Of a stretch of DNA of 45,909 bases, positions 1-45,909 are shown piece by piece. Source of the stretch: Pseudobacteriovorax antillogorgiicola (GTDB lineage: Bacteria > Bdellovibrionota_B > Oligoflexia > Oligoflexales > RGVZ01). The notes below the pieces were generated by a model, which saw only the letters and a program-made list of their open reading frames with translations, was not told where the DNA came from and searched no databases. Position 1 is the stretch's first letter; each line of letters begins with the position of its first letter. The position numbers and the translations under genes are program-made. Location of the stretch: assembly GCA_945865565.1 (NCBI GenBank), contig CAMBEK010000013.1, forward strand, positions 1 to 45,909, written 5' to 3'.

Positions 1-111
1 TTATCGGCGAGCAGGATGTGACGATTGAGGTATGGCCATTAAGTCCTTTGATTCCGGTACTTTGTCCAACTTCATTTTTTGACGTGATTGGCCAATGGCG
101 CAATATAGCGG

Positions 112-1953
112 CTACCACTTCGCCAAGTCGGCTTCCGTGCTGTCACCCATGACTACTTTGCCGCCCGGGAAATACTCGGACCATCGGCGATCAACCGTTT
201 TCGAGGTTTTTTCATCGCAAAAAAGTTCATCCGGGTACCAAGGCTTCATCCGGGCATCCAACAGGACTGGCCCCTCATACTCTACGCGATTGCGTCCCAG
301 ACTGGTCTTGGCCGCGTATAAATCAGTTTGTGGATTAAATCGGGTGAACGCCGTCCAGATAAAGCTGGGTTCGTTCCGAGTCGCGCGCGCCGCATTGTCC
401 ACGGCAACAATCAACGGCCAGCCTTTAAACTCTGGTAACGCAGATATTGCGGCTCCGATATCCGGGGCATTTTTATAATCAGGCACCTCAACCACCAGGC
501 ACCCGGGACAAAAGACACGGACATCACGAATGCGGTTGTCGGATACTGTGCCGTGCCACTCACCAGGCAATTTCCGGATTGCGTCGCCCAGCCCAAGGAT
601 TACGCCCTTGCTGCCCTTGTTCAATTCTGGCCCGGCGTAATCCAGCGTATCCATCGATGTTTCAGAGAAAATCAAAAGATCCCTTCGCCAGTCGACACGC
701 TCAAGGACATGGACGAGGACTTTTGAAAAATCCCGCAGCGGAATTGGCTTGTCGATGGCAAACAGGAATTTAGTCAAAGCCAACTGGCCTTCACCAAGAA
801 TACGGAAAACGGATGAAAGAGATTCGCGACCATAGCGCTCACGGATAACCGCAGCAGCCAGGGCATGATAACCGCCCTCGCCATAACTCCACAGGTCACG
901 CACCGCCGGCATCACAACCGGAAACAGCGGAGACAGCAATTCCGTCAAATAATCGCCCAAGTAAAAATCTTCCTGGCGCGGTTTGCCGACCACGGTACAC
1001 GGAAAAATCGCACCCTCGCGGTGATAAATCGCCTTCGAACGAAACACAGGAAAATCATGGACCAGCGAATAGTAGCCGTAATGATCTCCGAATGGCCCCT
1101 CGGGGCGCCGCACGCCAGGAGGAACGTATCCCGCCAAACAAAACTCCGCCTCGGCGATGGCCGGCAGGTCTGGTTGCACTGGAACCTTGCAACGCTTTAG
1201 CCTTGAATTTTGCAGCAGAGACGCCAGCAGCAATTCTGGAACATTTTCCGGAAGTGGGGCAATGGCAGAAAGCATCATCGCCGGCGGTCCGCCCAGGTAA
1301 ATATTAACGGGCAATGCTTTGCCGGCACACTCGGCTTCGTGCAAATGAAATCCGGCGCCTTTGCCGATCTGAAAATGCATCCCGGCCTCGCCCGGTTCAA
1401 AAATTTGAACGCGGTACATTCCCAGGTTCTCGGGCTTACCACCCGGTTTTTCAGCCCCAACTGGAACCCGCGTGTGAACCAGAGGCAAAGTTAAAAAAGG
1501 ACCGCCGTCCTTCTCCCAACTTGTCGTCGCCGGAAGTTGGGTTAAATCCGCTCCTGGAATTTGATGCGCCAGGACAGGAGCCCGGCTCGTGTTCTTGAAA
1601 CCTATTTTTGCAGCACGCAGGCCAAGGTCACGCAGTCCCCAAAGTTTACGAATGGATGGAGGCAACAGTTCTTCTGGGAGGGCCGCAATCCGGCGCACGA
1701 AATCTTTTGCCTCTTCGCCAAAGGCAAGATCGACGCGATCGCGCGTGCCGAACATATTGCAGACCAGAGGAAATTTTTTTCCTTTGACGTTTTTGAAGAG
1801 CAACGCAGGCCCACCCGCAGCAATCACGCGCCGGTGGATTTCAGAAATTTCGAGCTTGGGGTCGACTTCCGCGTCAATTTCTACCAGATCACCCCGGACA
1901 CGAAGGGCATCCAAAAAAGAACGCAGGTTGGTGAAGTGAGAGGCTGCAGTCAT
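112..1953 (-). CDS. UbiD-family prenylated-FMN decarboxylase, long form
   Basis: A 613-residue UbiD-family decarboxylase, expected to be cytosolic and to use prenylated FMN to decarboxylate an aromatic or polyprenyl-aromatic acid. The family core is clear: residues 251-256 RLKRCK, and EGPFGDHYG at 285-293, the conserved acidic segment around the catalytic Glu. It is about 115 residues longer than E. coli UbiD (497 aa). Such long forms are known in lineages that make menaquinone by the futalosine route, so a quinone-pathway decarboxylase (MqnL-like) is possible, but the substrate cannot be read from sequence. No ubiX or mqn gene lies beside it. The ATG start gives a normal N-terminus; the stop is TAG. 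The 111 bp beyond it, to the window edge, hold nothing I can support. Confidence 0.9.
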   Translation of the reverse strand: MTAASHFTNLRSFLDALRVRGDLVEIDAEVDPKLEISEIHRRVIAAGGPALLFKNVKGKKFPLVCNMFGTRDRVDLAFGEEAKDFVRRIAALPEELLPPSIRKLWGLRDLGLRAAKIGFKNTSRAPVLAHQIPGADLTQLPATTSWEKDGGPFLTLPLVHTRVPVGAEKPGGKPENLGMYRVQIFEPGEAGMHFQIGKGAGFHLHEAECAGKALPVNIYLGGPPAMMLSAIAPLPENVPELLLASLLQNSRLKRCKVPVQPDLPAIAEAEFCLAGYVPPGVRRPEGPFGDHYGYYSLVHDFPVFRSKAIYHREGAIFPCTVVGKPRQEDFYLGDYLTELLSPLFPVVMPAVRDLWSYGEGGYHALAAAVIRERYGRESLSSVFRILGEGQLALTKFLFAIDKPIPLRDFSKVLVHVLERVDWRRDLLIFSETSMDTLDYAGPELNKGSKGVILGLGDAIRKLPGEWHGTVSDNRIRDVRVFCPGCLVVEVPDYKNAPDIGAAISALPEFKGWPLIVAVDNAARATRNEPSFIWTAFTRFNPQTDLYAAKTSLGRNRVEYEGPVLLDARMKPWYPDELFCDEKTSKTVDRRWSEYFPGGKVVMGDSTEADLAKW

Positions 1954-2214
1954 AAAGTACCCGGATCAATGATGGCGTTTCATGGGCGCGACAAACTTCG
2001 TCGAAGAAGGTAATAAACCAAGCCGTTCCTATCGCCAACCGCAACCGGTCAATCAAACTGTCAATGGATTCGACAGAGGCAATGCAATTACGGCAGATCG
2101 CCCGTTATCATGGCCCGAGAACCACACCCACCAGGGTCGTTGGCGATGCGCCAAAAAACCAAATAAACCACCGTAAATATTAGATTAAACACAAAATCAA
2201 ACTCCCCCTTCTAA

Positions 2215-2322
2215 CCTTGTCTGGCACCCCATCAGGCCGTTGGCCCGAGGCTTGCTCAATGTCCAAGTGGGCGGGAGAAGTCCCGCCCGATGCTCTAACC
2301 TTCAGCTACCCCTGGGACAAGG
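2215..2322 (+). promoter_or_regulatory. Possible structured leader RNA in the 393-bp gap upstream of the Lys-rich protein
   Basis: The gap 1954-2346 has no gene I can support. Its 3' part can fold: CCTTGTC (2215-2221) pairs with GACAAGG (2316-2322), closing a 108-nt domain. Inside is a perfect 8-bp hairpin, GGGCGGGA-gaag-TCCCGCCC (2269-2288), and a small GGCC-gtt-GGCC element (2235-2245). GCCC at 2243-2246 could instead pair with GGGC at 2269-2272, so two folds compete. No T-run follows the hairpin, so it is not a simple terminator. A Shine-Dalgarno AAAGGAG (2331-2337) follows at once. I do not recognise 6S, SRP, tmRNA or a known riboswitch class. Confidence 0.35.
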
Positions 2323-2346
2323 TCCCCGGAAAAGGAGTTTCTGATC

Positions 2347-2760
2347 GTGGGCGTTTCCAAAAGAGTTGATGTTGAGTTGAAAAAGCGGTGGTTCAAGCAG
2401 AAAGCAGGAGATTCCATGGCGACCAGAAAGAAATCAGCAACAAAATCCCGAAAGATGGTTCTAACCGCAGTGATTGGATCACTGGCTGCCTTGGGTATTG
2501 GCGGCGCCGGTTACGTGACTTGGAGTGCAATGAAGGGCAGCGAGGTAGCCCAGGCTGCCGAAGTCACCCGCACTGATCAAAAAACAAGCACAAATACCCA
2601 TATGGCACGCAGCTCTAGCGTTTCAGGGCAGTCAAAATCAGTAAAGAGCCGCCGGGTTAAAGCGGGCACCTCGTGCAAAATCACGAAATCCAAAAAGCAA
2701 AACCATTCAAAGCACACCGCTTCGAAGCACAAACGCAAAAAGTTGCGCCACGCCCACTGA
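2347..2760 (+). CDS. Small Lys/Arg-rich protein with one transmembrane segment
   Basis: Family not recognised. From the GTG at 2347 it has 137 residues; from ATG 2416 it has 114. Both starts have good ribosome sites (AAAGGAG at 2331-2337; AGGAG just before 2416), so the start is undecided. The shorter form begins with a basic stretch (MATRKKSATKSRK), then one hydrophobic Ala/Gly-rich segment, then a Ser/Thr/Lys-rich tail ending KHKRKKLRHAH. The segment could be an anchor or an uncleaved signal. The tail could bind nucleic acid or an acidic envelope polymer; that is inference from composition only. A foldable leader precedes it and a strong terminator follows 20 bp after the stop. Confidence 0.6.
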   Translation: MGVSKRVDVELKKRWFKQKAGDSMATRKKSATKSRKMVLTAVIGSLAALGIGGAGYVTWSAMKGSEVAQAAEVTRTDQKTSTNTHMARSSSVSGQSKSVKSRRVKAGTSCKITKSKKQNHSKHTASKHKRKKLRHAH

Positions 2761-2779
2761 AGCCAGTCGTTGTCAAAGC

Positions 2780-2829
2780 AGCCCGTTTCCGCGACAATAA
2801 TGTTTGTGGAAACGGGCTTTTACATTTTT
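2780..2829 (+). terminator. Rho-independent terminator (or attenuator) after the Lys-rich gene
   Basis: An 11-bp perfect stem, AGCCCGTTTCC (2780-2790) with GGAAACGGGCT (2808-2818). The loop carries a second small stem (ACAA 2794-2797 with TTGT 2804-2807). TTTT, ACA and TTTTT follow. It ends the preceding gene, yet the open frame of the next gene starts in or just after it, so it may act as an attenuator between the two. Confidence 0.8.
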
Positions 2830-3903
2830 AAATCGCCTCTGCGCCTTGCCGTGGGTTCGATAAGCCACGTCCTGATGTCAATTTTGATGCTGATGTCACC
2901 TCTGGCACTGGCCCAAGACGGGCCGCCCCCAGAGCCACCAGCCGAACCGGCGCCAACGCCTGAACAACCCGAACCCGAATACCAACCACCAGCACCTGGT
3001 GACTTCCCGGCATCGCGTTCAGCACCCTCAAAGTCGCTGCCGGGCAAAGGCAACGGATCGGGGGGCGAATCAGGGGCAGCGCAAGGCACAGTCGATGAAA
3101 CAGATGACAGCATCATCCGGGTGCCACACCCACAACCAGCAAAATTACGCCCAATAACTGCCGCAGAACGAAAAAATGCCTGCGCCAGATTCGACGGAAA
3201 ATACATCAGCTACTACAGCGAAATTTATCACGTGGAAAAATGCAAAAGGCGCCTTGTTCAGGACCCATCCACTTTGACGCAAATCATGCGTGGCTCATTC
3301 CAGGTCACGGAAGTTGAGTCCGATATCATCGCTGCGCTCTCTGCCGGTGAATTGATCGCAGATCAAGGCGCGAAAAAAAGGCGTGGCTGCAAACAACTTG
3401 AGGGTAAATTCGTAACCTTTTCCTACGTCGACATTTATTTCATCCAGAAGTGCAAAAAGAGGGCTTTCCCCGACTGGGAAACATTTATTGCATGGCAAAA
3501 AAAAATGGGGCGTAAGTCCGGAATTGGTGCAGAGGTCATCCCACTTTCCGAGGCTGAATTCGATCTGCTTCAAATCGGCCCCGAAATTCCATCTGCCGTC
3601 GATTTAGAGTTTATCCGGCAGTATGACCGCAGCAAGGTGGTCGATATCATTCCAATCGATGAGGCCTGTCGCGGCCTGGAGGGTAAAACGGTCTCGTTTT
3701 ATTCCAAACTCTACAAAATTGAGAAATGTCGTAAAAGAGAGCTCGATCCTGAGCTTGCGACACTTAAAAACCCGTCACTGAATCCCAAGGTACTCACCGC
3801 AGAGCAATGGAATTCCCTGCCGGACGGCAAGCCGATAAAAACTGAAAGCGAAGGGCAGAAACGCAAAGCGGTTCAATACAAACCACTACCCCACGGGGGA
3901 TGA
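2800..3903 (+). CDS. Secreted protein with three copies of a two-cysteine module
   Basis: Family not recognised. A hydrophobic N-terminal segment ending PLALAQ looks like a signal peptide. A Pro/Glu/Ala-rich linker follows, then three copies of a short module: Cys, about six residues including GK, aromatic residues around an S-x-I/L-Y core, then KC(K/R)(K/R)R. They start near 3181, 3388 and 3667, with Cys pairs 20, 21 and 20 residues apart, suggesting one disulfide per module in the periplasm or outside. No candidate start (TTG 2770, ATG 2800, GTG 2851, ATG 2875) has a clear ribosome site. ATG 2800 is chosen because it gives a basic n-region, but it lies in the terminator loop; 2851 or 2875 are alternatives. 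The 3' end overlaps the convergent regulator by 18 bp. Confidence 0.75.
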   Translation: MFVETGFYIFKSPLRLAVGSISHVLMSILMLMSPLALAQDGPPPEPPAEPAPTPEQPEPEYQPPAPGDFPASRSAPSKSLPGKGNGSGGESGAAQGTVDETDDSIIRVPHPQPAKLRPITAAERKNACARFDGKYISYYSEIYHVEKCKRRLVQDPSTLTQIMRGSFQVTEVESDIIAALSAGELIADQGAKKRRGCKQLEGKFVTFSYVDIYFIQKCKKRAFPDWETFIAWQKKMGRKSGIGAEVIPLSEAEFDLLQIGPEIPSAVDLEFIRQYDRSKVVDIIPIDEACRGLEGKTVSFYSKLYKIEKCRKRELDPELATLKNPSLNPKVLTAEQWNSLPDGKPIKTESEGQKRKAVQYKPLPHGG

Positions 3904-4737
3904 GATCACGTCTTTAATCCGCCGGTTCATGATCTGACGAGACAGCCAAAACACTTCCGATAAATGATTGACCAAGTCGCGAGCAACGCCGGCACGCGCA
4001 ACCTCTGCGCGTACAAGCCTCAACGGCGCGAGCAACTCCAGGGCAAACCAGTTCTGCTCAACCTCACGGACGAGCTGATGTAAATGGGATGGTAAACTGG
4101 TGCGCCCCTGAGGACGGTACCCGGCTGGTTGCGCGAGCAAGACCGATCCTGCCTGCCTGGCCATTTCAAACCGGTAATGTGGACGCGATTCTCGCCCGGC
4201 GGGGATATTTTTGAATTCAATCCCCGAAAAAGCCCTCACAATTTCCGGCAAAAAAACCGGTACCTCTGAACACCCTATTTTTTCATGAACCCCAGCAACG
4301 ATTTTTTCAATGGCTGTCCGGTCGATCAAACAACCTGATCTGATTGCACCCTCGCGCTCCCGGCTCCATTGACCGGCATGAACGCGGCGCATTTCAGTGA
4401 AGGTGTGTTCCAATACCACCGGATCGATCACGAAAGCACCATAGCCTCTCGCCTCACACACAGCCTCAACATCGTCCAACAAACCCGTGGCTACAGCGGC
4501 CACAAGCGCATCGTCGCATTGCAATTGCAATGCAATCGACTGCAGAGCGTAAATCGAATGAATCTGCTTCTTGCCATTTTTCCAATGACTGCAATCGGCT
4601 GGATCGAGATCTAGTAAACCACCGACATCCTGATCCATGACGCGGGCACTTCCACGACGAATTCCGAGGACCGCCCGGCAAAATTGGAACAAGGCAGCCG
4701 ATTCAGGAAACCTCTGAGTCGATACCGGATCGGTCAT
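3886..4737 (-). CDS. HTH / ImmA-IrrE-like regulator with degenerate zinc site
   Basis: A 283-residue cytosolic protein. Residues about 15-90 resemble an XRE-type helix-turn-helix region. The C-terminal half follows the ImmA/IrrE (COG2856) layout: FEMARQAGSVLL at 190-201 sits where the family has F-x-L-A-H-E-L-G-H-x-L-L, and ALELLAP...LVRAEV...LSEVFWLSRQIMNRRI matches the family's closing helices. The zinc-binding H-E-x-x-H is absent: the three catalytic positions read Arg, Gln and Ser. I infer a regulator that kept the fold but lost protease activity. Domain assignment is by eye and the HTH is weak. It is convergent with the Cys-repeat gene and divergent from clpS; its targets are unknown. 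Confidence 0.7.
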   Translation of the reverse strand: MTDPVSTQRFPESAALFQFCRAVLGIRRGSARVMDQDVGGLLDLDPADCSHWKNGKKQIHSIYALQSIALQLQCDDALVAAVATGLLDDVEAVCEARGYGAFVIDPVVLEHTFTEMRRVHAGQWSREREGAIRSGCLIDRTAIEKIVAGVHEKIGCSEVPVFLPEIVRAFSGIEFKNIPAGRESRPHYRFEMARQAGSVLLAQPAGYRPQGRTSLPSHLHQLVREVEQNWFALELLAPLRLVRAEVARAGVARDLVNHLSEVFWLSRQIMNRRIKDVISSPVG

Positions 4738-4860
4738 TTCAGCCTCTGAAAAAGCAAGATGTAGACTAAATGATCATTCTTCTCGGGAACTTATCACTGC
4801 CACTTAATATCCGTCAACGGACTGCAAAAAATCATGTTTTTTGCCGATAAGTCTGAGGGA

Positions 4861-4889
4861 TTGACATACTATGTTTCAGACCCAATGTT
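4861..4889 (+). promoter_or_regulatory. Possible clpS promoter
   Basis: A perfect TTGACA at 4861-4866 with AATGTT 17 bp downstream (4884-4889). The -10 box matches the consensus at only three of six positions. It lies 35 bp before the clpS ATG, so the leader would be short. Confidence 0.3.
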
Positions 4890-4923
4890 GAAAGGTCAGG
4901 AATTTTCGTTTGGAGACGGTTTC

Positions 4924-5271
4924 ATGAGCCAAAACCTGCCTATCATAAAAGATACCGGGCGCAGCGATGACCAGGGATCTGGCACCTCTGTGATCACGGA
5001 ACGCAAGGTTCAGACGCGCGCACCAAATCTGTACCGGGTCCTCCTGCACAACGACGACTACACCCCGATGGAGTTTGTCGTGATGGTCCTTGAAACATTT
5101 TTTAACAAGGAACGGGCGGTCGCGACCGAAATTATGATCAGCGTGCACTCCAAGGGTGTCGGTGTTTGTGGTGTTTATCCATACGAGATTGCTGAAACCA
5201 AGGTCGCGCTGGTCATGGAATGCGCGCGAGAGAACGAACATCCTCTCCAATGCACCATGGAGCGAGTCTGA
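4924..5271 (+). CDS. clpS: ATP-dependent Clp protease adaptor ClpS
   Basis: A 115-residue adaptor that binds the ClpA N-domain and delivers N-degron substrates to ClpAP. The family signature [18 protein letters not shown] is intact, including the Asn-Asp-Asp loop that reads the N-terminal residue of substrates, followed by the Val-x-His-(S)-x-G segment. The first 25-30 residues are the usual flexible arm. ATG 4924 is chosen over the upstream in-frame ATG 4834 because TGGAGACGG sits at the right distance and the protein then has the normal family length. clpA follows 92 bp downstream in the same direction, the classical pairing. Confidence 0.96.
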
Positions 5272-5363
5272 GCGGAAGGGTTCACTGGACAGGTTTTGAA
5301 GTTACGGCGTGACGTTTGCATTGAGAACGAAGTCTGGCAACAGAGGACTGGACAGGAGGGCTT

Positions 5364-7718
5364 ATGATCAGCCACGAACTCGAAGTCAGCCTGAACCTTG
5401 CAGTAAGCGAGGCGGCACGACGCGGTCACGAATACGTGACTGTGGAACATGTCCTTTTTGCCCTGTTGCAAAACGACACTGCCATCAAAGCCCTGCGTGC
5501 CTGCGGCGGATCAGTGGACTACACACGCCAAAAACTAGAAGAATTTTTTGATGAGCACATTCCAGCAGGCACTTTGCGTCCAGGCCAGATGCCGCAACCG
5601 ACAATTGGTTTTCAGCGCGTGATACAACGCGCCGCCCAACACGTTCGTGCAGCTGGAAAAGATAAAATCAAAGGGGAAAACCTGCTAGTTGCCCTCTTCT
5701 CAGAACGCGATTCGTTTGCTGTCTACTTCCTGCAACAACAGCACATCAGCCGGTTTGACGTGATCAATTACATTTCCCACGGAATCGCCAAGCCAGGCGA
5801 AGCCTCCGAACCGGGAAGCGAATCCCCGGGCGGCTCCGGACCAGAACAGCCGATTGGCAGGATAGGCGAGGGCGAAAAATCCGATCCGCAACCGCGCGAA
5901 GATGACGATGACTCAGAGACTGGTCCGGCAGAACGGCAAAATGGGCGCGACCCCTTGGCGCTCTATGCGGTTGACCTGTGCGCACGTGCTCGCGAGGGAC
6001 TCATCGACCCGCTGATTGGCCGCGATTTAGAAATTGAGCGCACGGTCCAGGTTCTCTGCCGGCGCCGCAAGAACAACCCCCTTCTGGTCGGCGATGCCGG
6101 CGTCGGGAAAACAGCCATTGCCGAAGGATTGGCCCTTCGGATTACGGAGAACAAAATTCCGACGCCCCTCAAGGGCGCCACGATTTACTCCCTGGACATG
6201 GGCTCATTGCTCGCTGGATCGCGATTCCGCGGCGATTTTGAACAACGACTCAAAGGCCTGCTCGCATCAATCAAGAAAAAAAAGAACGCCATTCTGTTTA
6301 TCGACGAGATTCATACCGTCATCGGCGCCGGTTCTGTCAGCGGTGGTACCCTCGACGCCTCGAATCTATTGAAGCCCTCTCTGGCAAACGGCACCCTGAG
6401 GTGCATCGGCTCAACGACCTTCAAAGAATTTCGCAGCCATTTTGAAACGGACCACGCCCTCGTCCGCCGGTTTCAGAAAATTGACATCGACGAGCCGTCG
6501 ATTGAAGACACCATTTCCATTTTAAAGGGCCTCAAGTCGCGCTACGAGGAACACCACAAGGTGAAGTACTCGCCTGATGCGCTGCGCGGCGCCGTTGAAC
6601 TTTCGGCGCGATACCTGCGAGACAAGAAATTGCCTGACAAGGCCATCGACGTCATTGATGAAGTTGGATCGGCTGCATCGTTGGCGCGGGATCCTTTGAA
6701 ATCCACCAAGATCCGCACCATCACCCTCGACGATGTCCAGACCGTGGTCGCAAAAATGGCCCGCATTCCACCCCAAAAAGTATCCAGCTCTGACAAGACT
6801 GCGCTGAAAGATCTGGATCACCGCCTCAAATCAGTGGTGTTTGGTCAGGATGCAGCGATTGACGCGCTGGCTTCCGCTATAAAACTTTCACGCTCGGGAC
6901 TGGGCTCTGAAGAAAAACCTATCGGCAGCTTTCTGTTCGCAGGTCCTACTGGAGTTGGAAAAACAGAAGTTGCCAAACAGCTGGCATCGATCATGGGCAT
7001 TGAATTCATTCGCTTTGACATGAGCGAATACATGGAACGCCACACTGTTTCCCGCTTGATTGGCGCACCTCCTGGATATGTCGGATTTGATCAGGGCGGA
7101 CTGTTGACAGACGCCGTGAACAAGAACCCACACGCCGTTCTTCTCTTTGACGAGATTGAAAAGGCCCACGGAGACCTGCAAAATATTTTGCTCCAGGTCA
7201 TGGACCACGGCACGCTGACTGACAACAACGGCCGTCAAACTGATTTCCGCAACACCATCATCATCATGACAACCAATGCTGGTGCGCGGGAAATGATGCA
7301 TGGTTCGATTGGGTTCACCAGAACACCGGGGATGTCCCCAAATGAAAAGGGTGACCTTGAGGCGATCAAGAGTGCCTTCGCCCCGGAATTCAGAAACCGC
7401 CTTGACGTCGTGATTTACTTCCAGTCGCTGCCTCGTCCAGTCATCTTGTCGGTCGTCGATAAGTTCACGAAGGATGTGGTGACCAAACTGGCTGCCAAGA
7501 AAGTCGATGTCACGATTGATGATTTGGCTCGCCAATATTTGGCCGACAAGGGTTTTGATCCATCCTTCGGCGCAAGACCGCTCGCACGATTGATTCAAAA
7601 CGAGATCGCAAAGCCATTGGCTGAGGAAGTCTTGTTCGGCAAACTGGCCAAAGGTGGATCCGTGAAGATCAGCGTTTCAGGGGACGGACCGGAGAAGAAG
7701 CTTTCGTTTCATTACTGA
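5364..7718 (+). CDS. clpA: ATP-dependent Clp protease ATP-binding subunit ClpA
   Basis: A 784-residue double-ring AAA+ unfoldase that feeds ClpP. The double Clp N-domain spans residues 1 to about 145. A Gly/Glu/Asp-rich linker of about 50 residues (147-195) looks longer than that of E. coli ClpA. Walker A of D1 is GDAGVGKT (243-250) with ILFIDEIHT as Walker B; Walker A of D2 is GPTGVGKT (527-534). An IGF loop in D2 (TNAGAREMMHGSIGF) matches the ClpP-docking IGL/IGF tripeptide, so it should work with ClpP, which is not in this window. The start has a strong AGGAGG. Its last 50 bp overlap the 3' end of the convergent outer-membrane gene. Confidence 0.97.
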   Translation: MISHELEVSLNLAVSEAARRGHEYVTVEHVLFALLQNDTAIKALRACGGSVDYTRQKLEEFFDEHIPAGTLRPGQMPQPTIGFQRVIQRAAQHVRAAGKDKIKGENLLVALFSERDSFAVYFLQQQHISRFDVINYISHGIAKPGEASEPGSESPGGSGPEQPIGRIGEGEKSDPQPREDDDDSETGPAERQNGRDPLALYAVDLCARAREGLIDPLIGRDLEIERTVQVLCRRRKNNPLLVGDAGVGKTAIAEGLALRITENKIPTPLKGATIYSLDMGSLLAGSRFRGDFEQRLKGLLASIKKKKNAILFIDEIHTVIGAGSVSGGTLDASNLLKPSLANGTLRCIGSTTFKEFRSHFETDHALVRRFQKIDIDEPSIEDTISILKGLKSRYEEHHKVKYSPDALRGAVELSARYLRDKKLPDKAIDVIDEVGSAASLARDPLKSTKIRTITLDDVQTVVAKMARIPPQKVSSSDKTALKDLDHRLKSVVFGQDAAIDALASAIKLSRSGLGSEEKPIGSFLFAGPTGVGKTEVAKQLASIMGIEFIRFDMSEYMERHTVSRLIGAPPGYVGFDQGGLLTDAVNKNPHAVLLFDEIEKAHGDLQNILLQVMDHGTLTDNNGRQTDFRNTIIIMTTNAGAREMMHGSIGFTRTPGMSPNEKGDLEAIKSAFAPEFRNRLDVVIYFQSLPRPVILSVVDKFTKDVVTKLAAKKVDVTIDDLARQYLADKGFDPSFGARPLARLIQNEIAKPLAEEVLFGKLAKGGSVKISVSGDGPEKKLSFHY

Positions 7719-9081
7719 CGGGATTGGAACCAGGAACCGCGGAGTGCTTTCCACCCTCACTTCCGGCACTGCCAAAAAACCCCGTGATCGCCACGGAATA
7801 AAACCGCTCGTCGGTTGCATGAATTCCATATAGCGGGTGGTTGTATCCAACATCGATCATCATCGGGTAAATAAATTTCCCACGTTTGAATAAATTCGTT
7901 GTGGTAAACCCAAGGCCCCACTGAGCGTACCCAATGCGCGCGTCGCTCTCTTCCCCGAGCTGGATATAATTACCCTCAAGGCTCCCGGAATACTTGTCGT
8001 TGTAATGCCGTTTGTCCGCGACTCGAACTGACGCGTTCACCAGATCGCCGGCATATCCAGCCATCATGGCCACTTCAACGTCATCGCCCGGATTGATTTT
8101 TACATCGCGCGTGCGCTCGGGATCTATCGCACGTTCATCACCAACAGGAATCCGGCGACGGACCTTTGCGTCCAGATTGTATTGGTATTCCAGACTGCCG
8201 CCGGCGTAAATCCGGCTCTTGTGCTTGAATACTTGCTGGGTATTGAAGTTGACCCCGCGATAGCCGTTACTGGTGGGAATATCGGTGAATGCGTCCGGAT
8301 CGTCCTGACGTCCCATTGGCAACATGACAAGTGCCCGGTAGAAAGCAGCGCCACCGAATTCTTCTGGCCCCGCTGCACCAGATGCAGTCTGCGCGCCAAC
8401 CCGTAAGTCGCCCATGGCGCGATTGGACCAACGATCCACTGGATCGTATTTAAGACTTTCAAAATTCTGCTGCACATCGGCAATACCCATGTTTGCGGCC
8501 CGCTGCAATCCGTCCTGCAAATCTTGATATGCAAAATCGCCCAGGACAGTTCGAATGGCATCCGCACTGCCACCAGGATCACGAACAAAGCGAAGCGTGG
8601 TTTTGGTTTGCAAAGTCACACGTGGGACTGCGGCAAAAACCGTGAGCCAAGGCGCAACACCGTATGCGAGAGAAAAAATTTCGGCCTTTACGTTTGCTGT
8701 AACATCGCCATGCATGGTGCCAAGGTCGATTGCATCCAGCAATGCGGGACCGCCTGCAGAAGATGTTTGATCGTATCGTTGCAAAGTCTCTGCCAAAAGT
8801 TTCAATTCGGGACCATTAAGCCCAGCCATCATTGTCTCACCAGTAAATCGCGCATCAAAGTTGTGCCCAAGGCCAATCCGCGAATTCATCGTGTCGCCGT
8901 ATTGGTTGGTCTGGGAATAATAACCGCGCGTGGTGTAGTTGACGATCCCGACCCCTTTGGGCAGGAGTCCAATCTGCGCCAGGCCGGCTGCGCTGAAAAA
9001 AAACCAAAGGAAAACGCCCAAGCACACGGGGGGCGTCAGCGCAAAAAAAGCTGATTTAGGGCGAATTTTTAAATGGCTCAT
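7669..9081 (-). CDS. Putative outer-membrane beta-barrel protein
   Basis: A 470-residue protein with an N-terminal signal-like segment (basic start, hydrophobic run to AAGLAQ), then repeated amphipathic strands with Tyr/Phe/Gly patterns such as IYAGGSLEYQYNLDA and DARIGYAQWGLGFTTTN, typical of outer-membrane barrels. A penultimate strand motif, ERFYSVAITGFFG, is followed by a polar tail of about 35 residues, so the barrel may not be C-terminal. Specific family not recognised. Its ATG overlaps the stop of the upstream lipoprotein gene by one base (TAATG), so the two are translated together and probably act together in the outer membrane. The 3' end runs 50 bp into the end of clpA on the other strand. 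Confidence 0.75.
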   Translation of the reverse strand: MSHLKIRPKSAFFALTPPVCLGVFLWFFFSAAGLAQIGLLPKGVGIVNYTTRGYYSQTNQYGDTMNSRIGLGHNFDARFTGETMMAGLNGPELKLLAETLQRYDQTSSAGGPALLDAIDLGTMHGDVTANVKAEIFSLAYGVAPWLTVFAAVPRVTLQTKTTLRFVRDPGGSADAIRTVLGDFAYQDLQDGLQRAANMGIADVQQNFESLKYDPVDRWSNRAMGDLRVGAQTASGAAGPEEFGGAAFYRALVMLPMGRQDDPDAFTDIPTSNGYRGVNFNTQQVFKHKSRIYAGGSLEYQYNLDAKVRRRIPVGDERAIDPERTRDVKINPGDDVEVAMMAGYAGDLVNASVRVADKRHYNDKYSGSLEGNYIQLGEESDARIGYAQWGLGFTTTNLFKRGKFIYPMMIDVGYNHPLYGIHATDERFYSVAITGFFGSAGSEGGKHSAVPGSNPVSNETKASSPVRPLKR

Positions 9082-10907
9082 TAGAGCCTATTGTTCCAGT
9101 CCTCGATCGCTTTTGCAAACACTGAACGCACCTTCGGCAGCCACGGATATCGTTCCGCGCTACCTTCGACGGTTTCGATGACCGCCAGAGCATTGTGGAT
9201 CCAAACGATGTCGGTGGAAGAAATCCCTGCTCGACGCGCAGGGTCACGCCAAACGGGAATCAGATAGTTCACTGCAAAATGATCCATCATCGCAAACGCA
9301 CGACTCCGGAGAAACGCACTGTCAAGTCCGACTGTTAACGTTCGCACAACGTGAAAAAGGATCTCTCCAGCCGCACCAACCGACATGCCTGTCCGGCCAG
9401 ATAATTTTCCAGCCTCACCAACACCGCCAAGATCCGCAGGAAGTTCCCGCAACATCACCACAATGGCCAAACGCACAGGATCCCGCAGGCGTTTATGGGC
9501 AACCTGCAGACGGCTGGCTGTTGTCTCGTCAATTTGCAAATCATCCAGGCTGGCAACCTGACCAACCCATTCGGAAAGCGCAGAGGAAATGCGAGCCAAT
9601 CCTAAAACACGGGCCTCATTAAAAACCGGTTTTGCAATATCAGGATACCCGCCTGGATCAAAAGTGCCGTCGTCGCGCCGCGCGAAGTTAGCTTCATCAC
9701 GAACCGATTGCGCCGCCGTACTGAAAAACGGTCCATCGAGCAGCAGGTCCATTCCAGGCAGAAACAGCAGTGATGCCGTGTGGGCATCTGCCGGAAAAAT
9801 TCCGGTGCCCTTCGCGTAAAGCCCAGCCGTTGTGGTGCGAGCCGCTGGCCGCAACCGCGCCATCGCCCGCGCTGCGGCACGCCATACCAGAGCCTGCTCA
9901 TCCAAAGTCACCGCCCCGGCAGCACGCCGCCAGGTTTCCTGAACTTCGGTTGCCATTTCCAACGAATCCACTGCTGGATACTCGATCGTGTAGGCACCCG
10001 TGACAAAACGCATACCCGCCGTATCCTTGCGCGGATCAAAAGGTGCCATTGCCAACCCATAAAGGTTGGAAGGACTATTTTTATCAGTCTGAAAGGTCAG
10101 ACCGCCGTAGGGCGTTCCGTCTTTTGAAGCAACGTCCAACCCGTATAGGTAGCTCCACTCCGAAAGGACAAGGGCTGTGTTCAAGAGTTGCAGGCCATGA
10201 TCCACGCCGTCCAGGGCCGGCTTTCCTGACCACATTGCATCCATGCCAAGAATGTAATTCCAGCGCGTTGCCTGATCACCGATCGAAAAGGTCTGAGGCG
10301 CCGTCAACGGGCCAAGGCCAGCGCCCGCGAAGCCGTCAAACCGGAAGTCGTAGCGATCTGCGATGGTTGATCCGCCGGTCAATGCCGCCGAAACCTTTCC
10401 GGCCACGGTTGCCTTCACTTGTTTTTTGATCACGTTGTCGACACTGACCAGGCCGTCCAGGACCGACCGGTATGCGGGCGGCATTTGAAGGAGTCTCTGA
10501 ACCTTGGGGTCTGCAGCGACACCCTCGCGCACCATTGGCATCAAAAGTTGGGGCATTGGTCCGCCGCGAGTTACCAGTTGCGCCATGTACTTGCTGGCAA
10601 ATTTTTCCTGGGCGCAATTACAATCCGCCAGACCGAGCAAGAGTCGCGGGTCCAAATCCTGAGCTGATTGTGATGAAAAAGGCGCGATTCTGGCCATGGT
10701 CAATTGCAGGTCAGACTGGACTGCAGCATCGTCCACAAAAGCACCAGGATCCACCTGCAGGTCTGCAGACGAGGTGTGCTCCAGAATTTCTTCCTCGGGA
10801 ATTGCAACACCGCACGCTTGCACAAGCAAGCAAAAGAGCAAACAGCTTACCGGCCTCAGCCGCTGGGCATGATTCGCAATCCGGGATGAATGTAAATTTG
10901 AACGCAT
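9081..10907 (-). CDS. Large lipoprotein of unknown function, coupled to the outer-membrane protein
   Basis: About 608 residues, starting MRSNLHSSRI; a GTG lies directly before this ATG. The signal peptide ends in a lipobox, LLVQAC, so the mature protein should be acylated and membrane-anchored at the periplasmic face. The body is long and mainly helical-looking, with Trp/Tyr-rich segments (TRWNYILGMDAMWSG, SEWSYLYGLDV) and no motif I can name. There is a local Cys pair, DCNCAQ, near residue 93. The stop overlaps the next gene's start by one base. A plausible ribosome site, AGAGGAAA, lies upstream. The likely role is a partner of the barrel encoded downstream, inferred from coupling only. Confidence 0.75.
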   Translation of the reverse strand: MRSNLHSSRIANHAQRLRPVSCLLFCLLVQACGVAIPEEEILEHTSSADLQVDPGAFVDDAAVQSDLQLTMARIAPFSSQSAQDLDPRLLLGLADCNCAQEKFASKYMAQLVTRGGPMPQLLMPMVREGVAADPKVQRLLQMPPAYRSVLDGLVSVDNVIKKQVKATVAGKVSAALTGGSTIADRYDFRFDGFAGAGLGPLTAPQTFSIGDQATRWNYILGMDAMWSGKPALDGVDHGLQLLNTALVLSEWSYLYGLDVASKDGTPYGGLTFQTDKNSPSNLYGLAMAPFDPRKDTAGMRFVTGAYTIEYPAVDSLEMATEVQETWRRAAGAVTLDEQALVWRAAARAMARLRPAARTTTAGLYAKGTGIFPADAHTASLLFLPGMDLLLDGPFFSTAAQSVRDEANFARRDDGTFDPGGYPDIAKPVFNEARVLGLARISSALSEWVGQVASLDDLQIDETTASRLQVAHKRLRDPVRLAIVVMLRELPADLGGVGEAGKLSGRTGMSVGAAGEILFHVVRTLTVGLDSAFLRSRAFAMMDHFAVNYLIPVWRDPARRAGISSTDIVWIHNALAVIETVEGSAERYPWLPKVRSVFAKAIEDWNNRL

Positions 10908-10987
10908 CACAAATCGTTTCCTCTAAAATCCACACAAGAGTTTTCGGTCAAGTTTGCGCAGGCTTTAGAAAAAAAAGGCTCCTGTTG

Positions 10988-11015
10988 CGACAACTCAATA
11001 GGTATTTGGTATTAT
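10988..11015 (+). promoter_or_regulatory. Possible corA promoter
   Basis: TATTAT at 11010-11015 is a good -10 box. A weak -35 (GCGACA, 10987-10992, inside TTGCGACA) lies 17 bp upstream. It sits about 70 bp before the corA ATG in the divergent 174-bp gap shared with the lipoprotein gene on the minus strand. Confidence 0.3.
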
Positions 11016-11084
11016 AAAAAGCAGTCCTTACGGGTATTTGCAAGAATTTAAAGAATCAAAAAACGGCCCCGGGGAACCATTACA

Positions 11085-12182
11085 ATGAATTTGACCAGTG
11101 CCATCCGCCGCTTACGCTCTAAACGCCAGCGCCCCCCACGGGGAACACCAGCCGGAACGATCCGTGGTGTGCAGACACCAACGGCCACGACCATCGATGT
11201 ATTGGCCTATGGTCCATCTGGTCATGTCGAACTGCGGGATCCTGACGAATCAAAAATTCTAGAGTTGATGAGCCAGTACAAGGTGGTCTGGATCAACATC
11301 ATCGGATTGACTGATGTTGATCGCCTAAAACGCATCGGAAAAATTTTCAACCTGCATGCCTTGGCCCTTGAAGATGCGACCAATCTTTATCAGCGCCCAA
11401 AAATTGAGGACTACACCCACTACTATTACATCGCCACCCGCATGGCTGATGTGCAGCGCAAGGAAACTGAACTGGAGCAATTCAGCCTGTTCTTCGGCAA
11501 GGGTTTTGTGATCGGAATCCAGGAGCACAAAGGCGACTGCTTTGATCCGATCCGGGCGCGAGTTCGCGGGGGCAAGACATCCTTGTACGAACACGGGGCC
11601 GATTATCTGGCCTCTGCCATCCTTGACGCGGTGATCGACGATTTTTTTCCGCACATTGAGCACATCGCGGACCGCCTGGAAACCCTTGAGACGGACATCA
11701 TGACCCGGGGCCAAAAAGACACGGTTCAAAAAATCTATGCCATGCGACAAGAGCTTTTGTTGATCCGCCGGGCCATTTGGCCGCTACGAGACGCCCTTGC
11801 CATCATGTACCGCGATCAATCAACTTTGGTTGAGGCCAACACCAGATTTTATTTTCGCGACTGCTATGATCACACCGTACAGATCATCGATGCCCTTGAG
11901 TCCTACCGCGACCTGGTCTCGAGCATGATGGAAATCTACCTGTCCAGTGTCAGTTACCGCCTGAATGACATCATGCGGACTTTGACCGTGATCTCGACCC
12001 TCTTTATGCCGCTAAATCTAATCGCGGGAATTTACGGGATGAACTTTCACACGGACAAGTCGCCGTGGAACATGCCGGAACTTGCCTGGTATTACGGCTA
12101 CCCGTTTGCCTTGGGGCTCATGGGTTTGATTGTGATTGTGCTGCTCATGCTGTTTCGCTGGAGGGGCTGGCTCAAGGGCTAA
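11085..12182 (+). CDS. corA: CorA-family magnesium/cobalt transporter
   Basis: A 365-residue inner-membrane divalent cation channel of the CorA family. The long cytosolic N-terminal domain is typical, with ALALEDATNLYQRPKIEDY near residues 98-115. Two C-terminal transmembrane helices follow: the first ends in the defining YGMNF selectivity motif, the second is LGLMGLIVIVLLMLF, closed by a short basic cytosolic tail (RWRGWLKG). Length and motif order are normal. The first 35 residues are basic (RRLRSKRQRPPR) and may be a lineage-specific extension. The fused tgt gene starts 21 bp downstream on the same strand and may be co-transcribed. Confidence 0.95.
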   Translation: MNLTSAIRRLRSKRQRPPRGTPAGTIRGVQTPTATTIDVLAYGPSGHVELRDPDESKILELMSQYKVVWINIIGLTDVDRLKRIGKIFNLHALALEDATNLYQRPKIEDYTHYYYIATRMADVQRKETELEQFSLFFGKGFVIGIQEHKGDCFDPIRARVRGGKTSLYEHGADYLASAILDAVIDDFFPHIEHIADRLETLETDIMTRGQKDTVQKIYAMRQELLLIRRAIWPLRDALAIMYRDQSTLVEANTRFYFRDCYDHTVQIIDALESYRDLVSSMMEIYLSSVSYRLNDIMRTLTVISTLFMPLNLIAGIYGMNFHTDKSPWNMPELAWYYGYPFALGLMGLIVIVLLMLFRWRGWLKG

Positions 12183-12203
12183 CTTTGTGTTACTCCCGGC
12201 GAC

Positions 12204-13919
12204 ATGGCGACGTCAAAACGACTTAATTTTGAGCTCCTGCGGGTGGCCTCTGGATCCCGCGCCCGGCTGACCCGGTTCAAGACCTTGCACAACGAGGTCA
12301 CGACCCCGATCTTTATGCCAGTCGGGACTTTTGCGACTGTTCGCACACAACCACTTGATGTAGTTGAAGAAATCGGGGCCCAAGTGCTCCTTGCGAACAC
12401 TTTTCACCTGATGCTCAGGCCGGGCCCTGAACTGTTTCAGAAGTTTGGAGACATCCACCGTTTCATGGGCTGGCCTAAATCCGTTCTGACGGATTCGGGG
12501 GGGTTTCAGATCTTCAGCCTGCCTAATGCCCGGAACATGACTGAAGAAGGAGCCCGCTTCAGGGCATACACCGACAAGCGTGAAATTCTGCTGACCCCGG
12601 AACTCAGCATTGGGATGCAAAAAACCATCGGCAGCGACATCATGATGGTGCTTGATGAATGCATTCCGAGCACCTCACCCCACGACATGGCCCGCGCCGC
12701 CATGGAACGCACCCACCGTTGGGCAGCCCGTTCGCTGGCCGCTCGCGGCGAATCACCCCAGTCCATGTTTGCCATTGTTCAGGGCGCCTGTTATCCCGAT
12801 TTGCGACGCGAAAGCGCCCGAATCTTAAGGGAAATGCCCTTCGACGGATTTGCCATCGGGGGCCTCGCCGTCGGAGAAACCTCTGCCGAGCGCGAAGATT
12901 CAACCGAATTAGTCACGGAACTCCTGCCCCACGATCTGCCGCGTTACCTGATGGGCGTCGGAACTCCGCGCGATCTCCTGGAAGCGGTCCACCGCGGCGT
13001 CGACATGTTCGATTGTATTTTGCCCACGGCCTTGGCCCAGCAAGGGGTGGCATTCACTTGGAACGGCAAAATCGACTTGCGTCGCGGACGTTACCGCCTT
13101 GACGAAGGTTCGCTGGATCCAAGCTGCGCCTGCAACGTGTGCAGCAAGTACAGCCTCGCCTATTTGCACCACCTTCAAAAGGTCAAGGAACCACTGGCCT
13201 GGCAACTTCTGGCGACCCACAACCTGACTTTCTACATGAAGCTGATGGCAGGAATGCGCGAAGCTATCCAGAACGATACGTTCCTGGACTTTTACCGCAC
13301 CCACCGCGAAAATCTGGGGCAGGGCGACGGCGGCGAACCACCAAAACGCAAACCAGCACATAAAAAGAGCCGGCCTGCTCCACTGCAAATCGGTCGCTTT
13401 GAAATCGTCCAAAATATCGCAACCTCTGAACCAGGTATTTTTGGCACTGCCATTCGTGACACGGTCTCTGGGAAGTTCACGCATGCTGTTCACGCCCCAG
13501 ACGAAGAAGCCCATCGCCGTTATGTTGAGGAATCAAAAGTTCTGGATCTTTTGAATGTCCAGACCGGCGATTTGAATCAACCTGTCGTTGTTTGGGATGT
13601 CGGCATGGGAGCTGGCTTCAACGCCATGGCCATCGTCACTGCTTACGAGGCCGCAGCAGCCCGCGGGGAAAAATTACGGCCCCTGCACATCAGCAGTTTT
13701 TCAGAGGATCCTGCCGCACTGGAACTGGCATTGGGTCATCCATGGCTGTTTCCGCACACCCGTCATGCCGGACCTCATACGGTCTGGCGCAAAAGGCTGT
13801 GGGAATCGAAACAACATCCTGTCCGTTGGGAACTTTTCCACGGCGACTTCCTTGAAACCAAGACCCTGGCCCCTGACCCTGACTTGATTTTGCATGCAGC
13901 CTCGCCCTCCGCAGATTGA
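12204..13919 (+). CDS. tgt: tRNA-guanine(34) transglycosylase fused to a MnmC-like methyltransferase domain
   Basis: 571 residues, against about 375 for ordinary Tgt. Residues 1-375 are Tgt, which exchanges G34 of GUN-anticodon tRNAs for a queuosine precursor: LTDSGGFQ with the general-base Asp97, GGLAVGE, the nucleophile Asp270 in MFDCILPTA, and zinc ligands C308, C310, C313 and H339. The usual PTRNARNG after the nucleophile reads PTALAQQG. After a basic linker (380-393), residues 396-571 resemble the Methyltransf_30/MnmC fold, including a SAM-type glycine loop WDVGMGAGFNA (464-474). The frame stops at LILHAASPSAD, about where MnmC proteins have their D-x-F-S-P segment, so the domain looks truncated; no other reading frame continues it. 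Fusion is seen; methyltransferase activity is doubtful. Confidence 0.9.
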   Translation: MATSKRLNFELLRVASGSRARLTRFKTLHNEVTTPIFMPVGTFATVRTQPLDVVEEIGAQVLLANTFHLMLRPGPELFQKFGDIHRFMGWPKSVLTDSGGFQIFSLPNARNMTEEGARFRAYTDKREILLTPELSIGMQKTIGSDIMMVLDECIPSTSPHDMARAAMERTHRWAARSLAARGESPQSMFAIVQGACYPDLRRESARILREMPFDGFAIGGLAVGETSAEREDSTELVTELLPHDLPRYLMGVGTPRDLLEAVHRGVDMFDCILPTALAQQGVAFTWNGKIDLRRGRYRLDEGSLDPSCACNVCSKYSLAYLHHLQKVKEPLAWQLLATHNLTFYMKLMAGMREAIQNDTFLDFYRTHRENLGQGDGGEPPKRKPAHKKSRPAPLQIGRFEIVQNIATSEPGIFGTAIRDTVSGKFTHAVHAPDEEAHRRYVEESKVLDLLNVQTGDLNQPVVVWDVGMGAGFNAMAIVTAYEAAAARGEKLRPLHISSFSEDPAALELALGHPWLFPHTRHAGPHTVWRKRLWESKQHPVRWELFHGDFLETKTLAPDPDLILHAASPSAD

Positions 13920-14006
13920 CAATTGGATTTGAAGGGTTGATCCCGAAGCACCAGCGGTTCTATGATCAGCCCAGTGATTTCGTGAACAAAAAACCCCGGA
14001 GTTGTA

Positions 14007-15365
14007 TTGGCTTCCCTAATCTTTGGAGCCTTGATCGTTCTGCTTCTCACCGCTTGCAATGGTGTCCTGACCATGGCTGAGATTGCGGTCATTTCAGCCC
14101 GGAAAACACGCCTTAATCAAATGTCTCAACAGGGAAATGCCAGAGCCAGGCTGGCGCTGGAACTTGCCAGCACGCCGACGTCCTTTCTGGCCAGCGTCCA
14201 GATCGGTATCACCCTGATCGGAGTTTTGGCCGGCGCCTTTGGTGGGGCCACCATGTCAGAAGATTTGGCTGCCATGATCAAAGCCGAGGCAAGTCCAGGA
14301 ACACTGTTCGCACAGTACGCTGACCCACTCGCCTTCGGCCTGGTTGTTGTTTCCATCACATTTCTTTCTCTCGTCGTCGGCGAACTCGTTCCAAAACGCA
14401 TGGGCCTCAATAACCCCGAGCGCGTCGCCATCACTTTTGCCTATCCACTGCGTTTTCTTGCAAAAGTGACCAACCCGGTAGTCCAGCTGCTCAGTTTTGC
14501 GACGGACGGGATCTTGCGCTTTCTTGGTGTAACGGCCGTGGATCGCAACGAAGTCACGGAAGAAGAAGTCAAGTTGATGATCGAACAGGGAGCTGCATCC
14601 GGGGTTTTCCAAAAGGAAGAAGAGTCGATCATGAAACGGGCCCTGCGAATGGGCGACCGTCGTGTTGACGAATTGATGACACCACGACTCAAGATTGTCA
14701 TGCTCGACCTGGCGGACTCGTTTGAAGACAGCATGCGAAAGATGATGGCCAGCCCGCACTCCTATTTCCCGGTTTATGAAACCAATCCTGATCAAGTCAC
14801 TGGCTTGATTTCCGTCAAGCAGCTGTGGCAGGTCCTGGCTACGGGAAATCGCCCTGAATTGCGCAAAATGGTCATTGATCCATTGTTTGTGATGGAGTCC
14901 ACACCATCGCTAAAGGTTCTGGAGATGTTCAAGTCTTCTGGAAAGCATCTTGCGATTGTCATCGACGAGTATGGTGGGACGGCGGGTATCATCACCTTGA
15001 TCGATGTGCTTGAGGCCATCGTGGGCGATATTCCCGATGATGAGGCAAAAAACGAAAAATCAGCCGTAAAGCGCAAAGACGGGACATGGCTGGTCGAGGG
15101 CATGATCGGAATCCAAGACCTCAAGGACCTGTTCAACATATCGACGATGCCTCACGAAAAAGACGGGGGATATCAAACCCTCGGCGGAATGATCATGATG
15201 TCGGTGGGACGGATCCCCAGAGAAACTGACGTGGTATTATGGCAAGGCTGGCGATTTGAGGTGATGGACATGGACGGCCACCGGGTCGACAAGGTTCTCG
15301 TTACACCACCAAAAAACCTGCGCGACCCGGCGAAAGACAACAAGGCCTACGAAAACAAGGATTGA
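14007..15365 (+). CDS. CNNM/CBS-domain membrane protein, HlyC/CorC family
   Basis: 452 residues. The N-terminal CNNM (DUF21) membrane domain spans about 1-195, with four hydrophobic segments and the family signature VGELVPKRMGL. Two CBS domains follow (about 205-335; RVDELMTPR opens the first and IVIDEYGGTAGIITL lies in the second). The C-terminal CorC_HlyC domain contains GGMIMMSVGRIP. Proteins of this family are linked to Mg2+ or Co2+ efflux or resistance, not to true haemolysis. The TTG start at 14007 is preceded by a good GGAG (13998-14001). With corA 2.9 kb upstream this is the second divalent-cation gene of the window. Confidence 0.92.
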   Translation: MASLIFGALIVLLLTACNGVLTMAEIAVISARKTRLNQMSQQGNARARLALELASTPTSFLASVQIGITLIGVLAGAFGGATMSEDLAAMIKAEASPGTLFAQYADPLAFGLVVVSITFLSLVVGELVPKRMGLNNPERVAITFAYPLRFLAKVTNPVVQLLSFATDGILRFLGVTAVDRNEVTEEEVKLMIEQGAASGVFQKEEESIMKRALRMGDRRVDELMTPRLKIVMLDLADSFEDSMRKMMASPHSYFPVYETNPDQVTGLISVKQLWQVLATGNRPELRKMVIDPLFVMESTPSLKVLEMFKSSGKHLAIVIDEYGGTAGIITLIDVLEAIVGDIPDDEAKNEKSAVKRKDGTWLVEGMIGIQDLKDLFNISTMPHEKDGGYQTLGGMIMMSVGRIPRETDVVLWQGWRFEVMDMDGHRVDKVLVTPPKNLRDPAKDNKAYENKD

Positions 15366-15399
15366 AACAATTTTAGTCTTCACCAGAATCGCCACCTCA

Positions 15400-16734
15400 A
15401 TGTGCTGCGCCGCAATTCTGGTTTGTGCTGTTGGGCTTGCTCGTTGCAGCTCCAGTGGCAACGATACCGAAAACAGAATCCCTCTCAAAAACATCACCGG
15501 TTCGATCAAAAGCTCCACCGGACGACAGTCCGACATGGTGAACTGGACATTGCTCACACTGGAAAAAACGACCCAGATTGCGCGCAGTGCCGTTATCAAC
15601 ATCAGCGGGACCTTTTCGATAGAACATGTCCGGGAGGACCGGGAGCATACGATTATACTTCTTTCTCCCGACCATCTGCTGCGCTCGATTTTATCGATTC
15701 CAACCAAATCAACCACGGTGATCAACCAGTTTTTCACTGGCACACCCGACCAACTGCCCCCACTGGTTGAACGTGGGCCGATTGTCATATTTGGATCCCT
15801 TGACGGAATCATTCCCGTTGATGAGGCCGTCAACAGCGACCGGGGAGATGGCATTCCCAATGCAGCTTACGGCGATCATGGCTACGGGCTGATCGACACC
15901 GGCTCAGGTTCGACTTTGGATCTCAGGGGTCTTCCCGAGTCGTTCAATCCCGACCGGAATACGAATGGTGTCTTGGATGTTTTTGAAACCGACATCAATC
16001 AGAACAAGAAGATCGATACTGCAGAAGGATTCGGCCCGAACTTCTTTGACGAAGGCTTGGAGTATGCAGCCCTGCAATACGAACTATCCACCAACAGATC
16101 CGGTGCGGAGACCGCGCAGATTATTTTCAGCGCAAAATTAAAACCGGATTCGATCGCCCAAGACATAAAAATAATTGGATCCAGCAACATCATCAACGGT
16201 GCCACAACAACCTCGAGTGGGAATACGGTGGCATGGGACCAGACGCTGCTTGATGATGGAGCCAGTGACGACAGCCTTGCGGGCGACCGGATTTTTGGCC
16301 GGCGCATCACTCTTGGTAGTGCGTCGAGATTAAAAAGTTTTGAAGTAGTCCTGTTTGAACCACGCCGGAGTGACGCTGAAACTGCGCCAACCTCTTCCCC
16401 TGTGTCCGGAGCCAAGTATCCGGTGACGGCGCCGCCTTTGACCTTAAGCGCCTTAAGCACGCCAGTGTGGGATTCCGTCACCCGCACCATCAACCGGGTT
16501 GGCAATCCATTCGGGACAATCACGGACTACAAATGGTCTGTCACGATCTTTGATGCCAACAACAAACCGGTATACAGTTCCGCTGCGATAGACGGCACGG
16601 AAGACACCTTTGTTGTTCCGGAAAACGCTTATGATTCCACCGGAACTTTTACGGCAAAAGTCACGGCCAAGTGCCAGGAGCAGGTCTCCGGCTTCTCATT
16701 CTTTGTCGTGACAAGTCCATCAGTTAGCCTGTAG
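15400..16734 (+). CDS. Lipoprotein with tandem EF-hand-like calcium loops
   Basis: 444 residues. The hydrophobic N-terminus ends in lipobox GLARC (Cys16), but no positive charge precedes it from ATG 15400. An upstream rare-codon start would add FTRIATS; no ribosome site decides this. Two calcium loops lie in tandem: Asp185-Glu196 (DRNTNGVLDVFE) and Asp198-Glu209 (DINQNKKIDTAE), both with the D-x-N-x-N-x-x-(I/L)-D-x-x-E pattern of EF-hand/dockerin loops. The C-terminal part is strand-rich, with an Ig-like ending (TFTAKVTAKCQEQVSGFSF...). It is probably a periplasmic or surface calcium-binding protein. A small barrel gene follows 38 bp downstream. Specific family not recognised. Confidence 0.8.
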   Translation: MCCAAILVCAVGLARCSSSGNDTENRIPLKNITGSIKSSTGRQSDMVNWTLLTLEKTTQIARSAVINISGTFSIEHVREDREHTIILLSPDHLLRSILSIPTKSTTVINQFFTGTPDQLPPLVERGPIVIFGSLDGIIPVDEAVNSDRGDGIPNAAYGDHGYGLIDTGSGSTLDLRGLPESFNPDRNTNGVLDVFETDINQNKKIDTAEGFGPNFFDEGLEYAALQYELSTNRSGAETAQIIFSAKLKPDSIAQDIKIIGSSNIINGATTTSSGNTVAWDQTLLDDGASDDSLAGDRIFGRRITLGSASRLKSFEVVLFEPRRSDAETAPTSSPVSGAKYPVTAPPLTLSALSTPVWDSVTRTINRVGNPFGTITDYKWSVTIFDANNKPVYSSAAIDGTEDTFVVPENAYDSTGTFTAKVTAKCQEQVSGFSFFVVTSPSVSL

Positions 16735-16772
16735 TATCCCTCGAAAGTCCAAGCCATTTTGAGAGGAACACG

Positions 16773-17459
16773 ATGTCCATTCGCACACCATCCATCAGCC
16801 TTTTCGGCAACTTATCCAGGCGCTTCTTTAGCTGCGCGGCCATCACCATGAGCCTTCTGTTCTTTGCCGGCGGATCCGCCTTTGCCACTGAGGCAACCCT
16901 AGGGACACTGCTGTTCAGCACTCAAAAAACCAAGTCGGACGGGGTTGATTCCGGCACCAAATCCTCCTTTGGCGTCACGGGGCGCTACCACGATACCCTC
17001 AGCCAGACGATGAGCTGGTTCGCCACCGGCGGAATAGGGATCAACAGCTACTCGTCCGGAAAAAGCGGCAAGGCCCCGGACAACAGCGTCGACCTAATCC
17101 TTGGCGGTGGGGTCCGCTATTATTTCAGCCCTTTTAGCCCAAGCGCCGTGCCTTTTGCTTTTGCTGGTGGTTCTTTCAAATCTGACTCCGAAGCCACCTT
17201 TAACTCCTCGGGATACACGGAAACTGCCGTCAGTGGGCTTTTCCACAGTTCAGGCCTGGGACTTCGCATGGCGCTGGATGACAGCCTGTTTTTTGAATTG
17301 GAATCGTCGTTCTACGAATCCCCACTTTTTGCGATTGAAAAAACAACCACTGCCACGGGTACGACGGAAACCAAAAACGAGAAGACCACGATGCAGCTGT
17401 TTGCCCAGACCTTTGGTCCATTCAATAATGTTTTCTTAAGCTTGGGCATGAAACTGTAA
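16773..17459 (+). CDS. Small outer-membrane beta-barrel protein
   Basis: 228 residues with a clear signal peptide (basic n-region RR, hydrophobic core, cleavage after GGSAFA). The mature part has short alternating strands and ends LFAQTFGPFNNVFLSLGMKL, like barrel proteins of the OmpW/OmpA size class. AGAGGAA upstream is a good ribosome site. It follows the EF-hand lipoprotein on the same strand and is closed by the terminator at 17500. Function unknown. Confidence 0.8.
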   Translation: MSIRTPSISLFGNLSRRFFSCAAITMSLLFFAGGSAFATEATLGTLLFSTQKTKSDGVDSGTKSSFGVTGRYHDTLSQTMSWFATGGIGINSYSSGKSGKAPDNSVDLILGGGVRYYFSPFSPSAVPFAFAGGSFKSDSEATFNSSGYTETAVSGLFHSSGLGLRMALDDSLFFELESSFYESPLFAIEKTTTATGTTETKNEKTTMQLFAQTFGPFNNVFLSLGMKL

Positions 17460-17499
17460 ATTCCACTGGCAACAAGTCCAGAGCATGGTGTAAAGACCT

Positions 17500-17530
17500 C
17501 GGAGCTTGTTAGACACGAGCCCGTTTTTTT
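17500..17530 (+). terminator. Rho-independent terminator between the small barrel and the basic peptide gene
   Basis: Stem CGG(a)GCTTGT at 17500-17509 pairs with ACGAGCCCG at 17515-17523 (one bulged A, one G-T pair) around loop TAGAC, followed by seven T (17524-17530). The next gene's ATG is only 20 bp away, so read-through or attenuation is likely. Confidence 0.8.
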
Positions 17531-17550
17531 GAGCTTTGATGGAGTATCCG

Positions 17551-17673
17551 ATGCGCAAGAACCGTCCGCCCCGCAATCGCAACAAGACCGCCCGCAAACG
17601 CGCTGCCCTGAAGGCCCGCGTGAAACGCCGGAAAGCAAAGAGCCCACACGGCCGCCGTCTTAAAAAAGACTAA
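17551..17673 (+). CDS. 40-residue extremely basic protein, ribosomal-protein-like
   Basis: ATG at 17551 with GGAG seven bases upstream (17541-17544), stop TAA at 17671-17673. The product has 40 residues: 11 Arg, 9 Lys, one acidic residue and no Cys. It begins MRKNRPPRNRNK and ends GRRLKKD. The composition is that of small ribosomal or RNA-binding proteins (compare bTHX or L34 in style only; I see no clear match to either). It exactly fills the space between the terminator and the 3' end of the convergent pfk gene (4 bp gap), which supports its being real. It is probably cytosolic and bound to RNA or the ribosome; that is inference from charge. Confidence 0.65.
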   Translation: MRKNRPPRNRNKTARKRAALKARVKRRKAKSPHGRRLKKD

Positions 17674-17677
17674 TAGA

Positions 17678-18778
17678 TCAGGGGACTTCCCCACAATAGA
17701 TGCCCATGTCCTCGGCTGCGACGATCGTTGGATCCGAGGAGATGAGGCATCTTGCCGCAGCCCCACCCCGACTTCGGGCTTTGGGGTAGCTGGCGACTTC
17801 AACCTGACCCTTTCTCAAGACAACCATCGAACCAAACCGGTTCTCATGGGCAAGTCGGATCGCACGGGTTGCAAACCTTGCGGCGAGAATCCGGTCCACC
17901 GGGTCCGCTTGGCTTCCACGCTGGGTATGCCCCAAAGATGTGCACCGCGTATCACGATCCAGCGCATCATGAAGAAAACTTGCAACCGCGTCGCCAACCC
18001 CCCCAAGGTGACGGCTGCCGCTTGCTGAGGAACGGTACTGCAGCTCCTCTCCTTCGGCGTGAGCCCCTTCCGCACAGACCACAATCGCGTGTTTTTTTCG
18101 GCTCAGGACCTTTTCCTTCAGGTGTTTGGCAAGGCGCTCCCGAGAAAATGGACGCTCGGGGATCAATATGGCGTCAGCACCAGCTGCAATGCCTGCGTTT
18201 AGGGCAATGTAGCCAGCATGGCGTCCCATGACCTCAACCACCATGACCCTCCCGTGGGAAGTGCCGGACGTGTTGACCCGCAAGATCGCTTCCGCTGCTA
18301 CATTCACGGCTGAAGTGAATCCTACGGCCAACTCCGAATCGACGTAATCGTTGTCGATCGTTTTTGGAATCCCGATCAATTTGACGCCACCGCTGGCCAG
18401 TTCTGCTGCAATGCAATGGGTTCCGTCTCCACCAACGACAATCAGGCCATCCAGTCCAAGAGCCTTGTAACCACGGATCACATCTGCCTTGTAGGTTGCG
18501 CCGGCCTTGGCATCGCGAAACGGATTTCCCGCATTGGAAGTCCTCAGATAGGTGCCGCCCATGGTCAGCAGGCAATCCAATGTAAACTCATCCAAGCCGC
18601 CGCCTTTCGGCGAGAAGAGGACCTGATGCTGCGGAGGGTTGAAGGCGAGGCCATTGATTCCTTCGACAATCCCGACGATTGCCGTGTCACCACGGGTACG
18701 AGCCGTCAACACAAGGCTGCGCAGGATCGCATTGAGGCCGGCGCAATCTCCGCCCCCCGTGCATACCCCGAGCTTCAT
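17678..18778 (-). CDS. pfkA: 6-phosphofructokinase
   Basis: 366 residues of the PfkA family, converting fructose 6-phosphate to fructose 1,6-bisphosphate in glycolysis. Visible motifs: the N-terminal GVCTGGGDCAGLN phosphate loop, GGDGTH (116-121), the catalytic PKTIDND (138-144), MGRHAGYIAL, and LGHTQRGS near residue 290. The donor signature is mixed: Gly in the GGDGT position favours ATP, while Lys in PKTIDND is the residue of PPi-type enzymes (ATP enzymes usually have PGTIDND). Such G/K enzymes occur among both ATP and PPi users, so the donor is open. Its start overlaps the upstream lipoprotein gene by four bases (ATGA). Confidence 0.93.
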   Translation of the reverse strand: MKLGVCTGGGDCAGLNAILRSLVLTARTRGDTAIVGIVEGINGLAFNPPQHQVLFSPKGGGLDEFTLDCLLTMGGTYLRTSNAGNPFRDAKAGATYKADVIRGYKALGLDGLIVVGGDGTHCIAAELASGGVKLIGIPKTIDNDYVDSELAVGFTSAVNVAAEAILRVNTSGTSHGRVMVVEVMGRHAGYIALNAGIAAGADAILIPERPFSRERLAKHLKEKVLSRKKHAIVVCAEGAHAEGEELQYRSSASGSRHLGGVGDAVASFLHDALDRDTRCTSLGHTQRGSQADPVDRILAARFATRAIRLAHENRFGSMVVLRKGQVEVASYPKARSRGGAAARCLISSDPTIVAAEDMGIYCGEVP

Positions 18779-19425
18779 TGATCCGCCCTCGCCTGACGGA
18801 TCGCTTTCAAAGTCTGTAAAAAGGCGAAGTGTTTGGGTGCTGTTTTTTCCGTCGCACGCACGATCATGATCCTGGTCTTCACATCCAACCGGGTCTCGCT
18901 TTCCACTGGAACGAGGTGCACCGCCTCATACTGAATCGTATCAAAACTGGCTTCGACATGATCTTCAAGTCCGTCGAGGCCCGCCATATCCTTTCGAAGA
19001 AGGACGACATCCGCTGGCGAAATTGGCTTTAGTGTCACAGGTTCTCGGCTTCCCGGGAGCACGGCCTCCACTTTGGCTGACCCATCCTTGAGAACGAAAA
19101 TCATTGTTTGACCATCATCGACCCAGCCTCCAGCCGAAAAAAGGCCCCAGGCCTCGACCGCCTTGAGTTCCTTGGCCTGTTCAATAAAGGTTTTTTGCCA
19201 CTCGGCCTTAATCCTGGGCGCCAGGATCGATCCTGGGTTCGGGGAGGGGCTTTGATGCGATTTTGAACGCATCGCACACCCTGAATTTCCACAGGCCACC
19301 ACCAGCACCGCAATCAATCCGGCGAAGGCAATGCGCAAAGCGCGAAAGGAGAAAAATCCGCAGATCGAAACTGGAGAAAATAATTGGTCCACGACAAGGC
19401 CCCCAAGGGAAGCGTTTTGTGACAA
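18775..19425 (-). CDS. Lipoprotein of unknown function, coupled to pfk
   Basis: 216 residues from a TTG at 19425; the start is uncertain. GTG 19392 (after GGGGG) or TTG 19338 would give a more normal signal peptide. The hydrophobic run AGLIAVLVVAC contains a lipobox, so the mature protein should be acylated. The mature part carries WQKTFIEQAKELKAVEAWGLFSAGG and two predicted strand-rich halves, without known motifs. The last four bases overlap the pfk start, so the two genes form an operon. The link between an envelope lipoprotein and glycolysis is probably positional. Confidence 0.75.
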   Translation of the reverse strand: MSQNASLGGLVVDQLFSPVSICGFFSFRALRIAFAGLIAVLVVACGNSGCAMRSKSHQSPSPNPGSILAPRIKAEWQKTFIEQAKELKAVEAWGLFSAGGWVDDGQTMIFVLKDGSAKVEAVLPGSREPVTLKPISPADVVLLRKDMAGLDGLEDHVEASFDTIQYEAVHLVPVESETRLDVKTRIMIVRATEKTAPKHFAFLQTLKAIRQARADQ

Positions 19426-19466
19426 AATAGCCTGGATGGCACAGGTGCAAGAACTCTTTCCAAATC

Positions 19467-20537
19467 ATGCCAGATATCGCTGATAGAACGGAGCTTTTTT
19501 TAGTGCAAATCCCAAGCCAGACAACAGGTCAGCAAATCGACCAGCATATCGAACACTTTCGCAATGCCGTCAGGGCAACGCGCAAACGATTTGCGTCCGC
19601 CGAGGTTGCTCCTGATACGATTTGTATCGGCCCGGACGTGACGAGCGTCCAAAATGCAACGGCGCCAGGCGGAACCATCAATTTGTCTTTCATGGCGATC
19701 GTCCATGGTAACGAAGTCGGTGGCCTGCCCGTGGTGACAAGACTCCTGGACCAAATCCTGACGGGCGAGATCCAATTGAAGTCCACGATCGGGATTGCCC
19801 TCGGAAATATCGAAGCCGCACGTGTCGGGCGGCGTTTCCTGGACCGTGACCTGAACCGCAGCTTTGGCATGGGCAGCCTCGGTGAATCTCGCGAAGGCCA
19901 ACGTGCCCGGCAATTACAGGAACTACTCCGGCGCAGCCGCTACCTGTTTGACATCCATCAAACCAGGGAACCTTCGCAGACTCCATTTTTTATATTTCCG
20001 TGGGCGCGGAGGTCTTTTGATTTTGCACGGATGATCTCCAAAGAATTGCCTATCGTCACTCACTGGGGCGGATCTTTTTCACAAGACGGCATGTGTTCAG
20101 ATGAATACGTAAATGCAAAGGGCGGTACGGGCATCACCATCGAACTTGGACAGAGTGGTTTTGACCCCGAACAGATTGATATCGGATTTTCCTGTGCGAT
20201 TCACGCCCTCCACGCAACGGGATCTGCTGACGTAAAGCAATTTGGTATTTTAAGGGCCCCAAAGGAATTCACCAGTTCCATCTATACTTGGCACGGTATG
20301 ATTCCTTATCCACAAACTGGCGAAGTGACTTTAATGCCTGGTTTTGAGAACTTTCAAACAATAGTCGCCGGGACCCTTGTCGCACGTCATAACGATCAGG
20401 AAATAACTGCCCCAGTCAGCGGCAGGCTGCTGTTTCCAAAATATGTCCGACCCGGAACTCCAGATGCTGACGGACCAAGGCCAGCAGAACTTTGCAGGAT
20501 CATGAAAAACATCTCATCGGAGGAACTCCCGGCATGA
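19467..20537 (+). CDS. Succinylglutamate desuccinylase/aspartoacylase-family zinc hydrolase
   Basis: 356 residues of the AstE/AspA family, M14-like zinc amidohydrolases that cleave N-acyl amino acids. Zinc ligands are visible: His80 and Glu83 in VHGNEVGG, and His164 in FDIHQT. DLNR at 128-131 is the substrate-binding signature and Glu226 in TIELGQ is in place as the catalytic acid. The C-terminal part (YTWHGMIPYPQTGEVTLMPGFENFQTIVAGT...) is the beta domain that closes the active site. No other arginine-catabolism (ast) genes are nearby, so the substrate is unknown. The stop overlaps the next gene's ATG (ATGA). Confidence 0.88.
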   Translation: MPDIADRTELFLVQIPSQTTGQQIDQHIEHFRNAVRATRKRFASAEVAPDTICIGPDVTSVQNATAPGGTINLSFMAIVHGNEVGGLPVVTRLLDQILTGEIQLKSTIGIALGNIEAARVGRRFLDRDLNRSFGMGSLGESREGQRARQLQELLRRSRYLFDIHQTREPSQTPFFIFPWARRSFDFARMISKELPIVTHWGGSFSQDGMCSDEYVNAKGGTGITIELGQSGFDPEQIDIGFSCAIHALHATGSADVKQFGILRAPKEFTSSIYTWHGMIPYPQTGEVTLMPGFENFQTIVAGTLVARHNDQEITAPVSGRLLFPKYVRPGTPDADGPRPAELCRIMKNISSEELPA

Positions 20538-21826
20538 GATCATCTGCCAAAAAAACATGCCTTGTTGTTGCAACCATCTTTGCGGGGGTCGCTGCTATTG
20601 ACTCGATCGCGAACGCCAAGAAGCCCGCGGTGTCGCCTGCGCCCTCAGCATCACCATCTGTATCGCCGTCCGCGCCGCCATCCGATGCGCCAAGCCCATC
20701 TGCAATTCCGACCCCAACATCAAAAGAAGATCTGGAAAAATCGGCAAAGACCGAAGCCGCTGATTTCCAGCGCACCTGCACCAATGACTTTCACCTTCCA
20801 TTTGGCCGCAAGTTGATTTTTTCATTAGATGGCACAAGGGCCTACGCCATCTTGCCCGTGGCCAGAAATCTTGGCGGGGACAAGACAGAGAAGGGCGGCC
20901 TGGTCCCCGAGCGAAAGCTGGTTGCCTACGAAATCCAACTGGCCTCTGCTTCGGCCGTGCCGCAATTTGGCCTGCGCAATACGATGGCGGCAGATTTGAT
21001 GGTTACCCTCGACCCCATGGGATTTTCTTCCGGAATGGCAGCAGTCGTTTCGGAACCTGCATTTGCGAACTGCGCGCGCGGAGAAATGGAATTGATTTCG
21101 GGCGTATCCAACGCATCCGGCCCAGTCCGCCGCAAGGGTTTTTTCGGCGTTGTCCCATTCAACCGGATCCCCGTAATTTTTGAACCGTTAACCCGAAGCC
21201 TCCTGCAACTTGATACCAACACGATGCAATCACGCGCCCTGAGCAAAGTTGAACCGGGCAGCCATGTCATTCACGTTGATCCTTTGGCCGGGAAGTCCAC
21301 GCAATGGCATGAAAAGAAAAGGACCCTCACCACGATTTCAACGTCAGCAAACTCCAGCCGCCGGATGATCAAAGTGAAAGATGGTTTTCAGATTTTGCAG
21401 CACATGGGCCGTTTTGGGGCACTGCAAATTTCAGGACCGGCAAATAGCATCACGATCCACGAGATTCGTTCGTGGACCGGCGTCACGAAAGATGGTCAAT
21501 TCAACTTCAAACTGCCTGTCGCCAACAGCGTGACCCAAGCCCACGTCTGGCCAAACTTTGATCGCAAGATTGCATTGGTGCAGGGACGGACCGACGACGT
21601 CCGCCGGCGTTGGCAAAAAGTTTTTCTCGTAGATTATGGCGAAGGCCGTGTGATCCGTGAATTCACCACCAAAGGTGTCGACTATTTCGGGGAGGTCGGG
21701 ATTTCATCCAATACAAAAACCATCGTCCTCGTGCACATGAATGGGGCCCATTCTGTTGCCGACAAACTCTTGATCGTCGACCTTTCCAAAGGCACCACAA
21801 AAGAAGTCGCGCTTACTGTGCCGTGA
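20534..21826 (+). CDS. Secreted protein of unknown function, Pro/Ser/Ala-rich linker
   Basis: 430 residues from ATG 20534, chosen because GGAGGA lies upstream and the resulting N-terminus is a proper signal peptide (MRSSAKKTCLVV..., cleavage after SIANA). A Ser/Pro/Ala-rich linker (about residues 28-57) follows. The rest shows repeated strands with WD-like spacing (FSLDGTRAYAILPVA, KLLIVDLSKGT), which could be a beta-propeller; that is a guess. The ATGA overlap with the zinc hydrolase gene suggests a two-gene operon. The 3' end overlaps the convergent pseudouridine synthase by 14 bp. Confidence 0.75.
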   Translation: MRSSAKKTCLVVATIFAGVAAIDSIANAKKPAVSPAPSASPSVSPSAPPSDAPSPSAIPTPTSKEDLEKSAKTEAADFQRTCTNDFHLPFGRKLIFSLDGTRAYAILPVARNLGGDKTEKGGLVPERKLVAYEIQLASASAVPQFGLRNTMAADLMVTLDPMGFSSGMAAVVSEPAFANCARGEMELISGVSNASGPVRRKGFFGVVPFNRIPVIFEPLTRSLLQLDTNTMQSRALSKVEPGSHVIHVDPLAGKSTQWHEKKRTLTTISTSANSSRRMIKVKDGFQILQHMGRFGALQISGPANSITIHEIRSWTGVTKDGQFNFKLPVANSVTQAHVWPNFDRKIALVQGRTDDVRRRWQKVFLVDYGEGRVIREFTTKGVDYFGEVGISSNTKTIVLVHMNGAHSVADKLLIVDLSKGTTKEVALTVP

Positions 21827-22796
21827 GTGTGCACTTCGCCCAAAGGTCTGCCATGTCTTGCGGGATTGGAACTTCCACGTCGACAGTTTTTTTTGATTGC
21901 GGGTGGGTGAAGCGTAATTTTCCAGCGTGCAGGCACAACCGGTGAAATCCGCAGCGCTGTTGTACGTTTGCCGTATTGCCATCCTCAAAGTACTCAAGAA
22001 AAACATTTTCATCCGGATGGTAAAGTTTGTCGCCCACAAGATGGTGTCCCGCAAATGCTGCGTGAATTCGAATTTGGTTTGTCCGTCCAGTTTTCGGCGT
22101 CGCGCGCAGCAGGCTCCGAGCAACGCCGCGCCCCAAAGTTTCAAAACCCGTCTCGGCATCGAGCCCTTCGGGGACCACCCACTTCTTGATCCTGATCTGT
22201 GATTCCTTCAGGTCCCCAATCGGACCGCTTTCAGTCCATGAATCGTGATCGGGCAAACCATTCACAATCGCCAGGTATTCCTTGTGAACCTTGCGCGCAG
22301 CCCAATCGGCCGAAAGGCGCTTGCGCGCGTCAGGGGTCGCAGCGCAGAGAACAATTCCACTAGTCTCGCGGTCCAATCGATGGACGGCAGACCACTCGCG
22401 GCCGAAAGCCTCCCAAACCAAATGGGTGAAGGTATTGAACCGGTAGGGACCGTTTTCATGCATGGGCAGGTTGCCCGGCTTAAAAACCGCCATGACCTCG
22501 CCCTCCCGCCAAACCTCAAAGATGCCACGATCGACTTCAGGCTCAACCGCCGGTGGATGGAAAAAGGTAAGCAGGTCGCCCCGTTCCAACCGGTAGGCCG
22601 GCGAAACAATAGCCCCATTGACTCTCAGGCACCCGGAAAAAATCCGGAGTTGCCACCCTCCACGGGTCAGGAACGGATATTTTCGGGCCAAAAAAAGGTC
22701 GAGGCGGTCCCCGGGTCCCTCATTTTCAACGGTGGGTCCGAGGCTGCGAAAATGTTCCGGTTTGGTTTGCATGCTTGTCGGTTGCCGGGTTTCCAT
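21813..22796 (-). CDS. RluA-family pseudouridine synthase
   Basis: 327 residues from ATG 22796. GTG codons at 22820/22817 are alternatives that would start 1 bp from the smpB start. An S4-like N-terminal RNA-binding region (about 25-85) precedes the synthase domain, with AVHRLDRETSGIVL carrying the catalytic Asp of the RluA family, then GRTNQIRIHAAFAGHHLVGD, the second family motif. It isomerises uridine in rRNA or tRNA; the target site cannot be told from sequence. It is divergent from smpB, with almost no space between. Confidence 0.92.
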   Translation of the reverse strand: METRQPTSMQTKPEHFRSLGPTVENEGPGDRLDLFLARKYPFLTRGGWQLRIFSGCLRVNGAIVSPAYRLERGDLLTFFHPPAVEPEVDRGIFEVWREGEVMAVFKPGNLPMHENGPYRFNTFTHLVWEAFGREWSAVHRLDRETSGIVLCAATPDARKRLSADWAARKVHKEYLAIVNGLPDHDSWTESGPIGDLKESQIRIKKWVVPEGLDAETGFETLGRGVARSLLRATPKTGRTNQIRIHAAFAGHHLVGDKLYHPDENVFLEYFEDGNTANVQQRCGFHRLCLHAGKLRFTHPQSKKTVDVEVPIPQDMADLWAKCTLTAQ

Positions 22797-22821
22797 GACT
22801 CGGCTACGCTCTACCACCACT

Positions 22822-23289
22822 ATGGTCGTTCAAGGTATCAAAATCATTGTCACCAACCGCAAGGCCGGCCACGAGTATGAGCTGGGGGCCAAGTATGAGG
22901 CAGGAATTGTCCTGAAGGGCACCGAGGTCAAGTCTATCCGTGCCGGCCGCATCAATATCGCTGACGGTTGGGTCGAAGTCGACCACAAGGGCGAAGCCAT
23001 CCTGCACGAAGTCCAGATCAGCCACTACAGCCACGGCAATGTCATGAACCACGAGGAAAAACAGCCGCGCAAGTTGCTGCTTTCACGGGTTGAAATCAAC
23101 AAGATCGCCCACCAAACGGAAACCAAGGGCCTCACGGTCGTTCCCACCAAAGTCTATTTAAAAAACGGCTTCGTGAAGATTGAGATCGCCATGGCCAAGG
23201 GAAAAAAAGCCCACGACAAGCGCCAAAGTGACAAAGCCAAAGACGCGAACCGCGAAATGGCCAGAGCTTTGCGACCGAGTCGCACCTGA
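22822..23289 (+). CDS. smpB: SsrA-binding protein SmpB
   Basis: 155 residues. SmpB binds tmRNA and brings it to stalled ribosomes for trans-translation. Family features are clear: YEAGIVLKGTEVKSIRAG near the N-terminus, ISHYSHGN, and a basic tail (KGKKAHDKRQSDKAKD) that enters the mRNA channel. Start ATG 22822 gives the usual length; no good Shine-Dalgarno precedes it, so translation may begin on a near-leaderless transcript. The tmRNA gene itself is not in the window. Glutaredoxin follows 37 bp downstream. Confidence 0.96.
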   Translation: MVVQGIKIIVTNRKAGHEYELGAKYEAGIVLKGTEVKSIRAGRINIADGWVEVDHKGEAILHEVQISHYSHGNVMNHEEKQPRKLLLSRVEINKIAHQTETKGLTVVPTKVYLKNGFVKIEIAMAKGKKAHDKRQSDKAKDANREMARALRPSRT

Positions 23290-23326
23290 GCTTCAAACCA
23301 TCCACCCCTGTACGGGAGTCAACTTC

Positions 23327-23602
23327 ATGCCATCGGACAAACCGTCGAACAAAAAAGAGATCCGGGTTTACACGACCAATTACTGCCCGTACTGCGTGAA
23401 TGCCAAAAAATTTCTGACCAGCCTTGGCCTTCCCTTCTCGGAGATCAATCTCGAGGAAAATCCGGAACTTCGTGCAAAGCTCAGCTCCGAAAACAACGGC
23501 TGGCGCACCGTGCCCATGATCTTCATCGGTGATCATTTTGTCGGAGGGTTCACCGATCTCAAGGCGCTGCATGATTCCGGAAAAATGAATGAACTTTTAT
23601 AA
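23327..23602 (+). CDS. Glutaredoxin
   Basis: 91 residues, dithiol glutaredoxin with active site CPYC (Cys20-Cys23), TVPMIFIG carrying the cis-Pro, and GGFTDL for glutathione contacts. It is a cytosolic reductant of disulfides and mixed glutathione disulfides. ATG 23327 is chosen for its GGGAG ribosome site and the normal Grx length. The next gene may begin inside its last codons. Confidence 0.95.
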   Translation: MPSDKPSNKKEIRVYTTNYCPYCVNAKKFLTSLGLPFSEINLEENPELRAKLSSENNGWRTVPMIFIGDHFVGGFTDLKALHDSGKMNELL

Positions 23603-25013
23603 GGTCATGATGGTTGCCAGCGGAGTGCTCCTTGCTGCTGCCGGCGGAACCGCAATCTTGCGTGGCTTTCAAAATCAGAAAATTTCCGTCCAAAAATCAG
23701 CCCAGACTGCCCATGAGACATCGACTTCTGATTTCATTGCAATCCCGGCATCAAATGCCAACTCAGACATTTCAAACCTTGCGCAGGCTTTCGGGTTTTC
23801 TGACCCGCGCGAACTTGAAACGGCGCAACAAATTCGCATCTTGTTCACCACCGCAGCCTACAGCAAGACCTTGACCCTTATCGAAGAAAACCTCGGGAAT
23901 CCCGGGATTTCCCCGTCGTTTAGAAGCTGGCTTGGATTTCAACTGCCGGTTGTCCTGGCAAGCGATGGCTGGGCGGCGATCGGAACGGGGGATTGTGACA
24001 AAGCCATTGAGTCCCTGCGCCGCGCCGCTTCGATGGCGAAGGAATTGAATGCTCCTGGGCCCATGCAAGCCGACATCCGCCGCGGCCTTGGATTTTGCTT
24101 GAAGAAATCCGGGCAACCGGGAGGCGCCGAAGAAAATCTGCACGAGGCCATCAAGGCAAATGCCGGAGACCAGGAATCACGCCTCCTGCTGGCCGATTTG
24201 TATGAGACCGACGGCCGTTTCTCTGAAGCCGTACAGACACTGGAAGAAGGATCGCCATCGGGCGAGGTCGCAAAGCGCCTGGAAGTGATGCGTCGCCGTG
24301 CGGGCGAAGGTGATTTGCAACAAATCCAGCGCACTCCCCACTTCACCATCTCGTATCGAACAGGCGAGCATGAGGCCCTTGCAGCTGAAGCGGCTCAAAT
24401 TTTAGAGGGGAGCCTGGATGAGTTTGTTGAAAAGTATGGCTACAAGGAACCTGCGACACCACTCGAAGTCATCCTCTATCCAACGGAAAAATTTTCGTGG
24501 GTTCTTGGCGGCGTTCCCGACTGGGCCGAGGGGATTTTTGACGGGCGCATGCGAATTCCAATCCGTAGCCGGGCAGGTGGCGGTACCGGAATTATCTCCC
24601 AGGTCCTGCGCCACGAGCTGATCCATGCTCTGAATTCAAACATGACCGGCGGGCGGGCGTTGCCCCCGTGGCTTGAGGAGGGCTTGGCCCAAAGGATCGG
24701 CGAAATGCCTTTGGGGGGCGCATTTCCCTTTCCGATCAAACCTGCACCGTTTTCTCCGGCTGCCGATTTTGGTGCGTCTTACATGACCTTCGGTGCAGCA
24801 GCGGCTGGTTCGATCTACCGGCAGAGTTTGTATCTGGTCATGACCCTGGAAAATATGGAATCCGACGCCCTGCGCCGCGTGATATCTGGACTCTCCCCAA
24901 ACCTCGGAACATCCGGGGATGCGGTTCTTGCACCCGTCGGTGGCAACTTTGCGCGCCTCCATGAGGTTGCAGCTGGTTGGTGGAAAGAGCGTCACGCCCT
25001 TGCAGCGCGCTGA
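23589..25013 (+). CDS. TPR protein with gluzincin (peptidase MA-like) domain
   Basis: 474 residues. An N-terminal hydrophobic segment (6-25) is a signal or anchor. TPR-like helices span about 120-225 (CDKAIESLRRAASMAKEL; GGAEENLHEAIKAN). The C-terminal domain is a gluzincin peptidase: HELIH (342-346) with the third zinc ligand Glu364 in PPWLEEGLAQR, the layout of the peptidase MA family. It is probably a periplasmic or membrane-bound zinc protease. The start may be 23589 (14-bp overlap with glutaredoxin), 23607 or 23610; the last two follow AAGG directly. Its stop lies within the possible N-terminal extension of mrp. Confidence 0.88.
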   Translation: MNFYKVMMVASGVLLAAAGGTAILRGFQNQKISVQKSAQTAHETSTSDFIAIPASNANSDISNLAQAFGFSDPRELETAQQIRILFTTAAYSKTLTLIEENLGNPGISPSFRSWLGFQLPVVLASDGWAAIGTGDCDKAIESLRRAASMAKELNAPGPMQADIRRGLGFCLKKSGQPGGAEENLHEAIKANAGDQESRLLLADLYETDGRFSEAVQTLEEGSPSGEVAKRLEVMRRRAGEGDLQQIQRTPHFTISYRTGEHEALAAEAAQILEGSLDEFVEKYGYKEPATPLEVILYPTEKFSWVLGGVPDWAEGIFDGRMRIPIRSRAGGGTGIISQVLRHELIHALNSNMTGGRALPPWLEEGLAQRIGEMPLGGAFPFPIKPAPFSPAADFGASYMTFGAAAAGSIYRQSLYLVMTLENMESDALRRVISGLSPNLGTSGDAVLAPVGGNFARLHEVAAGWWKERHALAAR

Positions 25014-25081
25014 AAGTCCTGATAATTCCGACGGACTCCGCAAAATTCCAGCGGAATCCAGAACCCGGGGAACCGCTGCCT

Positions 25082-26182
25082 TTGGAAGAAAAACTGACTC
25101 CAATCATCACTGAAGCCCTTGCCGCTGCCGGACGCAGCCCGGCGAGCTTTAACGGCATGGACGGTGTCCGCGCGATCTTTGACTCGCAAGGTCTCGATCT
25201 TAATGAAAAAATGGCTATCGAACGGCTCGTCCTGACGGCTCTGGACAAGGCCCGCGCGGAGGGCCGCATTCCCCTAGACCTGCAGCCGGTCATTTATTTT
25301 CGACGTTCCGGCAATCCGTCTGAGATCAACCGTCCCGTAACCCCTTCCACGAAACCGAAATCGGGCCCCTTTGGAGTCCGGTTCGCGCGCCGACCCATAC
25401 CGGGCGTGAAGCACGTCGTGCTCGTTGCCTCCGGCAAAGGCGGCGTTGGGAAAAGCACAGTCAGCGCAAATTTGGCCGTGGCCCTTGCAAAGGACCACCG
25501 GGTCGGCCTGCTTGATGCGGACGTTTACGGGCCATCGGCCCAAATCCTGCTAGGTTTAAATGGCAGCATGCCGGTGACCTCGGGAAGCAAACTGATTCCG
25601 CTGGAAGGTCACGGTGTGAAGGTCGTTTCCTTTGGATTTCTGACCGATCCAACTCAACCGGTCATTTGGCGGGGACCGATGGTTTCCAAGGCCCTCGAAC
25701 AATTCTTTTATGACGTTGAGTGGGGTGAACTGGACTACCTCATTGTCGACATGCCACCAGGAACAGGCGACGTGCAAATGACCTTCGCAGAACGACTGCC
25801 GGTGGCGGGCGCCGTCATCGTCACAACTCCGCAAGACGTCGCTCTGATTGATGCACACAAGGCCCTCTCGATGTTTGAAAAACTGGCTGTTCCGGTTTTG
25901 GGTGCAGTGGAAAACATGGCCTGGTTTTCCTGTCCCGGTTGTGGCCACGAAGAACACATCTTCGGCCACGAAGCATTTCAAGACTTTCTGAAGGTACGCC
26001 AACTGAAACTTCTCACCAGAATTCCCTTGCGCAAAGAAATCCGGATTCACAGCGATAAAGGCATGCCTTCTGCACGCAGCAGTGACAGCGAAAGCAATCT
26101 GCCATGGAATGCATTGGCCGCCTGCATTCACGCGGCATTGCCCTTGGAAGAACTTCTCGTGGCGCCGCAGCACCCGGAATGA
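25082..26182 (+). CDS. Mrp/NBP35-type iron-sulfur carrier ATPase
   Basis: 366 residues from a TTG at 25082; the frame is open back to 24977, so the true start is uncertain. The P-loop GKGGVGKST (118-126) is of the deviant Walker type of the Mrp/NBP35 family, with LLDADVYGPS, VDMPPGTGDV and the cluster-binding Cys pair FSCPGCGH. Members carry and transfer Fe-S clusters in the cytosol. The N-terminal 110 residues (ITEALAAAGRSPASFNGMDG...) do not show the usual MIP18/DUF59 motif with DPE and Cys, but a helical stretch I do not recognise. The stop overlaps the MFS gene start (ATGA). Confidence 0.92.
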   Translation: MEEKLTPIITEALAAAGRSPASFNGMDGVRAIFDSQGLDLNEKMAIERLVLTALDKARAEGRIPLDLQPVIYFRRSGNPSEINRPVTPSTKPKSGPFGVRFARRPIPGVKHVVLVASGKGGVGKSTVSANLAVALAKDHRVGLLDADVYGPSAQILLGLNGSMPVTSGSKLIPLEGHGVKVVSFGFLTDPTQPVIWRGPMVSKALEQFFYDVEWGELDYLIVDMPPGTGDVQMTFAERLPVAGAVIVTTPQDVALIDAHKALSMFEKLAVPVLGAVENMAWFSCPGCGHEEHIFGHEAFQDFLKVRQLKLLTRIPLRKEIRIHSDKGMPSARSSDSESNLPWNALAACIHAALPLEELLVAPQHPE

Positions 26183-27411
26183 AAACCGGGACAATACCAC
26201 CAAATATTCGACCCAAGATTCCAACGATTGTCATCGCCCTTGGCATTGTCAGCATGCTGACCGACGCATCATCGGAAATGATTTACCCACTTCTTCCAGC
26301 GTTTTTAACGCAAGTTCTCGGCGCAACACCAGCAGCCCTCGGGCTCATCGAAGGCATTGCAGAATCCACCTCGGCCTTGCTCAAAATCGCATCGGGATCC
26401 TTTGCCGATCGCATGCCACGGCGCAAGCCCCTTGTGATCGTTGGATACGGCATCGCGGGTGTCGTGCGTCCCCTGGTCGCCTTTGCCCAGACATGGCCAT
26501 TTGTGCTTGCCGTGAGGTTTACCGACCGGGTTGGCAAGGGCATCCGGTCGGCGCCACGAGACGCATTGCTGGCTGACTCCACCGCGCCAGAAAATCGAGG
26601 CGCTGCATACGGAGTTCATCGGGCATTGGACCATACGGGGGCCGTCATTGGTCCTCTCTCAGCAAGTTTTTGTTTATTGACCCTCGGCCTTGGCTACCGT
26701 GATATTTTTCTAATTGCAGCAATTCCCGCCATCGTATCTCTCGTCGTTCTATTTTTCTTCGTCCATGAGGTGCCTCGCAAAGAAAGCCAGCTTGCTAATG
26801 GCAAGGCGCTCAGCTTTGGAAGCCTGCGAGCCGACTGGTTTCGCTTGCCCCGGGAACTAAAAATCCTCCTTGTTGCGATTTTTGTTTTCACCCTGGGAAA
26901 TTCCAGTGATGCCTTTCTGATCCTGCGCCTGAATGATGCCGGGATTTCTCCCGGGTACTCGGCTCTGGCTTGGGCGGGCCTGCACGTGATCAAAGTAGGC
27001 GCGACGTGGGTGGGCGGTCCGATGTCTGACCGGTTAGGGGCCAGCCGCATGATGGTCGTTGGTTGGGTCTGGTATGCCGTTATTTTCGCAGCCTACGGCC
27101 TGGCAACGGATCATGCCGCTATCATCACCTTGTTTTTGCTTTACGGGCTTCACTTTGGCTTTGCCGAACCAGCCGAACGGGCCTTGGTGGCCAGTCTGGC
27201 TCCCATGGAACTTCGGGGCACGGCATTTGGGCTTTTTTATTTCGTGACTGGAATGGCTGCGTTGCCCGCAAGTCTTCTTTTTGGTTGGCTTTTTCAGACA
27301 TACGGGGTTGCCGTGGCTTTTTGCACCGGAGGAACCCTTGCGCTGATTGCCTGCTTGATTGTATGGGTATCCTTGAAAGGCTTGCCCACCAAAGGGTTGC
27401 AGGCCAACTAA
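26179..27411 (+). CDS. Major facilitator superfamily transporter
   Basis: 410 residues with about 12 hydrophobic helices. The A-motif region between TM2 and TM3 reads GSFADRMPRRKPLVIVGY, and a similar copy in the second half is GGPMSDRLGASRMMVVG. DRVGKGIRSAPRDALLADS in the first half is typical of a subgroup annotated only as MFS transporters in many bacteria. Substrate unknown. ATG 26179 is chosen because it overlaps the mrp stop (ATGA) and gives the normal length. Confidence 0.93.
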   Translation: MKTGTIPPNIRPKIPTIVIALGIVSMLTDASSEMIYPLLPAFLTQVLGATPAALGLIEGIAESTSALLKIASGSFADRMPRRKPLVIVGYGIAGVVRPLVAFAQTWPFVLAVRFTDRVGKGIRSAPRDALLADSTAPENRGAAYGVHRALDHTGAVIGPLSASFCLLTLGLGYRDIFLIAAIPAIVSLVVLFFFVHEVPRKESQLANGKALSFGSLRADWFRLPRELKILLVAIFVFTLGNSSDAFLILRLNDAGISPGYSALAWAGLHVIKVGATWVGGPMSDRLGASRMMVVGWVWYAVIFAAYGLATDHAAIITLFLLYGLHFGFAEPAERALVASLAPMELRGTAFGLFYFVTGMAALPASLLFGWLFQTYGVAVAFCTGGTLALIACLIVWVSLKGLPTKGLQAN

Positions 27412-27486
27412 GCGGTCCCCCCGCCAAAGTTACCCAAAAGGTTACGCAAAAAATTATACGTTAGGTTCTACTTAAGGATTCAGACC

Positions 27487-28110
27487 ATGCCACGCTTCAC
27501 GATCGCCCCCCTGCTTCGTACAGCCCTCGTCATTCTTTTTCCAATTGCCAGCGCCCTGACGGGAACCCAGTCCGCACGCGCCGATGCCGGCGCTGAGTTC
27601 ACCGTGGCCGCGGTTTCAGCGAATGTCGAAGAGGCCCGGGCCCGCGTTTACGCCGTCACCCGCGAAGAAATGGACTACATGGGCGTTTCCCGAATTGAAT
27701 TTTATTCGGTCGAAAATGCGCGCAGTAAACTTGATGTGATTCGCGGACTCATTGCCAAATTGGAGCCCACACGGGAAGTTTCGCTTATGTACTGGTGCAA
27801 CACCAGAGAAGGCCTTCCGGCAGACGGAATCAACAACTGCGCAAAGTACCTTTTGAAGAAGCATTGCTACAAACGCTACAGCGCCTTTGCAAAATCCCTC
27901 GTCACGACCCTCGACCCCGAGGATTCCAATTACAATCAATTGTCAAAAGACACCCTGACGATCGCCAACGCACCGGAATTGTGGCTCGGCCAGGATTATA
28001 CTGAAGTGAGCATCACAGACGACTTCTACAGCGTTGACGTCATGGTTTCGCTCATGATCAGCCGCGACCTCAAGCGCGTTGCCGTCACGTACTACGATTT
28101 CGGCGCCTGA
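27487..28110 (+). CDS. Small secreted protein of unknown function
   Basis: 207 residues with a signal peptide cleaved after ARADA. The mature part has four Cys (YWCNTREG...NNCAKYLLKKHCYKR), three of them close together, and a long amphipathic segment before them. No known motif. AAGGA precedes the ATG at a proper distance. The leader (27430-27455) holds two direct copies of GTTACSCAAAA in an 11-bp period. It ends 28 bp before the convergent fusion gene. Confidence 0.75.
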   Translation: MPRFTIAPLLRTALVILFPIASALTGTQSARADAGAEFTVAAVSANVEEARARVYAVTREEMDYMGVSRIEFYSVENARSKLDVIRGLIAKLEPTREVSLMYWCNTREGLPADGINNCAKYLLKKHCYKRYSAFAKSLVTTLDPEDSNYNQLSKDTLTIANAPELWLGQDYTEVSITDDFYSVDVMVSLMISRDLKRVAVTYYDFGA

Positions 28111-28138
28111 AAGAAGGCATCTTTGCTTTTCATGGACT

Positions 28139-29779
28139 TCACTTGATCCTGATTGACACAGTGGCCGCCAAGGCCGCTTCGGGATCTGGCTCGCGGCCGG
28201 ACGCAACAGCGCAGCCCAAAAACTGTTTCATCCAGGTGGGCCAACCGCGCAGGTTCACACGCCCGGAAATAATCTCCGTACTGACACCTGCAAGCATCGC
28301 GCGGTGAGCGCATACAAAAGCAGCCTTCCCTGCAACCGACTGGGCATCCGATGACCCTTCGCCTGTCAAAACCAGGCGATGCGTTGCCAGCATCTCATCA
28401 AATCCCGCGGCATCCAAAAGCCACTCTGCACCGCTCATTAGGCGGGCGTCAAACACACAACCCAAAGCCGCAGCCACACCACCACTGGCGCCGCCATGCC
28501 TGACTTTGCCCCAAGGCCCAGGCGCGTAACCAGATCTGTCAAAAATTTTGGCAACCTTCTTAAAGCCCCTGTCCAACGCATCCACTTGCACGGGAAGCGC
28601 GCCCTTCTGTGGCGCAAAAACCATGGCTGCACCACGAATACCTTTCCCCACACCAGAAAGCGCATGATTCACGTCACACAAAACCGTCCACTTGAATTTT
28701 CTTAGGGCGACAAAATCACGATGCGCCTCAGTGCCCGCTGAAGGGGATTGGATTTCAACGACACTTTCAAGAAGTGCAGAGTTGAATGCGACTTCGTCCA
28801 TCACCTCGATTTTTTCTTCACCGCGAACGAGGATTTTGAAACCGAATGCCATTAGCATTCCAAGCCCACAATCACTGACCGAGGAATCCCCAAGGCCAAT
28901 ATGGATATCTGACCCTTCAGGCAAACGTCGCGAAAGATCACGCAGCAAAAGTCCGAGTCCGTGACTTGACGCCGCCATGGCTGTCGCTGGATTTGGCGAA
29001 CCAATAAGATGTGTTCCAAGGCAATCCGCCGACTCGATAAAAACCTGGCTGCCCTGATCGCTGATCCCAACACGGGCAATTGTGGGGCGACCTAGTGGAT
29101 CTTTAGTTTGGACATCGATGATGCGATTTGGTGCAGACTTGCGATTCATTCCGATGACCCACAAATCCAGCGAACCGCGTCCACCATCGGCGAGGGGCAG
29201 TTCTATGGCAGACCAACCAGCGGCGCGAACCGAACCCGCGGCCGCGGCGCAAGCTTCGACTGCCGACATGGTTCCCTTGAAGGCAGAGAATGCACACAAA
29301 ACAGATTTTTCGGGAGGTAATATAGCCGGATCGAGAAGCTGCAAAATCACATCAAGTATTCCCTGATGGTAACCAAAAACATCTCGGATCTCGCTGAAGG
29401 GAATCCAGACCGCACCCAAATTCATCCGTGAATCGTCGGCAATCGGATCCGGCAGGCGGACGGCGTCTTTGAGCGTGCCGGAAAAAAATTCCGTGGTGCA
29501 ATCCACAACCCGCCCGGCCCAAAGAAATGGATAACGAAGCACTTTGTGCGGGGCAGATTTATTTGCGGCGATGATTACCCGGAACCCCGTCTCTTCAAGG
29601 CATTCACGCTTGGCTGCCGCGGCAGGAAGCTCACCTTTTTCAACACCACCTCCCGGCAAATAGACCCGGACCTGACCTGATACCGGATCCCGCAGCTTGA
29701 CGCCCAGCAAGCATTCCTGGTGGCAAACCACAGTCGATGCGCGGTATCTTGTGCTCGTAACTGGAGGTTTCACCCGCAT
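28139..29779 (-). CDS. NUDIX hydrolase fused to type-1 glycerate kinase
   Basis: 546 residues. Residues 1-150 are a NUDIX domain: the box G-x5-E-x7-R-E-x-x-E-E-x-G runs from Gly44 to Phe66, with RECLEETGF as its core. Residues 162-546 are a GarK/GlxK-type glycerate 2-kinase: CAFSAFKGTMSAVEA (glycine-Lys loop), LPLADGGRGSLD, GLGDSSVSDCGLGM and LVLTGEGSSDAQSVAGKAA. The kinase should make 2-phosphoglycerate from glycerate; the NUDIX half may hydrolyse a nucleotide derivative. I know of no standard fusion of these two. An upstream extension to 30118 is rejected as a shadow of the HAD gene. The ATG overlaps the HAD ATG on the other strand. Confidence 0.88.
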   Translation of the reverse strand: MRVKPPVTSTRYRASTVVCHQECLLGVKLRDPVSGQVRVYLPGGGVEKGELPAAAAKRECLEETGFRVIIAANKSAPHKVLRYPFLWAGRVVDCTTEFFSGTLKDAVRLPDPIADDSRMNLGAVWIPFSEIRDVFGYHQGILDVILQLLDPAILPPEKSVLCAFSAFKGTMSAVEACAAAAGSVRAAGWSAIELPLADGGRGSLDLWVIGMNRKSAPNRIIDVQTKDPLGRPTIARVGISDQGSQVFIESADCLGTHLIGSPNPATAMAASSHGLGLLLRDLSRRLPEGSDIHIGLGDSSVSDCGLGMLMAFGFKILVRGEEKIEVMDEVAFNSALLESVVEIQSPSAGTEAHRDFVALRKFKWTVLCDVNHALSGVGKGIRGAAMVFAPQKGALPVQVDALDRGFKKVAKIFDRSGYAPGPWGKVRHGGASGGVAAALGCVFDARLMSGAEWLLDAAGFDEMLATHRLVLTGEGSSDAQSVAGKAAFVCAHRAMLAGVSTEIISGRVNLRGWPTWMKQFLGCAVASGREPDPEAALAATVSIRIK

Positions 29780-30449
29780 GTCCCCTCGATTAACACTTGA
29801 ATCAAAACCAGAATCTAAAATTGGCGCCATCCGCACCGTCATTTTTGACATGGGCAACGTCCTGATCAACTTTAGCCATGAAAAAGCTTGCAGGCAAATC
29901 GCTGCTCTCGCAGGACGTTCAACGGACGACGTCTTCAAGGTTCTTTTCGCAAGCGGACTGGAAATGCAGTACGAGGCTGGACAGATTTCCCGCGCCAAAC
30001 TTTTGCAAGAAATAGATGCCGGACTCGACTGCAAATTGGACGGCGCGAAGGTTATCGATGCCGCATGTGACATATTCTGGGCGAAACCAGACATGGAAAA
30101 CCTTGCCGCAGCCATCAAAAAATCTGGATACCGGATGGTCCTGCTCTCAAATGTGAACGAGGACCATTTTGACTACATTCAAGCCCGCTATGAATTCCCA
30201 AAGCTATTTGATGAGCTGGTTCTGTCGTATAAAGTGGGCGCCTGCAAGCCCGACGAAAAAATCTACCACCACGCGATTTCCGTTGCGCGCTGTGCAGCCC
30301 ACGAATGCATATTCATTGACGATGTCCAGGAAAACATCGATGCGGCAAATCGCCACGGAATCCGCGGCATCACCTATAAGACAACCCCGGAACTGATCAA
30401 AGTCTTGGATTCGATGGGCCTGATGGGCGCGAAGGCCGCGTCCAGATAA
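29778..30449 (+). CDS. HAD-family phosphatase, YihX-like
   Basis: 223 residues. Motif I is VIFDMGNVL with the nucleophile Asp24, motif II is LLSNVNEDHF, motif III is the Lys of VGACKPDEKIYHHA, and motif IV is FIDDVQENIDAA. The FD-M-G-N-V-L form and helical cap are those of YihX-type sugar-phosphate phosphatases, so a phosphosugar substrate is likely, unspecified. GGAGG (29764-29768) supports ATG 29778. The start overlaps the divergent NUDIX-kinase start on the four bases CATG. The 3' end overlaps the YbaN-like gene by 53 bp. Confidence 0.92.
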   Translation: MSPRLTLESKPESKIGAIRTVIFDMGNVLINFSHEKACRQIAALAGRSTDDVFKVLFASGLEMQYEAGQISRAKLLQEIDAGLDCKLDGAKVIDAACDIFWAKPDMENLAAAIKKSGYRMVLLSNVNEDHFDYIQARYEFPKLFDELVLSYKVGACKPDEKIYHHAISVARCAAHECIFIDDVQENIDAANRHGIRGITYKTTPELIKVLDSMGLMGAKAASR

Positions 30450-30795
30450 AAGTCAGGACGCACGTGGTGGTCACCATCGTCGTCCATTTCGCCCAGACTG
30501 GTACCTTGACCAAGACCATCGGAAACAAGATCGCTGCTCCCATCATGGCTGTGGACAGAATTTTTGCCGATGGCCGGATCACGCCGTGGCCTTGCCAATC
30601 GCGCACCGGTGGGCCAAGCTGGGGATGATCAAGCAACCAGACATGAAATCGCTCACTGCTCTTCGAAAAACACCATGCAGCAAGCAGTAAAAACGGTGTT
30701 GTCGGCAGCAACGGCAAAAAAATGCCGATGACGCCGATCACGACAAAGAGCCACCCTGCTCCGAAAAACAATGCACGTGGCACAACACGACGCAT
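30397..30795 (-). CDS. YbaN/DUF454 family inner-membrane protein
   Basis: 132 residues. The family signature is clear: GVIGIFLPLLPTTPFLLLAAWCFSKSSERFHVWLL, then the P-x-x-x-W segment and two more hydrophobic helices. These are small inner-membrane proteins of unknown function. The frame runs 53 bp into the end of the HAD gene on the other strand, so both C-termini share DNA. It lies 34 bp after tolB on the same strand and may be the last gene of the tol operon. Confidence 0.9.
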   Translation of the reverse strand: MRRVVPRALFFGAGWLFVVIGVIGIFLPLLPTTPFLLLAAWCFSKSSERFHVWLLDHPQLGPPVRDWQGHGVIRPSAKILSTAMMGAAILFPMVLVKVPVWAKWTTMVTTTCVLTFIWTRPSRPSGPSNPRL

Positions 30796-30828
30796 GAATA
30801 AAAAATCTCACTCTGCTTTCAAACTCTA

Positions 30829-32247
30829 TTAATCTTCGATCTGAGGACCCCAGGCCGGCTGCTGTGCCTCGAAAATACCGGTGTCGAGCAATCGCTGACC
30901 GCTGCCATCACGGTTCATGATGTAGAGGTGAGGGGTTCCCTTGATGTCCTCCAGGTTTGGTCCCCGACTGCTTTGAAAAATAATCAACTGCCCGTTTGGC
31001 GCCCAGGTTGGACGCTCATTGTCACCAGCACGTAGTGTCAAGCGCTCCATCTGGGTCCCATCGGGGTTCATCATAAACATGTCAAAGCGGTTGATGTCCT
31101 TGTCGTAACCGGCAAAGGCCAGCTTTTCAGATTCCGGGGACCAGGCCGGGGTTGCATTATACCAGCCTGCGTAAGTCAGACGTTTGTCATCGGTCACGCG
31201 CAGCTTGTCCTCGCTCCACTCCAGAGATGCGCGGAAAATATGAGGGTTGCCAAAGCGCCCGGATACGAAAGCCATCCACTTCCCGTCCGGCGAGAACGTA
31301 GGATCGACATCCAGTCCGTCGCCAGTGATCAGGCTCTTGCGATCGCGCCCGCGAGGCGTCATGACATAAATTTCAGAGTTGCCGTTGTGTGCACCCGTAA
31401 ATGCAATCAACCGGTCACTCGGCCCCCAGTTGCTGCCACTGCTGAGTCCAGGCCCATTGGTCATCTTGGTTTTTTTGCCCGTCTTGGTGTCGTGACTGAA
31501 AATCTCAGCCTGTCCATCCTGGAACGACGTGTAGGTCACATAACGGCCGTCTCGACTCCATGCGGGGCTCAGGTGAGGTGCATTCTCGTTCGTGATTTGC
31601 TGGACATTGCTCCCGTCAAAATCAGAAATAAAAATCTGCTTCGCTGCATTTTTAGCACGCCGCCCGACGAAAGCCAGGCGGCTGGAAAAAATCCCGGACT
31701 TACCCGTGTAGGCTTTCATGATCTGATCGGCATACCGGCGCATCACAGCCGTAATTTGGGCCTTTGGAACTTTGGAGTAACGTTTGCCAAGGAGCAACTC
31801 ACCCTTGCCCAGATCAATCGTGCGCATGGTGAATGTCCATGTGCCTTGTTCCTGTTGAACCTCACCCAACGTCAGGGACTCCATCCCGATCGCACGCCAC
31901 TGAGGCAGGTCAACGCCATCAAGGTTTTGTTGGCCTATTTGCCACTTGATGACATTTTTTGATTTCAAGACATCGTCAAAAACATCGCTGCTGCGGACGC
32001 TAAACAGGGCTGAAAAGTTAAGAAGCCGGGTCAGTTCAACCGCACCACGCCTGGCAACCTCGCGGGTTTCGCGATCTGCCGATGCCTCAACCAGAAAATC
32101 TGGAATTGCGACGTTAAGTTTGCGGAAATTCGGATTATCGATGTTGACCAGCAAAGGCTGACCAGTCACCGCCCAAACTTGAGACGACGACAGCCAAAGG
32201 AAGGTGGCAAGGGCAAGATTTGAAAGTACCGAAAAAATAAAACGCAT
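30829..32247 (-). CDS. tolB: Tol-Pal system protein TolB
   Basis: About 472 residues, periplasmic. The signal peptide ends VWAV; an N-terminal domain (to about 170) precedes the six-bladed beta-propeller, whose WSPDG-type repeats are plain: PAWSRDGRYVTYTS, PTFSPDGKWMAFVS, PAWSPESEKLAFAG, PTWAPNGQLIIFQS. TolB links the inner-membrane TolQRA complex to Pal and the outer membrane during division. Start ATG 32247 is preferred over the TTG two codons upstream because AGGA is well placed. It follows the tolA-like gene by 10 bp. No pal gene lies in the window. Confidence 0.95.
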   Translation of the reverse strand: MRFIFSVLSNLALATFLWLSSSQVWAVTGQPLLVNIDNPNFRKLNVAIPDFLVEASADRETREVARRGAVELTRLLNFSALFSVRSSDVFDDVLKSKNVIKWQIGQQNLDGVDLPQWRAIGMESLTLGEVQQEQGTWTFTMRTIDLGKGELLLGKRYSKVPKAQITAVMRRYADQIMKAYTGKSGIFSSRLAFVGRRAKNAAKQIFISDFDGSNVQQITNENAPHLSPAWSRDGRYVTYTSFQDGQAEIFSHDTKTGKKTKMTNGPGLSSGSNWGPSDRLIAFTGAHNGNSEIYVMTPRGRDRKSLITGDGLDVDPTFSPDGKWMAFVSGRFGNPHIFRASLEWSEDKLRVTDDKRLTYAGWYNATPAWSPESEKLAFAGYDKDINRFDMFMMNPDGTQMERLTLRAGDNERPTWAPNGQLIIFQSSRGPNLEDIKGTPHLYIMNRDGSGQRLLDTGIFEAQQPAWGPQIED

Positions 32248-32257
32248 ATGCAAATCC

Positions 32258-33157
32258 TCATGGAGAAAATTTCAGCAAAATCCTCTGATTCACCAGCCCC
32301 TCCGGTGGGGGTGGCAACGGCGTGGACGCCTTCAATGCTTGATAGGCCAACTCATCAAAGTACTTGTCTCCTGATGATTCGTCGATCTTTGAAAAAACCA
32401 AACTGCCGATCTGATTGAGCTCGATTGCCAAGATCACAGGTTCAACCGTCCGGAACCTTAATGTATCCGGAATGGAATAGTTACGCCGGATGGCCGATTG
32501 AATCCTTGCCTTGTAGCGATTCGCCTCCGATGCACTGACGGTTCCAAACGTTGCACCGGTGTTTGCAGCAGCAAGGCTCTTTGAATCATCCTTCAGCCTT
32601 GCCGCATCTGCCGAAGGGGCTTCCGTCTTCTTGGCAAACTTATTTTCATTCCGAAGTTTTTCCAAAGCCAATCGGCGAAGGGCATCATCCTTTTTCAGCC
32701 GGTTTTTTTCCTCTGGTGTATCGTTGGTCTTTCCGGGGGATTTATCTTCTACCTGTTCCTTCTCGGCCTTGGCTTTTACGTCCTGTTCCGTGAAGGTTTT
32801 TTCCTGCGGGCTTTTGGCTTCGTCCACAGCGAACTGCTTGGGCAACTGCGGCAGCATCCGTTCGCTCACCTTGGCCTCATCGGCCTTTGCTGCATTAGGC
32901 AGAGCCGCATCAGCAGGAGCCCCAGTAGTCGCATCGACTAAAAGGTCTGCATCGATCGCCCACTCTTCGACGAAGTGACGACGCTTTTGGAAAATCTCAA
33001 TACCCTGCGCCAGAAAAAAAACGAAATGAATGCCCAGGGAAATGAGAAAAAAAAGACGAAACAATTCCGTCTCGTTCTTCTTGTCCAGCCGGATGTGGAT
33101 CAACCTGCCGTAAGCGATCAGCCTCGAAAGTTTCATGGTGCTGTTTTGGTCGCTCAT
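32258..33157 (-). CDS. tolA: TolA/TonB-like protein
   Basis: 299 residues. One membrane helix (about 34-50, FFLISLGIHFVFFLAQGI), a long Lys/Glu/Ala-rich helical spacer (about 95-205), and a C-terminal TonB/TolA-type domain with YKARIQSAIRRNYSIPDTLRF...VILAIELNQIGSLVFSKIDESSG. This is the layout of an energy-transducing periplasm-spanning protein, and its place between tolR and tolB makes it TolA, though the C-terminal domain reads as TonB-like. The N-terminus carries an unusual 33-residue cytosolic segment. The start overlaps tolR by four bases. Confidence 0.88.
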   Translation of the reverse strand: MSDQNSTMKLSRLIAYGRLIHIRLDKKNETELFRLFFLISLGIHFVFFLAQGIEIFQKRRHFVEEWAIDADLLVDATTGAPADAALPNAAKADEAKVSERMLPQLPKQFAVDEAKSPQEKTFTEQDVKAKAEKEQVEDKSPGKTNDTPEEKNRLKKDDALRRLALEKLRNENKFAKKTEAPSADAARLKDDSKSLAAANTGATFGTVSASEANRYKARIQSAIRRNYSIPDTLRFRTVEPVILAIELNQIGSLVFSKIDESSGDKYFDELAYQALKASTPLPPPPEGLVNQRILLKFSP

Positions 33158-33591
33158 CGCGGAGTTGCCTGGGCCTGCGTCAGCATTCCGATTTTTAAAA
33201 CACCAGCGCTTTTGGCCGCACCCATTGCATCAACCACACGACCATAAGACACGGCACGGTCGGCGCGGATATAGAGTTCTTTTTTATCACGCCCTTCAAA
33301 CATCGTCTTAAACCGGTCAGGCAATGCACTTGCGTTGACCTGCACGCGATCCAGATAAAAGTCCCCTTGTTCATTGATGCTCAAGATCACCCGTTTTTCG
33401 TCGATTCCTGTGCTTTTGGCTGCGCTGTGGGGCAACTCAACCTTGATGCCTCCAATGGAAAGTGGTGCTGTCACCATAAAGATGATCAGCAGCACCAACA
33501 TCACATCCACTAGAGGGATGATGTTGATCTCTGCCATGTCTGACGTGTCAGAGTCAAAATTCTTATCGTGGCCCAATCTTCCGAATGCCAT
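33154..33591 (-). CDS. tolR: Biopolymer transport protein TolR/ExbD
   Basis: 145 residues. A single membrane helix follows INIIPLVDVMLVLLIIFMVTAP, in which Asp in PLVDVMLVL is the proton-carrying residue of the family. The periplasmic domain includes RVILSINEQGDFYLDRVQV and IRADRAVSYGRVVDAM. With TolQ it forms the proton-driven motor of the Tol system. It follows tolQ by 24 bp. Confidence 0.95.
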   Translation of the reverse strand: MAFGRLGHDKNFDSDTSDMAEINIIPLVDVMLVLLIIFMVTAPLSIGGIKVELPHSAAKSTGIDEKRVILSINEQGDFYLDRVQVNASALPDRFKTMFEGRDKKELYIRADRAVSYGRVVDAMGAAKSAGVLKIGMLTQAQATPR

Positions 33592-33615
33592 GGTTCGACC
33601 TCACAAACGGAATAT

Positions 33616-34521
33616 TTAGACGTGGTGCACTTGACCTGACTTTTTGTCGGTCACCAGATAGCGCTCGACGATGTTCAGAAAATCTGCGCAGAAGCCATCA
33701 AGAGTGATCAGCTGCGAACGAATCATTGAATTGAAAAAGTTAAAGCCGACCACCGCTGGAATGGCAGCAGCAAGTCCGAATGCGGTTGCGATGAGTGCCT
33801 CGGAGATACCGGGAGCCACGGCAGCAAGGCTGGCGCTTCCTGTCTGGGCAATGCCCTCGAAAGCGCCCATGATGCCCCACACCGTTCCAAACAGTCCAAT
33901 AAAGGGACTGGCAGAAGCGCTGGTTGCCAACAGAGACTGAAAGCGTTCCATGCGCCTGCGTTCGAACATCTTGGCCTTGTTCAAGGCACGACTTAAATTT
34001 TCTATCGCTGCGCCAACGGCCATCTCACCAGATGGTGAATGCTCACGCAATTGAGTTCCGCGGACGAGTTCCGCATATCCACTGCGAAAAATTTCGCGAG
34101 CCGGGCTGTATGGATATTCTTGAAGGCGACTGTTCAGGTCGTTAAGAGACCGGCTGTCCCAAAAACTTTTCACAAATGCGTCGCTCGATTTGGACACTTT
34201 TTTGAAGTGCCACCACTTGGATACAAGAGCACCCCAAGTGACGATTGAAAGGCTCACCAGAATAAACAGAACGAGAAAAACCACCGGACCAGCCCGAAAC
34301 GCGCGCGAAAAAATTGATGGTGACTCAGTGGCATCAGACTCGAAGACGGAATCCACGGAACGGGCTTCCATGACCTGCCCTGAAGATTGCTGCGCTCCCT
34401 CAGTCTTTTCCCTGGCCAGGGCCAGGCCCGGGGCAAAGAAGGCTCCAGCCGCGATGGCTAGACTCAAAAGAGTAGAACAGAAAAAGCCGCTACGTTGCTT
34501 CAATGAGTTTCCCGATGTCAT
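33616..34521 (-). CDS. tolQ: Proton channel TolQ/ExbB family, with signal-like N-terminal extension
   Basis: 301 residues from ATG 34521, which has GGGAG well placed; a longer open frame upstream is a shadow of the Asp-rich gene. The MotA/TolQ/ExbB core starts near residue 78 with RAGPVVFLVLFILVSLSIV, and the channel helices ASASPFIGLFGTVWGIMGAF and GISEALIATAFGLAAAIPAV are typical. Ahead of it are 36 residues that read as a cleavable signal peptide (KQR, hydrophobic core, ALA) plus a 40-residue polar stretch. Many TolQ proteins of E. coli type lack this; similar extensions occur in other ExbB-like proteins. The promoter at 34583-34611 fits it. Confidence 0.93.
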   Translation of the reverse strand: MTSGNSLKQRSGFFCSTLLSLAIAAGAFFAPGLALAREKTEGAQQSSGQVMEARSVDSVFESDATESPSIFSRAFRAGPVVFLVLFILVSLSIVTWGALVSKWWHFKKVSKSSDAFVKSFWDSRSLNDLNSRLQEYPYSPAREIFRSGYAELVRGTQLREHSPSGEMAVGAAIENLSRALNKAKMFERRRMERFQSLLATSASASPFIGLFGTVWGIMGAFEGIAQTGSASLAAVAPGISEALIATAFGLAAAIPAVVGFNFFNSMIRSQLITLDGFCADFLNIVERYLVTDKKSGQVHHV

Positions 34522-34582
34522 ATTTTCAACTCCCAAAGGACAAGGGTGCCTGGCACTGCGTCCCAATGATTCTGCAGCTAAA

Positions 34583-34611
34583 AATATATCTTCCCACGCG
34601 AAATGCCTCAA
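34583..34611 (-). promoter_or_regulatory. Promoter for the tolQRAB operon
   Basis: On the minus strand: TTGAGG (34611-34606), a 17-bp spacer, TATATT (34588-34583). The -10 matches five of six consensus bases and the -35 four. It lies 62 bp before the tolQ ATG and directly beyond the terminator of the Asp-rich gene, so tolQRAB is its own transcription unit. Confidence 0.55.
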
Positions 34612-34615
34612 GTAT

Positions 34616-34668
34616 GCGAAAATAAAAGAAAAACACCTCTTGACTTTCATGAAAGTCCAGAGGTGTTT
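34616..34668 (-). terminator. Terminator of the Asp-rich protein gene
   Basis: A near-perfect hairpin at 34631-34668: AAACACCTCT pairs with AGAGGTGTTT, then after one mismatch GACTTTC pairs with GAAAGTC around a two-base loop. On the minus strand it is followed by TTTTTCTTTTATTTT. It ends the gene at 34697, 28 bp after its stop. Confidence 0.85.
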
Positions 34669-34696
34669 TGGATGCGTTCGAGCGAAAAAAACAGAC

Positions 34697-34819
34697 TTAA
34701 TCGTCGTCATCATCGTCGTCGGATTCTTCATCGTCATCGTCATCGAGAGACTCTTCGTCGTCATCGAAAGCCTCTTCTTCACCGTCATCGTCAGTGTCAT
34801 CATCGTCGTCATCATCGTC
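34697..34819 (-). repeat. Trinucleotide GAY tract coding the acidic tail
   Basis: The last 40 codons are nearly all GAC, GAT, GAA or GAG, giving runs such as ATCGTCGTCATCATCG on the plus strand. Such a tract can gain or lose whole codons by slippage without breaking the frame. Confidence 0.8.
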
Positions 34820-35032
34820 GATGGCATCAGCCTGGAACGAAGCCCCGACTTCTTCGTCGTCGTCTTCCCGGCTGGCGTATTCTTCTTCTTCCTCGTCGTC
34901 CATTTCCTCGATAAGGAAATCCACCTGCTCCAGGTCTCTTCGATTTTCAAGCCAGTCTTTTGCGATCTCTTCGTCGTCAAATCCGGCTTTTACAATCTTA
35001 CCGCTGTGAATATTATAAATCTTCCAGGCCAC
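34697..35032 (-). CDS. Small protein with a long Asp/Glu tail
   Basis: 111 residues from GTG 35032, with AGAGGA well placed. The first 43 residues (MAWKIYNIHSGKIVKAGF...) look like a small folded part. From residue 44 on it is almost all acidic: 33 of the last 40 residues are Asp or Glu. No signal peptide or membrane segment, so cytosolic. Acidic tails of this kind occur in histone and DNA-mimic proteins, in chaperones and in calcium buffers; none can be chosen here. It has its own terminator. The tail is coded by GAC/GAT repeats, so its length may vary between strains. Confidence 0.8.
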   Translation of the reverse strand: MAWKIYNIHSGKIVKAGFDDEEIAKDWLENRRDLEQVDFLIEEMDDEEEEEYASREDDDEEVGASFQADAIDDDDDDDDTDDDGEEEAFDDDEESLDDDDDEESDDDDDDD

Positions 35033-35169
35033 GATGATCCTCTTGCTCCAAAAAAATTATCCTGCCCTAATTTAGGCGCAGATTCCGGGGCTGTGTCAAG
35101 CACCACAAAAAGCTTCTCACGGACTTCCAGTTATCGTAAAGGTCCCCCAAATGTGAAGGCCAAAATTTA

Positions 35170-35793
35170 ATGCCAGCTCCGATATTAAAGTTTTTGAAAT
35201 TGAGAATCAAATTGGGGCTCTCCCGAGGGGTCCTGCTCGCCAATATCGGGACCTTCACCGGGTCAGGCGGCGCTATTGGCACAGGTTTTGGGATCGAACT
35301 CCCTCCTGGCATCGCCATTGAAACCCTCCAATGGACGGTCGCCTCAAAATCCAGAGACGGCACCCAACGCCACGAAGCTCAGATGATTCTGGCTGGGGTC
35401 GCCACCAAACTAGGCCCCCTCAAAGGATCGATCAAATTTGGATCAGCCGGCGCAACCGCGACCGCCTCCTCCCCGGACGACTTCGGCAGGAGCCGCCAGC
35501 AAGCCCTCACCATCGGGAGCGTCGGCTTGAGCTATCCAATAAAACTGACGGAACGACTGGCCTTGACCTTGACCGCGGGACAGCTGAAAACCCTTTCTGC
35601 CGGCACCCCGCCCACCTGGGAACACCAAACCTACCTTTCCCCGAAGGGACCGCCCGGGGCCAGGGCCAGGGCCAGGCTTGGCTTGACCTCAAATTCAACC
35701 ATGGACAAGCCCGAACCTTCTCATCCACGGCCGGGGGACTTCTTGGGGCGGATAACGACGCTTGGCATTGGGCTAAGTCTGGAAATTCCTTAG
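35170..35793 (+). CDS. Putative beta-barrel or strand-rich protein
   Basis: 207 residues, family not recognised. Strand-like stretches (SVGLSYPIKLTERLALTLTAGQL; ending ITTLGIGLSLEIP) suggest a beta-rich or barrel protein, but the N-terminus (MPAPILKFLKLRIKLGLSRG) is only a weak signal peptide. GAAGG lies 10 bp before the ATG. A six-base repeat GGGCCA occurs three times in a row (35657-35674) and codes alternating Ala-Arg. The long open frame in a high-GC stretch could be partly fortuitous, so confidence is moderate. Confidence 0.5.
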   Translation: MPAPILKFLKLRIKLGLSRGVLLANIGTFTGSGGAIGTGFGIELPPGIAIETLQWTVASKSRDGTQRHEAQMILAGVATKLGPLKGSIKFGSAGATATASSPDDFGRSRQQALTIGSVGLSYPIKLTERLALTLTAGQLKTLSAGTPPTWEHQTYLSPKGPPGARARARLGLTSNSTMDKPEPSHPRPGDFLGRITTLGIGLSLEIP

Positions 35794-35808
35794 CTCAAGA
35801 TGGCGGGG

Positions 35809-36297
35809 TCATGCGAGGCCGCACAGCCGGCGAATGATCTGCCATTCGGCCGGGGTCACGGGTTGAATGGAGAGGCGCTGGCCCTGCTTGACCAGGAGCA
35901 TCCCCTCCAGCCCGGGTGTCTTGCGAATTTCATCCAGGCTGACAATTTTTTTTGCAGGCGCCACGGCCTGGATATCGACCATGACCCAACGCGACTGCCC
36001 GCCGGCGACCGATTTTTCGTCAAAATAATCACTTTTGGGATCCATCGCGGCGGGATCCGGATAAGCCTCGCGGACCACGCGGGCGATGCCGGCCACACCT
36101 GGCGGAGCCGCATTGGAATGGTAGACGAGAACTTCGTCACCAATCTTGAAGTCATCCCGCATCATGTTGCGGGCCTGATAATTACGCACCCCCTCCCAGC
36201 AGGTCGTCTGCCGCGGGGCACGCATCAAATCATCGAATGAAAAAACTTCTGGCTCAGTTTTCATGAGCCAGAAGCGTGAAGGATTGGTCACTTTCAT
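35809..36297 (-). CDS. EVE domain-containing protein
   Basis: 162 residues, a single EVE domain (PUA-like, relative of THYN1). Signature parts: FWLMKTEPEVFSFDDL, CWEGVRNYQARNMMRDDFKIGDEVLVYHS and GIARVVREAYPDP. EVE domains are thought to bind modified bases in nucleic acids. It follows gltA by 35 bp on the same strand and is probably co-transcribed; no functional link is evident. Confidence 0.93.
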   Translation of the reverse strand: MKVTNPSRFWLMKTEPEVFSFDDLMRAPRQTTCWEGVRNYQARNMMRDDFKIGDEVLVYHSNAAPPGVAGIARVVREAYPDPAAMDPKSDYFDEKSVAGGQSRWVMVDIQAVAPAKKIVSLDEIRKTPGLEGMLLVKQGQRLSIQPVTPAEWQIIRRLCGLA

Positions 36298-36332
36298 GTG
36301 TTCACTTACAAACTTTCTGGGGTTACTGACGG

Positions 36333-37637
36333 CTAGCGCGCCTTGCCTTCTTCGCGCTCTTCCATCGGAACGTAGTCGCGCAAGTTCTCACCAGTGTAAA
36401 TCTGACGGGGACGGTTGATACGTCCACCATCTTCGCGGTGCATCTCAAGCCACTGCGCAATCCATCCCGGCAGACGGCCAAGGGCGAACATCACGGTGAA
36501 CATTTCTGTCGGGATGCCCATCGCGCGGTAAATCACGCCGCTATAGAAATCGACGTTGGGGTAAAGCTTGCGCTCAATGAAGTATGGATCCGACAGGGCT
36601 GCTTCTTCCAGCTGCTTGGCAACGTCCAGCAAAGGATCGTTGATGCCCCTTTTGGCCAGCATCTTGTCACAGGCGGCTTTGATGACTTTGGCACGTGGAT
36701 CGTAATTTTTGTAGACCCGGTGACCAAAGCCCATAAGACGGAATCCGCTGTTCTTGTCTTTCGCAGCAGCCACGGCTTTTTTGACATCGCCGCCTTTTGC
36801 CACGATGCCTTCCAGCATCTCAACGACTTCCTGATTCGCTCCACCGTGCTTGGGACCCCAAAGGGCGCAGATGCCGGCAGCAATCGATGCAAAAAGGTTG
36901 GCGTCCGCAGAGCCCACCATACGCACGGTCGAGGTCGAACAATTCTGCTCGTGATCCGCATGAAGGATCATCAACAAGTTGAGCGTCTTGACTAATTCGG
37001 GATCGACTTCGTACGGCTCCGACGGAACGGCGAACATCATGTGCAAAAAGTTTGCGCAGTAGTCGAGGGAGTTTTTCGGGTAAATCACCGGCTGGCCGAT
37101 GGACTTCTTGTAGGAGTACGCAGCGATCGTACGGACCTTTGAAAGGACGCGCGGCACAAGTTGACTGACCTGGTTTTCATCATGGGGATTCAACCATTCA
37201 GGGTAATAACTCGACAGCGAGCAAACCATCGAAGAAAGGATCGCCATCGGGTGTGCCGACGACGGATAGCTGTCGTAAAAGTGCAACATGTCTTCATGGA
37301 TCAAGGAATGCCGCGTGAGCATCTGCCTGAAATCTGCCAGTTGCGTTTTGTTCGGCAAGTATCCGTAGATCAGCAGATAGGAAGTCTCAACGAAAGTCGA
37401 CTTTTCAGCCAACTGATCAATTGGAATGCCGCGGTAACGCAAGATTCCTTTTTCACCGTCGATAAACGTGATTGAACTCTTGCAGGAGCCCGTGTTGCCA
37501 TAACCGGAATCGATCGTTATCAGTCCAGACTGATCACGCAACTTGGTGATATCGACACCTTTTTCGCCCTCGCTGCCCGTGATCACTGGCAACTGATAAG
37601 TCTTCCCGGCGTAATTTAACTCAGCAAAATCGCTCAT
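36333..37637 (-). CDS. gltA: Citrate synthase
   Basis: 434 residues, the type II hexameric length. It condenses oxaloacetate with acetyl-CoA in the TCA cycle. Catalytic elements are visible: HADHEQNCSTSTVR with the first active-site His, GFGHRVYKNYDPRAKVI with the second, and the Asp in ERKLYPNVDFYSG. It starts at ATG 37637 with AGGAG well placed. Divergent from polA across 134 bp that hold the tandem repeats. Confidence 0.97.
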   Translation of the reverse strand: MSDFAELNYAGKTYQLPVITGSEGEKGVDITKLRDQSGLITIDSGYGNTGSCKSSITFIDGEKGILRYRGIPIDQLAEKSTFVETSYLLIYGYLPNKTQLADFRQMLTRHSLIHEDMLHFYDSYPSSAHPMAILSSMVCSLSSYYPEWLNPHDENQVSQLVPRVLSKVRTIAAYSYKKSIGQPVIYPKNSLDYCANFLHMMFAVPSEPYEVDPELVKTLNLLMILHADHEQNCSTSTVRMVGSADANLFASIAAGICALWGPKHGGANQEVVEMLEGIVAKGGDVKKAVAAAKDKNSGFRLMGFGHRVYKNYDPRAKVIKAACDKMLAKRGINDPLLDVAKQLEEAALSDPYFIERKLYPNVDFYSGVIYRAMGIPTEMFTVMFALGRLPGWIAQWLEMHREDGGRINRPRQIYTGENLRDYVPMEEREEGKAR

Positions 37638-37709
37638 GGGACCTGACTCCTAGCCCAAATTGGTTTTCCGACTGCAAAAATGCCTTTCATATCGTATAGA
37701 AAGGGAGCC

Positions 37710-37757
37710 TCGAAGGCAAACCAACTCGAAGGCAAACTTACGCGAAGGCCAAATCAA
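37710..37757. repeat. Three tandem 16-bp repeats between gltA and polA
   Basis: Unit 1 (37710-37725) TCGAAGGCAAACCAAC, unit 2 (37726-37741) TCGAAGGCAAACTTAC, unit 3 (37742-37757) GCGAAGGCCAAATCAA. The first twelve bases are identical in units 1 and 2. They end 14 bp before the polA ATG. A hairpin, CCTTTCATA-tcg-TAT(a)GAAAGG, lies at 37684-37705 just before them. Candidate regulator sites or leader elements. Confidence 0.6.
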
Positions 37758-37771
37758 GACACGGAATCAAG

Positions 37772-40651
37772 ATGAACAAAACCGATACGGAAAACACTAC
37801 CCCCGATCGTCCACTTCGCCTGTTCGTTGTGGATGCCATGGCCCTCGCCTTCCGAAGCTACCATGCCTTTGCCGCGCGCCCCTTGAGCACCTCGTCCGGA
37901 ATTCCGACGTCTGCGATTTACGGCTCGGCCGTTTTCCTCATGAAGCTCATAGAAGAAGAAAAGCCCGACTACCTCGTTATTGCAACCGACAGCAAGGAAC
38001 GAACCTTCCGGCACGAAATGTACCCGCTCTATAAAGCGAACAGATCCGAAATGCCGGAAGACCTTGCGCGCCAACTGCCCTACCTGTTTCGCCTCTTTGA
38101 ATCCTTTGGCTGCAAGCTGCTCAAACGACCCGGCATGGAGGCCGATGACCTCATCGGCAGCCTGGTCAAGCAATACGGCGGACCCGCCCTAGACTGCTAT
38201 ATTGTGTCCGGCGACAAAGATTTCATGCAGCTGATCAACAATCATATCTTTCTTTACACGCCAAAAAAAGCCGAGCCTGCTCAAATTATAGACATCGCTG
38301 GCGTCCGGGAAAAGTTCTCCTGCGGACCGGAGCATGTCGTGGATGCCCTGGCGATGATTGGAGACACCGCCGACAACGTGCCCGGCGTTAACGGTATTGG
38401 AGACAAGGGTGCCGCAAAACTCATTGGTGCCTATGGCAGCCTTGAAGGCATCTACGAGCATCTTGATGAGATCAAAAACGAAAAGCAGCGGGAATCACTG
38501 CGCTCCTCAAAGGATGCCGCTTTTCTCTCCCGCGAACTGCTGCGGATCAAAACAGACTTGGAACTGGACCACCTTCTTGATGACATGAAGTTCGATCCGA
38601 AAACCGCAATTGCCAATCCGGATTTGCAGTATTTCTTCGATGAAATGGAGTTTCGCAACCTGGCACAAAGGGTCCAGACTGAGGCAAAAGACTTGCAGCG
38701 CGAATCGCGCACGGCACCACCATCAAATGTGTCAACAGCCACAAACACACCAGCTATTTCCCTTGCACTAGAAAACCAGCCAAAGTCCGCGCCAGTCCCA
38801 ATGGATGCCGCGCTGATGAATCGCGATGGCTACATTCTGGCAAACACTCCCGATAAATTGCGCGCTGCCTTGCAGGCCTTATCCGTCGCAAATCTTGTTT
38901 GTTTTGACACTGAAACCACGGGACTCAACGTCGTTGATGACCGCCCCATCGGGATCAGTGCAAGTACGTCTGCCGGACATGGTTGGTACATACCCTTGAT
39001 CAACAAGCATCTGGAAGGCGGCCTCACGGAAAAAGACGCCCTTGCCAGCGTGAAATCCTGGCTTGAACAAGCCGCTGTCCCTGGACATCCCGCCCAGATC
39101 AAAATCGCACACAACTTGAAGTTTGACTTGCAGATGTTGCGCAACGCCGGCGTGGAGCCCGCCGGACCGTTTGTCGATACGATGCTCTGCTCATGGCTGC
39201 TGGATTCCATCGGCCGCGAGCACGGACTTGACGCCTGTGCCATGCGCCATCTGGGGATTCTAAAAACCCCGACGTCGGACTTGATCGGACTTCGCGGCGA
39301 AATTCCAATGAGCGATGTTCCCATCGAAAAGCTAAGTGACTACGCGATTGAAGACGCTGAAGTCACCTTCCGCCTCTACGAATTTTTCATGCCAGAGATT
39401 CGCAAGGCCGGATTGGAGAAAGTTTTATACGAGATTGAAATGCCACTTGTTCCAATCTTGGCCTCGATGGAACGAGAAGGCGTCTTTATTGATGCCGGAG
39501 AACTTTCAAAAATTTCAGATTATCTGGCCATCGAAGCCGCTCGGCTGGAAAAGAAGATTCACGAACTGGCCGGCGAAGAGTTCAACATCAACTCTACCAA
39601 GCAACTACAAAAGATCCTGTTTGAAAAGCTGAAGGTTCACGAACAAGTCGGCGTGAAACGCCTGAAAAAAACCAAATCTGGTTTTTCAACCGATGTCTCC
39701 GTCCTTGAGGCCTTGAGTTCACATCCGTTGCCCGAGGCGATCCTTGCCTATCGATCTGTTGCCAAACTCAAAAACACCTATGTTGATGCACTGCCACAAC
39801 TGATCAATCCGCGAACAAACCGGATCCACACCAGCTTTCACCAAACCGGCACAGCCACCGGCCGTCTCAGCTCTTCTGATCCAAACCTGCAAAACATTCC
39901 GATCCGGACCACACAGGGCCGGGAAATTCGCCGGGCATTCCGAGCAGGAATCGACAGCTGGGTTTTGATTTCTGCAGATTATTCCCAAGTCGAACTTCGG
40001 ATCCTGGCCCATGTGGCCGGAGAAGAAGCCTTGACCGAAGCCTTTCGCACCGGAATGGACATTCACAATGCAACTGCATCGCGTATTTTCGGGGTCAGCC
40101 CCAACGATGTGGACCAGACCCTGAGGTCCCGGGCCAAAGCCATCAACTTCGGCATCATCTACGGGATGGGCCCGCAGCGCCTCGCCCGTGAGACAGGCGT
40201 CTCCATGGCGGAGGCAAAAGAATTTATCGAAAAATATTTCGCGGGTTACCCACGCATCAAAGAATACATCGCAGGTGCCGTTGCCAAAGCCAAGGCTGCG
40301 GGATTCAGCGAGACCATATCCGGCCGCCGCCGCCCAATGCCAGACCTGCACTCGACCGATCGGCTGGCGCAAGTCAACGCTGAAAACATCGCGGTAAATT
40401 CACCGATCCAAGGCAGCGCGGCTGATCTGATCAAACTTGCGATGATTCGCGTTGAAAGCGAACTACGTACCGCGGGCATGAAAGCCAAACTATTGTTGCA
40501 GGTTCACGACGAACTGGTTTTTGAATCTCCCCCGGAAGAAGCCAAACAAGTGATTGACATCATCCGCCACGCGATGGAACACGCCATGGAACTGGACGTA
40601 CCCCTGAAGGTTGAAGTTGGTACTGGTAACAATTGGCTGGAGGCCCATTGA
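37772..40651 (+). CDS. polA: DNA polymerase I
   Basis: 959 residues, three domains. The 5' nuclease (about 1-300) opens LFVVDAMALAFRSYHAF and has TADNVPGVNGIGDKGA. The 3'-5' proofreading domain (about 350-545) looks active: CFDTETTGL, IAHNLKFDLQML and YAIEDAEVTFRLYE supply its Asp/Glu residues. The polymerase domain carries TATGRLSSSDPNLQNIP, motif A SADYSQVELRILAH, the O-helix RSRAKAINFGIIYGMG and motif C QVHDELVFE. It fills gaps and removes RNA primers in replication and repair. The stop overlaps the tatC start by one base (TGATG). Confidence 0.98.
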   Translation: MNKTDTENTTPDRPLRLFVVDAMALAFRSYHAFAARPLSTSSGIPTSAIYGSAVFLMKLIEEEKPDYLVIATDSKERTFRHEMYPLYKANRSEMPEDLARQLPYLFRLFESFGCKLLKRPGMEADDLIGSLVKQYGGPALDCYIVSGDKDFMQLINNHIFLYTPKKAEPAQIIDIAGVREKFSCGPEHVVDALAMIGDTADNVPGVNGIGDKGAAKLIGAYGSLEGIYEHLDEIKNEKQRESLRSSKDAAFLSRELLRIKTDLELDHLLDDMKFDPKTAIANPDLQYFFDEMEFRNLAQRVQTEAKDLQRESRTAPPSNVSTATNTPAISLALENQPKSAPVPMDAALMNRDGYILANTPDKLRAALQALSVANLVCFDTETTGLNVVDDRPIGISASTSAGHGWYIPLINKHLEGGLTEKDALASVKSWLEQAAVPGHPAQIKIAHNLKFDLQMLRNAGVEPAGPFVDTMLCSWLLDSIGREHGLDACAMRHLGILKTPTSDLIGLRGEIPMSDVPIEKLSDYAIEDAEVTFRLYEFFMPEIRKAGLEKVLYEIEMPLVPILASMEREGVFIDAGELSKISDYLAIEAARLEKKIHELAGEEFNINSTKQLQKILFEKLKVHEQVGVKRLKKTKSGFSTDVSVLEALSSHPLPEAILAYRSVAKLKNTYVDALPQLINPRTNRIHTSFHQTGTATGRLSSSDPNLQNIPIRTTQGREIRRAFRAGIDSWVLISADYSQVELRILAHVAGEEALTEAFRTGMDIHNATASRIFGVSPNDVDQTLRSRAKAINFGIIYGMGPQRLARETGVSMAEAKEFIEKYFAGYPRIKEYIAGAVAKAKAAGFSETISGRRRPMPDLHSTDRLAQVNAENIAVNSPIQGSAADLIKLAMIRVESELRTAGMKAKLLLQVHDELVFESPPEEAKQVIDIIRHAMEHAMELDVPLKVEVGTGNNWLEAH

Positions 40652-42195
40652 TGCAGATGCAACTCATGGAACATCTTGATGAACTAAGGACCCGCCTGAC
40701 CCGTTCCGTCTCGGTCATCATGATTGCCTTTGTGCTGTTGATGTTCAAAGCACAGGCGCTGATCAACTTTCTAAAGGTCCCCCTCGTCAACGCCCTGCCT
40801 CCAGGAACACCGGCCCTGCACTTCACCGGTCCAATGGACGTGATGTTCGTAGGAATGAAAGTCGCTTTCATGGCGGCCGTCATCGTGACGAGTCCATTTT
40901 GGTTGCGTGAATTCTGGAAATTTTTTGAGCCAGGCCTTTATGCTGCTGAACGAAAATATGTCCTGCCCTTCATTTGGGGATCAGTCGCGCTGTTCCTTGC
41001 GGGAATTGCCTTTTGTTATTTCGTAGCCTTGCCGTATACGCTTGGATTCCTGATCACGATTGGCATTGAAGTTGGAGTGCCGATCATAACGGTAACGGAT
41101 TACGTCGGCCTTTTGATTCTACTTTTCACTGGTTTCGGACTGGTTTTCGAAACACCATTGATTCTGGTGTTATTGTCACTCCTCGATGTCATTGACTCAA
41201 AAACCCTCACTTCTCAGCGTCGCATTGCGCTCGTGGTCATCTTGATCATTGCCGCATTCCTGACTCCAGGACCCGACCCGATTTCACAATTTGTGATGGC
41301 AGTTCCGTTGTACGGTCTTTTTGAATTGTCGATCCTGATCATCCAGCGCCTCGAAAAAAATCGTGCGCTCAAGGCGAAAACAGAAGGCGGGCATACCGGC
41401 ACCATCGCGACCATGCTTTTAATTTTTGGAAGTTTGGCATTCTTTGCCATCAATCCAGGGGAATTGCGGGCCGGTGAGCCTGATGCGAGAGATGCCGCTA
41501 ACGCCGGATCTTTTTGGACATTTGGTGCAGGCATTGCGTCTTACAATTTAGAAACGGAATCGATTCACTCGATCAAGGGGCGATCGGCCCGGATCAGCAT
41601 CGGTCATGATACCGGCGGCAAGGCATGGAGCATTGCCACGAGCTTCGACCTGATCATGGGACCCTATGCACCGGTAAATCCTGGACGTCTGCGCCGCATT
41701 GACATGGACTTCAATGGCAGTGGCTTTACCATGATGGGAAATTACCGCCTTCAGCCATCCAATGATCCTCGAACTGGTTCAGCGGCTCTGCTTGCCGGCG
41801 TATCGTATCTGGATTTGACCGGACGCTCCCTCGGTGGAGGATTTGAACGAGACTTCGTCCTGGCACCTGTGGCCAACAGCGAGGCTGCCGCAGATCCAGT
41901 CCAGGTTCTTGATAATTATAAATTGAGGGCGGCACGTTTTTCGGCAATCGCGGGAATCGCCTGGAATGCCAACTGGGGCAAGGCACGCACTTCGAACCAA
42001 CCATCTGATCTGAAGACCCGCGTCGATGGCTACAAGCTATCCCTCTGGACCGAGGTGCCATTCATCTCAAACTACACGTCTGAATACGATCTTGTGACGG
42101 CATCGGACCAAGTCCAGAGCCAAACGATCAATGACCGTGGAAGCCTTTCCGGATACAGCATTGTCCTTCAAGCGACTGCACTGCTGGGCAGTTAG
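40651..42195 (+). CDS. tatC: TatC fused in frame to a C-terminal beta-barrel-like domain
   Basis: 514 residues, about twice the normal TatC length. Residues 1-245 are TatC, the six-helix core of the twin-arginine translocase: MEHLDELRTRL with Glu11, FEPGLYAAERK with Glu100, FLTPGPDPISQ. Then comes a seventh hydrophobic stretch (251-268, TIATMLLIFGSLAFFAIN) and 240 residues of strand-rich sequence (NAGSFWTFGAGIASYNLE; ALLAGVSYLDLTGRS; SLSGYSIVLQATALLGS) like an outer-membrane barrel. No stop or clear internal ribosome site separates them, though ATG 41413 could start the second part. TatC's own C-terminus is cytosolic, so the added helix would carry the domain to the periplasm; cleavage may release it. 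Confidence 0.85.
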   Translation: MQMQLMEHLDELRTRLTRSVSVIMIAFVLLMFKAQALINFLKVPLVNALPPGTPALHFTGPMDVMFVGMKVAFMAAVIVTSPFWLREFWKFFEPGLYAAERKYVLPFIWGSVALFLAGIAFCYFVALPYTLGFLITIGIEVGVPIITVTDYVGLLILLFTGFGLVFETPLILVLLSLLDVIDSKTLTSQRRIALVVILIIAAFLTPGPDPISQFVMAVPLYGLFELSILIIQRLEKNRALKAKTEGGHTGTIATMLLIFGSLAFFAINPGELRAGEPDARDAANAGSFWTFGAGIASYNLETESIHSIKGRSARISIGHDTGGKAWSIATSFDLIMGPYAPVNPGRLRRIDMDFNGSGFTMMGNYRLQPSNDPRTGSAALLAGVSYLDLTGRSLGGGFERDFVLAPVANSEAAADPVQVLDNYKLRAARFSAIAGIAWNANWGKARTSNQPSDLKTRVDGYKLSLWTEVPFISNYTSEYDLVTASDQVQSQTINDRGSLSGYSIVLQATALLGS

Positions 42196-43181
42196 CGACC
42201 GCAGGCCGTAAGTGCCATTGCCGGCAATTCGCCTTCCGCAGAATCCACCACGTTGCCTGCACGATCCACGAGGAAAAACGTTGGTGTCGCACTGATTGAC
42301 CTTCCGAGTCTTCCTGCAACCGCTGAAAAACCCTCTGCAGTGGAAATAGTATGCGACCCGGTCGACCCAGATGCTGGAAAAATCCTGAGCCATGCATTCA
42401 TCTCGCTTGAGCGCACGATCGTGAAACTGGAACACTTCCCTGCCTCACCACTGAAAGCTGATAGGAAGTTCTGATCGTTAGCCAGCTCGCGAGCCATCGA
42501 AAGGCAACCACCACAACCGGGCGCCGAAAAATCGAGCAGTAGATACTGGCCGGTAAAGAGCGATGAGAGCATGATTTTGCTACCGCGAGCGTCCGTAACC
42601 TCGGAGTCTTTTGAAGACGGCAATGCCGGTCCGGAAGGCGTACCCGGTTGGGGCTGAACTCCGTTGGGATTGCCGCCGGGTGGAACCACGTTGATGTCAA
42701 GGCTAGACCCGAGATCCCGCAGGACCAAGGCCGCTTGATAGGATGGTTTGCCAAAAATCTCCGACTTGCTGATCCTTAGTGCTGGATCGTTGCGAAAAAA
42801 CACGCGATCAAGAACCTGCCCTGAGCCCGAAACTGCGCCGAGTTCCAAAGTGACATTATAATCGCAACCCTGACGAATGCTGGAAGCCAACCGCGTCGTT
42901 GATTCAAATTCGCCAACCTGGTCGATCCGAGTTGCTCCCAGACAATTATTTTCTACCGGAACAACTTGAAGCCGATATCCAAACGCGCGGCGTTGAATCA
43001 GACCATCGATCTCTTGATTGCGTCCCTGTAAATCTGATGCGCGAGGCATATTCATGTCTATGGATGTAAGGCCCGCGCCGCGACCTGCGCTGCCGACTCC
43101 GATCGCACCTGGCTGTACCGGAGTGCACGCTACAGTCGCAACTCCCACACAAACCGCAATCGCATTGACGAACAGACGCAT
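42192..43181 (-). CDS. Lipoprotein with C-terminal thioredoxin-like domain (CGGC)
   Basis: 329 residues from ATG 43181, chosen because GAGG is well placed and MRLFVNAIAVCVGVATVAC is a proper lipoprotein signal (lipid Cys19). The middle part (20-200) is strand-rich with a Pro/Gly linker. The C-terminal domain is thioredoxin-like: LLLDFSAPGCGGCLSMA with Cys223-Cys226, and SATPTFFLVDRAG with the cis-Pro. Expected on the periplasmic face as a thiol oxidoreductase. It is divergent from the two other thioredoxin-fold genes. Its 3' end overlaps the TatC fusion by 4 bp. Confidence 0.85.
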   Translation of the reverse strand: MRLFVNAIAVCVGVATVACTPVQPGAIGVGSAGRGAGLTSIDMNMPRASDLQGRNQEIDGLIQRRAFGYRLQVVPVENNCLGATRIDQVGEFESTTRLASSIRQGCDYNVTLELGAVSGSGQVLDRVFFRNDPALRISKSEIFGKPSYQAALVLRDLGSSLDINVVPPGGNPNGVQPQPGTPSGPALPSSKDSEVTDARGSKIMLSSLFTGQYLLLDFSAPGCGGCLSMARELANDQNFLSAFSGEAGKCSSFTIVRSSEMNAWLRIFPASGSTGSHTISTAEGFSAVAGRLGRSISATPTFFLVDRAGNVVDSAEGELPAMALTACGR

Positions 43182-43283
43182 GGGCAACCTCAACTTTCGT
43201 TTGTAGGTAGCGATGTTCAAGAAACATGCCGGGCGGGTCTGTGGATAAAAACAATTAAATACGGCAACTTATCAAAGAAATTA

Positions 43284-43331
43284 TTGACACCGATCGGGTT
43301 TTGAATGTCGCTAATTTTGACGGTGTCAAAA
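43284..43331. promoter_or_regulatory. Inverted repeats in the divergent redox-gene gap
   Basis: In the 288-bp gap 43182-43469: TTGACACCG (43284-43292) recurs inverted as CGGTGTCAA (43321-43329), and TTTTGAC-ggt-GTCAAAA (43315-43331) is itself a perfect dyad. They look like operator sites for a regulator of both divergent units. No good -10 box was found with them. The rest of the gap holds nothing else I can support. Confidence 0.4.
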
Positions 43332-43469
43332 GGCTTTACAGAGGACCATCCTGCACCAGGCTGGCAGTAAATTAAAAACGCCAATGCAGTCAGCGGATTA
43401 TAGCAGACCGCGGACCACTTCAGCCCGGCATGGGTCTTGCTCCATGCTCTCTATCAACACGAGGTCTGC

Positions 43470-44039
43470 ATGAAGCTATTGTCCACGATCCTATTGGGTT
43501 TGACCCTGACCGCTTGCGCGAGCAGCCAACCCGCAGCGACCCGACCGGTGTCCAATCAGCCGTTCGGCAGCACGTCGGGATTGCAAGCCCTCCCGGCCAG
43601 TTCGTGGCAAGTGGTTTACAACGTACGATCCATGAGCCTTCCAGAGATCTTGACCGCCTCTGGAAAAAGCGCCGCGATTTTTCAATTCGCGGGTGTGACT
43701 TGCGTCACCTGTCAACGGGACGCCCAAGAATACACGAGCCGCATCCAACGCAGTGCGTTGAAAAATAAATTAGCTCATATAGTAGTGTTCACTGATTTTT
43801 CTGAAGACTTTCAGGAAAACGATTTCGCATCCTTCATGAACCAATACGCACCGCAATCCATCAGAACCCAAGACAGCAATGGCCGGTTGTGGCTCTCCCT
43901 GCAAAAAGATCCATCGATGCCGGACCGCAATGTGATGGTGGTTCTGGGGCAAAACGGCAAAGGACTCTCGCTCAACGAAGCCACAAGCCACGACCTGATT
44001 TTTAGCACCCTCGAGGGCCTGGCCTCGGGTGCCCTATGA
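43470..44039 (+). CDS. Thioredoxin-fold lipoprotein (CVTC)
   Basis: 189 residues from ATG 43470, after a well-placed GAGG. Lipoprotein signal MKLLSTILLGLTLTAC (lipid Cys16). A thioredoxin-like fold follows: AAIFQFAGVTCVTCQRD with Cys78-Cys81, then IVVFTDFSEDF and DRNVMVVLGQNG. The usual cis-Pro motif is not obvious. A periplasmic thiol-disulfide role is likely. The stop overlaps the next gene's start (ATGA), so both are made together. Confidence 0.82.
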   Translation: MKLLSTILLGLTLTACASSQPAATRPVSNQPFGSTSGLQALPASSWQVVYNVRSMSLPEILTASGKSAAIFQFAGVTCVTCQRDAQEYTSRIQRSALKNKLAHIVVFTDFSEDFQENDFASFMNQYAPQSIRTQDSNGRLWLSLQKDPSMPDRNVMVVLGQNGKGLSLNEATSHDLIFSTLEGLASGAL

Positions 44040-44524
44040 AATTAACCCACGCAATTCTTGTGATGGCGTTGGCGAGTGTCTCAAGCACGGCATTTGCTCA
44101 AAATGCGTTAGAGCGATTTTCACAGCCTGGGGCAGTCCGGCTTGATCAAACTGCAAAAAACCCAGTCCCCACCAAAGGACCGGCCCTGATCCAATTTTGG
44201 GCATCTTGGTGTGTAGGCTGCCGCAAAAACATGGATATGGTTTTGGAATCGAACAAGGAGCAGGGAATACCCTTCGTGATGGTCAGTTTGGATGAGGATC
44301 CAGCCGCAGCCCGCAATTACCTGCAACGCGCCGGGGCATCTTCGGATCAACTGCAATCCCTCACCCTGGTTGACACAAAACAAGAGATTGCCACCGCGCT
44401 AAAAATAACGACCGTCCCTACCCTACTGTTCATTGACCGCGACGGAAAAATCGCTGCGCGAATTGTTGGCCACACGACACCGGCTGAAATCAAGTCCATG
44501 CAACGCAGCATCGTCAGCCATTAG
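44036..44524 (+). CDS. Secreted TlpA/ResA-like thioredoxin (CVGC)
   Basis: 162 residues. The signal peptide is cleaved after STAFA, leaving a periplasmic thioredoxin domain: ALIQFWASWCVGCRKNM with Cys59-Cys62, and ITTVPTLLFIDRDGKIAARIVG with the cis-Pro. This is the TlpA/ResA/DsbE layout, usually a reductant of specific periplasmic partners such as apocytochromes or other thiol proteins. Translationally coupled to the lipoprotein before it; the DUF4266-like gene follows 33 bp later. Confidence 0.92.
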   Translation: MKLTHAILVMALASVSSTAFAQNALERFSQPGAVRLDQTAKNPVPTKGPALIQFWASWCVGCRKNMDMVLESNKEQGIPFVMVSLDEDPAAARNYLQRAGASSDQLQSLTLVDTKQEIATALKITTVPTLLFIDRDGKIAARIVGHTTPAEIKSMQRSIVSH

Positions 44525-44557
44525 AAAAATGGTTTGATTAGGTGTAGGCTTACCATC

Positions 44558-44818
44558 ATGATTTATTACATGACAAACTCAATGAGTTCGATGAGGCCTT
44601 CGCGCCTCATTCTCCTGTTGATCCTCCTGGTTACAGTTTCCTGCATCCACCCAAAAGTAAAATTTCAAAAATCCATGCTGCTGGATCCTTTACTCGATCC
44701 AGCAAAAGATCAGACACTCTTGGATTCAGTGACGACAGAACCAACACGCCGAATTGAACATGGCGATCCATCTGGTGGTTCTGTTGGCGGCGCGACGTGC
44801 CCAACCTGTGGGGGCTGA
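44558..44818 (+). CDS. Small lipoprotein, DUF4266-like, ending in a Cys/Gly motif
   Basis: 86 residues from ATG 44558; ATG 44570, 44582 or 44591 are alternatives, and 44591 (MRPSRLILLLILLVTVSC) gives the cleanest lipoprotein signal. After the lipid Cys come about 55 residues (HPKVKFQKSMLLDPLLD...) ending GDPSGGSVGGATCPTCGG. The pattern lipid Cys, short linker, Ser/Gly run and terminal Cys-x-x-Cys recalls the DUF4266 family, whose members end in a Gly/Cys motif and lie beside DUF3570 and thioredoxin genes; that is from memory. The terminal Cys pair is a natural substrate for the thioredoxin proteins upstream, or a metal site. Confidence 0.75.
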   Translation: MIYYMTNSMSSMRPSRLILLLILLVTVSCIHPKVKFQKSMLLDPLLDPAKDQTLLDSVTTEPTRRIEHGDPSGGSVGGATCPTCGG

Positions 44819-44820
44819 TT

Positions 44821-45837
44821 GTGAATCGCTTTGCAATTGTGGGCGCCCTGGTTTTTCTTAATCTGCCAAGCCTTCTCCGGGCTGAGTCCATGCGTATCGA
44901 GGGCGCTGCTGCAGTTTATTCCGAGCGGGATTCCAAGGCTCTATTGGAAACCCTCGCCATACAAGGACACCAGAACAACTTGCGCCTCGGGATTTCGCGC
45001 CGCCATCCAGTTGGAAAAATGGATCCAGATTCGCCCCTGGCTGGAAATGAAACCGGCGTCACCCTGACAGGCGAAATTCCCGGGCCGAAGACCGAGTCAG
45101 GAACGGCAACATACTCCGTGGCACCAAAAATCGGTTGGCTCAGTTCGGAGGCGAAAGGAATCGACTCTATAAAGTCGATCAATCGATGGATTGGAACCGC
45201 CGTTTCATTTTGGACCGGTGAAGACACAACCCGCTGGACCCTGAACCTCCAAAGAACTTTCAGCAGTACCAAGGCACTGGACGTCACTGATGTTGACGGC
45301 AAACGAATCCTCACACCGGAACGCATCGCGGGTACCAGCGCGGGAATCAGCTGGATGCATCTGGCGACTCCAGAATTTCTGTGGCGCGGAAGCCTGTCGA
45401 TCATCCTCAGTGACGACCGCCCCAATGCCCATTCCGGATCCCTGGAAGGGCGCTACTTCATCGCACCAGTCAAGGCAGCCATTCATGCCTCCATCGCCCG
45501 ATTCGAAAACCGGGGAGCCATCCGACCGGTAACCTTGACCGGCAGCATTGCCGCCACCACCGCATCACTGGAGTGGCATCAAAAAATCGGCGAACGCACG
45601 ATCTTGGCCCCTGGATACCGTTGGTATCAAGAAACGGAAACGCCGCGCGCCGTCAACGGCCTCGTAAAAAAACTTGGCTCAGATCAGGTTTACACCACCG
45701 TTCGCTACCGCTTCTGGAAAGACTATTGGCTGGAAGATGCGTCGGAATTTTTTATTTCGACGGGATCTTATCAGACTAATACTGGGCTGAAATTATTTCA
45801 CGTGGCCGCTGGAATGACGATGATTCCAGTGGAGTAG
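44821..45837 (+). CDS. Putative outer-membrane protein, DUF3570-like
   Basis: 338 residues from GTG 44821, two bases after the previous stop, with GGGG upstream; a GTG at 44797 in the same frame is possible. The signal peptide is cleaved after LLRA. The mature part is strand-rich with barrel features: SGSLEGRYFIAPVKAAIHASIARFENRG, LAPGYRWYQETETP and YTTVRYRFWKDYW. The YRWYQE segment and position after the DUF4266-like gene suggest a distant DUF3570 member. Expected in the outer membrane. Function unknown. The last 72 bp of the window hold nothing I can support. Confidence 0.75.
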   Translation: MNRFAIVGALVFLNLPSLLRAESMRIEGAAAVYSERDSKALLETLAIQGHQNNLRLGISRRHPVGKMDPDSPLAGNETGVTLTGEIPGPKTESGTATYSVAPKIGWLSSEAKGIDSIKSINRWIGTAVSFWTGEDTTRWTLNLQRTFSSTKALDVTDVDGKRILTPERIAGTSAGISWMHLATPEFLWRGSLSIILSDDRPNAHSGSLEGRYFIAPVKAAIHASIARFENRGAIRPVTLTGSIAATTASLEWHQKIGERTILAPGYRWYQETETPRAVNGLVKKLGSDQVYTTVRYRFWKDYWLEDASEFFISTGSYQTNTGLKLFHVAAGMTMIPVE

Positions 45838-45909
45838 CCCTGGTCAAACCGCTCACTTTAAGCTCACATTAATGGTACGGAATCCACGATCCACAAGTGT
45901 GCTGGATTA

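Follow-up and report, generated by a model that had tools for sequence, protein, structure and literature searches.

The tatC locus and its extended reading frame

The window, by which we mean the whole stretch of 45,909 nucleotides analysed here (Pseudobacteriovorax antillogorgiicola, contig CAMBEK010000013.1), carries downstream of polA a tatC gene whose reading frame continues without a stop into a second coding region. The features of the locus are the following:

37772-40651, + strand: polA, whose TGA stop shares one base with the tatC ATG
40651-42195, + strand: tatC::barrel fusion gene, 514 codons plus stop, an uninterrupted open frame
40651-41370, + strand: TatC part (residues 1-240), a six-helix translocase core followed by a positively charged cytosolic tail
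41371-41400, + strand: charged linker (residues 241-250), fast evolving in the codon alignment and of low confidence in the full-length model
41401-41472, + strand: putative former signal peptide of the barrel gene, made of hydrophobic segment 7 (residues 251-267) and NPGELRA
within 41401-41472, + strand: candidate signal peptidase I site after Ala274 (LRA/GEP), found by inspection
41509-42192, + strand: predicted eight-stranded barrel domain of outer-membrane type (residues 287-514), from AlphaFold2, Foldseek and VIA-align

The preliminary description, made from the sequence of the window, had taken 40651-42195 for a single uninterrupted frame. This is what we found: the frame has 514 codons, and its equivalent is open in all four genomes of the genus. 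It had also described a complete TatC followed by a hydrophobic helix and a barrel-like tail. The three parts are there, as judged from PF00902, hydropathy and AlphaFold2, but the boundary had to be moved, since the helix starts at about residue 251 and the barrel at about residue 287 rather than at 270.

The first half is a full six-helix TatC. The Pfam TatC family PF00902 matches residues 7-219 along its entire profile (1-208 of 208; E 1e-61, 208.8 bits), the NCBIfam tatC equivalog TIGR00945 matches residues 5-224, again along its entire profile (1-215 of 215), with 181.6 against a cut-off of 132.7, and the alignment with TatC chains of the PDB extends to residue 234. No other TatC was found in any of the four fused genomes, a result to be read with assemblies that are about 90% complete. 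TatA/B family members are encoded elsewhere in these genomes, and twin-arginine signal matches are present, those of the window's own genome being sub-threshold. With no second TatC found and TatA/B family members present, the fused form is probably the functional TatC of these genomes. It resembles TatC in general by this complete core, its score above the equivalog cut-off, its single copy and the presence of TatA/B, and it departs from it by an added barrel, preceded by what is likely an internal signal peptide: in the four genomes about 275 C-terminal residues extend beyond the usual TatC, in place of a short cytosolic C-terminus. The 49 TatCs from other phyla have 236-269 codons, counted from the start of the match to the stop. 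Two TatC chains of the PDB, 9e02 and 9e03 (382 and 409 residues), likewise exceed the usual length of about 250; however, the alignment puts the extra residues of 9e02 between query positions 49 and 64, inside TatC and not in a C-terminal barrel.

Segment 251-267 (TIATMLLIFGSLAFFAI) has 17 residues with a mean Kyte-Doolittle value of 2.24, a hydrophobicity equal to that of the TatC helices, and is preceded by several Lys/Arg. In the AlphaFold2 model of the tail, built on a 25-sequence alignment (mean pLDDT 77.6, pTM 0.71), eight long antiparallel strands follow and close as a barrel. The best Foldseek match of this model is OmpW (TM 0.57 by target length), and VIA-align returned NspA (Z 16.6, 154 residues, 3.1 A) and OmpW (Z 15.2, 177 residues, 3.0 A), as well as OprF and OmpA. 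The full-length model is of lower confidence (pLDDT 65.9, pTM 0.45) and shows the TatC helices, a vague stretch at 243-284 in which residues 252-265 form a helix, and again the strands of the barrel. Comparison of the tail with protein families and predicted structures, a check proposed from the outset, gave no sequence family: none of the 25 barrel-alignment sequences has a Pfam or NCBIfam match at E 0.05, and the family is without a sequence match in the PDB. The predicted eight-stranded fold is thus shared with OmpW, the OmpA N-domain, NspA and OprF, but a family match at the sequence level is absent on the side of the tail, and identity in the structural alignments is about 10% or less. 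The assignment as a barrel, which comes from these models, names a fold and not a function. Both halves are under strong purifying selection, with omega of 0.03-0.07 in the TatC part and 0.08-0.17 in the barrel part (codon alignment of the four genus genomes).

Downstream of the fusion gene, positions 42192-44524 of the window hold three frames: a convergent one for a thioredoxin-like protein that is probably a lipoprotein, a small ORF whose start resembles that of a lipoprotein, and another for a thioredoxin-like protein. All three recur in each of the other three genus members (L031-L033); in loci more distant than these they were not detected. Further on (44797-45837) lies a 346-codon ORF with a strand-rich look and an apparent signal peptide, for which Pfam and NCBIfam searches gave no match; from its sequence it is possibly another envelope protein.

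A probable merger within an old gene neighbourhood

tatC has merged in frame with the following gene across the whole genus. The fusion occurs in four of the four genus genomes, the other three carrying it at 93, 74 and 69% identity, with zero in-frame stops. Among 58 genomes of the phylum, only these four have TatC matches with an open frame longer than 340 aa (518-553 aa), and no further TatC fusion was found in this set or in the 49 TatCs of other phyla; a search of viral contigs found nothing. For the more distant pairs of the genus, differences at synonymous sites approach saturation. The frame is not open by chance, since it is open in every genus member and omega is low in both halves. 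The gaps that separate the species at the junction are whole codons, which, the alignment being protein-guided, shows the open frame and is not an independent test of gap length. In one species the linker is a Ser/Gln/Ala/Pro repeat.

Could an assembly or sequencing error have deleted a stop? The genus is represented by draft assemblies, and the three named records are metagenome-assembled, which leaves some room for such an error. Against it, the junction is open, with differing sequence, in four genomes and on distinct contigs, and the three named MAGs bear differing isolate labels. We therefore reject this explanation, the chance of which we regard as negligible; conservation in four genomes largely replaces a test by read coverage. 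For these three named records, which are Oligoflexales MAGs, association with lake MAG series suggests a freshwater origin.

Outside the genus, within the order, tatC stops after about 236-254 codons. In most of these genomes a second gene, of about 225-300 codons, comes directly after tatC, the two commonly overlapping by the 4 bases ATGA; it is homologous to the tail of the fusion and starts like a signal peptide (for example L047:5720-6484, downstream of tatC; loci L034-L060). In the sister-genus locus L048 tatC and the barrel gene share one frame and are kept apart by no more than a TAA and a few codons, which shows how close to fusion the two-gene state can come. The simplest origin put forward at the start, an in-frame merger of two genes with loss of a stop, is supported by these relatives, which have two genes and a stop near the end of TatC, together with the fusion in all four genus members. 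Separate genes in relatives had been named beforehand as evidence against a genuine fusion. They do exist; nevertheless, combined with a fusion that is genus-wide, they speak for a merger and not for an error. Furthermore, the fused proteins form one branch of the TatC tree (support 100/100), so that a single change is needed, and a single merger suffices in this tree to explain all four fusions. At 1.01 changes per column, the stem leading to the fused clade is long; TatC may have evolved faster around the fusion, or the length may just mirror how distant the genus is.

The barrel family was detected in 34 of the 58 phylum genomes, once in each and always within the order of the window, and was not detected in the remaining ones, including every genome outside the order. 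In all 34 its gene lies on the contig of tatC and directly adjoins it. Upstream of tatC, polA is found in nearly all loci across the order. The fusion would thus fit an origin within an old polA-tatC-barrel neighbourhood. A functional link between the barrel and Tat was considered from adjacency alone and not accepted: as polA-tatC is likewise widely conserved, the locus may simply rearrange slowly. Two loci from another family, L057 and L058 (5001-5720), have a second, divergent tatC that is not followed by the barrel gene; the gene after it begins with MCRFLAYKG and looks like a class II glutamine amidotransferase.

The junction and the fate of the product

A signal peptidase I site is laid out as a hydrophobic segment followed by Ala or Leu at -3 and Ala at -1. 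Inspection of the junction showed such a candidate site after segment 7. The four species read NPGELRA/G (the window), NPGEARA/A, NPSVARA/A and NPAKLIA/E, the slash marking the candidate site; Pro at -6, Ala or Leu at -3 and Ala at -1 are kept in all of them at fixed spacing, and N268-P269 is invariant. The -3 residue of the window, Leu, is a less favoured choice than Ala. This geometry persists in a part of the gene that is among its fastest to evolve.

Is the chain cut there? The preliminary description had left two outcomes side by side, an internal signal peptide or a tail that stays attached. In the second, the chain would remain whole, and the strand-rich tail would stay tethered to the membrane, as a periplasmic domain of TatC next to the translocase. 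Segment 7 could provide the anchor; in three of the four species its hydrophobicity reaches that of a true membrane helix. However, the tail is predicted to be an eight-stranded barrel of outer-membrane type, and its relatives are encoded by genes of their own, whose starts resemble signal peptides. Moreover, about 12-20 residues separate segment 7 from the first strand (about 20 in the window, about 12 in L033), a few nanometres when fully stretched, whereas the periplasm is roughly 20 nm wide. Such a tether cannot cross it, and a barrel of the outer membrane would therefore require cleavage from TatC. The short distance from helix to barrel and the preservation of the cleavage-site pattern where the gene evolves fast favour the internal signal peptide, and we consider a tethered tail unlikely.

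The same frame could also give two products, the full fusion and a barrel initiated separately at the ATG of codon 255 (window position 41413). In each of the four species the hydrophobic core does begin with an in-frame ATG (codons 255, 255, 254 and 259), and in one of them Shine-Dalgarno pairing is good. The pairing is weak in the other three, which is not decisive since it is often weak for the separate barrel genes of the relatives too. Between the window (41371-41412) and L031, its closest relative, 14 linker codons are without synonymous change, while the synonymous difference in the TatC part is 0.27; this silent-site identity is possibly due to chance, or else to a DNA or RNA signal, such as internal initiation could use. 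On the other hand, a signal peptide that began at Met255 would lack a positive n-region and, as there is no stop, ribosomes translating tatC must run into the barrel regardless. We hold separate initiation to be rather improbable.

Cleavage at an internal, former signal peptide accounts best, in our opinion, for the fused genes. The sole tatC of the genus and the gene next to it would then encode a polyprotein, which we regard as probable from the conserved features of the sequence. For translation, topology, cleavage, destination and function we infer the following course. The ribosome would make one chain of 514 residues, the six helices of TatC would insert normally, and the C-terminus of TatC would be left in the cytosol. 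Since the C-terminus of TatC is cytosolic, segment 7 would be oriented N-in/C-out: the former signal peptide would be taken up by the Sec translocon as a seventh segment, and the barrel would follow it to the periplasm. Signal peptidase I would most likely cut after Ala274, giving a TatC with a seventh helix at its C-terminus and a free eight-stranded OmpW/OmpA-like protein, which BAM would insert into the outer membrane. The genome encodes members of the signal peptidase I (PF10502) and Omp85 (PF01103) families.

Known parallels and significance

The principle of an internal signal that is cut is already known. The fbcH gene of Bradyrhizobium japonicum encodes a cytochrome b/c1 precursor in which a polytopic inner-membrane protein and an exported protein are separated by cleavage of an internal signal peptide. 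The likeness lies in one gene joining an inner-membrane protein to an exported one through such a peptide; however, the fbcH products share one inner-membrane complex, whereas the barrel half of the fusion appears to belong to the outer membrane. The difference here is that the products would be destined for two membranes and that one half is the core of an exporter. Among Tat components, too, a precursor that requires proteolytic processing is known: this is reported for TatA of Providencia stuartii, in which, however, an eight-residue N-terminal extension is removed by a rhomboid protease (PMC3712462). Among open-licence papers we found no report of a TatC-barrel fusion or of tatC in Oligoflexales.

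Natural fusions usually join proteins of one location. Here an inner-membrane exporter core is joined to a probable outer-membrane protein. As the halves would belong to different membranes, a cut in the middle of the chain is almost forced, and with it the tolerance by TatC of a seventh helix. One might go further and suppose that the polyprotein delivers the translocase subunit and the barrel in equal amounts, the barrel being an unrecognised outer-membrane partner of Tat in Oligoflexales; we offer this as a speculative idea, with the odds clearly against it. An undescribed, single-copy barrel family, which within the phylum was found in no other order and adjoins tatC in every case, makes it possible to test directly for a connection of Tat with the outer membrane.
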